Shown here: one piece after another, positions 1 through 64,000 of the stretch
Numbering within the stretch: the first letter of the stretch is position 1
Layout: every line of letters starts with the position of its first letter
Assembly (NCBI GenBank): GCA_018061755.1
Contig: JAGOTP010000001.1
Span: 1 to 64,000, forward strand
From: Patescibacteria group bacterium
Lineage (GTDB): Bacteria > Patescibacteriota > Patescibacteriia > 2-12-FULL-60-25
DNA: 64,000 nt
Reading direction: 5' to 3'
Translations under genes and position numbers: made by a program
Notes under the pieces: generated by a model
Told to the model about the DNA's origin: nothing
Database searches by the model: none
Seen by the model: only the letters and a program-made list of their open reading frames with translations

Positions 1-52
1 TGAGTTCGCGAGCACGCGGACGAACGGATGGTCAGCGCCATAAGCCGAGCAC

Positions 53-127
53 GGCGTGGTAGCCAAGTGGTAAGGCACGGGTCTGCAAAACCTGTATTCG
101 TGGGTTCGATTCCCACTCACGCCTCCA
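53..127 (+). tRNA. tRNA-Cys (GCA)
   Basis: Cloverleaf seen directly: the 7-bp acceptor GGCGTGG pairs with TCACGCC (one G-U), the T-arm is GTGGG-TTCGATT-CCCAC, and the anticodon loop carries GCA. The discriminator base is U, as expected for tRNA-Cys, and CCA is encoded at 125-127. A hairpin terminator follows. Confidence 0.95.
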
Positions 128-132
128 AGAAC

Positions 133-160
133 ATCCTCTGATGAGAGTCAGGGGATTTTC
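133..160 (+). terminator. Terminator after tRNA-Cys
   Basis: A 9-bp stem (133-141 with 148-156, one G-U) around a 6-nt loop, followed by TTTTC. It lies just downstream of the tRNA-Cys CCA end. Confidence 0.7.
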
Positions 161-215
161 TATTCAAAGCACGTTCGATTTACGACACAGTATCCAATTG
201 TTATGATGTACCGGT

Positions 216-611
216 ATGAAAAACATATCAGAGAACCCAGAATCTGCAGCTTCTGTTGAAGCTCAGAATGTTGTAAGACGAGAAAATCTTCCTCCTTCAG
301 GGATGCGAACGTCTAGCTACCTTGTTCCGCATGAGCCCTACCCTGCGGGCGAAGGTGTTGAAATGAGAGAGCTGTTTCCTGACCGTAGCGAGAGTGGTCA
401 CTACCGAAATTATCTGTACTTTGATCCAACAAGAATTGAATTCCAAGAAGTTGATACGACTGGAAATACCCCTGACAAAGAACGCATACTTGGAGCAAGA
501 ATGGCAGAAGAAGGATGGGAGCCTTTAGAGTCTGGCTATGTGACTTTTGGTCAAGGAAAGGTGAATCCAAATGATTCGTCTGTGGCCAGATTTACTCGTA
601 AGAAGGTATAG
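216..611 (+). CDS. Small hypothetical protein (131 aa)
   Basis: I do not recognise this family. The product is soluble, charged and has no signal peptide or membrane segment. Its N-terminal 30 residues look disordered, and it ends in a basic RKKV tail. The start is supported by an extended -10 element (TG-T-TATGAT, 199-207) that ends 8 nt before the ATG with no Shine-Dalgarno sequence, the leaderless pattern seen elsewhere in this window. A strong terminator at 628-667 closes it, so it is a single-gene unit between tRNA-Cys and polA. Confidence 0.65.
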   Translation: MKNISENPESAASVEAQNVVRRENLPPSGMRTSSYLVPHEPYPAGEGVEMRELFPDRSESGHYRNYLYFDPTRIEFQEVDTTGNTPDKERILGARMAEEGWEPLESGYVTFGQGKVNPNDSSVARFTRKKV

Positions 612-627
612 GCGGAAGTTTGGTCTA

Positions 628-667
628 AAAAACAAACGCACTCAGTTCAGCTGAGTGCGTTTGTTTT
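628..667 (+). terminator. Strong intrinsic terminator
   Basis: A near-perfect stem of about 16 bp: AAACAAACGCACTCAG pairs with its complement around TTCAG, followed by a T-run. It separates the small upstream gene from polA. Confidence 0.9.
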
Positions 668-689
668 TGCCCCGTGTTACCCTCTTTCC

Positions 690-3383
690 ATGTCACGCCG
701 CCTCTTCATTTTAGACGCCAATGCCCTTCTCCATCGCGCTTGGCACGCTCTACCACCGCTCACTTCTCCTACAGGTCAGATTGTGAATGCAGTCTATGGC
801 GTCGTGAACGTCATGTTGAAGCTGATTGAGGAGCAAAAACCAGATGCGTTTGTCGCTTGTTGGGATACGAAAGCGCCAACCTTTCGTCATGAGGCCTATG
901 AAGCCTACAAGGCACAGCGTGAGAAGCAACCAGACGAGCTATACGCACAGATTCCTTTGATTCAGCGTGCGCTGACGTTGCTTGGAGTTGAATCGTTCTC
1001 AATGGATGGTTTTGAAGCGGATGACCTGCTTGGAACCATCGCCGTCGGTGCGGCGAAAGATGGCTGGGACGTGACGATCGTGACGGGTGATCGTGATGCG
1101 TTGCAGCTGATCGGACAACATATTTCTGTTTTGACCTTCAAAAAAGGCGTGAGTGAAACACTCCTCTACGATGAAAAGATGTTGTACGAAGTCTTCGGTC
1201 TGACGCCGGAACAATTCCTGGAATACAAAATATTGCGCGGTGATCCATCGGACAATATTCCGGGTGTAAAAGGGATTGGAGAAAAGGGTGCGACGGAATT
1301 GCTGCAAACGTATGGATCGATCGAAGGGATGATGCGAGCGGCACATGATACTGCGGCTAAACTCAGTCCATCCCTCCGACAGAAGCTCCTCACGTCCGAA
1401 AGCGAATTGCCTGGGTTGCGTGACTTGGTGACGATTCGAACGGACGTCCCGTTTAGCTGGTCGCTTGAGACGTTGGCGGAAAAACCGCTTGATGTTGAGG
1501 CTTGGAGATCGTTTTTGCAAGAGATGGGATTCAATAGTTTGCTGAAGCGTTCACTGGGAAAGGACTCTGAACAGAAAAAAACTGGATCAAAGATGAGTGC
1601 TGAATCGGTCGCGGACCATCCAACCAAAGGGAAAAAGGCCACAACCTATACTTCATCCATCTTGGTCGAAGAGGTCGCTAAGAATGAAGCGGATGCCAAG
1701 AAAAAACTCGCTCAACTTAGTGAGTCGCCCGAGCTAGTCATCATGATTCTGGAAGAGGCACCTGATTCCTTGTTTGGAAACGAGGCCTACGGCATCGCTG
1801 TGGCTGATCGTGAGCGCTGTATCGTGTTCCGTCAGACGGAACTGAAAATACCAGCGATACAGACAGCTTTGAATGAGCTGTTCGCTGAACAGAAGCAGCT
1901 CATCGCCCATGACGCAAAGGCGGCCATGCATGGCTTAAGGAAGCTCGGATTAACGCCACCAGAGCGTTGGGAGGCGGATGTGTTGCTGGCTGGGTATCTG
2001 CTCAGTGCGGGTGATCGCGTGTTTACGTTGAATGATTTGGCGGCGCGCTATGAATTGAATGTGTTAGCGGATCGACCGACCCCGTGCGCTATTGCGAGTT
2101 TGATCCGTGCTTTAAACGAACGACAAAAAACAGAGTTAGCAGAAGCGAGCTTGGATAAAGTCTTGCGTGATTTTGAATTGCCGCTGATCCCGGTTCTGTA
2201 TCGAATGGAATGTCATGGCATTTTGATTGATCGACCCTATTTGGGCGAATTATCTGTTGAGTTGGGAAACGAGAAGCGTCGCTTGGAAAAGGCGATGCAA
2301 GAAGCGGCCGGAACAGCCTTCAATCCGGCTTCGCCGAGTCAGTTGGCAGATGTGCTTTTTACGCACCTCAAACTGCCTACTAAGGGCATTAAGAAAGGAA
2401 AAACGGGCTACTCGACGGCTGCTTCTGAACTCGATAAATTGCGTGGCCAACATCCACTCGTCGAGCTAGTCGAAGAATACCGAGAGGTCAGTAAATTGCT
2501 CTCCACCTATGTAGAAACACTGCCGACCATGACGGATGCAGAGGGTCGAATTCATACAACCTTCCATCAAGCAGTGGCGGCCACAGGGCGTCTTTCCTCG
2601 ATGGATCCGAATGTTCAGAATATTCCGATTCGTACGGAAACGGGTCGTCGTATTCGTCATGCCTTTGTCGCTTCTCCGGGCTATACGTTGTTGTCTTGCG
2701 ATTATTCACAGATTGAATTGCGCGTTGTAGCAGCGCTCGCCAACGACAAGCGCATGAAAGAAGCGTTCAATTTGGGGCATGATATTCATACAGATACAGC
2801 TGCGGCGATTTGGGGTGTGTCCCTTGAAGCGGTGACGAAAGAGCAGCGACGCATCGCGAAAGCCATTAACTTCGGCATTATTTTTGGCCAAGGTCCGCAC
2901 GGGTTGTCACAGGTCGCCGGTATCAGTTACGCCGATGCCAAGCAGTTTATTGAAACTTACTTCACCATCTACAGCGGCGTGAAAGTTTTCATGGAAACAA
3001 CCAAAGATTTTGTTCGCAAAAATGGGTATGCTGAGACGTTGTTTGGTCGACGTCGGCTGTTTCCGGATATCCAATCCCCTCTGCCTCAGCTGCGTGCGCA
3101 GGCGGAGCGCATGGCGATTAACATGCCGGTTCAAGGAACAGACGCTGATCTCATGAAACTGGCGATGATTGAGGTAGATGCTCTGTTGCCATCTCTCTCG
3201 CCGAAGAGTCGGCTGCTCCTGCAAGTGCATGATGAATTGGTGCTAGAAGTTCTGCCGGATGAGCTTGAGCGTGTCGCGAAAGCCATTAAACAAACGATGG
3301 AACAGATTCGTGAAATCGGTGTCCCAATCTTGGTAGAAGCTAAAGCCGGCCCCCGCTGGGACGAAATGAAGGCGATTATATAA
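690..3383 (+). CDS. polA: DNA polymerase I
   Basis: Family A polymerase of 897 aa, close to the usual length, acting in Okazaki-fragment processing and repair. Residues 1-290 form the 5'-3' exonuclease (LDANALLHRAWHAL, VTGDRDALQL, and the helix-hairpin-helix GDPSDNIPGVKGIGEKGA). Residues about 320-500 occupy the 3'-5' exonuclease fold, but the expected DxE and other acidic ligands are not visible, so proofreading is probably lost. The polymerase domain has motif A DYSQIE (D671), the O-helix RRIAKAINFG with F in place of the usual Tyr four residues later, and motif C VHDE (847-849). The start is supported by extended -10 TGTTACCCT ending 6 nt before the ATG. A large inverted repeat separates it from holA. 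Confidence 0.97.
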   Translation: MSRRLFILDANALLHRAWHALPPLTSPTGQIVNAVYGVVNVMLKLIEEQKPDAFVACWDTKAPTFRHEAYEAYKAQREKQPDELYAQIPLIQRALTLLGVESFSMDGFEADDLLGTIAVGAAKDGWDVTIVTGDRDALQLIGQHISVLTFKKGVSETLLYDEKMLYEVFGLTPEQFLEYKILRGDPSDNIPGVKGIGEKGATELLQTYGSIEGMMRAAHDTAAKLSPSLRQKLLTSESELPGLRDLVTIRTDVPFSWSLETLAEKPLDVEAWRSFLQEMGFNSLLKRSLGKDSEQKKTGSKMSAESVADHPTKGKKATTYTSSILVEEVAKNEADAKKKLAQLSESPELVIMILEEAPDSLFGNEAYGIAVADRERCIVFRQTELKIPAIQTALNELFAEQKQLIAHDAKAAMHGLRKLGLTPPERWEADVLLAGYLLSAGDRVFTLNDLAARYELNVLADRPTPCAIASLIRALNERQKTELAEASLDKVLRDFELPLIPVLYRMECHGILIDRPYLGELSVELGNEKRRLEKAMQEAAGTAFNPASPSQLADVLFTHLKLPTKGIKKGKTGYSTAASELDKLRGQHPLVELVEEYREVSKLLSTYVETLPTMTDAEGRIHTTFHQAVAATGRLSSMDPNVQNIPIRTETGRRIRHAFVASPGYTLLSCDYSQIELRVVAALANDKRMKEAFNLGHDIHTDTAAAIWGVSLEAVTKEQRRIAKAINFGIIFGQGPHGLSQVAGISYADAKQFIETYFTIYSGVKVFMETTKDFVRKNGYAETLFGRRRLFPDIQSPLPQLRAQAERMAINMPVQGTDADLMKLAMIEVDALLPSLSPKSRLLLQVHDELVLEVLPDELERVAKAIKQTMEQIREIGVPILVEAKAGPRWDEMKAII

Positions 3384-3391
3384 AAGTAGTT

Positions 3392-3505
3392 GATTTAGAA
3401 AGACCCGCTCTTCCAGGAGACCGTTACGCGCCTGCTAGCGCTTCACTTATGCCCTGCGCCGGTCGCTTGGGCAGAGTCTCCTTCCAGAGCGGGTCTTTCT
3501 AAATC
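3392..3505. repeat. 20-bp perfect inverted repeat between polA and holA
   Basis: Arms 3392-3411 and 3486-3505 are exact reverse complements (20 bp), separated by 74 nt. A second inner stem pairs GGAGAC (3416-3421) with GTCTCC (3476-3481). The arms contain GACCCGCTC. As RNA this would be a branched hairpin of about 114 nt. It could be an elaborate terminator, a small RNA, or the remnant of a small mobile element. There is no ORF inside. Confidence 0.8.
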
Positions 3506-3584
3506 GCTTTATATAATCTGGAGAGAGAAATGAAGAGAGGGTGTTGGAAGTTGAAACGTATGTTATAAGAAGTAGGATAAGAAT

Positions 3585-4439
3585 ATGTTGATTGCTTGTA
3601 TCGGGCCGGATGTGTATCGCGCCCTTGAGAAAGGACGGGAATTGGAGCAGGCGTTTCGGCAGAAATATGATCCGGAAGGGACGAGCATTGAGCGTTTGCA
3701 AGAAGATGGAGGTGATTTGGTGGATGAGGTGATTGAGCGAGTGAACACGGTGAGTTTGTTTACGCCACGACGTTTTTTACGTGTGCGTGATCTGTTGAAG
3801 GGTTGTCCGAAGGGGCGTGTGGCAGCCTTGAATAAAGCGCTTTCCGTTGATCCTGAGAATGTGATTGTCGTGACGGTCGAAAGCGACGTTCCGAACGATA
3901 CAACGATGAAGGCACTGGCTGATTTGCCTAAATGGGTTCGGTACGATTTTCCGATCTTGGATACACGTGCGTTTCAAACTTGGATTCGTGAGCGAGCGAC
4001 AGTTTTGAGTTGTTCCCTGAGCGAGCGACAGGTTGAAAAAATCGCAGAACAAGCGGCTGGTGACGCTTGGCAAGCATCACTTCTTCTCTTGCAGGCGGCA
4101 TCTGGAACGGATCCGAACGATGTGTTGTCGGACGAGAAAAATGAGTCAGAGCGCAGTCTCTTTGAATGGGCAGATGCCTATCTGCGACAGGATGCGGATT
4201 GGCGAGCAGCGGTTGAGCAACTTGGTCCAGAAAGTCTCACCTATCCATTTTTATCACAATTACGAGCGTATCAGCGGGTAAAAAGTGGTCAGGAGAATGG
4301 ACTTCCGTCTTTTGTGGCTCGTAAATTGCGGAGTGTTGTCAGTCCCGAGTCGGAAGAGCGGTTTGCGCGGTTATTGGAGGCCGTGATGCTACAGCGTCAG
4401 GGGTATGTTAGAGAGGATGAGTTGTCGGTTCTGTTCTAG
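3585..4439 (+). CDS. holA: DNA polymerase III delta subunit (clamp loader), HolA-like
   Basis: This 284-aa protein fits HolA/YqeN, the clamp-loader subunit that opens the beta clamp. The visible signs are its length, an N-terminal AAA-like domain without a P-loop, the characteristic segment SLFTPRRFLRVRDL (about residues 57-70), a hydrophobic strand ENVIVVTVESDVPN followed by a helical middle region, and a C-terminal helical collar ending in LLEAVMLQRQGYVREDELSVLF. Overall divergence is high, so the call rests on pattern rather than catalytic residues. It lies downstream of polA behind a large inverted repeat, with its own AT-rich upstream region, and ends in an 18-bp hairpin. Confidence 0.7.
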   Translation: MLIACIGPDVYRALEKGRELEQAFRQKYDPEGTSIERLQEDGGDLVDEVIERVNTVSLFTPRRFLRVRDLLKGCPKGRVAALNKALSVDPENVIVVTVESDVPNDTTMKALADLPKWVRYDFPILDTRAFQTWIRERATVLSCSLSERQVEKIAEQAAGDAWQASLLLLQAASGTDPNDVLSDEKNESERSLFEWADAYLRQDADWRAAVEQLGPESLTYPFLSQLRAYQRVKSGQENGLPSFVARKLRSVVSPESEERFARLLEAVMLQRQGYVREDELSVLF

Positions 4440-4470
4440 AAACTCGCATTCAAAGAGCCTTATCTACCCA

Positions 4471-4510
4471 ATCCACCCAAAAAGAAAAATCGTTTTCTTT
4501 TTGGGTGGAT
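4471..4510. terminator. 18-bp hairpin terminator downstream of holA
   Basis: Perfect 18-bp stem (4471-4488 with 4493-4510) and a 4-nt loop. One arm is A-rich and the other T-rich, so it could stop transcription arriving from holA or from the convergent gene at 4552-5193. A second shorter repeat, TCTCGTT/AACGAGA, follows at about 4511-4542. Confidence 0.8.
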
Positions 4511-4551
4511 TCTCGTTGGGCGGAGAACCCACCTTAACGAGAACGGTTCCT

Positions 4552-5193
4552 TTATCCTCCGTTCAGGCAGTCAGCCAGCTGTTTGAGCGAAACGGGGTCG
4601 AACAGATCGATATTGAGACGGTAACCGCCATCATGATTATCCATAGGGGTCAAAATGATGCTGCTGCGCTTCCCCGGAAAGGGAGAGAACTCCTCACGAA
4701 GCATTTGTATAGCCGCGTACGCTTTTGTGCGTTTTGAAGCGCAGACGGATTCAATCTCGCGTGACGTCAGGCTACGCGACCTATGCACATGTTTCACGAA
4801 CAGAGAGAAAATCTGCCACGTCGTCGGAGAGAGTGTCGGAGAAAGTATAGTCCGGTTCGGTCCGCAGCAGATCATAACGTGCTCGCCTTGTTGATCGATC
4901 AACACAAGACGCAGCTTCGCCCGCTCAGATTCCCGGTCAGCCAACCTGAGGACTGCCTGCACGTGCGGCGGCATCCCCCAGCCCGTCGCACAGATGTCAG
5001 ACCAGCTGGTCACTCCCGTAAGATCAGTCAAAACTACCTCGGGGTTTTCTGCGGCGATCGGTGAAGGGTACAGTAGAGACAGCAGTGCTCCTACCGGCGT
5101 TTCCGGAGGAAAACCCAGATTGAGAAAGAGCTCCGCGTTGGGAAGATCGCGGATCAGCACAGTCAAATCTTTGAGTTGACGACTGGATTCCAT
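4552..5193 (-). CDS. Winged-helix protein (OmpR/PhoB-type C-terminal fold), function unknown
   Basis: A 213-aa protein. The C-terminal half (about 115-213) follows the transcriptional-effector winged-helix pattern: LSPTTWQIFSLFVKH, then LTSREIESVCA, then YAAIQMLREEF, ending with ILTP and GGYRLNI. The N-terminal half is not a recognisable receiver domain, so this is probably not a classical response regulator. It is expressed differently from its neighbours: a perfect AGGAGG Shine-Dalgarno lies 10 nt before the ATG, and that element is buried in a hairpin at 5203-5240. Composition is somewhat GC-richer than polA or holA. It is one of the minus-strand cassette-like genes of the window. Confidence 0.7.
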   Translation of the reverse strand: MESSRQLKDLTVLIRDLPNAELFLNLGFPPETPVGALLSLLYPSPIAAENPEVVLTDLTGVTSWSDICATGWGMPPHVQAVLRLADRESERAKLRLVLIDQQGEHVMICCGPNRTILSPTLSPTTWQIFSLFVKHVHRSRSLTSREIESVCASKRTKAYAAIQMLREEFSPFPGKRSSIILTPMDNHDGGYRLNIDLFDPVSLKQLADCLNGG

Positions 5194-5202
5194 GGCTTGT
5201 CT

Positions 5203-5240
5203 ACCTCCTGACAGGAAGAACGCTCTTCCCGTCAGGAGGT
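5203..5240 (-). promoter_or_regulatory. Shine-Dalgarno-sequestering hairpin
   Basis: Arms 5203-5219 and 5224-5240 pair over 17 positions with one mismatch around the 4-nt loop. Read on the minus strand, the downstream arm contains AGGAGG (5209-5204), which is the ribosome-binding site of the 213-aa gene, and the upstream arm contains the matching CCTCCT. The mRNA would therefore hide its own ribosome-binding site. This suggests control by a thermometer-like, ligand or protein switch; the trigger cannot be told from sequence. Confidence 0.7.
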
Positions 5241-5364
5241 AACGTACCCGTTTTCCTAAAAATTAGTAAATATTTTATAACAAAACGATCGAATAGTAAT
5301 TCATATTTTGCTTATTTTAGATAAAAAATATAGTATATATGTTGTAACATATTTCCGACATTTT

Positions 5365-6138
5365 ATGGAACTTACGAAAATCCTTGAGGGCTTTAACCTC
5401 AATCGCAAGGAGGCCTATCTTTACCTAACAGCCCTTGAGCTGGGGACGGCAAGCGCGAAAGACATCGCTTCCAAGGCCGGTCTTCAGCGCACGCATTTTT
5501 ATGACATCTCACAAAAACTCCTCGGACAAGGCTTATTACAGCAAGTCAAAAAGGGGCAAAAACGATTCTTCCAAGCTCTTGAACCAGAAGGATTGATCAA
5601 ACTTCAAGAAAAAAGACTAGAAGAACTCAGGGAAGCGCTCCCCCGCTTCAAAGCTCTTAATAATACCAAGGGGCAAAAAGCTAAGGTTTACTATTATGAA
5701 GGGGCGAATGGTGTAAAGCAGGTCTACGAACAAATGCTTCTGCACAAGGGCGAGATACTCCTCTTCACTACGCCCAGTTTTGTCTCAGCTGAGCGGTTGG
5801 ATCTTCTCAAAGAACACGTACCTCAACGTGTTGCACGAGGGAATGGTCTACGCATGATTGGAGAAGTTTCCCCAGAAAATCAGATGCTTCAAACACGAGA
5901 CCAGGCTGAATTAAGAGAAACTCGCCTACTTCCAAAGAGTCTCTACCATTCCAATATCGAACTCGGTATGTACGGAAATCGCATCTATCTTGTCGATTAT
6001 CAGGAACTCTTTGGTTTAATCATCGAGGCCACGGAAATCTCGAACACCCTCAAAATGATTTTTGAAATTGTCTGGAACAGTGGAAAAATTGTTTCAATAA
6101 AAACGAGTGGATCTTCCCGCCGAGCTTCAGATGCATAA
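5365..6138 (+). CDS. TrmB-family transcriptional regulator
   Basis: A 257-aa protein read from the ATG at 5365; an upstream in-frame start at 5308 is open but adds AT-rich unconserved sequence. The N-terminal winged helix (about 1-70) has the TrmB layout: LTKILEGFNLNRKEAYLYLTALELG, then AKDIASKAGLQRTHFYDISQKLLGQGLL, where the recognition helix follows DIASKAGL. The C-terminal domain has VYYYEGANGVKQVYEQML, the usual TrmB effector region. Members commonly sense sugars or other small ligands; the target here is unknown. A shared terminator with the convergent rpsT closes it. Confidence 0.8.
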   Translation: MELTKILEGFNLNRKEAYLYLTALELGTASAKDIASKAGLQRTHFYDISQKLLGQGLLQQVKKGQKRFFQALEPEGLIKLQEKRLEELREALPRFKALNNTKGQKAKVYYYEGANGVKQVYEQMLLHKGEILLFTTPSFVSAERLDLLKEHVPQRVARGNGLRMIGEVSPENQMLQTRDQAELRETRLLPKSLYHSNIELGMYGNRIYLVDYQELFGLIIEATEISNTLKMIFEIVWNSGKIVSIKTSGSSRRASDA

Positions 6139-6154
6139 CGCAAAATTTGATATT

Positions 6155-6196
6155 TAAAAAACACCTCTCGCAATTGGCAGAGAGGTGTTTTTTTTT
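6155..6196. terminator. Bidirectional terminator between trmB-like gene and rpsT
   Basis: AACACCTCTC pairs with GAGAGGTGTT around a 10-nt loop. It is flanked by an A-run on the left and a run of nine T on the right, so it can serve both convergent genes. Confidence 0.9.
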
Positions 6197-6199
6197 ACC

Positions 6200-6460
6200 T
6201 TATTTCTTATTGACGAGTTTGAAGGCGCTGGCGATTTTTCGCTGAGCGTTGTTGTTGTGCAAGATGTGCGTTTTGGCAGCTTTAGCTAAAGTCTGCTGGA
6301 GCTGTGCCAGAGCGGTTTTTGCTTCGCTGGCTTTGCCATCTTTGACCAAATCGGTCAGTGCACGGGTCAAATGTTTGACGTGCGTCTTGAGACGAAGGTT
6401 TTTCGCAGCACGCTTGTGGTTCTTGCGAAGATCTTTGATGGCAGCTTGCTTGATTGGCAT
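6200..6460 (-). CDS. rpsT: 30S ribosomal protein S20
   Basis: An 86-aa, Lys/Ala-rich, helical protein with the S20 layout: MPIKQAAIKDLRKNHKRAAKN at the N-terminus, then LAQLQQTLAKAAKTHILHNN and a final AQRKIASAFKLVNKK. It binds 16S rRNA during early 30S assembly. The leader is short and pyrimidine-rich (ATCTTCCT directly before ATG) with no Shine-Dalgarno; rpsO has nearly the same pre-ATG sequence. It is transcribed from a clear promoter at 6477-6505 on the minus strand. Confidence 0.95.
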   Translation of the reverse strand: MPIKQAAIKDLRKNHKRAAKNLRLKTHVKHLTRALTDLVKDGKASEAKTALAQLQQTLAKAAKTHILHNNNAQRKIASAFKLVNKK

Positions 6461-6476
6461 AGGAAGATGTCGCGAA

Positions 6477-6505
6477 GAATAGCGGAGCTGAGCGCTTTCG
6501 TCAAT
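6477..6505 (-). promoter_or_regulatory. rpsT sigma70-type promoter
   Basis: On the minus strand: TTGACG (6505-6500), a 17-nt spacer, then TATTCT (6482-6477). This predicts a leader of about 10 nt before the rpsT ATG at 6460. Confidence 0.75.
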
Positions 6506-6783
6506 ATATGGTATACTCAGGCACGTCTTCTGGGAAATTGCGATGGTTTTCAGAAGGCGAAATGCCAGTACACGGTGTCTCTGACGGTTTCATTCTCTGG
6601 GCTGTCGGCAACAATCGCCAGACAAGATGAAAAATACATTGTACGACTCTTGAGTAGGGAGGTATCTAATGAGGTTGAAATTGGAGCGGCAAAATCCTCC
6701 AGAAGCAGCGTTTGACAGCTACCGCCTCCTCTTTTACGCTTCATGCGGCACGAACAGACGAGTTAATGTATTTTACGACACAT
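6506..6783. other. Gap without a supported gene
   Basis: The stretch between the rpsT promoter and tRNA-Arg holds only short frames. A 45-codon frame from 6669 has a GGAGG-like ribosome-binding site but runs into tRNA-Arg, so I do not call it. A GTATACT -10-like element near 6511 could drive the two tRNAs or a small RNA. Confidence 0.5.
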
Positions 6784-6859
6784 GTCTCCATAGTTCAAAT
6801 GGATAGAACGAGAGCGTCCTAAGCTCTGTATAGAGGTTCGACTCCTCTTGGGGACACCA
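6784..6859 (+). tRNA. tRNA-Arg (CCU)
   Basis: The acceptor GTCTCCA pairs with TGGGGAC. The anticodon stem AGAGC/GCTCT encloses loop GTCCTAA with anticodon CCT, and the T-stem is AGAGG/CCTCT. Discriminator A and encoded CCA (6857-6859) are present. Confidence 0.93.
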
Positions 6860-6868
6860 CGCGTTATT

Positions 6869-6884
6869 TGTTTCATGTGAAACG
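6869..6884. promoter_or_regulatory. parS-like ParB site 1
   Basis: TGTTTCATGTGAAACG matches the bacterial parS consensus TGTTTCACGTGAAACA at 14 of 16 positions. It sits between tRNA-Arg and tRNA-Ala, first of three such sites within 1 kb. Confidence 0.75.
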
Positions 6885-6899
6885 TTGTTTGAACAACAC

Positions 6900-6975
6900 G
6901 GGCTGATAGCTCAGTTGGTAGAGCGCTGCATTCGCATTGCAGAGGTCAGGGGTTCGACTCCCCTTCAGTCCACCA
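6900..6975 (+). tRNA. tRNA-Ala (CGC)
   Basis: The acceptor GGGCTGA pairs with TCAGTCC and includes the G3-U70 wobble that identifies tRNA-Ala. Anticodon stem CTGCA/TGCAG encloses loop TTCGCAT (anticodon CGC). CCA is encoded at 6973-6975. Confidence 0.95.
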
Positions 6976-6977
6976 GG

Positions 6978-7014
6978 TTAAACGCCTCGTCATCCGACGA
7001 GGCGTTTAAGTTTT
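6978..7014 (+). terminator. Terminator after tRNA-Ala(CGC)
   Basis: Perfect 14-bp stem TTAAACGCCTCGTC/GACGAGGCGTTTAA with loop ATCC, followed by TTTT after AG. Confidence 0.9.
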
Positions 7015-7097
7015 GGCGTGTTTTTGCCTTCATAATGCGTTTTGTTCGTACGATCTTAGTGGCAACGACTGGTGTTATAGACGAGCTCGCCTAACTC

Positions 7098-7125
7098 GTA
7101 AGTAAGTAAGTAAGTAGGTAAGTAA
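7098..7125. repeat. GTAA tandem repeat
   Basis: About seven tandem GTAA units, one of them GTAG, at the left end of the 1.1-kb gene-free region. Confidence 0.85.
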
Positions 7126-7471
7126 CTTCATCAAGACATCTACACGTGATTTCGAATCCCGTCATTCAGAATACTGAACGAGGTTGGTAGCGGATGGTCG
7201 TCATTCCATACGTGTTCTGACAAAATGCCAGAACAAGATAAGGTGTCTTTTGTTGTCACGCCGCTAGACGTGATTGAGACACCATGTTTAACGACCCATG
7301 AGAGAATAGTCTTCATTTATCCTTGATGATTCAATCTTACGAGTATTTTGAAGAATGAATGATGCCGTTAAGTATGTTTGGTGCATATTGGTATGCGAAA
7401 CATCGAGATTTTCGGAATAAGCATGTTCCCGGTCTCTTTATCCCCGATCAGGCAAAAAAATGACAAACTTC

Positions 7472-7487
7472 TGTTTCACGTGAAACG
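7472..7487. promoter_or_regulatory. parS-like ParB site 2
   Basis: TGTTTCACGTGAAACG matches the parS consensus at 15 of 16 positions, including the CACGTG core. It lies in gene-free DNA between tRNA-Ala and the DnaA-box cluster. Confidence 0.88.
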
Positions 7488-7826
7488 GTAAATGGATTGA
7501 AAATTTACGGTTAGATTTCGGATTTAAGCTAAGGGTTTCAGATAGAATGTGGTTTTATGGGACGGCGGCTGGTAGTTGGTCGGGATAGGCTCTGTATTTT
7601 TTAATGAGATCATATGTAGTTCGCATCGGTCAGATGGACATATTTAAAACATCGTATAACGTGTGAAAGGTCAGCCACAAAGCTTTTATCCTTCTTCGTT
7701 TCTGTTTCGCCTTCGTGCTCATTGTGCCCGGTCATTTCTCTGTTCACGATGAGACGGTTGCTGAATATTCCTAGGTCGGTTAATCGGGAGCGATATCAGT
7801 AAAGTGCCCCCCTAAGATCGATCCGA

Positions 7827-7842
7827 TGTTTCATGTGAAACA
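7827..7842. promoter_or_regulatory. parS-like ParB site 3
   Basis: TGTTTCATGTGAAACA matches the consensus at 15 of 16 positions. It is only about 55 nt from the first DnaA box of the putative origin. Confidence 0.85.
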
Positions 7843-7889
7843 AGACGTTTCTAGTGTGGGCTGTACGAAATTGGTGTGCGGCAAGCGTA

Positions 7890-8080
7890 TTTCATGTGGA
7901 TAAAGTAGTGAAAATATCCACATCTGTTTTCTCTTAAACTACAGTCTTTTTCTAGATATTTGTTGCAGAGAGAAGAACGTAAACAGTTTATACACAACAT
8001 ATACACATAAATAAAACATGTATTTTACGACACTTAATAAACAAGACAACTGAGCGAAGAAAATGATCTGTGTATAAACT
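7890..8080. other. Candidate chromosomal origin (DnaA-box cluster)
   Basis: Boxes seen: perfect TGTGGATAA at 7895-7903, ATATCCACA at 7914-7922 (one mismatch), TTATACACA at 7988-7996, and TGTGTATAA at 8069-8077. The DNA between the last two is strongly AT-rich, a plausible unwinding element. The whole 7015-8157 stretch lacks a credible ORF and carries two of the three parS-like sites; the third lies just upstream. Neither dnaA nor dnaN is in the window, so this rests on the motifs alone. Confidence 0.6.
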
Positions 8081-8157
8081 GTTGATGATAAACGCGGTCT
8101 TCCTAAGACAGGAGTAGCGTCAGACTTGCCAAGAAAGACGAATGAACAAAAAAACGG

Positions 8158-8163
8158 TATACT
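8158..8163 (+). promoter_or_regulatory. -10 element (TATACT) of the 8170 operon
   Basis: TATACT ends 6 nt before the ATG at 8170, so transcription would begin at or next to the start codon (leaderless). No clear -35 is visible. Confidence 0.6.
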
Positions 8164-8169
8164 CTAGGT

Positions 8170-9090
8170 ATGAAGCTCTTTGTCGCACTTGTTCTTATTT
8201 TAAGTTGTCTTAGTTTTAGCGTCTGGCATGTCAACGCCATGTCGAGTGTCAGCTTTTCGATTCCTTGGGACAACGTGAATGCAGGAGGTGATGAGCAGGC
8301 CAGTAGTTTGAACTACACAGTTTACGATACGGTTGGTCAGTCGGCTGCAGGTGTGGCGGGAAGCGTTTCCTTTTCACTGGAGGAAGGTTATCGATCGGAT
8401 AGTAACGCGGTCAGTTTGTCATTCGTGATACGTGGTCAGTCGGCGACACAAACGACCTATTCGAACTTCTCAACAGCTGCTTCTGAGGTTACGGTCACAG
8501 CAACGACTGGCTTTGCGGTGGGTGACTATATTGCTGTTGTCGAGAACGTGGGTTTTGGACAATTGGTGGCGCTTGGAAGAATTTCTCAGATTAATAGTTT
8601 GAATCTTAGGGTTGATAGTTGGGGTGGACAGTCTGGTTTGCTGTCGACTGTCCCGGCTGGAGGGAACGATATGGTCTATCGTTTGGGGTCGGCAGATTCA
8701 GTGAGTTTTGGAACAGCCACGGTCGGCAACGAGCATGTTGCTTTAGCGAGTGGCTCGATTTTTTCTTCTGCCAGCAGCGGTCATTCCGTGTATGTTCAAG
8801 CCGATCATCTTCTGCGAACGCCAGCGGCTGTTGCTATCACGACTGTATCTGACGGAACGGTCTCAAGTAACGCGGAAGAATATGGAGCAGAAGCCATAGG
8901 TGCGCATGCGGTCAGCGGGTCGGTGGATTTGGGGGTAACAACCACACAGCGCACGGTTTTGCTGAGCACGACGCCAGCGATTTCAGCGGCTGATCGTTTC
9001 GCGCTGCTGTTTAAGCTCGGTATTACGTCTTCAACTACGCCTGGAAGTTACGGACAAGTTGTTTATTTCATGCTCACTTCCAACTTTTAG
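8170..9090 (+). CDS. Secreted hypothetical protein, first gene of a three-gene surface operon
   Basis: A 306-aa protein with a clear signal peptide (hydrophobic core about 3-19, cleavage probably after VNA near 24). The mature part is Ser/Thr/Gly/Val-rich and beta-strand-like, with few charged residues and no catalytic motif I can see. I do not recognise a family. The start codon is fixed by TATACT six nt upstream. The next gene begins 3 nt after the stop, and the third 4 nt after that, so the three are one transcriptional unit, likely a cell-surface complex. Confidence 0.8.
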   Translation: MKLFVALVLILSCLSFSVWHVNAMSSVSFSIPWDNVNAGGDEQASSLNYTVYDTVGQSAAGVAGSVSFSLEEGYRSDSNAVSLSFVIRGQSATQTTYSNFSTAASEVTVTATTGFAVGDYIAVVENVGFGQLVALGRISQINSLNLRVDSWGGQSGLLSTVPAGGNDMVYRLGSADSVSFGTATVGNEHVALASGSIFSSASSGHSVYVQADHLLRTPAAVAITTVSDGTVSSNAEEYGAEAIGAHAVSGSVDLGVTTTQRTVLLSTTPAISAADRFALLFKLGITSSTTPGSYGQVVYFMLTSNF

Positions 9091-9093
9091 GAT

Positions 9094-10041
9094 ATGTTCC
9101 GTGCTTTGTGTTTGGGGATTGTAACGGGGTGCCTGATGCTCGGCGTCGGTTTGATGGCGAACGTTCCTACCGTTTCTGCTCTTACGATCTCGCCCCCCAT
9201 TCTTGAGTTACAGGCGAACCCAGGTGAGACAAAAACAGCCACGATTACGCTCACAAATGATGAAGGTCAACCGATTCATGTCTATCCATCCATCCAAAAG
9301 TTCTTGCCATTAGGAACGAATGGTCAGCAGCAATTCTTGCCTCCAGACGATCTAGATGGTCTGCCGAGCTGGACTTTCCTGGATGGAGCCGATCGTATCT
9401 TGGAAACGAATGAAAAACAGACCGTGACGATGGAGATTCGCGTCCCGACGGATGCACAGTCCGGAGGAATGTATGAAGCGGTCTTTTTTTCTTCTGAGCC
9501 GCCACTTTCTTTGCCGGGGGTGAGGGTTGGCGTCCGTTCTCGCATTGGAGCCTTAGTGCTTTTGACGGTGGGTGATGCGAAAGAAATTCGCTTGGCTGCT
9601 ACCGATTGGCGTTGGCTTAGTGAGTCGGTCAGTGATTCACTGCGTGGAACGGTTCGTCTGACGTTACGGAATACCGGTGGGACGCATACGGTGCCAACAG
9701 GTGAGATTGTGGCACGTGATCTGTTTGGTCGGGTGGTTGGTCGTTGGCCGATCAACCCGGCGGGATCGCGTATTTTGCCAGCTAGTGAGCGGACGTTTGA
9801 GCAATCGATCGGTGGAGAGTCGATGGGCGGCTTTAGTCGCGAGCTCACAGCACTTGGTTTGGGACGTTATCAGTTGTCATTGGAAGGAGTGAATGGATTG
9901 ACGGTTGTACCAGAGGCCTTATCTGTTGTCGTGTTTCCTTGGAGAGTGGTTTCAGCGATCTGCTTGCTCTTGATTGGGCTGTTCGTTGCCTTTCGTGTCT
10001 ATCGATCTCGTTTGATTCGCGCTATGCAGACCCGTTCATAG
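9094..10041 (+). CDS. Membrane-anchored Ig-like surface protein (DUF916/WxL-like)
   Basis: A 315-aa protein with signal peptide (about 1-30, ending VSALT) and a C-terminal membrane helix (about 285-305) followed by a basic tail RSRLIRAMQTRS, so the bulk is outside. The extracellular part opens with LTISPPILELQANPGETKTATITLTN, the Ig-like strand pattern of WxL-interacting DUF916 proteins and pilus-chaperone-like domains. A second beta domain follows (RGTVRLTLRNTGGTHTVPTGEI). It lies between two secreted proteins in a tight operon and may anchor or assemble them. The family name is a resemblance, not a confirmed match. Confidence 0.75.
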   Translation: MFRALCLGIVTGCLMLGVGLMANVPTVSALTISPPILELQANPGETKTATITLTNDEGQPIHVYPSIQKFLPLGTNGQQQFLPPDDLDGLPSWTFLDGADRILETNEKQTVTMEIRVPTDAQSGGMYEAVFFSSEPPLSLPGVRVGVRSRIGALVLLTVGDAKEIRLAATDWRWLSESVSDSLRGTVRLTLRNTGGTHTVPTGEIVARDLFGRVVGRWPINPAGSRILPASERTFEQSIGGESMGGFSRELTALGLGRYQLSLEGVNGLTVVPEALSVVVFPWRVVSAICLLLIGLFVAFRVYRSRLIRAMQTRS

Positions 10042-10045
10042 TTGT

Positions 10046-13000
10046 ATGTTGCGTCTTCGCTGGTGTTTGATCTTTGTTCTGACTTTCTTATTAGGAAGTT
10101 TTTTGAAAGTGGCTGTAGTACAAGCCGCTCAGATCCCGTATTTCTCCATTTTGATGACGCGCCAAACGGTCAGTACCTCGACCGACATGCAGGTAACGTT
10201 TGTCACGCCGACGGGAATGGATGATAGTGGAGATTATTTTGCACTCCGTTTTCCAAATGATTTCAATGTTTCATCTATCGATGTGACGGATGTGAGCTTG
10301 AGCTATGGGCCGACTACGGGCTTTGAACATACCACCAGTCTTGCGGCGACAGCTGCTTCCAACATCTGGGGTTGGCAGCGTAACGGGCTCGTGATGACAT
10401 TTTCGCCTCCAACCAACACTGGACCAGGGAGCATTCCAGCGAATACGCGTTTTGTGATTCGGATAGGAACGTTGGCTGGTGGAGTAAACCAATTGGTGAC
10501 ACCAACGACAGTCGGAATCTATCGGTTGACGATTGAGGGTGATTTTCGAGATTCAGGCGTATCTTACGTTTCCATTCGAGCAGCCGATGGTCTAGCGGTG
10601 AGCGTCACGGTTCCGGTACCAGGTGGCGGTGGAGGCGGGGGCGGAGGTGGTGGGGGTGGCGGTGGAGGCGGGAGTGGCTTGACTGATGGGCCGGTTACAC
10701 TTGATGGAACAGCGCCGGTTATTAGTTTGCTGCGAGCAGAAGCGATCACGACGAATAGCGCTATCATTCGTTGGAATACCAACGAGTCGGCCGACGCCTA
10801 TTTGGAGTACGGCCTCACGACCGCTTATGGAGCGGGTACGCGGACGCGCAGTGATCGTCGGACGAGCCATGAATTTTCTTTAGAAGGTCTTACGCCGAAT
10901 ACGGACTATCATCTACGTGTTCGAGCGCGAGATGCGGTTGGAAATATCGCCTGGAGCACGGATTTGGTGTTTCGCACCGCTCGACCGACGCTTGCACCGG
11001 TCATATCAGGGCTGGTCGTAAGTTATGTTGATGATCGTCAGGCGATCATTCGTTGGACGACGGATGTTGATACGACCTACGAGTTAGAGCTTACGACGCC
11101 AACCGGTCCACGGATATTTCGCTCGACTGCGCCAGCCCGTGACCATCAAGTGGAGATCGGTGGATTACAAGCAGGGATCGGTTATTCATTCCGGGTTACT
11201 GTAAGGAACTCAACGGGTGAACAAGCTTCAGCGGAAAGAACGTTTCGCACATTCAACGATGTAACGCCACCCTCGAACGTAAGCGGTTTTCGAGCGGTAT
11301 ATAACGGTGTTACGCGTGCCGTCGATTTGAGTTGGAATAATCCAACAGATCTCGATTTCAAACATGTTCAGATTACGCGTTTGAGTGGCGTACCAGGTGT
11401 TCCAGATGCCTTTGTCTGTATGACGCTGGCTGGACGCTGTTCGGATTTTCCACCCGCTGGAAGTGGGCCGACACTTACGTATCGGGCGGTAGCCGTTGAT
11501 CTTGTTGGGAATGAATCAAGTGGTGCGCTCGCGAGCGTGACGATTCCGCGTACAACGGTCGAACCACCAACGGAAGTAGTGCCACCAGATGAAGAAGCGG
11601 CGCCGGTAGTGACGACGCCTAGTGAAGTTTTGCCACCGATTCTTCGTCCTGGGCCTGCAGCGGGTGGTGAAACGGCGATAACTCCGGGTGATGGTGTGAC
11701 GCGAGAGGGAGCAGTTACAGTTCCAGCAGGGGGAGAAATTCCCTCAACGTCTGGTTCAACAACACCAGCCGGATCGACCAGTACGCCAGATCTTCCAACT
11801 GATCCTGCGACAGCAGGTGAAACTCCACTTCTTCTGACGCCAGAATTTTTCTTATCCGATACGGTCATTGCTTCCCCTGATCGTTCAGGAATTCGGGCAG
11901 CACTTCTTCTACGCCCGATCCAGTTACGTTTACCTATCACAAGTCTGCCGACCGCGTTGCGGGCTGCGCAAGTGCAAACAGGAGACGGCGCTGTTTATCA
12001 GCTGGCCTATCGTGAAGCCTTGGGTGCTTACGTTTCAGACTTTTTGATTGAAGGGGCGCCTGGTCAGACTCAAACGTTGCGAGTGCAAGCTATTGCGAGT
12101 GATGGTCGAAGTTGGGAGGAGCGTTATCCATTTCGTTTAGTTGCGCCTGGTCGGGTCTCGGACGTTAGCGATCGGAATCGGTCCACGCCTCTGTCAGCTG
12201 TCGTGGTCGAAGTCATTCCTCAAACACCCGGTGGTTCGACCTTCCGTTTGCAGACGGATGAAGGCGGTCGTTATTCAGCCATCCTGCCTCGCGGAGCCTA
12301 TCGTTTGAATGTCTCCAAGGAAGGTTTTGGTTCCTATCAACAACTCATTCAGGTGGAAACGGGTATTTTGGCTCAAGATGTTGACCTAAGGCGTGGGGTG
12401 CGAGGCTTGTCTGAGTTGATTGATCCGGAGGCTCCACTCAGCGAAAATATTAACAACCTAGTGAATGAAGCAGCGCTGGTTTTAGAAACGGTTCGCCAAC
12501 CAGAAGTGCAAGAGGTGACGCAAAATATCGTGGCTCCGGCTGTGATCGTGGCGACGCTTGGAACGACGGCGACGGCTGTGACGGGTTTCGCCGCTTTCAA
12601 CTATCTACGATTTTTATTCACTCAGCCTTTGCTCCTCATTCGTCGTCGTAAGCGTCAGGCGTGGGGGGTGGTCTACAATGCCCTGTCTAAGCAGCCAGTC
12701 GAATTGGTGATCGTTCGTCTCATGAAAGCGGGTACTAACTTCGCTTTGCAAACGCGTATTACAGATGCCCAGGGTCGGTTCTCCTTTTTCGTTGCTCCAG
12801 GTTCTTATACCATTCAAATTCAAAAGCCAGGCTATCAATTCCCCAGCACTTATCTGAAAGAGGCACGGGTAGATGTGGATTTTGTTGATTTGTATCATGG
12901 TGAACCGATTGAAGTGAAACAACCGGTGACGATTTCGCCGAACATTCCATTGGATCCGATCGTAAAAGAAGAGACACCAAAAGCGATCACACGTCGTCAG

Positions 13001-13435
13001 TATTGGCGCAAATTTCAGTCAGCGCTAAGCATTGGTGGAATTATGATTGCATTGGCGGCGATTGTGATTAGTCCATCCTGGCCAATGGTGGGTTTCGCCG
13101 TTTTCCAGATTGCGACCTATGCCCTGTTTCGTCGGTTGGCCATTCCGCCAGCGCCTCAACGTTGGGGCATTGTCTATGATAATGATGGCAAGCATCCGCT
13201 CACGAGAGCAGTCGTTCGCATTTTTGATAAGAAGTTCAATAAGCTATTGGAGACGCAAATCACGAGCAAGGATGGTACGTATGGATTCTTCGCGGCTAAG
13301 GGGGTTTATTATCTGACAGCTGAGAAGCCAGGCTACCAACGCTACCTTTCGACCGACATTGATCTGACTCAGGCGAAGGATACCTATATCGACCACCGTT
13401 TTACGCTAAAAAAGGGCTCGACCGCAGCTAGCTAG
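10046..13435 (+). CDS. Large surface protein with Fn3 and carboxypeptidase-regulatory-like domains
   Basis: An 1129-aa protein: signal peptide (1-27); an N-terminal beta domain; a run of 17 glycines (about 193-210); two or three fibronectin type III-like domains (about 222-510; note TNSAIIRWNTNESADAYLEYG and LTPNTDYHLRVRARDAVGN); a Pro/Thr/Gly linker; and a carboxypeptidase-regulatory-like beta sandwich (about 720-790, TDEGGRYSAILPRGAYRLNV). A membrane segment (about 830-865) follows, then a second such domain, another hydrophobic pair (about 990-1030) and a third domain ending at the C-terminus. The repeated sandwich on both sides of membrane segments is unusual. It is the last gene of the 8170 operon and may be a structural or adhesion protein. 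Confidence 0.82.
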   Translation: MLRLRWCLIFVLTFLLGSFLKVAVVQAAQIPYFSILMTRQTVSTSTDMQVTFVTPTGMDDSGDYFALRFPNDFNVSSIDVTDVSLSYGPTTGFEHTTSLAATAASNIWGWQRNGLVMTFSPPTNTGPGSIPANTRFVIRIGTLAGGVNQLVTPTTVGIYRLTIEGDFRDSGVSYVSIRAADGLAVSVTVPVPGGGGGGGGGGGGGGGGGSGLTDGPVTLDGTAPVISLLRAEAITTNSAIIRWNTNESADAYLEYGLTTAYGAGTRTRSDRRTSHEFSLEGLTPNTDYHLRVRARDAVGNIAWSTDLVFRTARPTLAPVISGLVVSYVDDRQAIIRWTTDVDTTYELELTTPTGPRIFRSTAPARDHQVEIGGLQAGIGYSFRVTVRNSTGEQASAERTFRTFNDVTPPSNVSGFRAVYNGVTRAVDLSWNNPTDLDFKHVQITRLSGVPGVPDAFVCMTLAGRCSDFPPAGSGPTLTYRAVAVDLVGNESSGALASVTIPRTTVEPPTEVVPPDEEAAPVVTTPSEVLPPILRPGPAAGGETAITPGDGVTREGAVTVPAGGEIPSTSGSTTPAGSTSTPDLPTDPATAGETPLLLTPEFFLSDTVIASPDRSGIRAALLLRPIQLRLPITSLPTALRAAQVQTGDGAVYQLAYREALGAYVSDFLIEGAPGQTQTLRVQAIASDGRSWEERYPFRLVAPGRVSDVSDRNRSTPLSAVVVEVIPQTPGGSTFRLQTDEGGRYSAILPRGAYRLNVSKEGFGSYQQLIQVETGILAQDVDLRRGVRGLSELIDPEAPLSENINNLVNEAALVLETVRQPEVQEVTQNIVAPAVIVATLGTTATAVTGFAAFNYLRFLFTQPLLLIRRRKRQAWGVVYNALSKQPVELVIVRLMKAGTNFALQTRITDAQGRFSFFVAPGSYTIQIQKPGYQFPSTYLKEARVDVDFVDLYHGEPIEVKQPVTISPNIPLDPIVKEETPKAITRRQYWRKFQSALSIGGIMIALAAIVISPSWPMVGFAVFQIATYALFRRLAIPPAPQRWGIVYDNDGKHPLTRAVVRIFDKKFNKLLETQITSKDGTYGFFAAKGVYYLTAEKPGYQRYLSTDIDLTQAKDTYIDHRFTLKKGSTAAS

Positions 13436-13492
13436 TTATACACAACTTGTCTACAATTTATCCACAAAACGTGTATACACAAGTTATTCACA
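13436..13492. promoter_or_regulatory. Second DnaA-box cluster
   Basis: TTATACACA (13436-13444), perfect TTATCCACA (13458-13466) and TTATTCACA (13484-13492), all in the same orientation within 57 nt, plus a GTGTATACAC palindrome at 13471-13480. It fills the gap between two surface-protein genes. It may titrate DnaA or regulate the gene at 13567. Confidence 0.6.
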
Positions 13493-13553
13493 GTACGTCT
13501 TTCCCTACTTTTCGCTCCACTTAGCGAAAAAATGCTGACTTACCAAAGACCGC

Positions 13554-13559
13554 TACAAT
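13554..13559 (+). promoter_or_regulatory. -10 element (TACAAT) of the 13567 gene
   Basis: TACAAT ends 7 nt before the ATG at 13567, consistent with a leaderless transcript. No Shine-Dalgarno is present. Confidence 0.6.
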
Positions 13560-13566
13560 CGAAGAG

Positions 13567-16401
13567 ATGACACGTCGTTCCTTTCAGGCCTGGCTCATGC
13601 GTGAGTCAGCCACCTTCCTCCAAGCCTTGGCGATGGTGGGCTTCGTTATCTGTTTGTTTGCTCAGGGGCCGGTCGCGTGGGGAGCGACCGGGATCAACCA
13701 ACAGATTAACTACCAAGCCAAGCTGATGGATTCGAACGGCTCGATTGTGCCCGATGGAACCTATCAGATGGCATTTAGTCTGTATGACTCGTCAACCTTG
13801 GGGGCAACTCCATTCTGGACAGCCAGCGGAACGGTTATGTCGCCGACGCAGATCCCTGTGACCGTAGATAATGGTCTGTTTACGGTCATGTTGGGAGATA
13901 CGTCGTCAGGTGGTGGGTGGCAGAACGCTTTGACGTCGATTGATTGGAATACAGATGTCCTATATTTAGGAATCGCCGTCTCTGGTGATAGCGAAATGCA
14001 GCCGCGTAAACGTCTTGGTTCGGTGCCACAAGCCTTCAATGCACAGCAGTTACAGGGGATGTATGCCTCGAGCACAGCAGCGTCTGGGGCAACGCTGTTT
14101 ACGGTCAATCAAACCAGTGCTAGCGCAGCGGCTGATGATCGTAGTGCCTTGGATGTAAAGACGGCTGGTATCTCGGATACCAAGGATTTTATTGCGCGTT
14201 TTTATGGGCTGAGCGGTTCCATACAAGCCTCCATTCGAAATGATGGATTACTGAGCGCGAACCGTTTTGTTGGTATCGCATCAACAACAGGCGGCTTAGT
14301 AGAAGGAATCAATCAAGGAGAAAGAAGTATGGGAAGTGCATGGGGAGGGGCCTTTAATAGTCTATCCGTTGGAGGGATCTCGCCAAGTTCAAACACGGGT
14401 ACGCAGAACATGGTTTCCGTGTTCAAATATGATGGAACAGATCAGAACGCCATTTGTTTAGACGATGTCATGACGGCTTCAACCTGTGGTTTTTTGGCTG
14501 GATCCAGTTTGATCGCTGACGGAACGGTCAACGCCAACGCCTTCGACTTGGCTGAACGCTATTCACTGACGGGCGAAGCTGCGCCAGGTGATGTGTTGGT
14601 CGTTGATCCTGAGAATCCATTGTTTGTGAAGAAAAGTCCCGGCATCGCCTACGATGCTCATGTTGTAGGTATCGCGTCGACACGCCCTGGGTTCTTGCTG
14701 GGAAGCATCGATGGAGTGTCAGTAGCCTTGTCAGGTCGTGTGCCGACCAATGTTTCAACGTTAAATGGGCTGATCGCGACGGGTGATGCGCTGACGTCTT
14801 CACCTATTCCAGGTGTTGCGATGAAAGCGACGGGTCCAGGGAGGATTGTCGGCTATGCCTTGCAACCAGCCTTTGCAACCGGAACAATCGAAGTCTTCGT
14901 GAAAGTCGGTTATGACGCCAATTCTTTCTTACGAACGGAAGGCGAAACAGTTGTTGCACAGAAGGATCTGTTGTTTGCTGCACGTAGTCAGGCTACGCCT
15001 GACGTCGCGACCGTGAATTCTTGGGGCGTCACATGGCGCGGAAGTTTATGGGATGGGGTCCAAGCGCTGAACAAAGACTTTAGTTTGTTGAATCAAGCGA
15101 TCAGTGCGACTACGACAGCGCTTACGCTTAACATGGGCACATCGACCCTCTGGTCAGTTGATGAGACGGGTTCGATGCGTGTCGCACGAGACCTCTTTTT
15201 AGGTGGCCGCTTTTTTCCAGCCACTCGCTCTGGTCAGCAGTCGGATAAGTACCTGTTCTTAGATGATGCGGGTCCAGCTTCATCGACTTACATTGCTACC
15301 AACGCAGACGGTTGGCAGGCCAACGATTCCTACGACTTTGCGGAACGCTATTACTCGCCGGATGCCTTAGAACCAGGTGACATCGTCTATATCAGCCAGC
15401 GTGGCCAGTTCCATGTTCAGCGTACGATGCAGGCGAATGACATGCCGATCGGTATTGTCTCGACACGTCCAGCCTTCGTCGCTGGTGCGCCTGCTCCTTC
15501 AACCTTCCCGATTGCCTTAGCGGGACGTGTACCAACCAAGGTCTCTATTTTGAACGGTGCGATTAAGATCGGTGATCCATTAACGGCTTCAACGTTGCCC
15601 GGTGTATCGGTGAAAGCGCTCAAAGCTGGTCCGATTGTGGGTTACGCCTTAGAGAATTATGAAGAAGATGCCGTGGGAGCGATCGAAGTCTTTGTGAATG
15701 CCGGTTGGTGGGGTGGATCAGTACCTGCTGCGTCTGAAGTTACACAAAACGACGAAGGAACGGTGGTTGTTTCAGCTGCTCCGTCAGCTACGACCAAGGT
15801 CTATCAAGGTGTGGCCCGTATCTTGGCTGGTGCGACCAAGGTAATCGTTACCCATCCGTCACTTGGAACCTTCCCACTCGTTCAGGTCACGCCTTATGGC
15901 AAGATCGACACGCAATGGTGGACGGATCGTCTGACAGATCGAGGCTTCGAGATCATGTTACGAGAACCGCTGCTCTACGATGCGACCTTCAGCTGGCGCA
16001 CCGAAGAGATGTTAGCTTCAAACGATAAACTGTTCGTTTCAAACGAACATCCAGGTCAATGGAATATCCATTCCGGTGAGCCGATCTATGCGGACACGTC
16101 ACGTGTGCAGACGTTGCCAGAGGTAACATCCGCAACCAACACGGAGCCAACGCCAACGGTTCCTGAGCCGGTCGTGCCAGAGACTTCGACGTCAACGACG
16201 GATATCCCAGTGACACCAACGGAGGAAGGTGCGCCTACCGATCCTGTGATACCAACGACCACTGATGAAGAGCCCGTAACGCCGGTTGTAAGTGAAACAA
16301 CTCCCGATCCCGTTCCTCCTGTGACTGAGCCGGTGTCCGTTGCTGCGCCTGTTGAATCAGCGCCCGCTGAACCCGCTCCGCCTGTCGTGACATCTGAATA
16401 A
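13567..16401 (+). CDS. Large secreted protein with two copies of an AERY/GDVV module
   Basis: A 944-aa protein. An N-terminal hydrophobic segment (about 17-40) is followed by INYQAKLMDSNGSIVPDGTYQM, an opening seen in many large Patescibacteria surface proteins. A module of about 135 residues occurs twice (about 320-455 and 588-725). Each copy has DLAERY or DFAERY, then PGDVLVV or PGDIVYI, VGIASTRPGF or IGIVSTRPAF, SGRVPTNVS or AGRVPTKVS, and a closing IVGYAL. The module resembles tail-fibre/peptidase-G2-like regions, a resemblance I cannot confirm. The last about 110 residues are a Pro/Thr/Val/Glu-rich linker, perhaps wall-spanning. Confidence 0.8.
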   Translation: MTRRSFQAWLMRESATFLQALAMVGFVICLFAQGPVAWGATGINQQINYQAKLMDSNGSIVPDGTYQMAFSLYDSSTLGATPFWTASGTVMSPTQIPVTVDNGLFTVMLGDTSSGGGWQNALTSIDWNTDVLYLGIAVSGDSEMQPRKRLGSVPQAFNAQQLQGMYASSTAASGATLFTVNQTSASAAADDRSALDVKTAGISDTKDFIARFYGLSGSIQASIRNDGLLSANRFVGIASTTGGLVEGINQGERSMGSAWGGAFNSLSVGGISPSSNTGTQNMVSVFKYDGTDQNAICLDDVMTASTCGFLAGSSLIADGTVNANAFDLAERYSLTGEAAPGDVLVVDPENPLFVKKSPGIAYDAHVVGIASTRPGFLLGSIDGVSVALSGRVPTNVSTLNGLIATGDALTSSPIPGVAMKATGPGRIVGYALQPAFATGTIEVFVKVGYDANSFLRTEGETVVAQKDLLFAARSQATPDVATVNSWGVTWRGSLWDGVQALNKDFSLLNQAISATTTALTLNMGTSTLWSVDETGSMRVARDLFLGGRFFPATRSGQQSDKYLFLDDAGPASSTYIATNADGWQANDSYDFAERYYSPDALEPGDIVYISQRGQFHVQRTMQANDMPIGIVSTRPAFVAGAPAPSTFPIALAGRVPTKVSILNGAIKIGDPLTASTLPGVSVKALKAGPIVGYALENYEEDAVGAIEVFVNAGWWGGSVPAASEVTQNDEGTVVVSAAPSATTKVYQGVARILAGATKVIVTHPSLGTFPLVQVTPYGKIDTQWWTDRLTDRGFEIMLREPLLYDATFSWRTEEMLASNDKLFVSNEHPGQWNIHSGEPIYADTSRVQTLPEVTSATNTEPTPTVPEPVVPETSTSTTDIPVTPTEEGAPTDPVIPTTTDEEPVTPVVSETTPDPVPPVTEPVSVAAPVESAPAEPAPPVVTSE

Positions 16402-16436
16402 ATAATCCAATCTCCTCAGTCAGGCCTGAAGAATGC

Positions 16437-16442
16437 TATACT
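16437..16442 (+). promoter_or_regulatory. Extended -10 of the 16449 gene
   Basis: TG-C-TATACT (16434-16442) ends 6 nt before the ATG at 16449. The TG extension would compensate for the lack of a recognisable -35. Confidence 0.65.
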
Positions 16443-16448
16443 TCGGGC

Positions 16449-18869
16449 ATGACGCGCTACGTGATCGCTCTTTTTTCGCGAACCTTTCCTCAGCCTTTGC
16501 CTCAGACCTGGCGGCTCGTCTGGCGTACGCATCTGGCAGACTTCTTACGTTGGCTGATTGCTGGGTTCTTGTTTGTGCTGCCCTGGTTTGTGGTGCCGCA
16601 CTGGAGAGATGGTGTTGAATTGCCAAAAGCTTTGCTTGGATTGGGCGCGATGAGTCTTTGGATCGTTGCACGAGCCGCCTATAGTCTGTTGGGACAAGCG
16701 ACCGAACGACGTTGGTCGGTGTTTTCGTTGTGGGTGGGATTGCTTGCGATTGTTGTGAGCATATCCTGTCTTTTATCACCGCACCGAGCACTGTCTTGGC
16801 TAGGGAATGGCTATCAGATCGCTTCCTCTCTTTCTGTTTTATTGCTAGCACTTTGGTTGGCTGCCGCTGTCCGTGACAGTGTCGAGCGTCGTCCGGCGGC
16901 AGCTCGTTTCTTTGTCTGGTCGTGGATTCTCGGTTCCGTCTCAGCCATTGTGTATGCGCTCCTGACGCTGAGTGCTCGTTTGGATGCGCTTTTGTTGATC
17001 CCACTCGTTTTCTTGAGCGGTTTATTTTTGCTTGCCACCCGCCCGGTCGTATCCGAAGCGCTGACGGGAATGTCTTTGACGCTGTATCGTGCCAGTCATG
17101 GATTTCTGGCCTTGATCTTGGTTGGCCTGCTCGCTCTAGGACTCCTTCTCCCGCTTGGTAGTCTTTGGATTGTGCCGTTGGTCGGAACAGTTTTTGCTCT
17201 CCCTCTACTGTTCATAAAACAAAAAAAACTAACGTTAGCCGGTTTTGTTGCAACCGCTGGGATCGCGAGCGCCTTGGTTGGTCTCGTCTTAAATTCCACG
17301 GCTGCAACTCCAGCCTGGATCACTCAAGGTCGTCAGTCGTTGCACTTGGAGCGATTATCAGAAATCTTGCCAACACAGACGCTGACCTGGCAGATCGCGA
17401 GTAAAGCGCTCGAAGACAAACCGTTATTCGGCGTTGGTCCGGGTGGCTGGAGCTATGCTTTTGATCAATTTCGCCCGCAAGAGTTCAATGCTACTCCCTT
17501 CTGGAACGTACGCTTTTCACGATCTGCTTCTGCTCTCGCCACCGGCTTAGTGGAATACGGACTGATCCCGTTTCTTCTGGTTCTAGCCTTTTTTCTGGTC
17601 AGCATTTTCAGAGCGTTGCGACGTGTTCGTCAAACAAAAGATAGTGCATTGCTATGGGAGATCATCCTGTGTTTGAGTGCACTTGGTTTCGCGGCTCTGC
17701 ATCCATTGGGGATCGAAGCTTTACTCGCTACGGCGCTTTTGTTTGGTCTACTTTCAGCCAAAGCGTTTGTTCCTGGTGAGCAAGTCGTGCCGGGTAGCCG
17801 AACGCCGTTTTTTGCTCGTTCTCTGTTCGTGGCGGGAACGCTTTGTGCGTTGTGCCTTTTCATATTCAGTTTGCAACGTGCAGCGGCGGCCGAGCTTCTG
17901 ACGCGACCTTCACTCTATGCATTTCGTCTTGCCATCAAGCTGAATTCGGCTGACGATCGGTCGCCGCAGCGAGAAGCGCTAAGCTATCTGCAGCAAGCGC
18001 GTCTGGCCAAAGAACGGAATCAACCAACTGTGATGAGCGCCTTGTTGCAAGAAGCAGAGCGCAGCTTGGATGTAGCGTTAGCTAGAAATCCACGTGATGT
18101 TGAACATTGGTTTCTTGCGCTTGAATTAGCGAAACTAGAAGCGGAATTAGATGTCAGTAAAGACCGAGCCATCTTCGAAGCAGTTCGTACGATAGATTGG
18201 CTTCGTCCGAACGATCCAGCCGCGTCACTTGCTCTCTTCTCGGTTTCTCGTGACCGTATGGCGCGTGAATCACGTTGGGTAGAGCAGGGTCAAGGACGTG
18301 AGAAAGAGGAAGCAATCCAACGAGAGTCACAAGAGCGCGTGTTAGCGAACGATGCGTTAATCGAAGCTTTGCGCCGTAAGGAAGACTATCTACCCGCCTT
18401 ATATGCCAAGGCAGCCTGGCTGGCTCAGACAGGGCAGCTTAAGGACGCAATCGCTTCTTTAGAGAGCTTGCAAGCTAGTCAGCCTATCACGCCAGAGCTC
18501 AGCCTCCCTTTAGCGATGCTCTACCGTCGCAATCAAGAACCAAACAAAGCCATGGAAGTTCTCTTGCGCTTAGTTGAGCAAGCTCCTCGCGTGCCAGAAT
18601 ACCAATGGCAGCTCGCTTTGGCCGCTGTTCAGGCAGAACGTTGGGAGGAAGCGATGGTTGTCTTGCAGCGCTTGGTCGCGACTGTTCCTCAGGAAACGCT
18701 CTATCAAACCCAATTGAAAGACGTCATGCGCAAGCGCGCTCAAACAATGACACCGACCATTCCTACGGCAACCTCAACACTTATCACCGCTTCGTCTACC
18801 ACCTCAACCCCAGCTGTTCCAGTGAAGCGAGCCCCAGTTCGTCGTCGCACAACTCGCCCTACTACCTGA
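16449..18869 (+). CDS. O-antigen ligase/polymerase-like membrane protein with C-terminal TPR
   Basis: An 806-aa protein with about ten membrane helices in residues 35-480. A large periplasmic loop contains KPLFGVGPGGWSYAF and later FSRSASALATGLVEYGLIPFLLV, the Wzy/WaaL (O-antigen ligase) pattern. Residues about 500-770 form TPR-like helical repeats (YLPALYAKAAWLAQTGQLKDAIASLESL and following), and the tail is Thr/Pro/Arg-rich. Such proteins transfer or polymerise glycans on lipids or surface proteins. Its place behind two large secreted proteins suggests it glycosylates the surface layer or pili. The start is set by extended -10 TGCTATACT. The next gene starts 1 nt after the stop. Confidence 0.85.
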   Translation: MTRYVIALFSRTFPQPLPQTWRLVWRTHLADFLRWLIAGFLFVLPWFVVPHWRDGVELPKALLGLGAMSLWIVARAAYSLLGQATERRWSVFSLWVGLLAIVVSISCLLSPHRALSWLGNGYQIASSLSVLLLALWLAAAVRDSVERRPAAARFFVWSWILGSVSAIVYALLTLSARLDALLLIPLVFLSGLFLLATRPVVSEALTGMSLTLYRASHGFLALILVGLLALGLLLPLGSLWIVPLVGTVFALPLLFIKQKKLTLAGFVATAGIASALVGLVLNSTAATPAWITQGRQSLHLERLSEILPTQTLTWQIASKALEDKPLFGVGPGGWSYAFDQFRPQEFNATPFWNVRFSRSASALATGLVEYGLIPFLLVLAFFLVSIFRALRRVRQTKDSALLWEIILCLSALGFAALHPLGIEALLATALLFGLLSAKAFVPGEQVVPGSRTPFFARSLFVAGTLCALCLFIFSLQRAAAAELLTRPSLYAFRLAIKLNSADDRSPQREALSYLQQARLAKERNQPTVMSALLQEAERSLDVALARNPRDVEHWFLALELAKLEAELDVSKDRAIFEAVRTIDWLRPNDPAASLALFSVSRDRMARESRWVEQGQGREKEEAIQRESQERVLANDALIEALRRKEDYLPALYAKAAWLAQTGQLKDAIASLESLQASQPITPELSLPLAMLYRRNQEPNKAMEVLLRLVEQAPRVPEYQWQLALAAVQAERWEEAMVVLQRLVATVPQETLYQTQLKDVMRKRAQTMTPTIPTATSTLITASSTTSTPAVPVKRAPVRRRTTRPTT

Positions 18870-18870
18870 T

Positions 18871-19641
18871 ATGCCCTCTCTTTTTGATAGCTGGAAACGT
18901 CTCTTCGACCGTCCGGCAGCCGCAACCCATGCTCGAGCGGAGGAAATTCGCGTTTGGCAGAAAACATTGCTTGAGGAGCACGAACAATTGCGTGATGAGC
19001 TTGAATTGTTGCTTCGTACTTATGTTCGAACGATCGATCACTTTGCGGAACGAGCGAATCAGCTGACGGAGGAGCAGTTCCTGCAAGAACAAGAATCGAT
19101 CGAATCCATTCGCAAGATTTTGCAAAACGCCATTCGTCGTTTAGAAGTGAGTTCCAAAGATCATCGCGAGTTATTGGATGAATGGCATGAGTGGGTCGCC
19201 TTTCGTCGTGCCGCTGGTCAAAAACACGAACTTCCAGCAGCACATCAATTGCGCGTTGAGATGATCCGGTCTGAACTGACAGTTCGTGGCATTCAAGTTG
19301 AGCAACCGGTTTCGCAGATGGGGAAAGAGTCTCAAGCCAGTTTGTCTGTAGAGGAAGAGCGTCGAGAAGCGTCATCAATCCAGTCTCAATCTCCCTACAG
19401 ACCCGCTCCGTTGTTGGATGAGCTAGCGGATTGGATGGAATTGCGTCAGGTCCAGATCGAGCCAGAGCACGCTGAAGCCGAACGGGCATGGAAAGAGCTT
19501 TCCCATGAAGCACACGCCTTCCCAGAACAGGCGCTTTTGGCTTTGAAACGTCTCAAAGAAGCTCATGGTGATCTACGTTTGCTCGACCGGGCCCGCCGCG
19601 AACGACGCGATCGTTTAGCGATTTTTCACACGAACCAGTAG
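18871..19641 (+). CDS. Coiled-coil hypothetical protein
   Basis: A 256-aa protein, cytoplasmic by composition, with no signal peptide. It is rich in Glu, Arg, Gln and Leu with long helical stretches predicted as coiled coil (about 20-110 and 180-250). I do not recognise a family. It begins one base after the stop of the O-antigen-ligase-like gene and is likely translated by coupling from the same mRNA, suggesting a partner or scaffold of that system. tRNA-Ala(GGC) follows about 100 bp downstream. Confidence 0.72.
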   Translation: MPSLFDSWKRLFDRPAAATHARAEEIRVWQKTLLEEHEQLRDELELLLRTYVRTIDHFAERANQLTEEQFLQEQESIESIRKILQNAIRRLEVSSKDHRELLDEWHEWVAFRRAAGQKHELPAAHQLRVEMIRSELTVRGIQVEQPVSQMGKESQASLSVEEERREASSIQSQSPYRPAPLLDELADWMELRQVQIEPEHAEAERAWKELSHEAHAFPEQALLALKRLKEAHGDLRLLDRARRERRDRLAIFHTNQ

Positions 19642-19743
19642 TGACCAAAGACAGTTGCTTGTCGCGTTTTGGGGAATCTGCTACCGTCCATGCGCAACCA
19701 AGCCGCCTATCACTCCGGTGAGAATCGGGGAGGAAGCACCCAA

Positions 19744-19819
19744 GGGCCCTTAGCTCAGCTGGTAGAGCGCTTCCATGGCATGGAAGAGGTCAACGGTTCG
19801 ATCCCGTTAGGGTCCACCA
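19744..19819 (+). tRNA. tRNA-Ala (GGC)
   Basis: The acceptor GGGCCCT pairs with AGGGTCC and keeps the G3-U70 identity pair. The anticodon stem CTTCC/GGAAG encloses ATGGCAT (anticodon GGC), the T-stem is AACGG/CCGTT, and CCA is encoded at 19817-19819. A likely promoter TTGTCG-17 nt-TACCGT lies about 60 nt upstream. Confidence 0.95.
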
Positions 19820-19822
19820 CGT

Positions 19823-19855
19823 AAAAACACCACTTTATAAGTGGTGTTTTTAGTT
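19823..19855 (+). terminator. Terminator after tRNA-Ala(GGC)
   Basis: 13-bp stem AAAAACACCACTT/AAGTGGTGTTTTT with a 3-nt loop. A second, weaker hairpin (AAATCCCCG/CGCGGATTT, about 19884-19908) follows, preceded by CGACCACAC. Confidence 0.88.
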
Positions 19856-19949
19856 GTTGGTGTTCACGTGGTGCGACCACACAAAATCCCCGCTTCAAAC
19901 GCGGATTTTTGTTGCTCATTTAACTGCCAGAATATAAAGTGCTTTCAAT

Positions 19950-20399
19950 ATGAAAGCAGGGATCGATTTTACTGGAATAACGGTCAGTTTCTATTGCCAT
20001 GATGAGGAGGGATATTTTGTTTTTCATAAGCGTAGTGAAAACTGTCGTGACGAGCGCGGAACTTGGACGAATGGTGGTGGAAAGCTCGAATTTGGTGAAT
20101 CACCAGAAACTGCTTTAAAGAGAGAGCTGTTAGAAGAATACGGATGTACAGGTTCTATTGAAGAGGCGCTTCCTCCTCAGTCGTTTTTGCAAATACGTTC
20201 AGACGGTTCTCAGAAACATTGGATTATTCTGCCTTACATCGTTCAAGTAGATCGTTTAGAAGTAAAAATGAATGAGCCTGAGAGTATGACGGAGATTGGA
20301 TGGTATAAACTAAATGATCTTCCTGCGCCGCTGCATACGGGAATAAAAAAAGAGTTGGTTGCTTTAGAAAGATATTTTCGTAAATTTATTACAACTTAG
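19950..20399 (+). CDS. Nudix hydrolase
   Basis: A 149-aa protein with a complete Nudix box at about residues 43-66: GGGKLEFGE, then SPETALK and RELLEEYGC, matching Gx5Ex7REUxEExGU. Nudix enzymes cleave nucleoside diphosphates linked to another moiety, using Mg bound by the box glutamates. The substrate here is unknown; a MutT-like housecleaning role is possible. It is a single-gene unit just after tRNA-Ala(GGC), first of the small accessory genes, and is followed by a tRNA-3'-end-like repeat with a terminator. Confidence 0.9.
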   Translation: MKAGIDFTGITVSFYCHDEEGYFVFHKRSENCRDERGTWTNGGGKLEFGESPETALKRELLEEYGCTGSIEEALPPQSFLQIRSDGSQKHWIILPYIVQVDRLEVKMNEPESMTEIGWYKLNDLPAPLHTGIKKELVALERYFRKFITT

Positions 20400-20424
20400 T
20401 AAGAGATGTTAGAACGAACGAAGG

Positions 20425-20484
20425 TAGAACTTCTTCCGCCAAGCTCCACCTCGCAAAATATCCGCTTCAAATGCGGAGATTTTG
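20425..20484 (+). repeat. tRNA-3'-end-like repeat, copy 1, with terminator
   Basis: TAGAACTTCTTCCGCCAAGC then TCCACCTCG, followed directly by a hairpin (20454-20484) of the form CAAAATATCCGC/GCGGAGATTTTG. The layout T-arm-like TTC, acceptor-like AAGCTCC, ACC, then terminator imitates a tRNA 3' end, but no 5' half is present. Copy 2 is very similar. Confidence 0.65.
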
Positions 20485-20562
20485 TATGGTGGTTTGATAG
20501 AGTCCGATGTAGGTTTTTCTATACGATTTTTGTCGCCTCGTGTATGATTTCTCAGTAATAAT

Positions 20563-21072
20563 ATGTCCCAAAGGGAACGAGTTCCTGGTGATGGAGATCA
20601 AAAGTCCTTATCCCATATACAGGTCGAGAATGCTAACTCGATTATTCCCGAGCATTTTCGAGATTCAGAAGGATTGCGTGTCATGGAGGAGATGAAGGTC
20701 TGGTTAGTGAGTGTGATATCTCAAGGGTATGCGACATCCAAGGATGCTCTACGCTTACCCCGGGAGTTTCGAGACCACGCGCATATGTTCAGTGGCGGAA
20801 ACCTATCAATAAATTTTACAACCATGATCCGTGAAGGAGGGGTTGATAAACTGCAATGTGTCATTGGTGAACCGGATCCTGCAAAACTGACTGCCCCAGA
20901 AGATAAGGGAAGATGCGCGATTTTAGCAGTCGGCTTTCTCCATGGGCAAGAACTAAAGTTTGTAAGAATGTTTAAGATACGAAATGATGGAAAAGTGGTT
21001 GCTATCAAAGATGAGATGCCAGATGCTCAACGGCTCACGGAAAAGCCTCGATGGGATGTGAATGATTTTTGA
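20563..21072 (+). CDS. Hypothetical protein (169 aa)
   Basis: I recognise no family. It is soluble, mixed alpha/beta by composition, with no signal or membrane segment. A conserved-looking core runs over GLRVMEEMKVWLVSVI and a beta-rich C-terminal half (GRCAILAVGFLHGQELKFVRMFKI). It stands alone between two copies of the tRNA-3'-end-like repeat, as though it were the cargo of an insertion. TGTATGAT at about 20541-20548 is a likely -10, 14 nt before the ATG. Confidence 0.6.
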   Translation: MSQRERVPGDGDQKSLSHIQVENANSIIPEHFRDSEGLRVMEEMKVWLVSVISQGYATSKDALRLPREFRDHAHMFSGGNLSINFTTMIREGGVDKLQCVIGEPDPAKLTAPEDKGRCAILAVGFLHGQELKFVRMFKIRNDGKVVAIKDEMPDAQRLTEKPRWDVNDF

Positions 21073-21113
21073 TGATTAAAGTCGGAATATAAATGAAGGA
21101 GTCTCCTGTAGAG

Positions 21114-21174
21114 CTTAGAACTTCGTCCGCCAAGCTGCACGCAAAATCTCCGCCATCGATGGCGGAGATTTTGC
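21114..21174 (+). repeat. tRNA-3'-end-like repeat, copy 2, with perfect terminator palindrome
   Basis: CTTAGAACTTCGTCCGCCAA then GCTGCAC, followed by a perfect 34-nt palindrome (21141-21174; arm GCAAAATCTCCGCC, centre ATCGAT). The first part is nearly identical to copy 1. Confidence 0.7.
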
Positions 21175-21268
21175 TATCTTGCATTTTCTTGAAACAGACA
21201 ACGCACCCGGGCAGGTTCACCAAAAAAGATAAGTGGTGGTTGCTGCCGCGAGTGCGGGAGAGAAGTGT

Positions 21269-21886
21269 TTAGGTTGTCGCCATCCGACGCTTGATGCGCC
21301 AGATGAGCCAGATCATCCCGAGCGTGGAGGGGATTGCACGCGCGAGGTAGATGCCGGAGTAGATGTCCCAGCGGACGACGGCGGGATAGAGCGCTGCGAG
21401 GCAAGCCCCGAGTCCGCAGGCCCAGAGCATGTATCGCTCCGTCGTTTCCGTCGCACGCCACAGTTTGTGTGCCGTCGCGGCGTACGCTACCACCCCAAGA
21501 AGCTGTACCAGGCAGTACGCGATGAACGTGTGGCTTTGTCTCGCGATGAGCCAGCCCGCCACGATGACAGCGCCGCCGCCGAGGCAGAAGCGTTGCACCC
21601 GATTGAAGGCAAGCTCACCGAGCGTCCCATCGAGCGATCTCCTCACGAGCATGGCGACTAGAATGGCTGTGGTGTTGACCGCCGCCGCCAGTAGTCCGAT
21701 GTTGGCGGTCAGCGAGTGACGAGGCGAGCTGAGGTACATCCAGCTCGCCATCGCCATCATGGTGAACATGAGAACCCAGGTTGCAGGCGCTGAACCTGTA
21801 CGTCTCTTCCAGATCCACCAAGCGTAGATGATGCCTGAACCTGTGCTGAGGAGCGCCGCGAGGAAGACGCTGGTAGGGTAGATCAC
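21269..21886 (-). CDS. Multi-pass membrane protein, second gene of a GC-rich pair
   Basis: A 205-aa protein read from the GTG at 21886; a longer frame reaches 22054 but overlaps the upstream gene in an uncoding style. It has about six to seven hydrophobic helices (FLAALLSTGSGIIYAWWIW, WVLMFTMMAMASWMYL, IGLLAAAVNTTAILVAML and others) and a basic C-terminus RIKRRMATT. Family not recognised. Its GTG overlaps the upstream TGA as GTGA, so translation is probably coupled. A GGAG Shine-Dalgarno precedes it. The codons are GC-richer than in the surrounding genes. Confidence 0.68.
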   Translation of the reverse strand: MIYPTSVFLAALLSTGSGIIYAWWIWKRRTGSAPATWVLMFTMMAMASWMYLSSPRHSLTANIGLLAAAVNTTAILVAMLVRRSLDGTLGELAFNRVQRFCLGGGAVIVAGWLIARQSHTFIAYCLVQLLGVVAYAATAHKLWRATETTERYMLWACGLGACLAALYPAVVRWDIYSGIYLARAIPSTLGMIWLIWRIKRRMATT

Positions 21887-22356
21887 TGGCCGCTCTCCTG
21901 CTGTACACGAGGCCGTCTGTAGTAGTTCTTGGCGATCGTGTGCGTGATAGCCGCGATGACGTAGCCGAAGATCGGTACTGCCATGAGTGCGATGAAGTAT
22001 CGCCAGTTCCGGATCGCCCCACCCTCGAAGAGCAGGAGGATCAAGTAGGCCCATGACACCATTCCTCCACCTGTGAAGGCGAGCACGATTATGTAGTGGT
22101 CGTGTAGCCGAACTTCGCTCTTGAGTCTGGGGCTACTGAGGAGGAAAAACAGGTACCACAGCGGAACAGCCCAGCTGATGGTGCTGAAAACCCACATACA
22201 GTTCGATGTCACGATCACGCCGATGAGGTGGCTGGCTGTCATCACGAAGAACAGCAGTCCGAACGACAGTGCACTCATGGTGATACCTCCGAACACCGCG
22301 AAGATGATGTGCAGTACAGTCTTGAAGATCTGATATCTTTCGTTCTCGATGGTCAT
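21883..22356 (-). CDS. Four-helix membrane protein, first gene of a GC-rich pair
   Basis: A 157-aa protein starting at the ATG at 22356, where AAGGAGAGG lies 5-8 nt upstream; the frame is open to 22416 but that part lacks an ATG with a ribosome site. It has four hydrophobic segments (VLHIIFAVFGGITMSALSFG, ISWAVPLWYLFFLL, IIVLAFTGGGMVSWAYLILL, FIALMAVPIFGYVIAAI). I recognise no family. It is translationally coupled to the next membrane protein, suggesting a two-subunit membrane complex. The pair sits between host-type genes with its own terminator-like hairpin near 21210-21250. Confidence 0.7.
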   Translation of the reverse strand: MTIENERYQIFKTVLHIIFAVFGGITMSALSFGLLFFVMTASHLIGVIVTSNCMWVFSTISWAVPLWYLFFLLSSPRLKSEVRLHDHYIIVLAFTGGGMVSWAYLILLLFEGGAIRNWRYFIALMAVPIFGYVIAAITHTIAKNYYRRPRVQQESGQ

Positions 22357-22535
22357 GACGACCTCTCCTTGTGAAGTATTCGATGGTTTATGGCCAAACC
22401 GATGACCAATACCCACTGAAAAATGGCATAATATAGTAAAACAGTCAATCTAATGAAATGAGGTCGATTCCTCTCAGGCGTTTAATAAATTAACTGTAAG
22501 AGTCCAGAGGGTTTATTCGTTAGATATATGTACAT

Positions 22536-22802
22536 ATGTTCATCAATAAACCATTTTCTCGTAATCTATCCCTCTCACTTTGCGTAGCTATAGTTTTTAC
22601 ATTGATGAGCCTCTTTTACGTTCGTGAGGTAAGTAACGCGAGTCGTTATCCGTGTCCTTGTTATTACGAATTTTGCAGCGAATCTCAAATGCAGTGGGGC
22701 TGGCCATTTCCTTTTTATTTTGACTCCGGTGTAAACACCGAGGCATGTGAAAAATGCTTGAGTTTTATGTCAGATACGAAAAGTCCAGTAAATTTTTTTT
22801 AG
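22536..22802 (+). CDS. Small secreted Cys-rich protein
   Basis: An 88-aa protein with an N-terminal hydrophobic segment (about 10-28) acting as signal peptide or anchor, then a short domain with five cysteines (PCPCYYEFC and EACEKC) and aromatic residues. No family recognised; the spaced CPC, C and CxxC suggest disulfides or a metal site. Upstream DNA is AT-rich with no Shine-Dalgarno. It could be a small exported effector or envelope protein. Confidence 0.5.
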   Translation: MFINKPFSRNLSLSLCVAIVFTLMSLFYVREVSNASRYPCPCYYEFCSESQMQWGWPFPFYFDSGVNTEACEKCLSFMSDTKSPVNFF

Positions 22803-22907
22803 ATGTACTTATATTTGCTATGCCTATTGTGTCCATATGTCTCTTTATAAAGAGACATAACAACTAAAAATGAAAGTACTTATCAACGTAGAACTGACTA
22901 ACGGAAT

Positions 22908-22935
22908 TTAGAACCTTTTCTGCCAGGCTCCGCCT
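22908..22935 (+). repeat. tRNA-3'-end-like repeat, copy 3 (degenerate)
   Basis: TTAGAACCTTTTCTGCCAGG then CTCCGCCTC is recognisably the same sequence as copies 1 and 2 with several changes. No terminator palindrome follows. Confidence 0.5.
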
Positions 22936-22937
22936 CT

Positions 22938-23375
22938 TCAATTACACGCGCTTTCCGTCACTCGTTTGATATCGTCTTGGAGACCCATATATTCTTTCGA
23001 CGCATGCAAGGCAGCTTGTTCAAGCGGGGCTGTGGAGCTCGCCATGATTTGGGACAGTTGGTGTTTCGTTTTGAGATCGAGAATCTCCAAGTAGTTCTCT
23101 GTGGGCGATGAATCGGCAGTTGAGGATTTATGTAAGATAGCTACGCATGCGTTATAAGCAGGCGACAAACATGTTGTAACAACATCTTCGTGAAAACTTC
23201 CGCCGAGTCCTCCATGTTGTGCGTATTTAGGATAGCTCTTTTCAAATGCTGTGGATCTTTTGTTGCACTCTTCGATGGGAGATAAGGGGGTTGGTTTAAG
23301 GATGCTATAGCCGATAAGTGCTGTAAAAATGAGAACAGCAAACAGAGCGACTCCTAGGGTCTTAGATAGAATCAC
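22938..23375 (-). CDS. Membrane-anchored hypothetical protein
   Basis: A 145-aa protein with one N-terminal membrane helix (about 5-25) followed by an exported helical domain with cysteines at EECNKR, TTCLSPAYNACV and the C-terminal ESACN, perhaps disulfide-linked. Family not recognised. It is a single-gene unit in the accessory region, flanked by repeat copies 3 and 4. Confidence 0.6.
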   Translation of the reverse strand: MILSKTLGVALFAVLIFTALIGYSILKPTPLSPIEECNKRSTAFEKSYPKYAQHGGLGGSFHEDVVTTCLSPAYNACVAILHKSSTADSSPTENYLEILDLKTKHQLSQIMASSTAPLEQAALHASKEYMGLQDDIKRVTESACN

Positions 23376-23431
23376 AGTAGATGCATCTTATCATTATTAG
23401 ATTTTATCCTTCTAATCGAACAACGAAGGAA

Positions 23432-23452
23432 GTTAGAGCTTCGTCCGCTGAG
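23432..23452 (+). repeat. tRNA-3'-end-like repeat, copy 4
   Basis: GTTAGAGCTTCGTCCGCTGA followed by CCAAAATAGCTGC; the first half is nearly identical to copy 2. Confidence 0.5.
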
Positions 23453-23494
23453 ATTGATCATCCAAAATAGCTGCTTACAATGGAGAAAATATGT

Positions 23495-24007
23495 TTAAGA
23501 AGCTGGCAGTTGCTTGATCCATTCATCAAATATCATCGACTGATTGTATGCCAGTGGTGTTTCATCGGCTTGCGGAGCTTCCATTCTAGAAATCGCATTC
23601 ATCAGAGTTGCTTCAGTTATATCTTGTCTCTCCTGGGTGGTTTTATTCTTCCAATAGCGCTCCATGACTTCTTCTGGCGTCGTGTTTACATAGATAACGA
23701 TGGCTTTCTTTTCCACCGAAGCCGCGAGATCCCTCAGTTTATTCCTTCCTGAACGGGATGGATTAGAAGTATCGGATATCACGTTTTTGTTTTCTTTGAG
23801 GAGCTGCAATAGTCGGTCATGGTATTCCGTAAAGAATGAGTGCATCAGTTCCTTCGTGATTCTTGGATCATCAAAACTTTTATAGCCGTGGTCAAAGATA
23901 AATTCATCGATATCTACTCGCTCAAAATTGAGTGCTTCAACGAGCTTTTTCGCTAAAACAGTTTTTCCTGAAAAAGGAAGGCCGCAGAGAATGTAGAGAT
24001 TGCCCAT
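23495..24007 (-). CDS. P-loop kinase (AAA_33/zeta-toxin-like)
   Basis: A 170-aa protein with an N-terminal Walker A motif GLPFSGKT (about 9-16), then VDIDEFIFDHGY, a strand NVISDTSNPSRSGRN and a lid-like ERYWKNKTTQERQDI. This is the layout of small polynucleotide/gluconate-kinase-like or zeta-toxin-like phosphotransferases. No antitoxin-like partner is adjacent, so I prefer a small-molecule or nucleotide kinase. The substrate is unknown. Confidence 0.82.
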   Translation of the reverse strand: MGNLYILCGLPFSGKTVLAKKLVEALNFERVDIDEFIFDHGYKSFDDPRITKELMHSFFTEYHDRLLQLLKENKNVISDTSNPSRSGRNKLRDLAASVEKKAIVIYVNTTPEEVMERYWKNKTTQERQDITEATLMNAISRMEAPQADETPLAYNQSMIFDEWIKQLPAS

Positions 24008-24072
24008 AAAATAAGTGAAACTTACTACCCCTTAGTCGTGCTGTCTACAAACGCATGTTATCTCATGCAGTA

Positions 24073-24098
24073 GTTAGAACCTGTACCACAAAGCTTAG
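24073..24098 (+). repeat. tRNA-3'-end-like repeat, copy 5 (degenerate)
   Basis: GTTAGAACCTGTACCACAAA then GCTTAG keeps the GTTAGAAC start and AAGCT of the other copies. It lies between the kinase gene and the methyltransferase gene. Confidence 0.4.
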
Positions 24099-24146
24099 CA
24101 AGAAGCATTTCTCCTCGAATCCCTATCTGTTAGTATCTGTCTCATC

Positions 24147-24821
24147 ATGAAATACACACCTGAACTTGTAACGGCTTATGTAGAGAAGAGAGCTGATTTC
24201 AATGAGACCGATCGAGCACTCATTGAGTGCTTAAAAGAAGTCGATGTGAAGAACAAAGCCGTGATTGATATTGGGTGTGGTGGAGGCAACCATGCCAGAC
24301 TGATAAAAGCGATGGGCGCTTCACGAGTAGTTGGGGTTGATGTGAATGAAAAGATGATTGCTTTGGCGAAAAGCTCGGGACACGAAGGATCAGGGGTGGA
24401 ATTCATGGTTGCAGATGGGAAAAACCTTCCAATCGAGTCAGGGTCGATAGATGTTGTGTTTACGAATTTTGTGGTGCATTACTTTGCTTCGGCAAAGAAA
24501 ATCTTTCAAGAAATGGCGCGGGTCTTAAAGGTTGGTGGACATGTGATCGCAACCTTCAACATCACGGACGTCGATCTAGGATTCGAGCATTTATACAATC
24601 AAGCCATGCCCATACGCTTGGGCAGAGGAGAAGATACTATCGTCGTTCAGAATCTGATGAAGGCACGCGCTGAAATAGAAGAGGCGATGAAAGAAAGTGG
24701 TTTGGCTGTTTTAGAAGAGCGGGAACTCGACCATCCGAATGCGGTAGTGGACGATTCTTTTGCGGATAAGGAGCATATCCGTAAGCATGCTGTTTTGTTT
24801 GTTTCGCAGAAACGAGGTTGA
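24147..24821 (+). CDS. SAM-dependent methyltransferase (class I)
   Basis: A 224-aa protein with motif I VIDIGCGGGNHARL (about 38-52), the acidic motif II in VVGVDVNEKMIALAK, motif III at FMVADGKNLPIESGSIDVVFTNFVVHYF, and VLKVGGHVIATFN. This is the methyltransferase-11/25 type acting on a small molecule; the substrate is unknown. An extended -10 TGTTAGTAT (24128-24136) lies 10 nt before the ATG with no Shine-Dalgarno. Single-gene unit. Confidence 0.9.
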   Translation: MKYTPELVTAYVEKRADFNETDRALIECLKEVDVKNKAVIDIGCGGGNHARLIKAMGASRVVGVDVNEKMIALAKSSGHEGSGVEFMVADGKNLPIESGSIDVVFTNFVVHYFASAKKIFQEMARVLKVGGHVIATFNITDVDLGFEHLYNQAMPIRLGRGEDTIVVQNLMKARAEIEEAMKESGLAVLEERELDHPNAVVDDSFADKEHIRKHAVLFVSQKRG

Positions 24822-24896
24822 ATTATCAACATAAATCGCTACTTTAAAAACGCAGACCCAAACGCTGTACCGCTCCATAAACTAAAAAAAACGGGA

Positions 24897-25595
24897 TCAT
24901 TTTCCTGAATCTAAACAATAAATAGGGTAGCCGTCGCGGTTAGCTTCTTCGGTAAAGAGAGGAATAACGTCAGCTCTGTCCTGTGTAATGATAATTCCGG
25001 AAGAATATTCTTTTGGATCAGAGGTGGGTGGAAAATCGCTCCAATGATAGAATTCGGTGAGTATTTTGGCGTTCCGTAAGCGCTCTTTTAGGCTATCCAG
25101 ATCCGATTTGGCTTTTGTCGATAGCTCAGCTAGCCGATCAGCGGATACCTCTGGAAGATAAACCCGTTCAGTGCCGGTTCCATAGATTGCGGTAAGGCGT
25201 TCTCTCATTTTGAAAAGAGTCTCGTCATGTTCTGTGATATGTGCAAACACTAATCCTTCGGCGGTGCGAAGGTTATATGCGATACAGCGACTAAAGCCGA
25301 ATGATGCAACACTATCTGCAGAAGAGGTAGGAACGAATACACAGGATCCTTGCTTTACTAAAATAACAGATCGATCCGCTATTTTGACGAGATGCGCTTC
25401 GCCTTCTTCGGCCTGATCTCGATACGCAGCTGCGTAGACAGAGGATCGCATTGGCTGATCGGGACGCAACTCGTTCCAGGGGGTGGGCGGAAAATCGCTT
25501 AGCCAAGCTTGAGGGTCTTCGTAAGAATGGTTTATTGCATCGACGAATGTTCTAAAACGAACACGGGTTTCCGTTGTTTTAAAAAGTTCTCCCAT
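24897..25595 (-). CDS. Hypothetical protein (232 aa)
   Basis: I recognise no family. Cytoplasmic by composition. Two short repeats, WLSDFPPTPWNELRPD near residue 33 and WSDFPPTSDPKEYSSG near 193, resemble each other. The middle has beta-rich segments (SVILVKQGSCVFVPTSSADSVASFGFSRCIAYNL) that faintly recall CheD-like deamidases; I would not name it so. Confidence 0.6.
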   Translation of the reverse strand: MGELFKTTETRVRFRTFVDAINHSYEDPQAWLSDFPPTPWNELRPDQPMRSSVYAAAYRDQAEEGEAHLVKIADRSVILVKQGSCVFVPTSSADSVASFGFSRCIAYNLRTAEGLVFAHITEHDETLFKMRERLTAIYGTGTERVYLPEVSADRLAELSTKAKSDLDSLKERLRNAKILTEFYHWSDFPPTSDPKEYSSGIIITQDRADVIPLFTEEANRDGYPIYCLDSGK

Positions 25596-25859
25596 AGGAA
25601 TAGCAGTTTATACTATGGTGAGTATAAGTGCTCGAGTCTCGGGCGCCAAGCTCTGTATGATAAGACTCGTGTTAGAGGGTCTGGTGAAAGGTCTAATTTT
25701 ATCTTCCACTTAAATACCTCCAAACCAGCTCGTATATAACGCGTTGCCCGTCAGTCAGTTCTTTAGACTCAATCAAGGGTTATCGACGTGAGATACGGCT
25801 TAACCTACATGTTTCTTATAGTTGGCAGTCACAACCCGGCCCTATAGAATGATTTTCAT

Positions 25860-26303
25860 ATGTCCGAACGACCCAAAACAAAAGAGCTACCAGTCATTCA
25901 CTACACAGAATCCGTTGAAGACCTCGGCCCGGAAAAACTGCGAGGATTCTTTGTTGGCTGGCCGAATAAGCCTTCTCCTGAAACGCATTTGGAACTTCTA
26001 AAAAAGAGCAGTTATCGAGTGCTTGCCTTAAATGAAAAGGGCGAAGTGGTTGGTTTCGTCACGGCGATTTCGGATGGCGTGCTGTCTGCGTACATTCCCT
26101 TTTTAGAAGTGCTACCTGACTACCAAGCGCAGGGTATTGGTCAGGAGTTGATGGGTAAAATGCTGGAGAAGCTCAAAAACTTGTATATGGTTGATCTCAT
26201 GTGTGATCCTAGCGTTCAGCCGTTTTACGCGCGCATGGGAATGAAGGAAGGCACGGGTATGATGTTGCGTAATTTTCCCAAGCAAAATGGAGCAGGAGAA
26301 TAA
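25860..26303 (+). CDS. GNAT-family N-acetyltransferase
   Basis: A 147-aa protein with the GNAT acetyl-CoA-binding region: AYIPFLEVLPDYQAQGIGQELMGKMLEKL, where the QAQGIG loop is the pyrophosphate-binding motif A. It ends with PFYARMGMKEGTGMMLRNF, the typical last strands. It transfers an acetyl group from acetyl-CoA to an unknown amine. TAGAAT (25845-25850) lies 9 nt before the ATG. The last 17 nt overlap the next gene. Confidence 0.9.
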   Translation: MSERPKTKELPVIHYTESVEDLGPEKLRGFFVGWPNKPSPETHLELLKKSSYRVLALNEKGEVVGFVTAISDGVLSAYIPFLEVLPDYQAQGIGQELMGKMLEKLKNLYMVDLMCDPSVQPFYARMGMKEGTGMMLRNFPKQNGAGE

Positions 26304-26700
26304 AACGAGTATCTACTCGCAACGTCCAAAAATCTTGCGAGATGTCAGCCCTGACTTTGATTGGGATCGAGAAAAGATCTGGCAACTGACTCTTCCAGTT
26401 CAAGAAGTGGAGATAAAAGAACTGCTCTGGCATTTCGATCTTCCGTTTTGGGAGAAAGAAGGAACGGATGATTGGAATTTAACGCCTTGGGAGGTTATTT
26501 CAGATCCAAACTCAGAGCCAAGCCACTATAGAAAAGTACAAAACGCAGATACGTCCTATCCACTGGATGTAATCCTGTTAAAAGACAGATACCGTATTCT
26601 TGATGGGTTACATCGATTGGCAAACTGTTACTTGCGAGGGGATAAAGTCGTGAAGGTGAGAGTGATACTGCCGGAGCAATTTGAGCTGATAAAGAAGTAA
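26287..26700 (+). CDS. ParB-like domain protein
   Basis: A 137-aa protein whose second half, YPLDVILLKDRYRILDGLHRLANCYLRGDKVVKVRVI (about 95-130), matches the ParB/sulfiredoxin N-terminal fold with the DGxHR signature. It lacks the helix-turn-helix and dimer domains of chromosome-partition ParB, so it is unlikely to be the parS-binding protein; related stand-alone domains are CTPases, nucleases or kinases. It starts inside the end of the GNAT gene and is probably coupled to it. Confidence 0.75.
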   Translation: MEQENKTSIYSQRPKILRDVSPDFDWDREKIWQLTLPVQEVEIKELLWHFDLPFWEKEGTDDWNLTPWEVISDPNSEPSHYRKVQNADTSYPLDVILLKDRYRILDGLHRLANCYLRGDKVVKVRVILPEQFELIKK

Positions 26701-26712
26701 GGATCGCTTATA

Positions 26713-27144
26713 TTATTCAAATTTCAATTTCACCTCCTTTTTCTCCAACGTCGCCCCGCTCTCTCGATCTTTTAATTCAAGCGTAAGCTTACTCTCTTTC
26801 CCTCGACATTCTGGTAGAGGCAGTGTCTGTTGATAGAATTGCGTATTGGCGGGCCAATCATTGCCATCCATCGTGTATTTGTTCCCTCTCTCTTTGCAGC
26901 GCAGACTAAACGATCCGTACAGATCCTTAATCGTGGGCACGAAGGAAACACGATTGTCGTCTGCATAGGGAACGGTGGTCACTTCGCCGGTTTCTGACAG
27001 GGGAATATCGTTGATCTGGATGTCTGTAAAAGCGCTCGAGACTTTTCCGGTAGGAGTCGCAGTGTTTTCAACCTTCCCACAGCCACTCATCACGAAACAA
27101 AGGGCTAAGGCGGGCACGAGAAAAGCGAGTCGAGAATGTTTCAT
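26713..27144 (-). CDS. Lipoprotein (143 aa)
   Basis: Lipoprotein signal peptide with lipobox VMSGC (Cys about 22), then Gly-Lys, a Thr/Pro-rich linker and a beta-rich domain with CKERG and PLPECRGKES cysteines. Function unknown. Convergent with the ParB-like gene. Confidence 0.72.
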   Translation of the reverse strand: MKHSRLAFLVPALALCFVMSGCGKVENTATPTGKVSSAFTDIQINDIPLSETGEVTTVPYADDNRVSFVPTIKDLYGSFSLRCKERGNKYTMDGNDWPANTQFYQQTLPLPECRGKESKLTLELKDRESGATLEKKEVKLKFE

Positions 27145-27162
27145 AAAGAAGAATAGTCTAAT

Positions 27163-27216
27163 GATAACACTATCACTTTTGCATAAACATAGCCTTAGCT
27201 ATGGCTAAGTGTTATC
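27163..27216. promoter_or_regulatory. Inverted repeat in divergent promoter region
   Basis: GATAACACT (27163-27171) and AGTGTTATC (27208-27216) are exact reverse complements with further small palindromes (CATAGC/GCTATG) between. It lies between the divergent lipoprotein gene and the HAD gene; an operator or hairpin. Confidence 0.5.
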
Positions 27217-27336
27217 ATTTTCTTTTATAAAATGCTCAACAACCTAGAAAATACCCATGCTCCAAAAACAAGACCTTCAAATAACTCTCGCATACAAAAA
27301 AGTGAACAAATATGGCGTTTCTGATATTGTTTGGCT

Positions 27337-27966
27337 ATGCTACATACTCAGTCAAAGATCAAGGTCGCTCTTTTTGATGCGGATGGTGTCACAACGGATC
27401 CAAGGAACTTTGCTATAAACTACGAAAGAGATTTTGGTTTGCATCCAAACAAGTTTCTTCCAACTTTCTTTAAAGAAGCGTTTCAGGATTGCCTCTTGGG
27501 CAAGGCAGATTTGAAAGTCGTTATCCAACCCTATCTAAAAGATTGGAAGTGGCCAGGGACCGTTGATGAATTTTTAGCTTATTGGTTTAAATCGGAGGGT
27601 GAAACGAATGGAGAAGTCATTCGGGTAATAAATCAGTTACGGAAACGAGGCATAGCCTGCTATCTTGCAACGAATCAAGAAAAATACCGCATAGAATATA
27701 TGTGGGAGAGCATGGGATTTAAGCATATATTTAACGGTATTTGTTCTTCATTGGATTTAGGTTATAAAAAACCGAGCAGAGAGTTTTTTGAGCGTTTGCT
27801 AACACAAATCGATCCATACAATGAGATAAAAACAAACGAAGTTCTCTTTTGGGACGATGTACAGACGAATGTCGACGCGGCCAAAGAGCTAGGTATTCAA
27901 GCGTATCTGTACAAGAACGAACAGGATTTTAAAGACAGCATGTCAGAGATCATCGACTCTCAATAA
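27337..27966 (+). CDS. HAD-superfamily hydrolase (paralogue 1, catalytic Asp present)
   Basis: A 209-aa protein from the ATG at 27337, which has TATTGT ending 6 nt upstream; an in-frame TTG at 27331 is less likely. Motif I LFDADGV keeps both aspartates, motif II lies in ACYLATNQE, the motif III Lys is in YKKPSREFF, and motif IV is FWDDVQTNVDAAKELGIQA. It is a HAD hydrolase of beta-phosphoglucomutase/phosphatase type, substrate unknown. A paralogue at 36895 shares long blocks (GKADLK, PYLKDW or PFLKDW, EFLAYWF or AFLAYWF). Each copy lies near an aminoglycoside-phosphotransferase-like gene. Confidence 0.88.
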   Translation: MLHTQSKIKVALFDADGVTTDPRNFAINYERDFGLHPNKFLPTFFKEAFQDCLLGKADLKVVIQPYLKDWKWPGTVDEFLAYWFKSEGETNGEVIRVINQLRKRGIACYLATNQEKYRIEYMWESMGFKHIFNGICSSLDLGYKKPSREFFERLLTQIDPYNEIKTNEVLFWDDVQTNVDAAKELGIQAYLYKNEQDFKDSMSEIIDSQ

Positions 27967-28018
27967 AAACAGCACCGCACCCAGGACGGGATCGCGGGAG
28001 AGAATGGGGCGATGCTGT
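27966..28018 (-). terminator. Terminator of the 95-aa cassette gene
   Basis: Read on the minus strand: CAGCATCGCCCCA (28017-28005) pairs imperfectly with TGGGTGCGGTGCTG (27983-27970), followed by TTTTTAT. Confidence 0.55.
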
Positions 28019-28077
28019 AACTGAGTGCGGGTAAGAGATGTCTAAATTGTGCAGATAAGGCTATCGCAGCTGATCGA

Positions 28078-28365
28078 TCAGTGCAGCGTGTGTGGCCCGT
28101 CTTCTTCAAGGCGAGCGTTCGCATGGCTCCAGGCTGCTTCCTTTGCTTCCGCAAACGATTGGAAGTCCCCGAGCAGCTGGTCGTTGGCGCTGCTGTAATG
28201 ATCAAGGTACAGGTGGAAGGGCTTGTCGGTGTGCCCTCGTCTGAGGTCGTTGAAGATGGAATATTCTGCTCCCGCGATGCGAATCGTATGGGAATTGCAA
28301 CCACATTCGCAGTATTCCCATCCCTTCGCTTGAGTCCAGTTCAGCTTGGGCATGCGTTTTCTCAC
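28078..28365 (-). CDS. Small GC-rich cassette protein (95 aa)
   Basis: The frame runs from a GTG at 28365 directly behind AGGAGAAT; an ATG 12 nt later is the alternative start. The product has WEYCECGCNSHTIRIAG, a CxCxC cluster that could bind metal, and AYLDHYS-like aromatic residues; no family recognised. It is GC-richer than its neighbours and has its own terminator. It is lodged between the first HAD gene and its phosphotransferase partner, which read on the other strand. Confidence 0.6.
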   Translation of the reverse strand: MRKRMPKLNWTQAKGWEYCECGCNSHTIRIAGAEYSIFNDLRRGHTDKPFHLYLDHYSSANDQLLGDFQSFAEAKEAAWSHANARLEEDGPHTLH

Positions 28366-28491
28366 ATTCTCCTGACTGCGTCAGGGCTCAGAGGGTGTAT
28401 TCACTCGATGGACCGACCTGGTTCTTTTAACACGAATAACAGAATAGAGACAAGAATACCCAATTTCCTGCTGCAGTTGTACGCTTATGTC

Positions 28492-29394
28492 ATGGAAAAC
28501 CCAACAGAGCAGGTCTTATACGAGATCAGCGAAGAACTGATCAGACAAGCCTTAGCAACACAATGGATGATGCCTGATATTCTGCGTGTGTCGGAGGTAA
28601 AGAAAACCACGGTTGGTCGAATGGTGTTTCGTGTTGAGACGTCAGAAAAGTCGCATACGTTAAAAATCTACGCTCCATCGAGGAAGAAGGAGATTGTAGA
28701 AAAGGATATAAATCTTCTTCGTTTCTTGGAGTGTTCAGGATTCCCAGCTTGTACCCTACGAGATGCTGCCAATGGGCAGGGTTACGGAACGATCAATGGA
28801 AGCTACGCCTATGTCTACGATTGGATTGAAGGGAAAAATCCAGAGCCAACCGTGGAGACATTTGAGAAGCTGGGATATATGACGGGTCGTTTGCATACTG
28901 TTTCTGAGCCGTATTCGCGTACATCGGACTTTATGCCGGCGAACGAAATACAAGCGTTGCTTGAGAAGGCCAGGAAGAATGGGATAGATCAAAAATACAT
29001 CGACTTACTCTCAAGTATTCGCGATTTCAGCCATCTTCCGCAAGGACTGATCCATACCGACATCGGACCACATAACTCACTGGAACGTCCAAATGGCGAG
29101 CTTGTCATCATCGATTGGGAAGACGCTGGTCTCGGTCCGATGATTATCGATATCGGTTGGGAATTGGAGCAATGCTTATCCAATGAATGTGTCTTTGACA
29201 CGGAAAAAGCCAAGGCTTTTCTGCGTGGATATCAAGTCCATCGTATGCTCACTGCCGGAGAAAGGAGCTATGCTTGCGATGCTGCGCTATTCTTCGCTTT
29301 CTTGTATTGGGTAGACGAACAAAAAGACATGGGGACAAAGCGCATTGATTGGTTAGCTAATAATCGAAAGGAATTTGAAGGTATCTTTGAGTAG
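28492..29394 (+). CDS. Aminoglycoside-phosphotransferase/choline-kinase-like kinase (copy 1)
   Basis: About 300 aa from the ATG at 28492; TACGCT (28480-28485) ends 6 nt before it. The frame is open to 28081, but that part overlaps the opposite gene and is not needed. Kinase features: MVFRVETSEKSHTLKIYAPSRKKE (Lys strand), hinge AYVYDWIEGK, catalytic loop GLIHTDIGPHNSLE (HxDxxxxN) and metal-binding IIDWEDAGLGP. It phosphorylates an unknown small molecule. With the HAD gene upstream it forms a kinase/phosphatase-like pair that recurs at 35.8-37.5 kb. Confidence 0.85.
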   Translation: MENPTEQVLYEISEELIRQALATQWMMPDILRVSEVKKTTVGRMVFRVETSEKSHTLKIYAPSRKKEIVEKDINLLRFLECSGFPACTLRDAANGQGYGTINGSYAYVYDWIEGKNPEPTVETFEKLGYMTGRLHTVSEPYSRTSDFMPANEIQALLEKARKNGIDQKYIDLLSSIRDFSHLPQGLIHTDIGPHNSLERPNGELVIIDWEDAGLGPMIIDIGWELEQCLSNECVFDTEKAKAFLRGYQVHRMLTAGERSYACDAALFFAFLYWVDEQKDMGTKRIDWLANNRKEFEGIFE

Positions 29395-29419
29395 CAGTGT
29401 AGATTAACTGCCGTTTACG

Positions 29420-29743
29420 TTACCCATTCATATGGTACCCAGTTCTTTGTATGTATCGTTTAGCAATTTTTTCTGCATCAGCACGAACAGCAGATTCAGA
29501 CGGGTAAATTCCTTCAGGCAGTAAGTAATTAGCAAGCTTCTCTACACCCAGGTTGGTGACCACGCCATCTGATGTAAAAGGCCCGAAGATGAGTCTTTGT
29601 TCATCTCCCAGAGGATCGATTTTATCCGTAAGAATCTGTACGGCTCGGTCGAGCCTCTGTTCCTCTTCAAAAAGGGCTAGTGGTAATCTTTCAGACATAT
29701 AAGCTAGTGGGGACAGTATGATGATTGCAAGCTCCTTTGCCAA
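29420..29743 (-). CDS. Hypothetical protein (107 aa)
   Basis: Unrecognised small protein, alpha-helical, no signal peptide. It carries EEEQRLDRAVQIL and a C-terminal helix ESAVRADAEKIAKRYIQ. The N-terminal stretch AIIILSPLAYM is hydrophobic but short. Convergent with the kinase gene. Confidence 0.5.
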   Translation of the reverse strand: MAKELAIIILSPLAYMSERLPLALFEEEQRLDRAVQILTDKIDPLGDEQRLIFGPFTSDGVVTNLGVEKLANYLLPEGIYPSESAVRADAEKIAKRYIQRTGYHMNG

Positions 29744-29818
29744 GCCTTGTTTGTTAAAAGTGGGTTCGATGATTTTTTGATGAGCAACCAGTCTTTTATG
29801 TTAGACTACTAGTAATCT

Positions 29819-30187
29819 ATGCCAAATACTCCTGAATATCCATCAAAACCAGTCACACTTGAATCAGAAGCTTCATACGAGAAACCTCCAATGAACTTGT
29901 TAACAAACTACGATGCGGTTGTATCTGCACTTATCGAAATGGAGGGCTCAGACTGGGTGAAGTGGGAGTTGTCGAGTCGCGAGTGGAGAGGATTTTCCAT
30001 AGAAAATGCTCGTGCAAAAGCCCAGATGGGAATGGACTCAGTGATTCATGGAGCGGGTGGAGGACGACGATACCAAGTAGATGGGCAAGGAAATGTCGTA
30101 CTTCGCAAACAATCAATTATGGGAATGAGCAGGGATGTTGAAGCCGCCAAGGCGAAAGCGACGAACCTGGGGTTTCGATTGGTTTAG
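29819..30187 (+). CDS. Hypothetical protein (122 aa)
   Basis: Not recognised. Soluble; a disordered N-terminal 25 residues, then a compact domain with two similar segments, ENARAKAQMGMDSVIHGAGG and DVEAAKAKATNLGFRLV. TAGACT lies 11 nt before the ATG. Single-gene unit. Confidence 0.55.
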   Translation: MPNTPEYPSKPVTLESEASYEKPPMNLLTNYDAVVSALIEMEGSDWVKWELSSREWRGFSIENARAKAQMGMDSVIHGAGGGRRYQVDGQGNVVLRKQSIMGMSRDVEAAKAKATNLGFRLV

Positions 30188-30227
30188 TTCGTCATAACCA
30201 TGTACGCCTCAACGTTATCCAAGCTAC

Positions 30228-30668
30228 ATGCGAACTCTCGATCCAAAATCGTTCTTCATGGGAGCGACCGTTGTTGCTCTCGTTTCCATTCTTTTCATCT
30301 TCCGCGATGATTTTTTTGCTCGCCAAGCAAAGATCGAGATCCTCGATCCAGCGACCGATCAAACCAGAACCTTCGAAGGCTCAGGAACGATGCAGATCGT
30401 GATCCAATATCCACAAATCACAACCGATTGGAACCGCAGATTTGAGATCTACGCTTATCGAAAACTGGTTTCAGCCGGGCGTTTCAGAATGCCCAGTCGT
30501 TTCTATGAGTATGTCGAATTTCCAGGCTGTATTGAAGCGGGCTGTACCGCGAATTTTTCTTTTGAAGGAAGAGATACACCAAGTGGGGAAAATCTCTACT
30601 GTCGCAGCATTGATTTTAGCCACAAGGCACGAAAAGACAAAAATGCAGTGGTTGTTCGGTGTAATTGA
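30228..30668 (+). CDS. Membrane-anchored hypothetical protein (146 aa)
   Basis: One N-terminal membrane helix (about 9-26, MGATVVALVSILFIF) with an exported beta-rich domain containing cysteines (PGCIEAGCTANF, LYCRSI, VVRCN). Family not recognised. Its size and topology resemble the other small anchored proteins of this region. Confidence 0.6.
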   Translation: MRTLDPKSFFMGATVVALVSILFIFRDDFFARQAKIEILDPATDQTRTFEGSGTMQIVIQYPQITTDWNRRFEIYAYRKLVSAGRFRMPSRFYEYVEFPGCIEAGCTANFSFEGRDTPSGENLYCRSIDFSHKARKDKNAVVVRCN

Positions 30669-30757
30669 TGCATACAAAAGAGAACCACTAGCCAAAAGAT
30701 GTACGTCTTGCAGCTCTATTGAATCTATTACTCGTAGAGTAGGATGCCATTGGATAT

Positions 30758-31132
30758 ATGAAATCAGGCGTTCTAGCCGTATTGGCCGCTCTATTTGTTC
30801 TAGCAGTTCTTTTAATTGTTTTAGTTGTTCCTAATCAGTCATTTCCTACCCAAGCCGACATAAAAAAGTTCTATCACAGAAACTCGCTCGGAGATCTAAG
30901 ATTTTTTGTCAGATCTTTTACTGTTTCTCCTGACTGCATGGCGCATGACAACTTCTCTTGTAGAGAACCTGGTCCAAATAGGATGAGGACAATGGAATAT
31001 CGACCTGACTACGACTGTCATCGTTTTCGCAGGACTTGTCGTAAGCAGGTGGATGGCAAATGCGGCTGGGATGAGGATGAAGAGAGGCGGGTAGAAAGGT
31101 GTTTAGACAGACGGGAATTTTTCACAGAATGA
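30758..31132 (+). CDS. Membrane-anchored Cys/Arg-rich hypothetical protein
   Basis: A 124-aa protein with a strong N-terminal helix (about 4-26) and an exported domain rich in Arg, Asp and Cys (CMAHDNFSCREPG, DYDCHRFRRTCRKQVDGKC, RVERCLDRR), probably disulfide-bonded. Unknown function. Confidence 0.6.
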   Translation: MKSGVLAVLAALFVLAVLLIVLVVPNQSFPTQADIKKFYHRNSLGDLRFFVRSFTVSPDCMAHDNFSCREPGPNRMRTMEYRPDYDCHRFRRTCRKQVDGKCGWDEDEERRVERCLDRREFFTE

Positions 31133-31139
31133 CGATCAT

Positions 31140-32684
31140 TTAAGGTAGTAACTTGATTGTCTTTGCAATTTCTACCAGTTCATTGATGTTTCCTTGGCTA
31201 CAATATTTTCCTAGGCGATAGTTGAACTTCTTGCCTTGGACGATCAGTATCGGTCCTCCACAGAGTCCTGTGTCGATATAGCCCACGGCGTCTAGGGTAT
31301 TTATTTTCATGAGCCTTACATCCGAAGAATTGAATTCCAGGCCCCGTTTTGAAAGGTCATTAAAAATGCTGCGAACAGAAGTTGCTTGTTCAAACGTAAG
31401 TCCCATCTGACGTCCCAAACCGCCTTCACCCTGAATAATTGGTCCAAAGGAAAGACCTTCCAGACTTCTCTTTTCTCCTCGTGAATAGTCCTCTTCGTAG
31501 GGAGGCAAAGTATGGCTGGCGGTGCCCCAACTCGCGTTGTAGGGGAGTTTGATCGAAAGTCCCTTTGATGAATTTGAATAGAGTGCCGTCGTTGTGGCTG
31601 GTTGAATGTTGGTACCGGATGCACCGAGCGCTTCGTAGCAGCCACTTACCAGGGCGGTACAGTCAGATGAAGTCGTTTCAATAGATGAGCTATTCACCGA
31701 GTACTCTCGTTTTTCTGGTGGCGTTATCTCATCCCCTTCGGTGGCCAGGTAGTAATTGTAGGAAATAGTCCGTTCGTTTTTCCAAGCAACATCTCCAATC
31801 GAGAAGTGCTCCCAAGCATCAGGAACGACGTAGGTTCCTACCAAGTTTCCTTTATCGTTCAAGATGTAGAATCCGCGTTGAATGAGAGGGGATGACTGAT
31901 CGTATTTTTGACCAAAAACCACCAGCGTTTGTTTGCCAGAAGGACTCTTCTTTCTCTCTGCAACGACGGTTTGATCCCACTCTTCGACATAGAAATGGGA
32001 GGTAGATGTTCCCATTAAAGCGATTCCCATCCAACGCTTGTCCGTATCGGGAGAGGCGACGATACGTCTCCAAAGAATCTCTCTTTTTGTGAGGTCCTCA
32101 ATTCTTTGCGCGAATCTTGTTTCTTCATCCAGATTGGTAAGATCGGTCAGATCCGTTTGGCACATGTTTAGCTCTCTTTTCAGATTACTGTATTGCTGTA
32201 CGCAAGTAGCGGGATCGATTTTTGTGGAAATAAGGCTTTCGGTCTGGGCTGTCTCTTCAATCAATCGAGCCAAGCCGCGAAGATTTTCCGTTCCAGAATT
32301 ATAGGTAATCGTTTTTGCATTCCCATGCTCAGTCACTTGGATGCTCCAGCGAGGCAAGTCACCCGTTTGATCGCTAATATAGTCGTTTGGTAACGAAAAG
32401 AAATGGATACGTTTGACCTCTTCAGCTAATCGTTCAATGGATTTTTGGGAAACGGTTAGCGGCTGGGTTCCTTTGGTCTCTACATATTCAACTCCTTGAT
32501 ACTCACCTCTACCATCGGCCTTTAGCTTGATCGAGTAAACAGGGCAAGTTCCATAGCAGCCGTTTGCGGTATACTGAACGGAAAAGTCTTGCGACAACGG
32601 CAGGTTCGCCTTTGGAGCTGAACAGCCAGCACCAATAAGTGTGAATGCTCCCAGTACGCCGAAGAGATAACCAATATGTTTCAT
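31140..32684 (-). CDS. Lipoprotein with N-terminal DUF6438-like domain (514 aa)
   Basis: Lipoprotein signal with LIGAGC lipobox (Cys about 21). Residues about 32-150 match the domain found alone at 33926-34387: DFSVQYTANGCYGTCPVYSIKLKADGRGEYQG, then SIERLAEEVKRIHFFSLPNDY and AKTITYNSGTENLRGLARLIE. The GCYGTCP pair is its hallmark. The middle and C-terminal regions (about 160-514) are unrecognised, beta-rich and perhaps two further domains. It is probably an envelope protein; the role of the DUF6438-type domain is not known to me. Confidence 0.75.
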   Translation of the reverse strand: MKHIGYLFGVLGAFTLIGAGCSAPKANLPLSQDFSVQYTANGCYGTCPVYSIKLKADGRGEYQGVEYVETKGTQPLTVSQKSIERLAEEVKRIHFFSLPNDYISDQTGDLPRWSIQVTEHGNAKTITYNSGTENLRGLARLIEETAQTESLISTKIDPATCVQQYSNLKRELNMCQTDLTDLTNLDEETRFAQRIEDLTKREILWRRIVASPDTDKRWMGIALMGTSTSHFYVEEWDQTVVAERKKSPSGKQTLVVFGQKYDQSSPLIQRGFYILNDKGNLVGTYVVPDAWEHFSIGDVAWKNERTISYNYYLATEGDEITPPEKREYSVNSSSIETTSSDCTALVSGCYEALGASGTNIQPATTTALYSNSSKGLSIKLPYNASWGTASHTLPPYEEDYSRGEKRSLEGLSFGPIIQGEGGLGRQMGLTFEQATSVRSIFNDLSKRGLEFNSSDVRLMKINTLDAVGYIDTGLCGGPILIVQGKKFNYRLGKYCSQGNINELVEIAKTIKLLP

Positions 32685-32754
32685 ACAATCAGTCTATTAG
32701 ATTATGATGGATATCGCTATACGCCGTATTTGAGCTGTTCGCTAAGCATGAGAT

Positions 32755-33039
32755 CTACTGATCAAGCCACTGTGCCACGCTTATAAACGGCAGGAGTACG
32801 ACAAAGACAGTTTTGATACCCGCCATCGGAACGACTTGTTTCCAGTATTGTCTCGCACTGCACTGTGTTGACTCACGAATAAAGTTATCACAGAGATACT
32901 TATGCGGATCGATGCCTTTTCCGTCGAGTTTATAGGGATTATAAAATCCAGGGACGCCACTCAGGAGAAAGTAGGCAAAGATAAGGGAAACGATTCCGCC
33001 TGCTGCGAGAAATATACGTTTGAGAGTTATTGTGGTCAT
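32755..33039 (-). CDS. Small two-helix membrane protein (94 aa)
   Basis: Read from the ATG at 33039 (MTTITLKRIF); the frame is open to 33177 but that part is basic, unlikely and overlaps the divergent gene. Two hydrophobic segments (about 8-26 and 71-90) flank a loop with conserved-looking PYKLDGKGIDPHKYLC. Not recognised. Confidence 0.5.
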   Translation of the reverse strand: MTTITLKRIFLAAGGIVSLIFAYFLLSGVPGFYNPYKLDGKGIDPHKYLCDNFIRESTQCSARQYWKQVVPMAGIKTVFVVLLPFISVAQWLDQ

Positions 33040-33119
33040 AGACTGCACTTGAAACGTCGATAACGGGCAAATATGACGGAAAGACTGATGCAATACCTTC
33101 CTTCTGCTAAGATTGATCC

Positions 33120-33920
33120 ATGAACGACCAAGGCATAGTGCAGAAAGTAGATCAGCTATTTGATGCGGTGTATTCAATCCAAGACTACGCTGCAGAAATC
33201 GACTATCTCAAACAACGTTTGGGCATTTCTGACGCGCAGATCCGTGCTTCTTGGATTTTTTGGGACACAAAAAAGCGAGACTACTCAAACGAAGTCTATT
33301 CTTCCAATGCGCTTCGATTGGTGATGCACCTCCATAATTATCTGAAAGGAAGTTGGCACGAGAAGCGGCAAAAAATAGTTCTTGAGTATTTGCAGGAAGT
33401 ATCAGCGAAAAAGATCTGTGATATTGGTTTTGGAACACCTCAATTGTACGTTCATCGTCTGTTGAATGATCCAGGCATTGAAATGACGTTAGCTGATTTT
33501 GAAGACTCAAGTTTGTCCTTCGCGGAAACAGTTTTAGATTATTGGAAGAGAGATTGGAAAGATAGAGTGAAGTTGAAACGATTTGATCTGAACCACGACG
33601 ACCTTCTGAAAGGGTTTGATACCTACCTGTTTCAGGACTCTATAGAACATGCCGACGATCCATCGAAAACATTGCAGCGTTATGTCGAGACATTGCCGAA
33701 AGGAACGCATCTGATCTTTTCGTTACCAATCGAGATAGATAATCCAGTTCCAGAACACCACATTTGCTGGAAGGATGAACAAGAGATTATCGATTGGTTG
33801 AAAGAGGCGGGATTATCAGTAGATACCTATCAGAGAATAGACATGGATCCTGAAGTGGATCTTTTCTCGCAGTTCTTACATCCAGAATTTAGAGAAGTGG
33901 TTGTGTTGACGCACGCGTGA
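33120..33920 (+). CDS. Class I methyltransferase-like protein
   Basis: A 266-aa protein with a helical N-terminal 95 residues and a Rossmann-type core: KKICDIGFGTPQLYVHRLL (motif I, about 97-115), MTLADFEDSSLSFAE (motif II), FDTYLFQDSIEHADDPSKTLQRYVETLPKG, and LIFSLPIEI. The glycines of motif I are fewer than usual (GFGT). Substrate unknown. Extended -10 TGCTAAGAT (33105-33113) ends 6 nt before the ATG. Confidence 0.8.
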   Translation: MNDQGIVQKVDQLFDAVYSIQDYAAEIDYLKQRLGISDAQIRASWIFWDTKKRDYSNEVYSSNALRLVMHLHNYLKGSWHEKRQKIVLEYLQEVSAKKICDIGFGTPQLYVHRLLNDPGIEMTLADFEDSSLSFAETVLDYWKRDWKDRVKLKRFDLNHDDLLKGFDTYLFQDSIEHADDPSKTLQRYVETLPKGTHLIFSLPIEIDNPVPEHHICWKDEQEIIDWLKEAGLSVDTYQRIDMDPEVDLFSQFLHPEFREVVVLTHA

Positions 33921-33925
33921 GACAG

Positions 33926-34387
33926 CTATTTTATAAGTTTTTCTACGCGAGTCGCGTCTTCTATGGTGTTTGCTAATCGAGCTAGTTCTTCCGTTCCAAC
34001 GTCAAATGTGATTTTCTTTGTTTGGCCATTCTGTGTTACTTCAATGATCCGACGACCTGCATCGCCTGATAGATCGCCCAGTATCGTATCGGGCAAAGCA
34101 AAGAAGTTCACACGATCGATTTCTCGTGAAAGCTTTTGCAAGTCTCTTTCCGAGATGACAAGCAGTTTTGTCCCAGTCGTCTTCACGTACACCCTTCCTT
34201 CGTAGGTTCCTGTTCCATTTGCTCTAATCTGAAGGGAGTAATTAGGGCAGGTGCCATAGCAACCACCGGTGAAGTAATAGATGGCGAAGTCTTGGGATAT
34301 GGTTTTACGATTATTTGAAAATGCACAAGCAATACCAAACAATGCGATAGAAAGCGCTAGGAGAGACAAGAATAGAGGTTTTTTCAT
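33926..34387 (-). CDS. Lipoprotein-like DUF6438 domain protein (153 aa)
   Basis: Signal peptide with a possible lipobox (FGIAC, Cys about 21), then a single domain closely related to residues 32-150 of the 514-aa lipoprotein at 31140-32684: DFAIYYFTGGCYGTCPNYSL, GTYEGRVYVKTTGTK, SREIDRVNFFALPD and ITFDVGTEELARLANTIED. It is a stand-alone paralogue in the same neighbourhood, suggesting local duplication. Confidence 0.78.
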   Translation of the reverse strand: MKKPLFLSLLALSIALFGIACAFSNNRKTISQDFAIYYFTGGCYGTCPNYSLQIRANGTGTYEGRVYVKTTGTKLLVISERDLQKLSREIDRVNFFALPDTILGDLSGDAGRRIIEVTQNGQTKKITFDVGTEELARLANTIEDATRVEKLIK

Positions 34388-34451
34388 ATGGGAGCTTCCC
34401 TAGACTAGTCGTTTACCGACAAAAAAGTGACAGTTCTCATAAAACGAGAAA

Positions 34452-34481
34452 CACCGCCGAAGCGAGGTTCCTCTGGCGGTG
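34452..34481 (-). terminator. Hairpin downstream of the fatty-acid-hydroxylase-like gene
   Basis: CACCGCC (34452-34458) pairs with GGCGGTG (34475-34481), about 25 nt past the stop of the minus-strand gene; in that direction the sequence continues GTTTCTCGTTTTATG. Confidence 0.6.
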
Positions 34482-34504
34482 CGTGTCTATGAAGTCCTCG
34501 CGAT

Positions 34505-35104
34505 CTAGACGCCTGTGCCGAACAGGTAGTCGGCCAGCGGAAGGAGCAGATTGAAGTTCAGTCGCGGGTTTTCGTGATGCCCGCTGTGGTGGACGTCGAG
34601 CTGCTGGAACAGGCGCGTGCCTGTGATCCAACGGTCTCTTCGCCGATGCATGGTCTCATGCAGATAGAGATTCAGCAGGCTGAGGCAGCCCGCGGTCAGG
34701 CCCAGGGCGAACGTGAAGGCGAAGGAGCGCGTCGCGAACCAGCTCGGCACGACCATGAGAAGAGCGATTACGCTCACGTGCAGCAGAACCTGTCCTGTGC
34801 GTACGATGATTGCATCGAGGTTGAGCCAGCGTCCGCGATGGCGTCGATACGCGAGTTCGGTCAGAGGAACCACGTAGCTCTCGGCGAAAGCGGCATGATG
34901 GAAGGCGTGCGCCCGCCGCAGTGAAGTGAAGAGCGGAGCCTGTCCATGGTAGATGTAGCGATGTACGGCCCATTCGAGCATCGAGCTGAGCAGTAGTGCA
35001 TACGCGATCCCAGGCAGGCATGCGAGCATGGACTGATTCAGCAGCCGACCGAGGCAGAGCAGCGAGCCGAGCACTTCGACGAGCAACAGGAACCGAATGA
35101 ACAT
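34505..35104 (-). CDS. Fatty acid hydroxylase/sterol desaturase-family membrane protein
   Basis: A 199-aa protein with about four hydrophobic segments and the histidine clusters of this di-iron family: HRYIYH, HAFHH, HETMH and HHSGHHE, which bind the two irons. The family hydroxylates or desaturates lipids such as fatty acids, sterols or carotenoids. The length suits a compact member. A GAGG-type Shine-Dalgarno lies 10 nt before the ATG, and GTGACA-17 nt-TATATT is a likely promoter (about 35171-35199). It is GC-rich with its own 3' hairpin. A lipid oxygenase in an apparently reduced genome points to transfer. Confidence 0.82.
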   Translation of the reverse strand: MFIRFLLLVEVLGSLLCLGRLLNQSMLACLPGIAYALLLSSMLEWAVHRYIYHGQAPLFTSLRRAHAFHHAAFAESYVVPLTELAYRRHRGRWLNLDAIIVRTGQVLLHVSVIALLMVVPSWFATRSFAFTFALGLTAGCLSLLNLYLHETMHRRRDRWITGTRLFQQLDVHHSGHHENPRLNFNLLLPLADYLFGTGV

Positions 35105-35166
35105 GATCGAAACGTCCTCTCTGATGAAGGATACGGCTACTCACAGCGAGCAGCTGCCTTCAGGGC

Positions 35167-35775
35167 TTGAATATAGCTGAGTCAGGAACGGGTGTCACGG
35201 AGTTTGAGGTCACAATTTGTGACCTCAAACTTAGAAAAGCGTTCAAGCTGCTTTTAAGTATTGACGCTCCTTCTAATCTATGGAACGGAGTAGAGAGCAG
35301 GATTTTAGTCTTACGAGGCATAAAAGTTATGTTTGCTCGTGACTTGGCAGCTTTGTATGAAGTAGAAACCAAGGCTTTAAATCAAGCTGTGACTCGCAAC
35401 AAAGAACGATTTCCTGAAGATTTTATGTTTCAACTTACACGACAAGAGATGGAAAATTGGAGGTCACAATTTGTGACTTCCAATTCCGATAAGATGGGCG
35501 TCCGTCATGCGCCTTATGTCTTCAGCGAACAAGGCGTAGCCATGCTCTCAAGTGTTCTCAAAAGCAAGAGAGCCATCATGGTCAATATCCAAATCATTCG
35601 GACCTTCACCAAGTTGCGTGAGCTGGTACATGAGCATGATTCACTCAGATTCAAACTGGAAAACCTCGAGAAACGCTTCGATGAGCAATTCAAAGTCGTT
35701 TTTGACGCTCTACGCAGAATATTTCGTGCAGAGGACGATCCGAAGTCAGAAATAGGCTTTAAAGCGGATGAATAG
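35167..35775 (+). CDS. ORF6N-domain DNA-binding protein
   Basis: A 202-aa frame from a TTG. The ORF6N domain is clear: ILVLRGIKVMFARDLAALYEVETKALNQAVTRN, ERFPEDFMFQLTRQEMENWRSQFVTSN, then GVAMLSSVLKSKRAIMVNIQIIRTF and a coiled-coil tail. Such domains occur in phage and CPR proteins and bind DNA. The start is uncertain: no ATG precedes the domain in frame, and one in another frame at about 35281 hints at a shifted N-terminus or a non-ATG start. A 31-nt palindrome covers the first codons and a near copy lies inside the gene. Confidence 0.75.
   Translation: MNIAESGTGVTEFEVTICDLKLRKAFKLLLSIDAPSNLWNGVESRILVLRGIKVMFARDLAALYEVETKALNQAVTRNKERFPEDFMFQLTRQEMENWRSQFVTSNSDKMGVRHAPYVFSEQGVAMLSSVLKSKRAIMVNIQIIRTFTKLRELVHEHDSLRFKLENLEKRFDEQFKVVFDALRRIFRAEDDPKSEIGFKADE
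35201..35231. promoter_or_regulatory. Perfect 15-bp palindrome upstream of ORF6N domain
   Basis: Arms AGTTTGAGGTCACAA and TTGTGACCTCAAACT around one T. It lies between the divergent desaturase-like promoter and the ORF6N domain. Its core GGTCACAATTTGTGACC recurs at 35456-35484, so it may be the operator of the ORF6N protein. Confidence 0.7.
35456..35484. repeat. Intragenic copy of the GGTCACAATTTGTGAC palindrome
   Basis: Arms of 14 bp with a single mismatch inside the ORF6N coding sequence, encoding the conserved SQFVTSN stretch. Confidence 0.75.
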
Positions 35776-35829
35776 TGAGAGTTTGTCCAAAGACTGGCGT
35801 AAGTCTTGATGGATGATTAGGGTTGTTTT

Positions 35830-36861
35830 ATGGAAGAGCAAAGAAGTCACTCAGCTAATCTAGAACCATTGAAGGAAAGACTGCGCCAATTCTTTGGAGT
35901 AGAGCCGTTTATGGTGGAGCCGTTGGAGGGCGGGACAAATAATCTTCTGCAAAAGATTACGATGGCGGATGGCAAAAAGTATATCCTCAAATGCTATTTT
36001 CAAGATGGTCGACGCCGACTTGAGCGTGAGTATGATCTGCTAACGGTCTTGCGAGAGAAGAGGCTCGAAAATATTCCTACGCCCATCGCTCGTTTTGACG
36101 ATCTGTATGCAGCGCTCTATACCTTCATCGAAGGCAAATCCCTCACCTCTTTTGAGTTCAGCCATCATGAGCTGGCTTCAGTCGCTGCCTATCTGAATAG
36201 ACTACAAAGCATTAAGCCGGATGAGGTAAAAACTCCTTTAGAGAAGGGGTTTACATCAGCCTTTTCTCTCAAGGAAATTATAGATCTTATTTTTGGCAGG
36301 ATGAGCTCCTTTCAAGGAGACGTAGTCGCGGGGTTGGATCCAAGAATCATAGCCTTCACGAGAGAAACTCAGGTTCTCTCAAGGGTAGAACGAGCGATGG
36401 AGGTCTGTAAGGAAACATTTTCTGTACGGCTGAATCATCAATTACCTGTAGAGGATAGGCGCTTATCATCCGTAGACTGTGGTCCGCATAATATGTTGTG
36501 GCGGGCAGATGGATCATTGGTCGTATTGGATTTTGAATACGGTGGTTGGGATCATCCGTTACGGGTCATAGGCGATATGTTGGCGGGGGATAAGATGCGC
36601 GGATTAACAGAGGCGCAGAAAGCTTATTTTATAGAGCAGTACTTGGCGGGCAGCTCTTTATCGCAAGCGGTGCTCGTTGATCTTGGAGCCTTTTTGGCCT
36701 TCTCAGACATTGAATGGATCATGATTTACATGACTTCGCTGCTTCCAGCTAAATTAGCTCGTTTGCAGCATGCGAAAGGGCCTTCATACGATATGGATGC
36801 CTATTTAAGCCAACAAATGGAAAAAATCAGAGAAAAATTAGATCGACTAGGGCCTGCATAG
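35830..36861 (+). CDS. Aminoglycoside-phosphotransferase-like kinase (copy 2)
   Basis: A 343-aa protein. VEPLEGGTNNLLQKITMADGKKYILKCY holds the ATP-binding Lys, YTFIEGKSL is the hinge, and the catalytic loop SSVDCGPHNMLW has Ser where copy 1 has His, while the catalytic Asp and Asn remain; LVVLDFEYGGWDHP carries the metal-binding Asp. Substrate unknown. TAGGGT (35818-35823) ends 6 nt before the ATG. The HAD paralogue follows 33 nt downstream, so the two are probably co-expressed. Confidence 0.82.
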   Translation: MEEQRSHSANLEPLKERLRQFFGVEPFMVEPLEGGTNNLLQKITMADGKKYILKCYFQDGRRRLEREYDLLTVLREKRLENIPTPIARFDDLYAALYTFIEGKSLTSFEFSHHELASVAAYLNRLQSIKPDEVKTPLEKGFTSAFSLKEIIDLIFGRMSSFQGDVVAGLDPRIIAFTRETQVLSRVERAMEVCKETFSVRLNHQLPVEDRRLSSVDCGPHNMLWRADGSLVVLDFEYGGWDHPLRVIGDMLAGDKMRGLTEAQKAYFIEQYLAGSSLSQAVLVDLGAFLAFSDIEWIMIYMTSLLPAKLARLQHAKGPSYDMDAYLSQQMEKIREKLDRLGPA

Positions 36862-36894
36862 GAAATAGCCGCTGTTTCTGCTAGGGTAGGCGGT

Positions 36895-37545
36895 ATGCAT
36901 AGCCCAAAAGCGTATATTAAGCTCGCCATATTTGGCGCGGATGGAGTGACGACGGGTTTGAAAACCGTGGCCACTGCTTTGGAAAAGGACTTTGGCACGA
37001 AGCCAGAAGCGCTCGCCGCCTTTTACGAAGGACCTTTTCAAGAGGTTTTGTTTGGAAAAGCCGACCTTAAAGCCACTCTTTCACCCTTTCTAAAAGACTG
37101 GAGCTGGACGGGAACGGTCGAGGCGTTTCTTGCCTACTGGTTCCGGGCCGAGGAAGGGGTCAATAAGACGGTCATTGAGGAAATCCGTACTTTGAGAGAG
37201 CGGGGGATCAAGTGTTATCTAGCCATGAACAAAGAAAAATACCACTCAGAATATCTACGTGAGAAAATGGGATTCAAGAGCATTTTTAACGGAATATTTT
37301 CATCAGCAGATTTGGGTGCGAAGAAGCCGGAGAAAATCTTTTTCGAACGCCTGTTGAAACGCATCGATCCCAAGCGCAAAATCCAACACCGAGAAATTTT
37401 ATTTTGGGACGACAGCGCCCCCGCCGTCAAAGCAGCTAGGGACATGGGGATTCAGGCCTACCTCTATACCGATCCAGACGCTTTCGAAGAAACGATGTCA
37501 CAAGTTTTAATCGCTTCTCAGAGATTCTTAAAACCAAGAAAATAA
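36895..37545 (+). CDS. HAD-like protein (paralogue 2), nucleophile Asp replaced by Gly
   Basis: A 216-aa protein clearly related to the HAD hydrolase at 27337 over its whole length. Motif I reads IFGADGV instead of LFDADGV: the nucleophilic Asp is Gly, so classical phosphatase chemistry should be lost. The other motifs remain in part (KCYLAMNKE, GAKKPEKIFF, FWDDSAPAVKAARDMGIQA). It may bind the ligand without hydrolysing it. Extended -10 TGCTAGGGT (36879-36887) ends 7 nt before the ATG. It directly follows a phosphotransferase gene. Confidence 0.85.
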   Translation: MHSPKAYIKLAIFGADGVTTGLKTVATALEKDFGTKPEALAAFYEGPFQEVLFGKADLKATLSPFLKDWSWTGTVEAFLAYWFRAEEGVNKTVIEEIRTLRERGIKCYLAMNKEKYHSEYLREKMGFKSIFNGIFSSADLGAKKPEKIFFERLLKRIDPKRKIQHREILFWDDSAPAVKAARDMGIQAYLYTDPDAFEETMSQVLIASQRFLKPRK

Positions 37546-37569
37546 CGTGATCGTAAGCCTCTCTGATGA

Positions 37570-39120
37570 TTAGACTAACGCCATTTTTACGCGCGCTTCT
37601 TCCAACGACTTACACCGAAGGATGAATCGTTGAATTTCTACTACCTCCTTGCCTTGAGCGTAGTCTTTGAACGCACCAATAAACTCAAACACACGTTCTT
37701 CGAAATCTGTGATGGTCTGTTTGCCTGCGGCGGCATTTCCTTTGCAAGAAGCGATGATGCTTAAGGCATAGCGCTCCCAGACGAATCCATCGGTCAGCGT
37801 GTCTCTGGTTGGAAAATGATCACTGAAATAGGCGAACGCTTCATCTAGAATGTCGTCTTCTCGTTTGTGAACGAACGGATCGACCGTATGACGAAGTTCG
37901 TGAGACACGGTTCGATCCATGTTGGAGGATAGAATCAGGCCGGTTTTTGAAAGATCCCCTTCCCCAAAGTTTTCGGGCGCAATGACAAAACCGCCAATGG
38001 TCTCCGATCTGACCCCGGACAATGTTTGATAGAAATGGCGGAGTTGATTGATGTCTGTGAAAACAAGAATCGGTCTTTGCAGAACGGTACCAGCCACAGC
38101 GTTGGCTGAAGCAGAACTTGCTTCGACAATCCGTAATGAAGAAACATCTTCTCGTCGCAGCGATTCTCGCTTTTCATGTTCGATCGCCGGATTGAAACAA
38201 TCTATAAACCATTGATGAATCCCATCTATGCCTTCAGGCCCAGTGAGGGTTGTATGAAAAAAGTCCTTCAAGCGAGCAAAGGCGGTTTCACGTTCTTGGT
38301 CGATCCAGTCTTCCGCTTTATGTTCTTCTTTCGTTAAACGAGTCGACGAGGTGGTTTCACGGATGGGAACGGGTGCTTTGTCTGGAGGAGTTGTTGACTC
38401 GGTTGGTTCGCGTTTCGCGTTTGAAAGGGGATCAAGTTGCTCTTTCTGTGAGTTGATCGCTCGGCGGAGCCGATTGTTAAAACGTTTCCAAGTACTTGAC
38501 TCAAGACTCGCATGAGGAGAATGGAAACTAAGTAGCGCATCCAATGTTGCGATCGGATCTGGGATGCGTGGATCCTGAAGGTAGGTAGTGATCTGCTGAT
38601 CGAATGCTTGTTCCAAGGATTGGGCAGTTGTGACGAATGCGCGTAGCAGCTCATCGCGACTTTGTGCTTTTCCAGACAAAGGCCTTTTCTCGATGTCTTG
38701 TAAGGCGGCGAGTCCAAGTAGACCCTCTCGTGGAATGAGGCTGCTGCCCTTTTGACTGAGCAGATGAATCAGTTCGCGTTGGCTACTGGGAGCGGCCTGT
38801 GCAAACAAGCGATCAATGGCCTGGCGATAGATCACCTTCATTCGCCGTGTTAGTTCTTCACGAATTGTTTCGAAGGATAGGCTGTGGGATTGTTCTTGGA
38901 CTGGCGCAACCAGTTTGAAATGAACGTCGTCGGTCGCTTGCGCGGACTCGTGACTATCTGACGACTGCGCGTTGAAGGATGGTATCGGAAAAATTTCGAG
39001 TCCATTCGGCTGAAGCCGGAAAGGGGCATGTTCTGCTCTGGCAACAGACACGTGTCTCTCGATGTGTGTTAGGCGCTTATCCCCCTCAACGCTCATTTTG
39101 TATTTAAATCCTTTATCCAT
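37570..39120 (-). CDS. Putative zinc metalloprotease-like protein (HELRH)
   Basis: A 516-aa protein read from the ATG at 39120, with TATACT 8 nt upstream; a TTG-initiated extension to 39180 would include the promoter. Residues about 110-280 are helical and charged. The C-terminal half contains MDRTVSHELRHTVDPF, an HExxH zinc-binding motif, followed by ILDEAFAYFSDHF whose Glu could be the third ligand. No signal peptide or membrane segment is seen. Family not recognised; the peptidase role is inferred from the motif. Confidence 0.7.
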   Translation of the reverse strand: MDKGFKYKMSVEGDKRLTHIERHVSVARAEHAPFRLQPNGLEIFPIPSFNAQSSDSHESAQATDDVHFKLVAPVQEQSHSLSFETIREELTRRMKVIYRQAIDRLFAQAAPSSQRELIHLLSQKGSSLIPREGLLGLAALQDIEKRPLSGKAQSRDELLRAFVTTAQSLEQAFDQQITTYLQDPRIPDPIATLDALLSFHSPHASLESSTWKRFNNRLRRAINSQKEQLDPLSNAKREPTESTTPPDKAPVPIRETTSSTRLTKEEHKAEDWIDQERETAFARLKDFFHTTLTGPEGIDGIHQWFIDCFNPAIEHEKRESLRREDVSSLRIVEASSASANAVAGTVLQRPILVFTDINQLRHFYQTLSGVRSETIGGFVIAPENFGEGDLSKTGLILSSNMDRTVSHELRHTVDPFVHKREDDILDEAFAYFSDHFPTRDTLTDGFVWERYALSIIASCKGNAAAGKQTITDFEERVFEFIGAFKDYAQGKEVVEIQRFILRCKSLEEARVKMALV

Positions 39121-39212
39121 ACGTCCAGAGTATAAAGGATGAGCTAACTTGAGACGAGCATCGCTTCCAGCTAGTGACAACTGTAGGTTTTTCTGGCAAT
39201 CCTAGAAGGTGT

Positions 39213-39431
39213 ATGTCTTCCAAGCTCGTGACAGCTGCACTCTTCTCCACAAGATTCGAAGCCGAGGTCGCTAAATTAGTGCTTGATGCAGCCGGAATCA
39301 AATCGTTCGTCAGTGCGGATGATGCGGGTGGGATGCGACCTGCTCCATTTTCCTATTCGCCGGGTGCAGAGCTCGTGGTGCGGGAAGAAGACTTCCAAAA
39401 AGCTCAAGAACTATTGAGTGAGAAACACTAG
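39213..39431 (+). CDS. DUF2007-like small protein (72 aa)
   Basis: From the ATG at 39213: KLVTAALFSTRFEAEVAKLVLDAAGIKSFVSADDAGG..., ending LVVREEDFQKAQELL. This matches the putative signal-transducing DUF2007 layout (ferredoxin-like, one domain). Its role is unknown. An alternative start is a GTG at 39174. It is divergent from the metalloprotease-like gene. Confidence 0.75.
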   Translation: MSSKLVTAALFSTRFEAEVAKLVLDAAGIKSFVSADDAGGMRPAPFSYSPGAELVVREEDFQKAQELLSEKH

Positions 39432-39485
39432 ATATTTAAACGCCTCTCAGATACTCGATGCTCGCATCAAGTAGTCGGTCGAGGT

Positions 39486-39518
39486 GGGAGAACGAGGCGA
39501 GGTGTGCCTCGCTCTCCC
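39486..39518 (-). terminator. Hairpin downstream of the methyltransferase cassette
   Basis: GGGAGA...GCGAGG pairs with CCTCGC...TCTCCC around TGTG, with a small bulge, about 60 nt past the minus-strand stop. Confidence 0.55.
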
Positions 39519-39576
39519 GAGCCTCTGGCTGGAAAAGAAAGTCAGTCAGAAGAGATAAGGTAGTGTATGCGAAGGA

Positions 39577-40263
39577 TCAGCGAGTGAGAACGGCGCCCAG
39601 CTGGCAGGAGTTGCTCAGGTCGTGCAGCCGGCAGCAGGCGTCCACGTAATTTCGAGGCAGCTTGGCCAGCTGACCGTTCGAGAGGGCCTTGAAAGTCAGG
39701 TTGCGTACCGCTCCGTTGAACCAGGCGGTTCGAATGTCCTGTTCGAGCAGGTCGCGCGTGTAGACGCGACGATGCCCGATCTTGTGATCAGCTTCGGTCA
39801 GGTCGGTCACCTCTGTGAGGAGACCCATTTCCTTCCCGATGATGCGATGCATCGAGTTCGCATTCGGAACGATGACGATGACTCGCCCCGAGGGCTTGAG
39901 CCATGAAGCGAAGCGTCGCAGCAGGGCTACGGGATCCTCCATGTGCTCGAGCAGGTGGCTCGCGACGATCGTGTCGAACCGCTCGTGCGTTTCATACATG
40001 AGGACGTCCGCGCAGATGTAGTTGATGCCGGAGTATTTCCCAGCGAACCGTGTCACGAGCTCGGGCTGGATGTCGAGTCCGGTAACCTGGAGCTTCGAAT
40101 CCCGATTCAGCCGCTCGTCCCAGGCGCCGTAGCCCAGGCCGACGTTCAGGACACGTCCTCTCACGTGCGGCTCGTACAGAGCATCCCGTGCTCCGGCGAT
40201 GAACAGGGGATCGATGGTATCGCCTTCGTAGTGCTCGACGGCTTCGTTTGCTGAACCTGTCAT
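39577..40263 (-). CDS. SAM-dependent methyltransferase (GC-rich cassette)
   Basis: A 228-aa protein from the ATG at 40263, preceded by AGGAG at 7 nt. Motif I is RVLNVGLGYGAWDERL, then VTGLDIQPELV, RFDTIVASHLLEHMEDPVALLRRF and GRVIVIVPNANS: a methyltransferase-11/23 type like those modifying lipids, quinones or sugars. Its GC-rich codons, Shine-Dalgarno, TTGACG promoter (40377-40406) and 3' hairpin set it apart from the divergent host-type MFS gene next door. Confidence 0.87.
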   Translation of the reverse strand: MTGSANEAVEHYEGDTIDPLFIAGARDALYEPHVRGRVLNVGLGYGAWDERLNRDSKLQVTGLDIQPELVTRFAGKYSGINYICADVLMYETHERFDTIVASHLLEHMEDPVALLRRFASWLKPSGRVIVIVPNANSMHRIIGKEMGLLTEVTDLTEADHKIGHRRVYTRDLLEQDIRTAWFNGAVRNLTFKALSNGQLAKLPRNYVDACCRLHDLSNSCQLGAVLTR

Positions 40264-40376
40264 GAGGTGTCTCCTAGATGTGCTGTCGTCAGACTCCCGT
40301 CTAACGATGTGGGGTGAAAGGACCTCCTCGTATCGAAGATCACAGAATGCTGCGAAACTCCAATCAAGGACCCCAA

Positions 40377-40406
40377 TTTGTAGCAATAAACAGCCCGATC
40401 CGTCAA
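40377..40406 (-). promoter_or_regulatory. TTGACG promoter of methyltransferase cassette
   Basis: Minus strand: TTGACG (40406-40401), 18-nt spacer, TACAAA (40382-40377). A leader of about 105 nt follows before the ATG. Confidence 0.6.
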
Positions 40407-40478
40407 TTTTTGATGACATGAGAAACGGAACGAATGCTAGAGACTTCCTCTGAAACAAGGTAGTATGCCGGTGTTCGT

Positions 40479-41741
40479 ATGCCCGTTCCTTCCAGGTCTT
40501 GGTTCTGGTCGAATCTCTCTTTGTGGTTGTACATCTTTGTCTTCAAAGTGGGCGCCGTTTTGTATTTGGCGTCGTTGCCGGTTTTGGGAGAACGGGTCTT
40601 ACCGCTTTGGATCGTCGGTCTTTTGATCGGTGGTGCCTCTTTTGTGCAGTTGATAGGCGATGTTCCAGCCGGGTTCTTGCTTGATCGCTTTGGCTATACC
40701 CGTCTTTTACGTCTAGCCTGTATTTGCTTATCGCTAGGCGGCTTTTTGCTCTGGATCTTCGGATTCAGTCTGTGGGTTTTCTTAGTTCTCATCGTAATCA
40801 GCGGCTTCGGTTGGTTATTTTTCAGCCCGGGTGTGGATGCCTACGTCGTGACAAGTGCTCCACCGGCCGAAGTCGGGCGAGCAATGGGTGCGCGGCGCGT
40901 GATGAGCTCGTTAGGAGCGGTGGCGGGCACGGCCTGCTTCACCTTACTCTTACCCTTTTCGCCAAGAACGATCGGCCTAGTGATCGCTTGTATTCTTGTA
41001 CTTGCCCTGTTGATTGCGTTCCGCGTGAAAAAAGAACGAACGAGGGCTCACGCGGAGGTCGCCTTTGAGGCTAAGCATTACTATATTCGTCGTAAACAGG
41101 TAAAGGATATATGGAAATCGTTAAGTAAGCTGCGCCCGGCTAGTGGTCTCTTAGCCTTTTCTCGCTTTGCCGCAGGTGCTTTCTACGCTTCGATGTGGTT
41201 TGTTTTTCCCTTGTTTTTGAAGACACTGACGAGTCATGGCCCGCTTGACTATGGTCTCGGAATCTTCGATGCCGGAACCATCATCTGTGGCGGTCTGGCT
41301 GGCAAATTGGCTGACACCAGAAACAAAACGTTTACGATCCTGATTGGTCTAGTCATTTTTGCTAGCTTTAGCATGATCTTAGGCTTTCATTTGAACATCT
41401 GGTTTCTTCTTTTCGGTTTCCTAGCTTCATTAGGGGACGAGTTGTCCGCCGTTTCTTTATGGGCATGGTTGAATGACCTACATCGCGATCATGCACACGA
41501 GGGTGTTATCGCCGGCGCAGTGAACTTCTTTGAAGATTTAGGTTGGGTGGTCGGTCCTATTCTGGCCGGATTCCTCTACAGCCGTATCGGTGCCTCCTGG
41601 ACGATTCTGTGTGCCGCCAGTTTCATCTTCTTGAACTGTGTACTAAGCTGCCTAGTATTACGCAAAAAAGTCTATTCCATCATTCGACATTCTTTCGAAA
41701 CTCCATCTACCAAACCTAATTTCTATGCCCACCGTGATTGA
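40479..41741 (+). CDS. Major facilitator superfamily transporter
   Basis: A 420-aa protein with about twelve membrane helices. Signature segments are GDVPAGFLLDRFGYTRLLRL in the first half (loop 2-3 motif) and ICGGLAGKLADTRNK in the second, typical of drug/sugar exporters. The substrate is unknown. TAGTAT (40461-40466) lies 12 nt before the ATG with no Shine-Dalgarno. The next gene overlaps its end by 17 nt. Confidence 0.88.
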   Translation: MPVPSRSWFWSNLSLWLYIFVFKVGAVLYLASLPVLGERVLPLWIVGLLIGGASFVQLIGDVPAGFLLDRFGYTRLLRLACICLSLGGFLLWIFGFSLWVFLVLIVISGFGWLFFSPGVDAYVVTSAPPAEVGRAMGARRVMSSLGAVAGTACFTLLLPFSPRTIGLVIACILVLALLIAFRVKKERTRAHAEVAFEAKHYYIRRKQVKDIWKSLSKLRPASGLLAFSRFAAGAFYASMWFVFPLFLKTLTSHGPLDYGLGIFDAGTIICGGLAGKLADTRNKTFTILIGLVIFASFSMILGFHLNIWFLLFGFLASLGDELSAVSLWAWLNDLHRDHAHEGVIAGAVNFFEDLGWVVGPILAGFLYSRIGASWTILCAASFIFLNCVLSCLVLRKKVYSIIRHSFETPSTKPNFYAHRD

Positions 41742-42324
41742 ATCAGATGACGTTTTGAATAAACAGTCGGTTCAACCATTTCAAGATGTATACCCGACGA
41801 AAGATGGAGGAAAGATTGTGTTAAACGCTGGTACCAAGGAACATTTAGCGGCTCATCCGGAAGCGGCTCTGTATTTACAAGAAGCGTTTGTGCTGGTTGA
41901 ACTTCCTCAAGATGGGTCGGAATTGAGTCTAAACGTAGACTTGAACCGTCCTTTGGGTAAAGCTGGTTGTTTGGTTGTGTCTGAAGTTGGTTTAGATGAT
42001 GTCGCGCAGTTCGCCTTCAGAAAGGCTCGTCGTGGAGCATCACGAATCGTGATTCCAGAAGGGGAGTTGCCGACGGTCTCAACGATGGCGATCAAGGCCA
42101 TACCGACCAAAGATCAAAAAACCTATCGTTTGATCACTGCGTATGTCGGGGGCCTCGCTCCACGCGAACCGTGGGATACCTCGCCAGAGCAATTTGAAGA
42201 ATCGATTCAGTTTTGGTCACGTCATGCCCTGGTCTATGCCCCCGCTGTCATGAGTGAACCTTTTTCCTCAACCTGGCGAGAAGTCATCGCTCAAAGTCAG
42301 CTCTCTCAGAAGCTCGATCGTTGA
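41725..42324 (+). CDS. Hypothetical protein (199 aa) coupled to MFS gene
   Basis: Unrecognised soluble protein. It starts inside the 3' end of the MFS gene (17-nt overlap, different frame), so it is probably translated by coupling. The middle has GKAGCLVVSEVGLDDVAQFAFRKARRGASRIVIPEGELP, and the C-terminus PWDTSPEQFEESIQFWSRHALVY. The FxFWxxHALVY ending may be diagnostic for a small family, possibly restricted to CPR. Confidence 0.68.
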   Translation: MPTVIESDDVLNKQSVQPFQDVYPTKDGGKIVLNAGTKEHLAAHPEAALYLQEAFVLVELPQDGSELSLNVDLNRPLGKAGCLVVSEVGLDDVAQFAFRKARRGASRIVIPEGELPTVSTMAIKAIPTKDQKTYRLITAYVGGLAPREPWDTSPEQFEESIQFWSRHALVYAPAVMSEPFSSTWREVIAQSQLSQKLDR

Positions 42325-42341
42325 TCAAGCGGTCAGTCGAG

Positions 42342-42383
42342 ATGGGGAGCGCTGCACGAGTGTGTTCGTGTGTGCCTCCCCAG
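42342..42383 (-). terminator. Hairpin at 3' end of the 123-aa cassette gene
   Basis: TGGGGAG and CTCCCCA arms enclose an inner GCACGA/TCGTGTGTGC stem. It lies about 25 nt past the minus-strand stop. Confidence 0.55.
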
Positions 42384-42404
42384 AGTCTCAGGTTGTATTG
42401 GGCA

Positions 42405-42776
42405 TCAGCTCAGGCTGTGTCGTCGTCGGACGAAGTCTTCCCCCGGGACCTTGCGCAGCATCCCGCACGGGTGTGTGGAGCCGTGGGCATCGCGCTCATC
42501 GATGAGGAACTCGAGCCTGCGCTCCTCCATGCTCCGTCCCAGCAGGGTGAGGTCGACCTGGAAGCGGATCCCGAAGGAGTTGCCCAGGCTGGTCTTCTCG
42601 AATTCGGTGGTCAGCTTGCCCATAGCCACGACCGTGCTGTCGGGCGAGGTGTGGAAGCTGTTGCTGCGTTCGCCCGAGCGGATCATGTGCTGCGCCATGT
42701 GGAGGAAGGCGTGGAGCAGCTCCTGGTCCAGTCCGCTCAGCCCATTCAGAAACACCAAAGGAACCCTGTGCATCAT
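42405..42776 (-). CDS. GC-rich cassette protein (123 aa)
   Basis: Read from MMHRVPLVFLNGLSG at 42776; the frame is open further upstream. The sequence has LHAFLHMAQHMIRSGERSNS, then DLTLLGRSMEERRLEFLIDERDAHG; no family recognised and no membrane segment. The upstream promoter TTGACG-17-TTAGAT (42881-42909) and the 3' hairpin mark a self-contained minus-strand unit. Confidence 0.58.
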   Translation of the reverse strand: MMHRVPLVFLNGLSGLDQELLHAFLHMAQHMIRSGERSNSFHTSPDSTVVAMGKLTTEFEKTSLGNSFGIRFQVDLTLLGRSMEERRLEFLIDERDAHGSTHPCGMLRKVPGEDFVRRRHSLS

Positions 42777-42880
42777 CGCCTGGTCTCTTTCGCTCTTGCG
42801 TAAAACTTGCCCACCAGTGAGCGTCCGCAAGAGAGGAAAAATGGTTCTATGCCCACCTTTCTTCTCTGGCTGAACGGATA

Positions 42881-42909
42881 ATCTAACCAAGAATAAAAAA
42901 ATACGTCAA
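42881..42909 (-). promoter_or_regulatory. TTGACG promoter of the 123-aa cassette
   Basis: Minus strand: TTGACG (42909-42904), 17-nt spacer, TTAGAT (42886-42881). Confidence 0.6.
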
Positions 42910-42923
42910 TCTCTTGCCAGCCG

Positions 42924-42961
42924 AATACACAATGACTCCCCAGAGGGAGTCATTGTGTATT
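42924..42961. terminator. Perfect 17-bp terminator of the LysM/M23 gene
   Basis: AATACACAATGACTCCC (42924-42940) pairs perfectly with 42945-42961, loop CAGA. It lies 12 nt past the stop of the minus-strand peptidase gene. Confidence 0.85.
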
Positions 42962-42973
42962 CATCTTTGTCTA

Positions 42974-44401
42974 TTAGCGAGCGTAGGTAAGCGGGTTGGC
43001 ACGTTTACCATTGACGTAGACTTCGTAGTGCAAGTGGGTACCGGTTGAACGACCCGTTGTCCCAACCATGGCGATAACCTGACCTCGTTTTACCGTATCG
43101 CCGGCTTTAACGAACATTTTGGAGGCGTGCGCGTAGCGAGTTTTGAAGCCATTGCCGTGATCGATGAAGATCATGAGACCATAGCCACCGTTGTTCCAGC
43201 CCGCGATTTCGACTACGCCATCAGCCGAAGCGTAGATCGCATTGGCATAGTCTCCATCGATATCAAGACCAGTGTGACGCCAGCCATAGTACTGGTTCAC
43301 GACACGTAAGTCGGTTGGCCAGAGGAGTTTGCTCGCAGCTTTGACGACCGTTTCCGTTTTGTCTTCTGGTTTAGTGCGTGCATCGTTCTCGCCACTTTTT
43401 AGTTCTTGATAGACGTCGACGGCTTTGTTTCTGATGGTAGAAAGTGGGATGTCGGCGCGAACAGCCGGAGCAGTCGTATTTCGTGTCGTTGGCTGAGTGG
43501 TCGCAGTTGTTCGTGATGCGGTAGGGGCGATGGCAACAGTAATTGGAGTCGCTCCTGGCACCAAGATTTCTTGGCCTGGCGTTAGTGTGGTCAAGCCAGC
43601 GTTCACTTGAGTAATGGCGTTGACCGCTACGTCGTAGCGATTCGCAATTTGTCCCAAGGTTTCCCCACGCTTCACGACGTGCAAAACGCCGGAGGTAGCT
43701 GGAATGCGCAAAGCATCACCTGGTTTGATAGCAGCGCTACGCGAAAGGTTGTTGGCCCAGATAACGGTGCCAACGTTCACACCAAAGCGCTGAGCGATGG
43801 TCGCGACCGTATCGCCTGAACGAACGGTATATGTCTCCGTTCCACGACGTGGTTCGACCGCGATGGCCGATGTCGGTTCAATTGGTTCCGTTGGGGTTGG
43901 CTCGTCGATGTGGGGCAAGACAGCCACGCTTCCAGGGATGGTCAGGTCAGCAACGGACTCGTCGTCATAATCAAAGTCGATGTCAGGCAGAGCTTGGAGC
44001 GTCTCAGAGCCTAGATAGCTCGTATGTCCGCTAATCGTTTCGACGTACAGAGGCTCCTCGATGCTTTCATCTTGTCCTTGAGTAACCAAAGTATAGAGCA
44101 GACTATTCTGGCCAGAATTGGAAGCGGATGCGGTACGGGTGGAGAGTTGAGCACCGATTGTTGCGACCGATACAGCTAAAAGGGCTGCATGGAAGATGTA
44201 GCGGTTGGTGAACAGGAAGAAGAAAAGACCACGAGCCGACACGACCACTCGTTCAAGACGAATATTCAACAAAAAGAAAACCGTATAGATCGGTAGCAGT
44301 AGGAAACGAACGAGAAAACGACCAACGTAGCCCAAGATCTTACCAAAAAAACGTACGACAGGACGAAGTGGTTTCCATAACCACTGAACTCCTCGAATCA
44401 A
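42974..44401 (-). CDS. LysM-M23 peptidoglycan endopeptidase, membrane anchored
   Basis: A 475-aa protein with N-terminal hydrophobic segments (about 25-45 and 66-86), then two LysM domains (about 190-234, YTVRSGDTVATIAQRFGV; about 240-283, HVVKRGETLGQIANRYDV) that bind peptidoglycan. A C-terminal M23/LytM peptidase has zinc ligands in WRHTGLDI and THLHYEV. It likely cuts cross-bridges during growth or division. The start at TTG 44401 is uncertain: the frame stays open to 44468 with a plausible basic/hydrophobic N-terminus and no ATG. A perfect hairpin ends it. Confidence 0.88.
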   Translation of the reverse strand: MIRGVQWLWKPLRPVVRFFGKILGYVGRFLVRFLLLPIYTVFFLLNIRLERVVVSARGLFFFLFTNRYIFHAALLAVSVATIGAQLSTRTASASNSGQNSLLYTLVTQGQDESIEEPLYVETISGHTSYLGSETLQALPDIDFDYDDESVADLTIPGSVAVLPHIDEPTPTEPIEPTSAIAVEPRRGTETYTVRSGDTVATIAQRFGVNVGTVIWANNLSRSAAIKPGDALRIPATSGVLHVVKRGETLGQIANRYDVAVNAITQVNAGLTTLTPGQEILVPGATPITVAIAPTASRTTATTQPTTRNTTAPAVRADIPLSTIRNKAVDVYQELKSGENDARTKPEDKTETVVKAASKLLWPTDLRVVNQYYGWRHTGLDIDGDYANAIYASADGVVEIAGWNNGGYGLMIFIDHGNGFKTRYAHASKMFVKAGDTVKRGQVIAMVGTTGRSTGTHLHYEVYVNGKRANPLTYAR

Positions 44402-44644
44402 GAGGAGAAGAAAACGCGCAAGAACGAGTTGTAGGCGATGTTTGGTAGGAATAGAAACCTCTAGGAATCATCACGTTGCGTACCCATGAGAAACGGCCAG
44501 AACGGGGTACAAGCGACGGAGGATTGTTTAAGGCGAACGACCGCAACAACGACAGTAATTAAGTGGAGATAGAATACTCTTTAAGGCCTAATTCGTCAAT
44601 GGAATAAGTCCATTTTTAGGCTAAAATAAGCCAAAATATCTCAC

Positions 44645-46162
44645 TCAAATCGTCGAAAATGAGCGGTATTGCAAGGCTTCAGCCACATGGCAGGTTTCCA
44701 ATTCGGTTTCTCCGGCTAAATCAGCAATCGTTTGCGAAACTTTCAACAGACGGAAGTAAGAACGAGCAGACAGGCGAAAACGTTGAATGGCCTGGCGTAA
44801 TACTTGCTCAGCACCGCTCGTGAGGTGGAAATGCTGGGTCACTTGTTCACTACTCGCTTGAGCATTGGTCGTGATACCTACCTTCTCGAAACGTTTTAGT
44901 TGTAGATCACGGGCTCTCTGTACTCGCTCGCGGATGACAGCGCTCGTTTCGCCTTGTGGAAGCTGCGTCAATGCGTCCGTTTCGACGCGTGGCACATCGA
45001 GATACAGGTCGATGCGGTCTAGGAGCGGTCCGCTGATTCGTTGGCGATAGTGCTCATACATGAGCTGACTGCAGGTGCAGGTTCGCTCTTTGTCTGAACG
45101 ATAGCCACACGGGCAAGGATTCATGGCAGCCAGTAACGAGAAACGAGCGGGGTAGCGGACGCAGCTTTGAGCACGGCTGATGTGAATGTACCCATCTTCC
45201 AAGGGCTGTCTCAGACATTCGAGGGTTGCGCGCGAGAACTCAGGCAGCTCATCTAGAAAGAGAATTCCGTGATGAGACAGCGAGACCTCGCCTGGCCGCG
45301 GGATAGTGCCGCCACCCACGAGTGACGTCATGCTGGATGTATGGTGCGGTGAACGAAAAGGTCGAGCGGAAATCACGCATTGCGATGGCAGGATTCCGGC
45401 TACGGAATGAATGCGAGTTGCTTCCAGCATTTCTTGCTCTGTCATGGCGGGTAGGATGCTATTGAAGGCACGAGCAAGCATTGTTTTGCCCGAGCCAGGC
45501 GGTCCTTGCATAAGCAGGTTATGTCCACCCGCGGCCGCAATCTCCAGCGCTCGTCGGGCTTGTTCTTGGCCACGAATGGAAGAGAAATCGATGCGATTCG
45601 TATCATCTTGCGTTGAAGGCGTGGGTGCCGTGTGCGGCATCTCGGGTAGACGAGCTTCACCTAATAAGGCTCGTTGAACTTCGTTCAGAGAGTGTGCGTA
45701 GGAAATTTGTAAACCCTGAATGAGGGCAGCTTCCTCTGCATTTTCTCGTGGAACAACGAGTTCTTGAATACCCAGTTCTTTGGCTAAGAGTGCCACAGAA
45801 ATCATTCCTTGAATCGGTCGCAAGGTTCCGTCTAATGCCAATTCGCCAATGAAAAGTGTCGAAGTTTGTTCTAGTCTAAGCTGCCCATCGGCGGCTAAGA
45901 TGGCGAGCGCGATCGGCAGATCAAAACCAGAACCGATCTTGCGAACGTGGGCTGGCGCTAGATTGACCGTGACTCGAGTGCGCGGAAAAGGTAGCTGACT
46001 ATTCTTCACGGCGCTTCGAATCCGTTCTTTCGCTTCTTGAATGGCAGCGTCTGGCAAACCCACGATGAAAAAGTTGGGCAGACCAGCTGAAATGTCTGCT
46101 TCAACCTCAATCATTTGCGCTTCCAATCCAAGAATGGAAGCAGTTTTAATTCGGGAAGGCAT
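44645..46162 (-). CDS. comM: ComM/YifB-family AAA+ ATPase (Mg-chelatase-like)
   Basis: A 505-aa protein. The N-terminal ChlI-like domain holds GLPDAAIQEAKERIRSAVKNSQ, the Walker A GPPGSGKT (220-227) follows FSSIRGQEQARRALEIAAAGGHNLLM, Walker B is GILFLDELPEF, and the cysteine-rich NPCPCGYRSDKERTCTCS is typical of YifB. The C-terminus SARSYFRLLKVSQTIADL is the Mg-chelatase C domain. ComM is a hexameric helicase promoting branch migration during natural transformation, which fits with the ComEC-like gene at 60.5 kb. Confidence 0.93.
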   Translation of the reverse strand: MPSRIKTASILGLEAQMIEVEADISAGLPNFFIVGLPDAAIQEAKERIRSAVKNSQLPFPRTRVTVNLAPAHVRKIGSGFDLPIALAILAADGQLRLEQTSTLFIGELALDGTLRPIQGMISVALLAKELGIQELVVPRENAEEAALIQGLQISYAHSLNEVQRALLGEARLPEMPHTAPTPSTQDDTNRIDFSSIRGQEQARRALEIAAAGGHNLLMQGPPGSGKTMLARAFNSILPAMTEQEMLEATRIHSVAGILPSQCVISARPFRSPHHTSSMTSLVGGGTIPRPGEVSLSHHGILFLDELPEFSRATLECLRQPLEDGYIHISRAQSCVRYPARFSLLAAMNPCPCGYRSDKERTCTCSQLMYEHYRQRISGPLLDRIDLYLDVPRVETDALTQLPQGETSAVIRERVQRARDLQLKRFEKVGITTNAQASSEQVTQHFHLTSGAEQVLRQAIQRFRLSARSYFRLLKVSQTIADLAGETELETCHVAEALQYRSFSTI

Positions 46163-46194
46163 ATCTACTCCGTTCCACGAATCAGATAACTTGT

Positions 46195-46665
46195 CTAGAG
46201 TAGCTTCTCTGTCGGTTGTTTGTGTTTGCCCGCTTCTAACGCAATGATTCCCACTAATCCAAACAAGACGGCAAGATCAGCGAGGTTAATGGCTGAACGA
46301 TGCCACAGTAAGAGCCAGTCACGGACGTAATTGAAGTGCCAACGGTCATAGGCATTGCCGAGCGCACCTCCTAATAGGAGGCCCAAGAAAAAACACGGAA
46401 GGAATCGACTACCCTGGGCAGCACGAAGAATTGTCCAGAGAATAGCCAAACAAGCAAGGAGGGTAATACCTAGAATCATCCACTGCGGTACAGGCAAATT
46501 AAATGCAATGCCGTAATTCTCGTGCTTGATCGATTGGATCCAGCCTGCGAGAAAGGAAAAGGTAGAACCGTGCTCAAAAAAATACTGCTTCGCTGCCTGG
46601 TCGAGAAAAAAAATACCGACTGCCACGAACAAGGATAAACTGGATCCTCGAATGACAGACGGCAT
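46195..46665 (-). CDS. lspA: Lipoprotein signal peptidase (signal peptidase II)
   Basis: A 156-aa protein with four membrane helices and the family motifs: NYGIAF (50-55), GGALGNAYDRW (99-109), and the catalytic aspartates in NYVRDWLL (D116) and INLAD (D130). It cleaves prolipoprotein signal peptides before the lipidated cysteine. Several lipoproteins in this window are likely substrates. It lies 30 nt downstream of a DksA-like gene's end region and shares its strand, and comM follows. Confidence 0.95.
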   Translation of the reverse strand: MPSVIRGSSLSLFVAVGIFFLDQAAKQYFFEHGSTFSFLAGWIQSIKHENYGIAFNLPVPQWMILGITLLACLAILWTILRAAQGSRFLPCFFLGLLLGGALGNAYDRWHFNYVRDWLLLWHRSAINLADLAVLFGLVGIIALEAGKHKQPTEKLL

Positions 46666-46680
46666 GTTCCAATCTTTGGT

Positions 46681-47058
46681 TTAGAGTTCTTGCGTGAGCA
46701 ATTTTTTGCAGCTGACGCAGGAAGAAGAGTGCGGGCGGGCTTCCAAGCGTTTCAAATCAATGTCTTTACCACAGTACTTACAGGTACCGTAGGTTCCTTT
46801 TTCAATGGCCTCCAAGGCTTTTATGACATCGCGTAGCTGAGTTTCCAATTCACCAGCCAAGGATAATTCATCGGCGTAGGTTGAAACTTCCTCCGCGTTG
46901 TCGTCTTCGGAGTTGCTACCGCCTTCTGGATAGACAACGTTAAAAGTGGTACCGCCTTTGCCGTCTTTTTCGGCAATGTCGGCTAGGTCGGCTTCTAAGG
47001 CCGTTTTCATTTGATCCAACTTGATCTTCAAATCGGCGACGAGTTCTTTGGTAAGCAT
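46681..47058 (-). CDS. DksA/TraR-type C4 zinc-finger protein
   Basis: A 125-aa protein: a helical coiled-coil N-terminal 85 residues followed by YGTCKYCGKDIDLKRLEARPHSSSCVSC, with C93, C96, C114 and C117 as the zinc-finger ligands. DksA/TraR proteins enter the RNA polymerase secondary channel and tune transcription with ppGpp; whether it has the acidic coiled-coil tip needed is unclear. It is upstream of lspA and comM on the same strand, a common DksA-lspA arrangement. Confidence 0.88.
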   Translation of the reverse strand: MLTKELVADLKIKLDQMKTALEADLADIAEKDGKGGTTFNVVYPEGGSNSEDDNAEEVSTYADELSLAGELETQLRDVIKALEAIEKGTYGTCKYCGKDIDLKRLEARPHSSSCVSCKKLLTQEL

Positions 47059-47159
47059 AGATAAATTTGGTTGCTCAACATTTTACGGGGTTTTGCGAGG
47101 ATGAGCAAGGTAGTAAAAACGCAAGGGAAACATGAAAATTGATCTTTTCTTTAGAACTT

Positions 47160-48030
47160 TTAAAACTGAAGGAGCCGCGTGCCAGAGCTCCTCAGTCGTA
47201 GAAAACGACAGTGAGGGTAGGACAACGCGGCTCTTACGCCGTGCGAGATCGAGAGAAGTGAACCGTGAGGTCCATCAACTGATGAGAATCAGCCTGCCTG
47301 GGAAGGCGAGCGCGACACACGTCCCGTGAAGGGAACTCCTGGCTTCGAGCTGCTACTGAAAGCGGCAAGAAGGGTTGTATCAGAAGCGCAAAGCTGAAAA
47401 TCAGTTGACTCTCAAACGCAGGTGGCGTCAGAAAGATATGCAAGCCTTATAGACCGGCCTCCGGCGAATCAGCGCTCCCGGTGAAGGGATCAATGAGACG
47501 CTGTTAAGCATCAACATTGTGCTTTTCGCCTATTGGGTGGGCTTAAGTCTATTTTGGATGTTATGTGGTATGGCTCGCGAAGAACCTGAGTGAACAAGTT
47601 CTCTGCTTACCAGAGGACAGTCTAGGCTGATCGGTATACGTCTGCCGAAGCGGCGGACGAAACACCGAGTGACCACTTGCAGTAGAAAGAGCGACAACGG
47701 CGTAGGCGCGACGTTATCTTAGGCTCGGATTTCAGATCTCCAACGAAGTTGAAGAGCAAAACCGAGCATAAGACACGGCACGAACGACGAAGGTACAAAG
47801 GAAACACACCATCTGAATCCAACAAAGAGCGACAAAGAACAAGGAAGGAACAAGACGAACGCAATGGAAGCGTCTTAGATTGTCGCCACAGTAGGTGGCC
47901 CTAGATCCATCAACTGACCAACGAAGCACGATCACTTGATCGTGGAAAGAACGATGTAGAAAGAGCGTCTGTCTCGAACGGCTCCGAAAGCGGCTCTAGA
48001 GACATACTTAGTATAGCGCCTTTCCATTTT
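47160..48030 (+). ncRNA. Candidate large structured non-coding RNA
   Basis: About 870 nt without a credible ORF but dense in perfect or near-perfect hairpins whose loops are A/G-rich on the plus strand: AGCCGCGT (47173-47180)/ACGCGGCT (47225-47232), enclosing GTCGT-AGAAA-ACGAC (47195-47209); CTGAT-GAGA-ATCAG (47279-47292, GNRA loop); CTCTG/CAGAG (47601-47615); CGTCTGCCG/CGGCGGACG (47639-47659); GCTCGG (47723)/CCGAGC (47762), enclosing CAAC-GAA-GTTG; AAGACG/CGTCTT (47852-47876); GCCAC/GTGGC (47885-47899); CACGATC-ACTT-GATCGTG (47927-47944). Loops repeatedly read GAAA or AGAAA. The motif TCCATCAACTGA occurs twice (47271 and 47906). I found no signature of RNase P, tmRNA, SRP RNA or a group II intron. 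The strand and ends are inferred. Confidence 0.55.
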
Positions 48031-48046
48031 GCCTCACAACACAGCG

Positions 48047-48122
48047 TGTGGATAAGCGTGAATAATATATTCACTGAGCCAAAAATAAACCTTGTATTTT
48101 ATTATCCACAGCCTGTGAATAA
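48047..48122. promoter_or_regulatory. Third DnaA-box cluster
   Basis: Perfect TGTGGATAA at 48047-48055, perfect TTATCCACA at 48102-48110 (opposite orientation) and TGTGAATAA at 48114-48122, with AT-rich DNA between. It lies directly behind the structured region. Confidence 0.6.
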
Positions 48123-48124
48123 GC

Positions 48125-49348
48125 TTAGGACTCGCGACAAATCACCGAGCCAGTTTCTGTTTGCCACATCTGAAGAGGCTGTGGAGAGAGCCAAGCGGAA
48201 AAGCGCGATTGTGCAGGAATCAATCGAGCGACGAGTGTAGGAGAGATACGCACGAGCCAAGTTCCGCTTGCACAGGGAGTTGCAGCAAGAGTTGGAGCAC
48301 TGCTCGTCGTTCGCCAATCTGCCAAGGCTGGCGTGACAAGTGTCGAACTGCTGAATTCTGATCCAGGTTGTGACGCAATTTGTTCAACGGCGACGGTTCC
48401 ATCTGGAAGCGTGAGAAGCTCCTTCTCTATCGTTTGCTCTAAAAAAGAGCGCAGCACAGCTTGTTCCTTCGTTTGTAAGGGCTGATCAAATTCAAGTTGA
48501 AGCGTTGTAAGGCTTGTATCTGAGAAGCTCGCATTTATGACGGTTGGTGAATGCTTCAAAGAGGCGAGAAGCGGTGTGAGTTCTCCGAGCGGAAGAGCGG
48601 CGAGCAAAACATCCGACGGAATGGTTGTGGTTAGAGCGGCCAGATGCAAGCTGAGATCTGTTTGAAGCGGCGCACGGCTGGCCGAGGTTACCGAAGGAGG
48701 TTTGGCTGAAGAAGTCTCTTCTCGTTTATCGTTCAGAGTAAGGCGATCTTTATCGAAAAAGAAGCGAATTTGCCCCTCAGGTGAGCGATTGGCAAAAAAG
48801 ATCGACGGATCAAACCAACCCTGAACCGATCCCGCTTGAAAGACGTGGCTAAAAAAGTGGTCTCGATAGACGACGTCCATTTCTTTGGATGTTGGATTAT
48901 TTGAAGAGAGACCGATCTGGCGAACGAAATACTTCGTCTCAGCTTGGTTCTCAAGTAGAGGCTTTGGAACGGCCCAACGTGGTCCAATCACGAAGGGCTG
49001 CAGATCGAGACCCTTGCGCGCTAAACCAAACACGATCGGCCAGCTACTTTTTTCTTGAATCGTAGTTAGCCATTCAGTCGGAAGACTGTTTTTTTGTTCT
49101 GTGGTCAGCAGTCGATCCAAGACTTTGGGTCGAGCCGTTGCGAAAAAGACGGTGTCGGTTGGTAATGAAAAAGTTGCTGAGCACAAAAGGGTAAAACAGA
49201 TTCCAGCTAGGAGAAGACCAAATAAAGCGCCAATCGCAATGATCCAACGACGTCCAAAGCGCGAAGGCGACGTTCCCATGGCGAGCAATGGGCTCACGGG
49301 AGGGATCTGAATCTCGGATTCGGGAGAAAAGCCATCTTCCACGCGCAT
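48125..49348 (-). CDS. Single-pass membrane hypothetical protein (407 aa)
   Basis: A 407-aa protein with a cytoplasmic N-terminal 33 residues, one membrane helix (about 34-58, RRWIIAIGALFGLLLAGICFTLL) and a large exported domain. This contains DTVFFATARPKVLDRLL and later ALPLGELTPLLASLKHSP. No catalytic motif is seen. Its layout resembles DUF3352-like exported proteins (a repeating beta/alpha pattern around phage-shock-like sensors), a weak resemblance. It ends beside the third DnaA-box cluster. Confidence 0.7.
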   Translation of the reverse strand: MRVEDGFSPESEIQIPPVSPLLAMGTSPSRFGRRWIIAIGALFGLLLAGICFTLLCSATFSLPTDTVFFATARPKVLDRLLTTEQKNSLPTEWLTTIQEKSSWPIVFGLARKGLDLQPFVIGPRWAVPKPLLENQAETKYFVRQIGLSSNNPTSKEMDVVYRDHFFSHVFQAGSVQGWFDPSIFFANRSPEGQIRFFFDKDRLTLNDKREETSSAKPPSVTSASRAPLQTDLSLHLAALTTTIPSDVLLAALPLGELTPLLASLKHSPTVINASFSDTSLTTLQLEFDQPLQTKEQAVLRSFLEQTIEKELLTLPDGTVAVEQIASQPGSEFSSSTLVTPALADWRTTSSAPTLAATPCASGTWLVRISPTLVARLIPAQSRFSAWLSPQPLQMWQTETGSVICRES

Positions 49349-49418
49349 ACCCTAACGGTTTTTAGGAGTTTCTTCCAGAAGGAAAATGGGATAAGAGTTT
49401 TTTTGATTGAATCGTATC

Positions 49419-49457
49419 AAAAACACGGTCGACTGATTTGTGTCGACCGTGTTTTTT
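49419..49457. terminator. Terminator of pnp
   Basis: Stem AAAACACGGTCGAC/GTCGACCGTGTTTT (about 49420-49455) with an 8-nt loop, T-runs on both sides. It follows the pnp stop on the minus strand. Confidence 0.88.
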
Positions 49458-49471
49458 GTTTTCAATGATGT

Positions 49472-51706
49472 CTAGAACTCGCGGCGGGGTGGGCGTGGGC
49501 CTCGGTCTCCACTGCGTGGTGGACCGCCAGGTCGTGCACCTCCGCTGCCACCGCGTCCGCCAAAGGCCGCTTGTTCCTCAGCCGATGGCGCTGGCGGGTA
49601 TGTATTGCCTTCTGCCCGCTTCATTGAGAGGTTCAAGCGTCCCATTGAGTCGATTTCGTTCACGACCACGTTCACGACTTGGCCGACTTGGACGATGTCG
49701 GTGACTTTGCCGACGCGGTAAGGAGCCATTTCGGAGATATGCACCAACCCTTCGACTTTCGGCAAGATCTCAACGAAGGCACCGAAGTCCAAGATGCGCG
49801 TGACAGGGCCGCTGAATTTCTCGCCCGCCTGGACTTCACGTGTCAGCTGTTTGATCCAAGCCACGGCTGCATCCAGCGATTCCAAGTTCACGGATGTGAC
49901 CATGACCATACCATCATCTTCGATGTCGATCTGGACTTTGTGGGTGGCGATGATTTCGTTGATGACTTTGCCGCCTGGACCAATGACATCACGAATACGA
50001 TCAGGATTAATCCGGAAGCTTACGATGCGCGGGGCATATTTCGACAGTTCTGTGCGTGGTGCAGGAATGGCTGCCAATAAGTTTTCCAAGACCTTGAGAC
50101 GAGCGGCGCGAGCTTCATGAATGGTGGCTTCGACGACATGCCAAGGCAGACCGGATGTCTTTGTATCCATCTGAATAGCAGTGATCCCGGTCTTGGTTCC
50201 AGCGATTTTGAAGTCCATACCACCGTCGCCGTCTTCCAAGTCTTGCAAGTCAGTGATGATTTGATATTTGCCGTTGGCTTCATCGCTCGCGAGACCCATG
50301 GCGATACCGGCGACAGGTTCTGCGATTGGCACACCGGCGTCCATCAAGGCAAGCGTTGAACCACAGGTAGCGCCCATCGAACTTGAACCGTTCGAACCGA
50401 GGACTTCGGAGACAACGCGAACGGTGTACGGGAAGACCTCTTTGGTTGGGAGAACAGGAATCAAGGCGCGTTCAGCCAGCGCTCCATGACCAATTTCGCG
50501 ACGGCCTGGTCCGCGGCTCGGCTTTGTTTCGCCAACAGAATAGCTCGGGAAATTGTAGTGATGGAAATAGCGCTTGGTAGTGGCATATTCCATGGTGTCG
50601 AGCGTTTGTTCCATGCCAGGTGAGCCAAGGGTCACAGTCGATAGAACCTGTGTTTGACCGCGCTGGAAGAGACCCGAACCATGCGTACGTGGGATCAGTG
50701 CGACTTCCGAAGACAGGGTGCGGATTTGATCCAATGCACGTCCGTCGGCACGACGCTTGTCGTTCACGAGCATATTTGTGACTTCTTGATCGACAAATTG
50801 ATCGATGATGCCAGACAGGCCACGCAGACCATCTTTTGTGAGACCTTGTTCCGCCAGATGCGCTTCAAGGGCTGCTTTCAGGCGGCCGACAGCGGCTTTA
50901 CGATCCGCTTTGCTGCGCAAGGGTTCAGCGAACAAGATACCACGCTGCGTTTTCAAGAAGGCAGAGGCTCCGTCGATGCGTTTCTGTTCTTCTTCTGGTC
51001 GTACTTTGTGCAATGAGAGCTTGGTTTTCCCGGCAGCCGCGACCACTTGTCCGATCAAATCAATCAAAGGACTAAGCTGATCAAGCGCAAAACGCAACGC
51101 GCCAACCATCATGTCTTCTGGAACGCGTTTGGCGCCCGCTTCAACCATGATGGTTTTGTCTTTTGTTCCTGCGACGACGAGATCTAATTCACCTTCTTCT
51201 GTTTGTTGATAGGTAGGAAGGAGAATATATTGACCATCTTTCAATCCAACACGCACGGCGGCGATTGGGCCATTCCAAGGGATGTCGGACATGGCGAGGG
51301 CACAAGATGCACCAATCAAGGCCGGAATATCGGCGTCATTTTCCTGGTCGTGTGAGAATACCGTCGTCACGATCGAGACTTCGTTGCGAAGATCGCTTGG
51401 GAAAAGGGGACGGACAGCACGGTCGATTAGACGTCCAGAAAGAATCGCTTCGTCGGTTGGGCGGCCTTCGCGCTTGATAAAGCGTGAGCCTTTGATTTTG
51501 CCGGAAGCATACATGCGCTCTTCGTATTCAACGCTGAGCGGAAAAAAGCCAGCATCTTCACGTGCTTCGCCGAGGGTCGCGGTACACAGCGCCAATGTAT
51601 CGCCATATTGAATGGTACAAGAACCATTGGCTTGTTGAGCGAGTTTGCCGATGCTGATCGTGAGCGGTCGTCCGGCGTATTCAATCGAGAATGTTTGGGG
51701 AGTCAT
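49472..51706 (-). CDS. pnp: Polyribonucleotide nucleotidyltransferase (PNPase)
   Basis: A 744-aa protein, usual length. It has two RNase PH-like domains (about 1-210 and 300-530; GQTQVLSTVTLGSPG, FHHYNFPSYSVGETKPSRGPGRREIGHGALAERAL), a KH domain with GPGG (about 570-575) and an S1 domain (about 615-690, GPVTRILDFGAFVEILPKVEGLVHISE). It ends in a Gly/Arg/Pro-rich tail that may bind RNA. It degrades RNA 3'-5' by phosphorolysis and forms a trimer. The leader is pyrimidine-rich without Shine-Dalgarno. A NYN-domain gene lies just upstream and rpsO two genes upstream, on the same strand. Confidence 0.98.
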   Translation of the reverse strand: MTPQTFSIEYAGRPLTISIGKLAQQANGSCTIQYGDTLALCTATLGEAREDAGFFPLSVEYEERMYASGKIKGSRFIKREGRPTDEAILSGRLIDRAVRPLFPSDLRNEVSIVTTVFSHDQENDADIPALIGASCALAMSDIPWNGPIAAVRVGLKDGQYILLPTYQQTEEGELDLVVAGTKDKTIMVEAGAKRVPEDMMVGALRFALDQLSPLIDLIGQVVAAAGKTKLSLHKVRPEEEQKRIDGASAFLKTQRGILFAEPLRSKADRKAAVGRLKAALEAHLAEQGLTKDGLRGLSGIIDQFVDQEVTNMLVNDKRRADGRALDQIRTLSSEVALIPRTHGSGLFQRGQTQVLSTVTLGSPGMEQTLDTMEYATTKRYFHHYNFPSYSVGETKPSRGPGRREIGHGALAERALIPVLPTKEVFPYTVRVVSEVLGSNGSSSMGATCGSTLALMDAGVPIAEPVAGIAMGLASDEANGKYQIITDLQDLEDGDGGMDFKIAGTKTGITAIQMDTKTSGLPWHVVEATIHEARAARLKVLENLLAAIPAPRTELSKYAPRIVSFRINPDRIRDVIGPGGKVINEIIATHKVQIDIEDDGMVMVTSVNLESLDAAVAWIKQLTREVQAGEKFSGPVTRILDFGAFVEILPKVEGLVHISEMAPYRVGKVTDIVQVGQVVNVVVNEIDSMGRLNLSMKRAEGNTYPPAPSAEEQAAFGGRGGSGGARPGGPPRSGDRGPRPPRREF

Positions 51707-51734
51707 AGTTTGAAAAAGGGAATCTCAAGTACGT

Positions 51735-52508
51735 TTAGAATGTAACACGAATTTTGCGTGTTGGTTGAGGGGGTTCGTCAGAAGGTTTGTCTTCACCGCT
51801 TGGTCGTCCACGGGTTTTTCCACGGCCACGAGGCAAGGTACTTGAATCAGTGGGTGGATTCACTGGACGTGGTCGTTCAATGGGAGCGACATCAAGCGTA
51901 AGCGGTGCTAGTGATTCAGGAACGGGATGTTCTTGAACGGGCATCGTCATTGCTGGAGCAATATGATGCGTATTCGTATGACGAACACTGCGACCAGCTC
52001 GGGCGGAATGGATGAGATAGGCCGTTGGATCAGACGAAAGATCCAAGAACGAATCAGCACGTTCCTTAAGCTGGGCATTGGTGGAAGAACCAAAAGCGAC
52101 GACTTCACACAAAATGCCATTCGCACGCAGATAATCAGCCAAGGGACAGAAATCTCCATCACCCGTCACCAAGACAACGACGTCGACGCGACCGGAAATG
52201 GCGATAGCCATAGCGTCAACGGCCATACCGACATCCCAGTCTGCCTTTTTTTCACCGCTGGCGAACTCCTGCACATCCTTCACTTTGAGTTCGATACCAT
52301 GCTGAACGAGAGCTTCAAAAAAGCCATGTTCTTCGCCCGTTTTTGATTTAGCAACGTAAGCAATGGCGCGTACGACTGGTCGATTGGCGACGGCGGCATC
52401 GACTAAAGCTCCGAAGTTCACTCGAGCGCCATAAATGTGCTTGGCGGAGTGATACATGTTTTGCGTGTCAATAAAGACAGCGACCCGTTGGTGGGGGCGT
52501 TTTACCAT
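51735..52508 (-). CDS. NYN (LabA/PIN-like) domain protein
   Basis: A 257-aa protein. The NYN nuclease fold (about 1-155) shows RVAVFIDTQNMYHSAK (first Asp), DWDVGMAVDAMA and VVLVTGDGDFCPLADYLRANG, the acidic residues expected to bind metal. The C-terminal about 90 residues are Pro/Arg-rich and disordered. NYN proteins are probable RNA-processing nucleases, and its place 29 nt upstream of pnp on the same strand supports a role in RNA turnover. Confidence 0.88.
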   Translation of the reverse strand: MVKRPHQRVAVFIDTQNMYHSAKHIYGARVNFGALVDAAVANRPVVRAIAYVAKSKTGEEHGFFEALVQHGIELKVKDVQEFASGEKKADWDVGMAVDAMAIAISGRVDVVVLVTGDGDFCPLADYLRANGILCEVVAFGSSTNAQLKERADSFLDLSSDPTAYLIHSARAGRSVRHTNTHHIAPAMTMPVQEHPVPESLAPLTLDVAPIERPRPVNPPTDSSTLPRGRGKTRGRPSGEDKPSDEPPQPTRKIRVTF

Positions 52509-52772
52509 ATAAAAAGTGACGATTCCTGGCTCACCTATGAAAAATAAAATTCGAACGTATAAAAAGCGGCCAGCGATCTAGAAAAGAGTAGCAGATTTTC
52601 TCTTAAAATACAAGAAATGGCTTAAATACGGATCTTTTATGCACAATCATAGATTCTGCCAAGAAGACCCGGCCGGAGACGAAAGGATGTTGGGGCCACC
52701 AAGGACGGTGGCTGCTCCGGCGAGAAGGTTGGGAAGGGTCGAGAGTGCGTTGTTGGGTGGCGATGGGAGTCT

Positions 52773-53351
52773 TCAGCTGTGATGCTTGGACTTCGGTCGC
52801 GTGCTCGTCGACGTCTGGCTCCTGACGGAGATCAGCTTCACGCCCTTCGTGATGGCCATCGTCAGCAGTGCTCGCTGCGACTCGGTGTCGATCTGGACGT
52901 CCAGCCAGTGCGCCTGGTGCGCGTCCTTGATCCCCGAGAGGTTGCAGCCTCGGAAGGTGACGCGCTCGAAGGTTGTAAGCGATACCTGCGTCTCGCTGAA
53001 ACGGACGCCCGTGAACGAGCTGTCGCGCAGCGTGCAGTACCTCAGCCTGAGCCGCGAGACACAGTTTCTCTCGAACCCGCACTTCTCGAACAGGCAGTTC
53101 GCGAAAACCATGTTCTCGAGGGAGGTATCTCCGAGCGTTACATCCACGAAGTGGCCGTCGCTGATCTTCAGCCGAATCAGGTTGAAGTAGCGAAGATCCT
53201 GACCTTTGATCATGCGTCCGTCCGCATCGATCTCCCGCACGTGCCAGTACTTCATCCGCAGCCGGTTGAACTCGTTGGAGTCACCCTTGATGAGGGCCTC
53301 CAGCATGAGTTGTTCGGGAGATGCGGTCGTTTCGTCTGTTCCTGCGTTCAT
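52773..53351 (-). CDS. Pentapeptide-repeat-like protein (GC-rich cassette)
   Basis: A 192-aa protein from the ATG at 53351 with GAGGA upstream. From about residue 60 it follows the A(D/N)Lxx-like pentapeptide pattern: LRYFNLIRLKISDGHFVDVTLGDTSLENMVFANCLFEKCGF, then RLRYCTLRDSSFTGVRFSETQVSLTTFERVTFRGCNLSG, forming a right-handed quadrilateral beta-helix. Family roles include DNA mimicry; no specific role is claimed. Its promoter TTGACT-18-TATATT (53450-53479) overlaps the rpsO terminator. It interrupts the common rpsO-pnp neighbourhood. Confidence 0.8.
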   Translation of the reverse strand: MNAGTDETTASPEQLMLEALIKGDSNEFNRLRMKYWHVREIDADGRMIKGQDLRYFNLIRLKISDGHFVDVTLGDTSLENMVFANCLFEKCGFERNCVSRLRLRYCTLRDSSFTGVRFSETQVSLTTFERVTFRGCNLSGIKDAHQAHWLDVQIDTESQRALLTMAITKGVKLISVRSQTSTSTRPKSKHHS

Positions 53352-53449
53352 CCTCACATCCGTTTCCTCGGGAATGGCACGATTGAATCCCCGATGTCTG
53401 TTGGCGGAATTCCAGAAGACATCGATGATCCAGGGCTGCGGAACGGAGG

Positions 53450-53479
53450 AATATACTAATTTTTTGGCTAAAAAGTCAA
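53450..53479 (-). promoter_or_regulatory. Promoter of the pentapeptide-repeat cassette
   Basis: Minus strand: TTGACT (53479-53474), 18-nt spacer, TATATT (53455-53450); -35 overlaps the end of the rpsO terminator stem. Confidence 0.6.
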
Positions 53480-53506
53480 GAAAACCTCCCACTGGGAGGT
53501 TTTCTT
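53478..53506 (-). terminator. Terminator of rpsO
   Basis: Perfect 14-bp palindrome AAGAAAACCTCCCA/TGGGAGGTTTTCTT around a single C. On the minus strand it is followed by GACTTTTT. Confidence 0.9.
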
Positions 53507-53534
53507 GTAGTCGCAACTTTGTTGGTGTTGAATG

Positions 53535-53795
53535 TTAGACCTTCAACTTGGCCATCAATTCGTCGTAGCCTTTGCCGTCTTCGCGCTTCAAGTACTTCAT
53601 CAAACGGCGGCGTTCACCGACTTTCTTGATCAACCCACGGCGGGAAGAGTGGTCTTTTTTGTGCATTTTGAGGTGCTCCGTCAATTCTTTGACCTCTTCT
53701 GTCAAGATGGCGATTTGTACCTGTGGCGAACCGGTGTCGGTTGCGTGTACGCGGTACTTTTCAATAATTTTCTTCTTCTTCTCTGGGGTCAACAT
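53535..53795 (-). CDS. rpsO: 30S ribosomal protein S15
   Basis: An 86-aa protein with the S15 pattern [50 protein letters not shown], split here only for reading. It binds 16S rRNA helices 20-22 and nucleates the platform. The pre-ATG sequence CGAATCTCTTCCT is nearly the same as that of rpsT and contains no Shine-Dalgarno. A perfect terminator closes it. Confidence 0.97.
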
Positions 53796-53950
53796 AGGAA
53801 GAGATTCGCGGTGGTCGAGCGAGCGTCAGCGGACCGACTCAGGCCAAAACACCGTAAGTAAGAGTAATAAGCGGGGGAAAGGTAGCAAGAAACAAAAAAA
53901 ACGGCAACTGCCATTCTTATTTTCTGTCTATTTATTTGTGATGAGAACCG

Positions 53951-54011
53951 ATACGCACGGGTGGGAGTGATCCCCGAGGAGTGTGACCTGTGAGGTCCCA
54001 CCCATGCGTAT
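53951..54011 (-). terminator. Long hairpin downstream of the 79-aa ORF
   Basis: 16-position arms at 53951-53966 and 53996-54011. The one imperfect pair is G-U on the minus-strand RNA but C-A on the plus strand, so the structure belongs to a minus-strand transcript. Confidence 0.65.
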
Positions 54012-54028
54012 AGTGCTGCTGATTGCAG

Positions 54029-54268
54029 CTACGGGTAGAGGTCTTCGCCCTTGTAACCCGCGTTGAACCGCTCTGCGGCCCTTGCGAGGTCATCCAGGGA
54101 CAACTCCGTCCGACTCCAGCGTCCCTCCGAGGGGGGATCCGACGTCAGCGGCGAGCCGTCGTCGGTCGGAAGCTCGTTGGCCGCGTCGTTGGAGCGACCC
54201 GTGTCCGGCCCGACGGCCGAGAGATCGGAACCGAGGGAAAGAGGCGCAGCCATCACCATGTGCATCAC
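54029..54268 (-). CDS. Possible small GC-rich ORF (79 aa)
   Basis: The product is Ser/Asp/Pro-rich, probably disordered, ending in a helix ELSLDDLARAAERFNAGYKG. No Shine-Dalgarno stands at the first three ATGs. It is supported only by the hairpin downstream (53951-54011) and a TTGACG promoter 250 nt upstream (54520-54549), so the transcript may instead be non-coding. Confidence 0.4.
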   Translation of the reverse strand: MMHMVMAAPLSLGSDLSAVGPDTGRSNDAANELPTDDGSPLTSDPPSEGRWSRTELSLDDLARAAERFNAGYKGEDLYP

Positions 54269-54347
54269 CCGTTGTTGAAAAGAGTCACGCGCAGGCCGTT
54301 CAGTACCCCCGATGGTACTCGGAACCGCCGTCGCGTTCTCTTTTCAA

Positions 54348-54378
54348 CAAAAGCCCCCGGGTTGACCGGAGGCTTTTG
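54348..54378 (-). terminator. Hairpin (possible attenuator) between promoter and 79-aa ORF
   Basis: CAAAAGCCCCCGG pairs with CCGGAGGCTTTTG with one mismatch. It could end a short minus-strand RNA of about 165 nt starting near 54512, or attenuate transcription into the 79-aa ORF. Confidence 0.6.
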
Positions 54379-54592
54379 ACGGATGATCTGGTTAGGAGAT
54401 CTTGCGCGTTATGCCACCGGTCGGTGCGGATTGCAAAGTACAACAAAACACTTCGCAATAATGGAGCGAAGGTCGTACTTAGCAAGCAATACCTGACGGG
54501 ACTGCATAACGTGCTTATAAGGATACGTTGAATCCAAAAAGCTCGTCAAGAGGTTATTTGAAAACCAGAGAACTACTTATTAAAACGTCAGC
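54379..54592. other. Gap; possible minus-strand small RNA
   Basis: No supported ORF. It contains a minus-strand promoter (54520-54549) and leads into the hairpin at 54348-54378, so a small RNA of about 165 nt is possible. Confidence 0.35.
54520..54549 (-). promoter_or_regulatory. TTGACG promoter
   Basis: Minus strand: TTGACG (54549-54544), 18-nt spacer, TATCCT (54525-54520). Confidence 0.55.
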
Positions 54593-54623
54593 GCGCCCCA
54601 GCCGGAAGAGTCCGGTGGGGCGC
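54593..54623 (-). terminator. Terminator of the 237-aa cassette gene
   Basis: GCGCCCCA-GCCGG pairs with CCGG-TGGGGCGC around AAGAGT; minus-strand continuation GACGTTTTAAT. Confidence 0.7.
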
Positions 54624-54661
54624 ACGGTGGCTGGATGAAGTTCCCCCAGCCGGGAGTTGGG

Positions 54662-55375
54662 TCAGGCGCGTCGCTCGGTGCGCTTTTCTGCCGCCCCGTA
54701 GGCGCTCCGAACGAGCCGATCCGCGATCTGGAGCGTGTCAGGGTGGTCTCCCGAGATCAGGATCCCGTGGGCGAGAAGGAACCCGATCTCGCTTATCGCT
54801 CTCAGAATGACATCACCATGCGGTTGACCGCTGAAGTTCATGGTGAAAGGCGCGTTGTCCAGACTGATCGGCAGGTTGTAGGCATCACGCAGCAGGTCTT
54901 GGATCGTGATCTGCTGCGGCCATTCCCCGAGTCGCCGGCAGTAGCCGACGATCGCCGCCATGGGCCGGTAGGCCCGTTCCTGAGCGTACCCTTCGAAGTC
55001 AGCCGCCGTGAGACCGCTCGGCGGCAGGGTCGGGTGCGGAGGCAGCAGCTCTTCTACGAGCTCGATGCCGCCTTCGGTCAGGTAGACCTGAGATGCGGTC
55101 TTGAAGATGATGAACCTGCACCGCTCGAGCTCCCGCAGGTCTGCGTGGATGTCGTCCCTGGTCGGCTGATCGCGCTTCACGAAGGGCGAGATCTGATCGC
55201 AGCGGATGTCGATGATGTCCGACACCGAGAATACAGCCTCCCAGGTGCGTGCCTCGGCGCACATCGCGACGAGGATCGCGAGCAGCTTCGTGTGCTTCGC
55301 GTCAGTGAGCCGACCGGTTTCCAGCAGGTTGCGCAGTTCGTGGTGGGTGATCGGAATCGGGAGTTTTCGCTTCAT
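54662..55375 (-). CDS. GC-rich cassette protein (237 aa), related to the one at 59678
   Basis: Family not recognised. Helical, with what looks like two winged-helix-type units: residues about 10-110 end in CRFIIFKTASQVYLTEGGIELVEELLPP, a helix-strand-wing-helix pattern, and about 130-230 repeat a similar layout (ISEIGFLLAHGILISGDHPD). The protein at 59678-60337 shares the LTExGIxLVExLI block. AGGAGA lies 5 nt before the ATG, and TTGACG-18-TAGATA (55426-55455) is the promoter. Strong GC-rich codon use contrasts with the divergent leuS. Confidence 0.7.
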   Translation of the reverse strand: MKRKLPIPITHHELRNLLETGRLTDAKHTKLLAILVAMCAEARTWEAVFSVSDIIDIRCDQISPFVKRDQPTRDDIHADLRELERCRFIIFKTASQVYLTEGGIELVEELLPPHPTLPPSGLTAADFEGYAQERAYRPMAAIVGYCRRLGEWPQQITIQDLLRDAYNLPISLDNAPFTMNFSGQPHGDVILRAISEIGFLLAHGILISGDHPDTLQIADRLVRSAYGAAEKRTERRA

Positions 55376-55425
55376 CGTCTCTCCTCTTGGATTTGTCCCG
55401 CAGTCGATCTGCGAAAGGACGTATT

Positions 55426-55455
55426 TATCTACATTAAAATATAGCCCTCCGTCAA
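55426..55455 (-). promoter_or_regulatory. TTGACG promoter of the 237-aa cassette
   Basis: Minus strand: TTGACG (55455-55450), 18-nt spacer, TAGATA (55431-55426). Leader of about 50 nt with Shine-Dalgarno. Confidence 0.6.
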
Positions 55456-55516
55456 CTCACGAAATCCCTCTATTGTCAGTTAAAATAGCCGTCTGGTACG
55501 CTCAATCAACCTTTCT

Positions 55517-58500
55517 ATGAACCCTCGAACGATTGAAACCATCCATGAGATGGAGGCAAAATGGCAGAAGACCTGGGCAGAAGCGGGGACCTACACCGCC
55601 AAAACTGGGAATCCGGCCGCCAAGCAAGACAAGTTCTATGGCTTGGTTGAGTTCCCGTATCCATCGGGTGAGGGTCTGCATGTTGGTCATCCGCGTTCCT
55701 ATACCGCGATTGACCTGGTTACACGCAAGCGACGAATGGAAGGAAAAAATGTTCTCTATCCCATGGGTTGGGACGCGTTTGGTCTGCCAACGGAAAACTT
55801 CGCGATCAAACACAAAATCCGTCCGGCTGATGCGACCAAAAGGAATATTGGGAACTTCACACGTCAAATTAAGTCGTTGGGTTTTGGTTTTGATTGGACA
55901 CGCGAAGTCGATACAACCGATCCGAAGTATTATAAATGGACACAGTGGCAGTTTTTGCAATTTGTGAAAGCGGGGTTGGCGTATAAAGCAAAATCAACCA
56001 TCAACTGGTGTCCAAAGTGCAAAATTGGGTTAGCGAATGAAGAGGCCCAGGGGGGCGTCTGTGAACGTTGTGGCTCACCAGTTGAGAAGCGAGAAAAAGC
56101 ACAATGGATGATCAAGATTTCAAAGTATGCCGATCGTTTGATCGATGATTTGCAGACGGTGGATTATCTCGACAAGATTGCGGCCCAACAGGTGAACTGG
56201 ATTGGGAGAAGCGAGGGCGCGGAGATCGCTTTTCGTATCCCACGATTCAAAAAACTCCTGGTGGCGACGAATAATAAGAGTAAATTCTATCGTGTAAAAA
56301 TATTGTTGACAGCGGTTTTGCCGTCAATCGAAATCGTTTCACCGGAAGACATCGGGTTGGAAGCGATCGAAGTGAAGGAGGGTTCGAACATGCGTGAGAA
56401 TGCTAGCCTAAAAGCTGCTGCCTACGCCAAGCTCACTGATTTGCCGATCTTGGGTATGGATTCAGGTCTTTTTATCCAAGGTGAACCTGACCTTGATCCT
56501 ACATCACCAAAGCGAAATGCTCTTGGGGACGTTGATGAATCAACGCTTACTCAAGAGGAAAAGGCGGGCAAGATGGACGCCTTCTGGCGCGGAATTGCCG
56601 CCAAGCATGGAGGTGAAGTTGAAGGGTATTGGCATGACATAAGCGTTTTACGTTTACCGGATGGAACAGAGATCTGCGAAGAAGATAAACGCGAGATCAT
56701 TTTGACCGATCATCGTGAGGGAAAAATGGACATCTATCTCCCAGTGCGTGGTTTATATAGGGTGAAATCAACCGGGCAGTACGTTGCGGACATGATCCAC
56801 GATGAAGAGATTCATGTAGAACTTGGCCCATTTACGCACGCATTGAAGAAGCTGTGTTCTGAAGAAGTGCGTGTCTTCACGACGCGCCCGGATACATTGT
56901 TTGGTGTGACTTATGTCACGTTGGCTCCCGAACATGGGTTAGTACAGCAGTGGTTAAATCAGGACAGTGTACAAAATGCGGATGCAGTACGTGCCTACAT
57001 TGAAACAGTGAAGGGCAAGACTGACATGGAGCGCACGGCTGAAACGAAGGAGAAAACAGGAATTGCTCTCGAAGGAATCTACGTGATAAATCCTGCGAAT
57101 GGTCAAACGGTGCCTGTTTGGATCGCGGATTACGTTTTGGCGGGATACGGTACAGGGGCTGTTATGGCAGTACCGGCGCATGATGAACGTGATTTTGCGT
57201 TTGCAAAACAGCACGGTCTACCGATTCGTCACGTTGTCTTTCCGGATCAAGGGCTAGGTGTGCATGTTGGGAATACGGAACAGCCGACAGAATGCTTTAC
57301 ATCCGAAGGTATGACTAGCCTGTCCGGGTTCTTGAACGATCTGAAGACAGCAGAGGCGAAAGAGGTAATGATTTCTTGGCTCGAAACGCACAATGCTGGA
57401 AAACGTCTGAAAACCTATAAGCTCCGCGACTGGGTCTTCTCGCGTCAGCGCTATTGGGGTGAGCCAATTCCGCTTGTTCATTGTGAAGCCTGTGCCAAGA
57501 AAAAACAGAAAGCGTTGTTGATTCATGGATTTAGTGGAAGCGCTGAAAAAGGTTGGTTCCCATCAATCAAGGCAGAGCTTGAGGCGCAAGGCTATGAAGT
57601 CTTTGCGCCGAGCATGTCGATGACTGGCGGACCAACGGTCGAAGTCTGGATGGAATTATTGAAACCCTACATGGAACAGTTGGGTGAAGATGACGTGGTG
57701 GTCGGTCACAGTATCGGAGCGCGGGCTGCAGTTGAGATGTTGGAACGAACCGGAAAAAAGATTGATCGGTTGGTTTTGGTTGCGCCAGCGATCGGAGAAT
57801 ATCCAGTCGCACGCTACGAACAGCGTTTGAAAGATGAGCCGCAACGCAAAGCGGATTTTGATTTCTTGCGCGAGTTTTGGCGGAAGCCGATCGATTGGAA
57901 ACGAGTTGAGTCGTTGGTCGGCTCAGCAGTTGTCATGTGGTCGAGTGACGACGCGATCATCCAAAAGCCAACGCATACCATCTATCCCGCTGGTTGGTTG
58001 CTGCAATCGTATGAAGGCAAAGGACATTTCCAGGAAGCGGATCAGCCGGAATTGTTGGAGCATATTGTGGCGCACAAAACGACGGGTTGGATTCCGGTGC
58101 CGGACGCGCAGTTACCAGTGACGTTGCCAGAGGTTGAAGCCTACGAGCCAACCGATACGGGCGAGTCGCCATTGGCGAAAATTGACGCGTGGGTAAACAC
58201 AACGTGTCCAAAATGTGGTGGTCCTGCCACTCGCGAAACCGACACTATGCCGAACTGGGCTGGTTCGAGTTGGTACTTCTTGCGCTACTGTGATCCACAG
58301 AATGACCAGCAATTCGCTTCGCCGGAAGCCTTGAAGTATTGGTTGCCGATCGATCTGTATAACGGCGGAATGGAGCACACGACCTTGCATTTGTTGTATT
58401 CACGATTCTGGCACAAGTTTTTGTATGACATGGGCTATATTCCAGAAGAGTGTGGTTCGGAGCCCTATGCCATGCGCCGGTCGCACGACATGATTTTGGG

Positions 58501-59185
58501 AGAAGGCGGCGTCAAAATGTCGAAGTCGAAGGGGAACGTTGTGAATCCAGATGATGTCGTCAAAGAGTATGGTGCGGATGTCTTTCGTCTCTATGAAATG
58601 TTCATTGGTCCGTATGATCAGAAAGCGCCTTGGGATACGAACGGTGTGGAAGGGGTGCGGCGCTTCATGGATCGTGTGTGGTACGTGTTCCATCAGCCAC
58701 AGGTGACGGACCGGGCCGTTCCGTCTGACCTTGAAACGCTCTATCATCAGACGATCAAGAAGGTCACGGATGGGATCGATAATCTGCAGTTCAACACGCC
58801 GGTTTCACAGATGATGATCTTGGCCAACGCTTACCAGGAATTTGGTTGTGTACCGACGGCGCATCGTGATGGGTTCATGCAAGTACTCGCACCGTATGCG
58901 CCACACGTGGCAGAAGAGTTATGGCAGGAAGAGGGTCATACCTTTTCGATTCATCGCGCAGGCTGGCCGACCTATGACACGACGAAGTTGGTATCTGATA
59001 CGTTCGAACTGGTCATTCAAGTCAATGGAAAAGTTCGTGACAAAGTGACCGTTCCGCAAGATATTAGTGAAGAAGCGGCCAAGAAGCTGGCACTCGAATC
59101 AGAGGCGGTGCAGAAGTGGTTGGGAGCGGATGGGCCAAAGAAAGTAGTGTATGTGAAGGGGAGATTGGTGAGTGTGGTTGTATAA
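55517..59185 (+). CDS. leuS: Leucyl-tRNA synthetase with inserted HAM1-like and alpha/beta-hydrolase domains
   Basis: A 1222-aa protein; about 820 residues are ordinary bacterial LeuRS. HIGH is HVGH (55-58), the first zinc knuckle CPKC starts at C165, editing-domain TTRPDT follows at about 454, HDERD is 555-559, and KMSKS begins at K1000; the C-terminal domain ends VKGRLVSVVV. Insert 1 (about 243-448) replaces the short link between AEIAFRI and the TTRPDT strand: LLVATNNKSKF (T251), ENASLKAAAYAK (E294) and MDSGLFI (D315) are RdgB/HAM1 signatures. Insert 2 (about 663-856) follows CEAC (656-659): ALLIHGFSGS, GHSIGA (Ser732), SDDA (D811/D812) and GKGHFQ (His837), a complete RBBP9/YdeN-like triad; LeuRS resumes at GWIPVPDAQLPV. 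Extended -10 TGGTACGCT is 14 nt before the ATG. Confidence 0.96.
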   Translation: MNPRTIETIHEMEAKWQKTWAEAGTYTAKTGNPAAKQDKFYGLVEFPYPSGEGLHVGHPRSYTAIDLVTRKRRMEGKNVLYPMGWDAFGLPTENFAIKHKIRPADATKRNIGNFTRQIKSLGFGFDWTREVDTTDPKYYKWTQWQFLQFVKAGLAYKAKSTINWCPKCKIGLANEEAQGGVCERCGSPVEKREKAQWMIKISKYADRLIDDLQTVDYLDKIAAQQVNWIGRSEGAEIAFRIPRFKKLLVATNNKSKFYRVKILLTAVLPSIEIVSPEDIGLEAIEVKEGSNMRENASLKAAAYAKLTDLPILGMDSGLFIQGEPDLDPTSPKRNALGDVDESTLTQEEKAGKMDAFWRGIAAKHGGEVEGYWHDISVLRLPDGTEICEEDKREIILTDHREGKMDIYLPVRGLYRVKSTGQYVADMIHDEEIHVELGPFTHALKKLCSEEVRVFTTRPDTLFGVTYVTLAPEHGLVQQWLNQDSVQNADAVRAYIETVKGKTDMERTAETKEKTGIALEGIYVINPANGQTVPVWIADYVLAGYGTGAVMAVPAHDERDFAFAKQHGLPIRHVVFPDQGLGVHVGNTEQPTECFTSEGMTSLSGFLNDLKTAEAKEVMISWLETHNAGKRLKTYKLRDWVFSRQRYWGEPIPLVHCEACAKKKQKALLIHGFSGSAEKGWFPSIKAELEAQGYEVFAPSMSMTGGPTVEVWMELLKPYMEQLGEDDVVVGHSIGARAAVEMLERTGKKIDRLVLVAPAIGEYPVARYEQRLKDEPQRKADFDFLREFWRKPIDWKRVESLVGSAVVMWSSDDAIIQKPTHTIYPAGWLLQSYEGKGHFQEADQPELLEHIVAHKTTGWIPVPDAQLPVTLPEVEAYEPTDTGESPLAKIDAWVNTTCPKCGGPATRETDTMPNWAGSSWYFLRYCDPQNDQQFASPEALKYWLPIDLYNGGMEHTTLHLLYSRFWHKFLYDMGYIPEECGSEPYAMRRSHDMILGEGGVKMSKSKGNVVNPDDVVKEYGADVFRLYEMFIGPYDQKAPWDTNGVEGVRRFMDRVWYVFHQPQVTDRAVPSDLETLYHQTIKKVTDGIDNLQFNTPVSQMMILANAYQEFGCVPTAHRDGFMQVLAPYAPHVAEELWQEEGHTFSIHRAGWPTYDTTKLVSDTFELVIQVNGKVRDKVTVPQDISEEAAKKLALESEAVQKWLGADGPKKVVYVKGRLVSVVV

Positions 59186-59223
59186 TCGAACCTGCGCAGT
59201 CTTAATTTCTAAACAATAATTAT

Positions 59224-59601
59224 ATGATCGACCACGTTGGCGTAACTGTGTCTGACATCGTGCGTGCCCGCGCCTTCTATTTAGCCGCTTTAGCACCACT
59301 CGGTTACAGCGTACTGATGGAAGGGGAGGGCTATTGCGGAATTGGTCAAACAAGCGGCGAGCATGCCTGGATTGGAACCATTTGGTTGAACACTAAAGAT
59401 GGGCTTACACCAAACCACATCGCCTTCCGCGTAAATGATCGCGCCACAGTTGATACGTTCTATAAAGCTGCCTTGGCGGCTGGAGGAAAAGATAACGGTG
59501 CTCCAGGCGTCCGCGCTCACTATCATGAAAACTACTATGCGGCGTTTGTGTTAGATCAGGACGGGAACAATGTTGAAGTCGTGTGTCATAAAGCGGAATA
59601 A
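59224..59601 (+). CDS. VOC/glyoxalase-family protein
   Basis: A 125-aa single VOC domain: MIDHVGVTVSDIVRARAFYLAALAPLGY at the N-terminus (His4 metal ligand), NHIAFRVNDRATVDTFYKAALAAGG, and the closing YYAAFVLDQDGNNVEVVCH with the Glu ligand. The family includes glyoxalases, dioxygenases and resistance proteins; the substrate is unknown. It follows leuS with a short AT-rich gap. Confidence 0.9.
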   Translation: MIDHVGVTVSDIVRARAFYLAALAPLGYSVLMEGEGYCGIGQTSGEHAWIGTIWLNTKDGLTPNHIAFRVNDRATVDTFYKAALAAGGKDNGAPGVRAHYHENYYAAFVLDQDGNNVEVVCHKAE

Positions 59602-59616
59602 ATCTCCCTAAAACGT

Positions 59617-59657
59617 CGCGCGCCCCGGCTGCCAAGGAATGGCGGCCGGGGCGTTTG
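59617..59657 (-). terminator. Terminator of the 219-aa cassette gene
   Basis: CGCCCCGGC (59621-59629) pairs with GCCGGGGCG (59645-59653), extended by inner TGCCA/TGGCG pairing. It also lies in the right place to stop the VOC gene. Confidence 0.75.
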
Positions 59658-59677
59658 AGTTTGGCTGATGAGATCCG

Positions 59678-60337
59678 TCAGCCGCGTAACGCGCCCAGCT
59701 CGACGAACAGGAAGTTGGCGAGCTTGGGCGTCGGGTGGACGAGGCAGCCCTCGTCGTCGTACGAGAAGCGGACGAGGTCGCGTGCCTTGAGACCGGCGTA
59801 GCCGATGCCGAGCTCGCCCGCATCGTCACGATCTCTCACCAGGCTCTTCAACCTGCGCGGACCCCAGCTCTTGGCGTCCGTGCAGGAGTCGAGGAGCAGC
59901 GTGAGGGCGAGCGGCTCGAAGGGGCGGGCATTGTCGAGGGCCTCCATCAGACGATGGTGCTCGATCTTGCGCGGCTGGCAGAGGAAGCGAAAGCTATCCT
60001 CGATCAGGGGCTCGACGAGATTGATGCCGGCCTCCGTGAGGGCGACGCTCCCATCCTCGCCCAGCTTCAGGTAACGCCGCATGATCGGCTCCGCGATCTC
60101 GGCGCGCAGGAATTCCCGAGCGGAATCCGGCGACATCTGCGGAACGAGCCGGCACTGGAGCTGGGCGACTTCGTCGAGAGGGACTTGTCGGCTCCAGCCC
60201 TCGATGGTGTCAGCGCAGAGCGTGACGACGTTCGCGAGCAGCAGGGGTTGAACCCCATACTGGAGCAGTCCTTGCCGGACGGCTCTTTCGAGACGTTCAG
60301 GGGTGATGGGTGCCGGAGGCGTGTATGGAATGTACAT
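59678..60337 (-). CDS. GC-rich cassette protein (219 aa), related to the one at 54662
   Basis: Family not recognised. Helical with possible winged-helix units: GEDGSVALTEAGINLVEPLIED resembles the corresponding block of the 237-aa protein, and LKARDLVRFSYDDEGCLVHPTPKLANFLF suggests a second wing. AAGGAG lies 9 nt before the ATG; TTGACG-16-TAAGAT (60392-60419) is a clear promoter. Together with the gene at 54662 it flanks leuS and the VOC gene. Confidence 0.7.
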   Translation of the reverse strand: MYIPYTPPAPITPERLERAVRQGLLQYGVQPLLLANVVTLCADTIEGWSRQVPLDEVAQLQCRLVPQMSPDSAREFLRAEIAEPIMRRYLKLGEDGSVALTEAGINLVEPLIEDSFRFLCQPRKIEHHRLMEALDNARPFEPLALTLLLDSCTDAKSWGPRRLKSLVRDRDDAGELGIGYAGLKARDLVRFSYDDEGCLVHPTPKLANFLFVELGALRG

Positions 60338-60391
60338 TCGAACCTTCTCCTTCGGTGCGTTATCCGTAGAACCGCTCCACGGAAACAGCTC

Positions 60392-60419
60392 ATCTTACGT
60401 AAAATGAGAAGATCGTCAA
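60392..60419 (-). promoter_or_regulatory. TTGACG promoter of the 219-aa cassette
   Basis: Minus strand: TTGACG (60419-60414), 16-nt spacer, TAAGAT (60397-60392). Confidence 0.65.
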
Positions 60420-60485
60420 GAGTTTGTTGCCTTTTTCTGTCATTTGAGCCAACGGAGTAGAGAAGAGCTTTTCCTCTCTTCTTCT

Positions 60486-61754
60486 ATGACGTCACTTCCT
60501 CGCGGGTCGGCGGTGGGTTGTGTTTTGATGGGTGTATTGTCAGGGATTGTCTTACATAGCCTTGTGCCTTGGCATGAATGGGAAATGAGTACCTGGCTAC
60601 CAGTGCTCACCTTATTTGGATTGGCTGGTATCTTGTGGCGTCTTCCTAAGACAGCGAATTATCATCGTGAATTGTTAGTGATAATTGGTTTGCTGATTGG
60701 TCTTGTCCGTTTTCAGTCAACACAGAATCTGCAACCGCGTGAGATAAAGCCCCTTGATCCAGATGGATTGATCTCGAATGAATTTTCGTTGCAGTCAGCT
60801 GATCAGCTCAGCCCGCGACATTGGACGGGACGTTTGCGAACCGAGCTGACGCATCGTTCCAATAGATTATTTCCTCAGGATGAGTCGGGTTTGCTGGTGG
60901 GAATTCTGTACGGCGATAAACAATTACCACCCGATCTGAAAGCGGTGTTTCGTAAAATTGGGACGAGTCACATCATGGCAGTCTCTGGATCGAATGTGAC
61001 AATCGTTATTGGTTGTTTGTTGTCACCACTTTTGTGGGCAGGTTTGGGACGGAGAAGTGCTTATGTAATTGCAAGTATTGGAATTTTTCTGTTTGTGTTG
61101 CTCGCGTTGCCATCGGCATCTGTCGCGCGTGCGGCTTTCATGGGCTGGCTCATTATGACAGCCCCGATGGTTGGACGTTTGGTTAATTTCTATCGTTTGT
61201 TATTGATCGCGGCCTTTGCTTACGCCTGGTGGCAGCCTTGGGCGCTTCTCTATGATCCCAGCTACGCATTATCGTTTCTCGCGATGATTGGGCTTGGGAC
61301 GTATGGTCGTTTGATTGACGAGAAAATAAGCAAATACATTCGTTCACCGCTTTTTCGAGAAATCATCGCATCGAATATTGGAGCGACTTTGCTGACAACG
61401 CCATATGGCTTGTGGGCGTTTCGTCAGGTGAGCTTGATCGGTGTCTTCGCGAACCTGGCGATCTTGCCTTGGATTCCTTGGACCATGGCCTTCGGAGCGA
61501 TTGCACTTCTTTTTCCTCGTCTGCCTTGGCTTGCGATTCCAGCTTCAGCTTGTTTGCGTTTGGTGCTGGGACTCTCGAAACTCTTCGGTCAGATCCCCGT
61601 CGGAAGTTGGTCAAAATTATCCACATCTCTAGGTCTCATGGGGACTCTCTATGCTGTGCTCTATCTTCTTTGGCGCTGTGTTAAGAGAAGAAAAACACTT
61701 ATCCACGGGATCAACGGTTCACTTGTGGAAAGAATGCAAAGAATTCTGTCCTAA
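60486..61754 (+). CDS. ComEC/Rec2-like competence channel protein
   Basis: A 422-aa protein from the ATG at 60486, behind a pyrimidine-rich CTCTCTTCTTCT; a TTG at 60444 is open but unneeded. ComEC core: SGLLVGILYGDKQLPPDLKAVFRKIGTSHIMAVSGSNV (about 133-170), then membrane helices with ASVARAAFMGWLIM and LLTTPYGLWAFRQVSLIGVFANLAILP. ComEC forms the inner-membrane channel for single-stranded DNA uptake. The protein lacks the C-terminal metallo-beta-lactamase domain of full-length ComEC. A perfect DnaA box (61617-61625) occurs inside the gene. Confidence 0.88.
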   Translation: MTSLPRGSAVGCVLMGVLSGIVLHSLVPWHEWEMSTWLPVLTLFGLAGILWRLPKTANYHRELLVIIGLLIGLVRFQSTQNLQPREIKPLDPDGLISNEFSLQSADQLSPRHWTGRLRTELTHRSNRLFPQDESGLLVGILYGDKQLPPDLKAVFRKIGTSHIMAVSGSNVTIVIGCLLSPLLWAGLGRRSAYVIASIGIFLFVLLALPSASVARAAFMGWLIMTAPMVGRLVNFYRLLLIAAFAYAWWQPWALLYDPSYALSFLAMIGLGTYGRLIDEKISKYIRSPLFREIIASNIGATLLTTPYGLWAFRQVSLIGVFANLAILPWIPWTMAFGAIALLFPRLPWLAIPASACLRLVLGLSKLFGQIPVGSWSKLSTSLGLMGTLYAVLYLLWRCVKRRKTLIHGINGSLVERMQRILS

Positions 61755-62361
61755 GACAGTGAACACATAAATTTTCCTCAATAAGAAATGGAACATATTA
61801 TTGGTACTCTTCTCATGTACGTTTGTTCAGTCGCTGATTTACAAAATGCATTTGTAAAGTACGAGTTTGACGCAATGGCAAATTTTCTTGATTGTTAATG
61901 TAAGGTCGCAAGACCGGACACGAGTCAGACGAGAGTGGCGAAACGAGAGAACGGAATGAAGTGCGGAGGTAGACGTGAGGACATTACCGGCTTCACGTTG
62001 TACCGATCGAAGGCATGAGCTGCGTTCGATGGATCTTTGGGATGCTTCGTGCCGATTCTCCATCCTGGAATCAATTCAGTTGGTGCTGCATACGGACAAG
62101 AATAGTCGTTACGGCGAAGATTTTTACTCCCGCAGGCATTGATTGGAAGATTGTTCTGCAAGTAGTGGAACGCTTGATGAAAGGCCACGTCTGAATGTGC
62201 AAAAGAGGCTAGGCGGCGGATGTACCGACCCGTTCGCCGCCCTTCCTCTTCGGTCACGCCATCGTTCTTTGGGGTATTTCTGTGCACCTTACTGCATCCG
62301 TAACGCGTAGCGGATGCACCTGGGATGTCCAGCAACAGACGCGAGAAGGTCAAGGTCGGTC
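61755..62361. other. Gap with one doubtful ORF
   Basis: AT-rich to about 61900, with TTGACG at 61868-61873 and a GATTGT 17 nt on, a possible promoter for the gene at 62362. The rest carries the doubtful minus ORF (61925-62353) and a hairpin GCATCCG/CGGATGC at 62287-62310. Confidence 0.5.
61925..62353 (-). CDS. Doubtful ORF (up to 142 aa)
   Basis: Opens with TTG at 62353 or GTG near 62285, with no ATG before the last 18 residues and no clear ribosome site. The sequence SFAHSDVAFHQAFHYLQNN is protein-like and the composition is moderate, but nothing confirms it. It could be a leader RNA of the plus-strand gene instead. Confidence 0.25.
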   Translation of the reverse strand: MTFSRLLLDIPGASATRYGCSKVHRNTPKNDGVTEEEGRRTGRYIRRLASFAHSDVAFHQAFHYLQNNLPINACGSKNLRRNDYSCPYAAPTELIPGWRIGTKHPKDPSNAAHAFDRYNVKPVMSSRLPPHFIPFSRFATLV

Positions 62362-64000
62362 ATGGGTCTCAAGCGTGAAAAACTGTCTCTCAATTATCTC
62401 GAACTGCTCTTCAGCTGCTTCGTCCAGTTCGTCCTCATCTTCGGCCTCATGCATTTCTCGGGCTGCAAGGAAGGATACGTGGAGGGTATACCGGGCGGCG
62501 ACACGGTGACCCAGTCGATTGTCGACTGCACCGTATCGACCGTGCGCTATCCGACGACGGAAAGCGAGTTCCTGCGCCTCTACGGCGGTCGTACGTTCCT
62601 GGTCGACGACGTACACATCGGTCGCGATATCGATCTGCGCGAAGGAACACCCATCTATCCGATCGCCTGCGGCACGCTGCGCTTCTATCGCGCAGCCAAT
62701 GGGTACGGAACGCTGGTCGCCGTGGTCGAACACCATCTGCCGGCGCCGATCAGGCTCAGAAACGGTCTGGGTGAGGAGGTGTCGGTTCAGGACTTCCTGT
62801 CGATCTACGGCCATCTGCGTGCAACGTCTCTGCGCACGGGCGGAACGAGTCTGTCCTGGCGGGATGGTGATACGGTGCAGACCAATCAGATCATCGGTTA
62901 CGTGCAGCACGCGGCCGACAACGGTGACGGGGAAGAGCACCTGCATCTCGGCATCAGGCTGCAGACCGCTACTGAAGCAGCGCGTAGCCATCCCACAACC
63001 TGGTTTGCTGGCTACGATCGAGATCGAACTCAACGACGATGGTATGCGGATCCGGCGCTTTTCATGAATGCGCTTCTGCGTCGTTCGGTCATGACATCGA
63101 CGTCTACCTGGCACCCGACGGGTACGGTGCTCTCGATCATGGGGCAAACCTGGTATGTCGCTTCCGAGCAGATCGTGACGCGTCTGCCGGATGATCTCCT
63201 GCAAAGCGAACGGCTCACAAGTCGTATCGTGCAGAGCGTGCCGGCTGAACTGGCTTGCTTTACCGAAGTGGGTTTTTCCCTCGAGCGAACCGGTGGTCAT
63301 CGTCTGGTGCGTTTCGACGGAATGTCAACGGTCTATGAGTATACAGATGCTCCTTCGCTGCGGCGTTTCACCTTCCTCGCGCAACATGCCTTCGACAGCT
63401 GGGGCTGGACTGCCTCGCAGGTGGCTCAGCGTCCAGCGAGTGAACGAATGGCCTTTCTCGAGCGCTATCGTGACGTCGGTTCACGCCGACTGCGCGATGG
63501 GTCGCTCGTGAAGGTCATCGGACGCAGCGATGTCTATGTCGTTTCAGAAGGTCGACGGCGTCCGATCTTCGACTGGCCGACGTTTCTCGCTCTCGGGTAT
63601 GACGAAGCTTGGATCATCGAGGTAGATTCCTCCGTTCTCGATGTCCTGGCTGGTCCGCTCGGTGAGGTGATTCGACCGGAAGATCTGCGTCGTTGCCGCG
63701 GCATGATGTCGACCGTTCCTCCGCCTCCGGCCACGAGTATGGATGCGAGCGTTCCGCCGGTCGATGCAGTGATCGTTCCCGACGTGGTGGTCATGGATAT
63801 CGGCAGGGATGCCGTACTCGATCTATCTGCGATCATCGATGTGGGATCTGATCACACCCCTTCTGCGGATGTGTCCAGTGTCATGGATGTTACGTCTCTC
63901 GTGGATAATGCAGTCATTCCTCCAACGGATGCTGCCTGCATGGATCCGCCGCGTGATGCGACAGGCCCTTCGCTGGATGTGAGTATGGTGGCGGATGTTG
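62362..64000 (+). CDS. Large exported M23-peptidase protein with Asp/Val/Pro-rich tail (3' end outside window)
   Basis: At least 546 codons, no stop before the window ends. The start ATG has AAGG 6 nt upstream. An N-terminal hydrophobic segment (about 13-31) ends MHFSGC, a possible lipobox. The M23/LytM domain follows: VHIGRDIDL (zinc His/Asp), SIYGHLRATSL, TVQTNQIIGYVQHAADNG and EEHLHLGI (HxH), so the zinc site looks complete. Two copies of a VYVV-type surface repeat come next (TWYVASEQIVTRLPDDLL, VYVVSEGRRRPIFDWPTFLALGY). From about 450 the chain becomes low-complexity DASVPPVDAVIVPDVVV, a stalk-like tail. GC-rich codons, unlike the neighbouring comEC gene. Confidence 0.85.
   Translation, partial: MGLKREKLSLNYLELLFSCFVQFVLIFGLMHFSGCKEGYVEGIPGGDTVTQSIVDCTVSTVRYPTTESEFLRLYGGRTFLVDDVHIGRDIDLREGTPIYPIACGTLRFYRAANGYGTLVAVVEHHLPAPIRLRNGLGEEVSVQDFLSIYGHLRATSLRTGGTSLSWRDGDTVQTNQIIGYVQHAADNGDGEEHLHLGIRLQTATEAARSHPTTWFAGYDRDRTQRRWYADPALFMNALLRRSVMTSTSTWHPTGTVLSIMGQTWYVASEQIVTRLPDDLLQSERLTSRIVQSVPAELACFTEVGFSLERTGGHRLVRFDGMSTVYEYTDAPSLRRFTFLAQHAFDSWGWTASQVAQRPASERMAFLERYRDVGSRRLRDGSLVKVIGRSDVYVVSEGRRRPIFDWPTFLALGYDEAWIIEVDSSVLDVLAGPLGEVIRPEDLRRCRGMMSTVPPPPATSMDASVPPVDAVIVPDVVVMDIGRDAVLDLSAIIDVGSDHTPSADVSSVMDVTSLVDNAVIPPTDAACMDPPRDATGPSLDVSMVADV

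Follow-up and report, generated by a model that had tools for sequence, protein, structure and literature searches.

Large, elaborate bacterial RNAs such as OLE, ROOL and GOLLD are supported by covariation, and their function is poorly understood (PMC12286853). The raiA-motif RNA of Bacillota and Actinomycetota, or ModT, is a noncoding RNA with a conserved structure and a length of a few hundred nucleotides; it is named after its neighbour gene and is reported to act in trans and to be as abundant as housekeeping RNAs (PMC11706538). Here, we describe using synteny, covariation analysis, covariance models, folding and motif comparison an RNA family of Patescibacteria that resembles both. It shares with OLE, ROOL and GOLLD the large size, the covariation support and the poorly understood function, and with the raiA-motif RNA the conserved structure, the length and the habit of being called after its neighbour. 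In contrast to OLE, ROOL and GOLLD, however, the new RNA of 400-850 nt matches none of their Rfam models and has a core of only about 200 nt. ROOL and GOLLD are found in phages and prophages near tRNA islands, whereas the new RNA is chromosomal and lies in a neighbourhood of core genes at about one copy per genome; the nearest tRNA in the window (the 64,000-nt stretch of DNA analysed here) is at 19.7 kb. Unlike the raiA-motif RNA, it stands beside dksA rather than raiA, has a different core, was found here in Patescibacteria and again matches nothing in Rfam. Similar to tmRNA and RNase P RNA, it is of comparable length, occurs once per genome and has a housekeeping distribution, but both of those RNAs are encoded separately here.

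The family is undescribed: it is not in Rfam 15, and no account of an RNA of this kind was found in the open PubMed Central text. The sequence-only reading had proposed a large structured noncoding RNA at 47160-48030, distinct from GOLLD, ROOL and OLE, and had suggested a covariance search against Rfam. That search left the region without a family at the gathering score, and at a permissive E-value gave only two snoRNA models (E = 1.1). OLE, ROOL, GOLLD and the raiA motif match the window at neither threshold, and Rfam models gave no match in 13 relative loci of family f1 or in 14 loci of other families, which supports the proposal.

An RNA family beside dksA

The gap at 47060-48125 of the window separates a dksA/traR-type zinc-finger gene (46681-47058, minus strand; Pfam PF01258), downstream of the RNA, from a 407-aa gene upstream of it (48125-49348, minus strand; no Pfam match), and both served as synteny anchors. 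All neighbours, the comM-like gene, lspA, dksA, the 407-aa gene, pnp and an NYN gene, share the minus strand, and the order pnp - 407-aa gene - gap - dksA - lspA - comM is kept in most genomes of the same family. The region 47160-48030 is indeed coding-poor, as had been noticed: its longest internal ORFs are of 80, 69, 67 and 65 aa, with no Pfam match among them. A search for a protein frame spanning the stems found none that is conserved, and the core of the relatives is full of frame-breaking indels; on these grounds the protein-coding reading was rejected. The region is also structured, with folding z-scores of -3.0 on the plus and -5.0 on the minus strand (20 shuffles per strand, none as good on either).

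A DNA similarity search of the region against 57 relatives matched only the region itself; its homology is visible by synteny alone. Loci of relatives were collected with dksA as the anchor, which is present in 52 of the 57 and yielded 40 neighbourhoods. The corresponding gaps are dissimilar to the window at the DNA level, yet similar to one another across genera, and share a core of 209 positions that comprises the helices P1, P2, P3 and P5 and an A-rich linker. Compensatory changes, for which a comparison of this intergenic region had been recommended, are clearly present in the family. In a plain MAFFT alignment of 17 cores, used for the first covariation test, 86% of the cells are paired as against 78% in shuffled alignments, double-change cells number 54 as against 19, none of 500 shuffles was as good, and sliding the partner by 1-3 columns lowers pairing to at most 46%. 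A 29-sequence alignment, itself fitted to the structure, holds 222 double-change cells versus 71 when shuffled; in this structure-fitted alignment three consecutive pairs of P3 are A-U, C-G and U.G (ACU/GGU) in 29 of 29 relatives. Further conserved pairs beyond P1, P2, P3 and P5, sought in the expanded alignment, gave no clear result. The model leaves unpaired two strongly conserved pyrimidine motifs, CACCUU on the 5' side of P1 and CCUUUCU on its 3' side; they look like the 3' tail of 16S rRNA, a likeness that may be due to chance.

On which strand is the RNA encoded? Purine-rich loops had initially suggested the plus strand, but the promoter, the terminator, the U.G pair and the motif chain all point to the minus strand. 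Of 38 members, 17 have a sigma70-type promoter with at least 10 of 12 matches ahead of the core on the RNA strand, and none has one on the opposite strand (0/38); a stable hairpin followed by a T-run within 320 nt after the core is found in 34 of 42 relatives, compared with 4 of 42 in the mirrored position. The U.G pair is kept on the minus strand only, and the plus-strand motif chain of the window scores 6.2, where shuffles average 13.8; the plus-strand RNA was rejected for these reasons. The balance of G.U over A.C pairs in the MAFFT alignment (56 versus 34; 39 versus 34 without the invariant pair) shows a slight preference for the RNA strand. In most relatives' folds the terminator hairpin directly follows helix P7. 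In families f40, f46 and f15 the promoter and the core are typically 41-57 nt apart (up to 119), so the RNA there would start almost at the core.

The first covariance model, R1, matched members outside its training set, with E-values that are to be taken as rough (L041, 2e-29; L035, 1e-23; L064, 2e-23; L034, 8e-18). The second, R2, places the RNA in 35 of the 41 genomes of the order, with one clear copy each, and in four further families of the class (f40, f46, f15 and f55), in records labelled Uhrbacteria, Magasanikbacteria or Patescibacteria group. By these searches the predicted RNA occurs in at least five families, all of one patescibacterial class, with a copy number of about one per genome. 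Full-length matches that were checked, even at E of about 1e-4, lie beside pnp and almost always beside dksA (the stretch L132 ends before dksA). R2 also gave weak partial matches across the phylum and class, at model positions of about 94-179; none adjoins dksA or pnp, and we therefore judged that the A-rich linker and a hairpin had been matched by chance. At one locus (L058 6116-6314, genome G027) the core match continues into the match to dksA, and P3 lacks conservation in its 3' half; this may be a truncated RNA gene or a faulty assembly.

The copy in the window

The homologue with covariation that had been called for thus exists for the family, but the window copy itself is undetected by all three covariance models (R1, R2 and R3), probably owing to large insertions in P2, P4 and P6. 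We scored a motif chain built from the family alignment and compared it with 1000 dinucleotide shuffles and 152 other slices of the window. On the minus strand it places the core, blocks A to E, at 47693-47432 with a score of 35.2, where shuffles average 13.8 (sd 5.6); this is a modest test, as 3 of the 1000 shuffles and 1 of the 152 unrelated slices reach that score. With this placement, CGCNCYTTNNACTGC, the P3 triple ACU/GGU and the P1 pairing UGCAAG/CUUGCA are all kept. The RNA also lies between pnp/the 407-aa gene and dksA on the dksA strand, and on this strand has its own sigma70-type promoter and the P7-P8 layout, with a weak terminator U-run. Membership is supported by synteny, strand, motif chain, the ACU/GGU that is invariant in P3, and the layout of P7 and terminator, evidence that is strong but indirect; the window copy is probably a divergent member of the family, the most divergent known.

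All parts of the window copy are on the minus strand. The promoter, TTGTGA-N18-TATACT at 48010-48039, has conserved counterparts in relatives and would set the start site near 48003. Three DnaA-box-like sites, two of TTATCCACA and one of TTATTCACA, are located upstream of it at 48047-48122 (strand unspecified). Similar sites are seen upstream of the RNA promoter in several relatives, and further clusters of TTATCCACA lie at 7895-8077 and 13436-13492 of the window, in which sites of this type with at most one mismatch number 24 against 11 expected. Between the start site and the core, the promoter-to-core distance leaves a lineage-specific 5' extension of about 310 nt (47694-48003) that is structured in the minus-strand fold and that other families, in their short forms, lack. 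The predicted window RNA is about 850 nt long, and most of its extra length is this extension together with enlarged hairpins. Its estimated span, from about 48003 to 47160, agrees closely with the limits of 47160-48030 that were drawn from the sequence alone.

The core begins with the conserved 5' motif CGCTCTTTCTACTGC at 47679-47693 (family: CGCNCYTTNNACTGC), assigned by motif chain and family consensus. The 5' strand of P1 is UGCAAG (47676-47681), whose position agrees with P1 of the family and whose partner CUUGCA (47439-47444, motif chain) leads into UAUCUUUCU (family: GCAGUNCCUUUCU). The motif chain locates the 5' strand of P3, UCAGCCUAGACUGUCCUC with the invariant ACU, at 47613-47630, and its 3' strand GGCCGGUCU at 47451-47459 pairs with AGACUGUCC (47615-47623) and keeps the A-U, C-G and U.G triple. 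In between, at 47535-47568, are the A-rich linker and the 5' strand of P5 (CCACAUAACAUCCAAAA ... UUAAGCCCACCC), for which the family consensus is GAAANCAAAAANCAAAA followed by GGCANCCTC. In the minimum-free-energy fold of the 3' part (47442-47120), P7 comes directly after the CUUUCU motif, with ACGCC at 47424-47428 and GGCGU at 47236-47240, two nucleotides before P8 as in relatives. P8 (47171-47233) is a terminal GC-rich hairpin in the same fold, followed by UUCAGUUUUAAAA; as a terminator it is weak here, at only -11.1 kcal/mol and with a weak U-run. The nested pair that had caught the eye at 47173-47232 is real and corresponds to this 3' hairpin. Likewise real is the 12-nt motif seen near both ends, which extends to a 15-nt direct repeat (47268-47282 and 47903-47917); its two copies, read on the minus strand, could pair with one GUCAACUGAU segment and might compete for it.

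An independent gene or a dksA leader

What kind of gene is this? We consider it likely that the window carries an independent minus-strand noncoding RNA gene, the most divergent member of the undescribed family, whose product probably acts in trans. Computational support covers the existence of the family and its core structure, as well as the strand, the promoter and terminator, the low copy number and the synteny. In most genomes the RNA immediately precedes dksA on its strand, with a terminator-like hairpin before the gene, as a long cis-regulatory leader would be if it sensed some signal and the hairpin decided on read-through into dksA. In one genome, however, the RNA is on the strand opposite to dksA, with the order of the neighbouring genes kept (G012, L064 4940-5171); dksA is 7 kb from the RNA in L045 and about 1 kb in L138, and is not within the stretches retrieved around the RNA in L139, L141 and L142. 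An RNA that is inverted in one genome and apart from dksA in others argues for an independent gene rather than a dksA leader, and its own promoter and terminator, together with a position independent of dksA, favour action in trans. As the RNA is in addition larger and more complex than known attenuators, we regard the leader reading as quite improbable.

A family that is real could nevertheless have lost or replaced its RNA in the window species, which would leave an unrelated or decaying structure at this site. The failure of R1, R2 and R3 to find a window copy, the weak terminator of the window and the G027 copy with its 3' half apparently missing are what loss would predict. Set against this are the minus-strand fold at z = -5, the promoter, the P7-P8 layout reproduced by the minimum-free-energy fold, the invariant ACU/GGU and the rarity of such a motif chain among shuffles; no other copy was found in the window genome by the R2 search. 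Loss or replacement is therefore given only a small chance. Neither does the RNA seem to be one of the known housekeeping RNAs in diverged form (SRP RNA, 6S RNA, tmRNA or RNase P RNA), which about one copy per genome across the family and a length of a few hundred nucleotides might suggest, as might SRP RNA models that match nothing in these genomes (RF00169 and RF01854, 41 genomes of the order; the SRP domain-IV pattern occurs at control level only). SRP RNA's protein partner, however, is equally missing: the Ffh M domain (PF02978) was found in none of the 41 genomes of the order, and among 381 genomes of the class no match passed the cut-off; it was detected in 14 of 14 control genomes. With neither SRP RNA nor the Ffh M domain found, identity with SRP RNA is excluded. 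A match to tmRNA (RF00023) is elsewhere in the genome, at G000:C30:135961-136385, with none in the region, and RNase P RNA (RF00010) is matched on G000:C18. For 6S RNA, Rfam gave no match to the members searched, and the multibranched core differs from the long hairpin with a central bubble of 6S RNA. This reading is accordingly very improbable. Separately, the signal recognition particle seems to be absent from the class, and no paper stating so was found in the open PubMed Central text.

A possible role in reduced genomes

How might an independent RNA of this kind work? Transcription would start at its own sigma70-type promoter near 48010 and give an RNA of about 850 nt that ends at the hairpin 47171-47233. 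In its core, P1 would enclose the hairpin P2 and the long helix P3, and P3 in turn would carry the hairpin P4, the A-rich linker, which is conserved, and the arm of P5 and P6; on the 3' side would follow a branched domain that P7 closes and then the terminator hairpin P8. The A-rich linker may dock into P3 and so produce a compact fold, and the single-stranded arms CACCUU and CCUUUCU that flank P1 could contact a partner that belongs to the machinery of transcription or translation. Transcription of the window RNA, action in trans, the tertiary contact and the partner are what we infer from these features; contact with that machinery, the weakest step, is tentative and perhaps rather doubtful. 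The RNA is most likely stable and of housekeeping type, a role that we liken to that of the raiA-motif RNA (PMC11706538).

The covariance models and coordinates make the RNA directly testable in existing transcriptomes, and the alignment is deep enough for structure work. The presence of about one copy per genome in genomes of about 1 Mb that dropped many standard genes points to a task that is likely important. A housekeeping RNA kept at about one copy per genome through much of the class, with a fold not seen before (P3 with its invariant ACU/GGU segment, and an A-rich linker), could, though we think it unlikely, supply the RNA component of an essential and as yet undescribed ribonucleoprotein in bacteria that have lost the signal recognition particle; if this were true, that ribonucleoprotein would carry out a core task of the cell in a way that no known bacterial RNA does.
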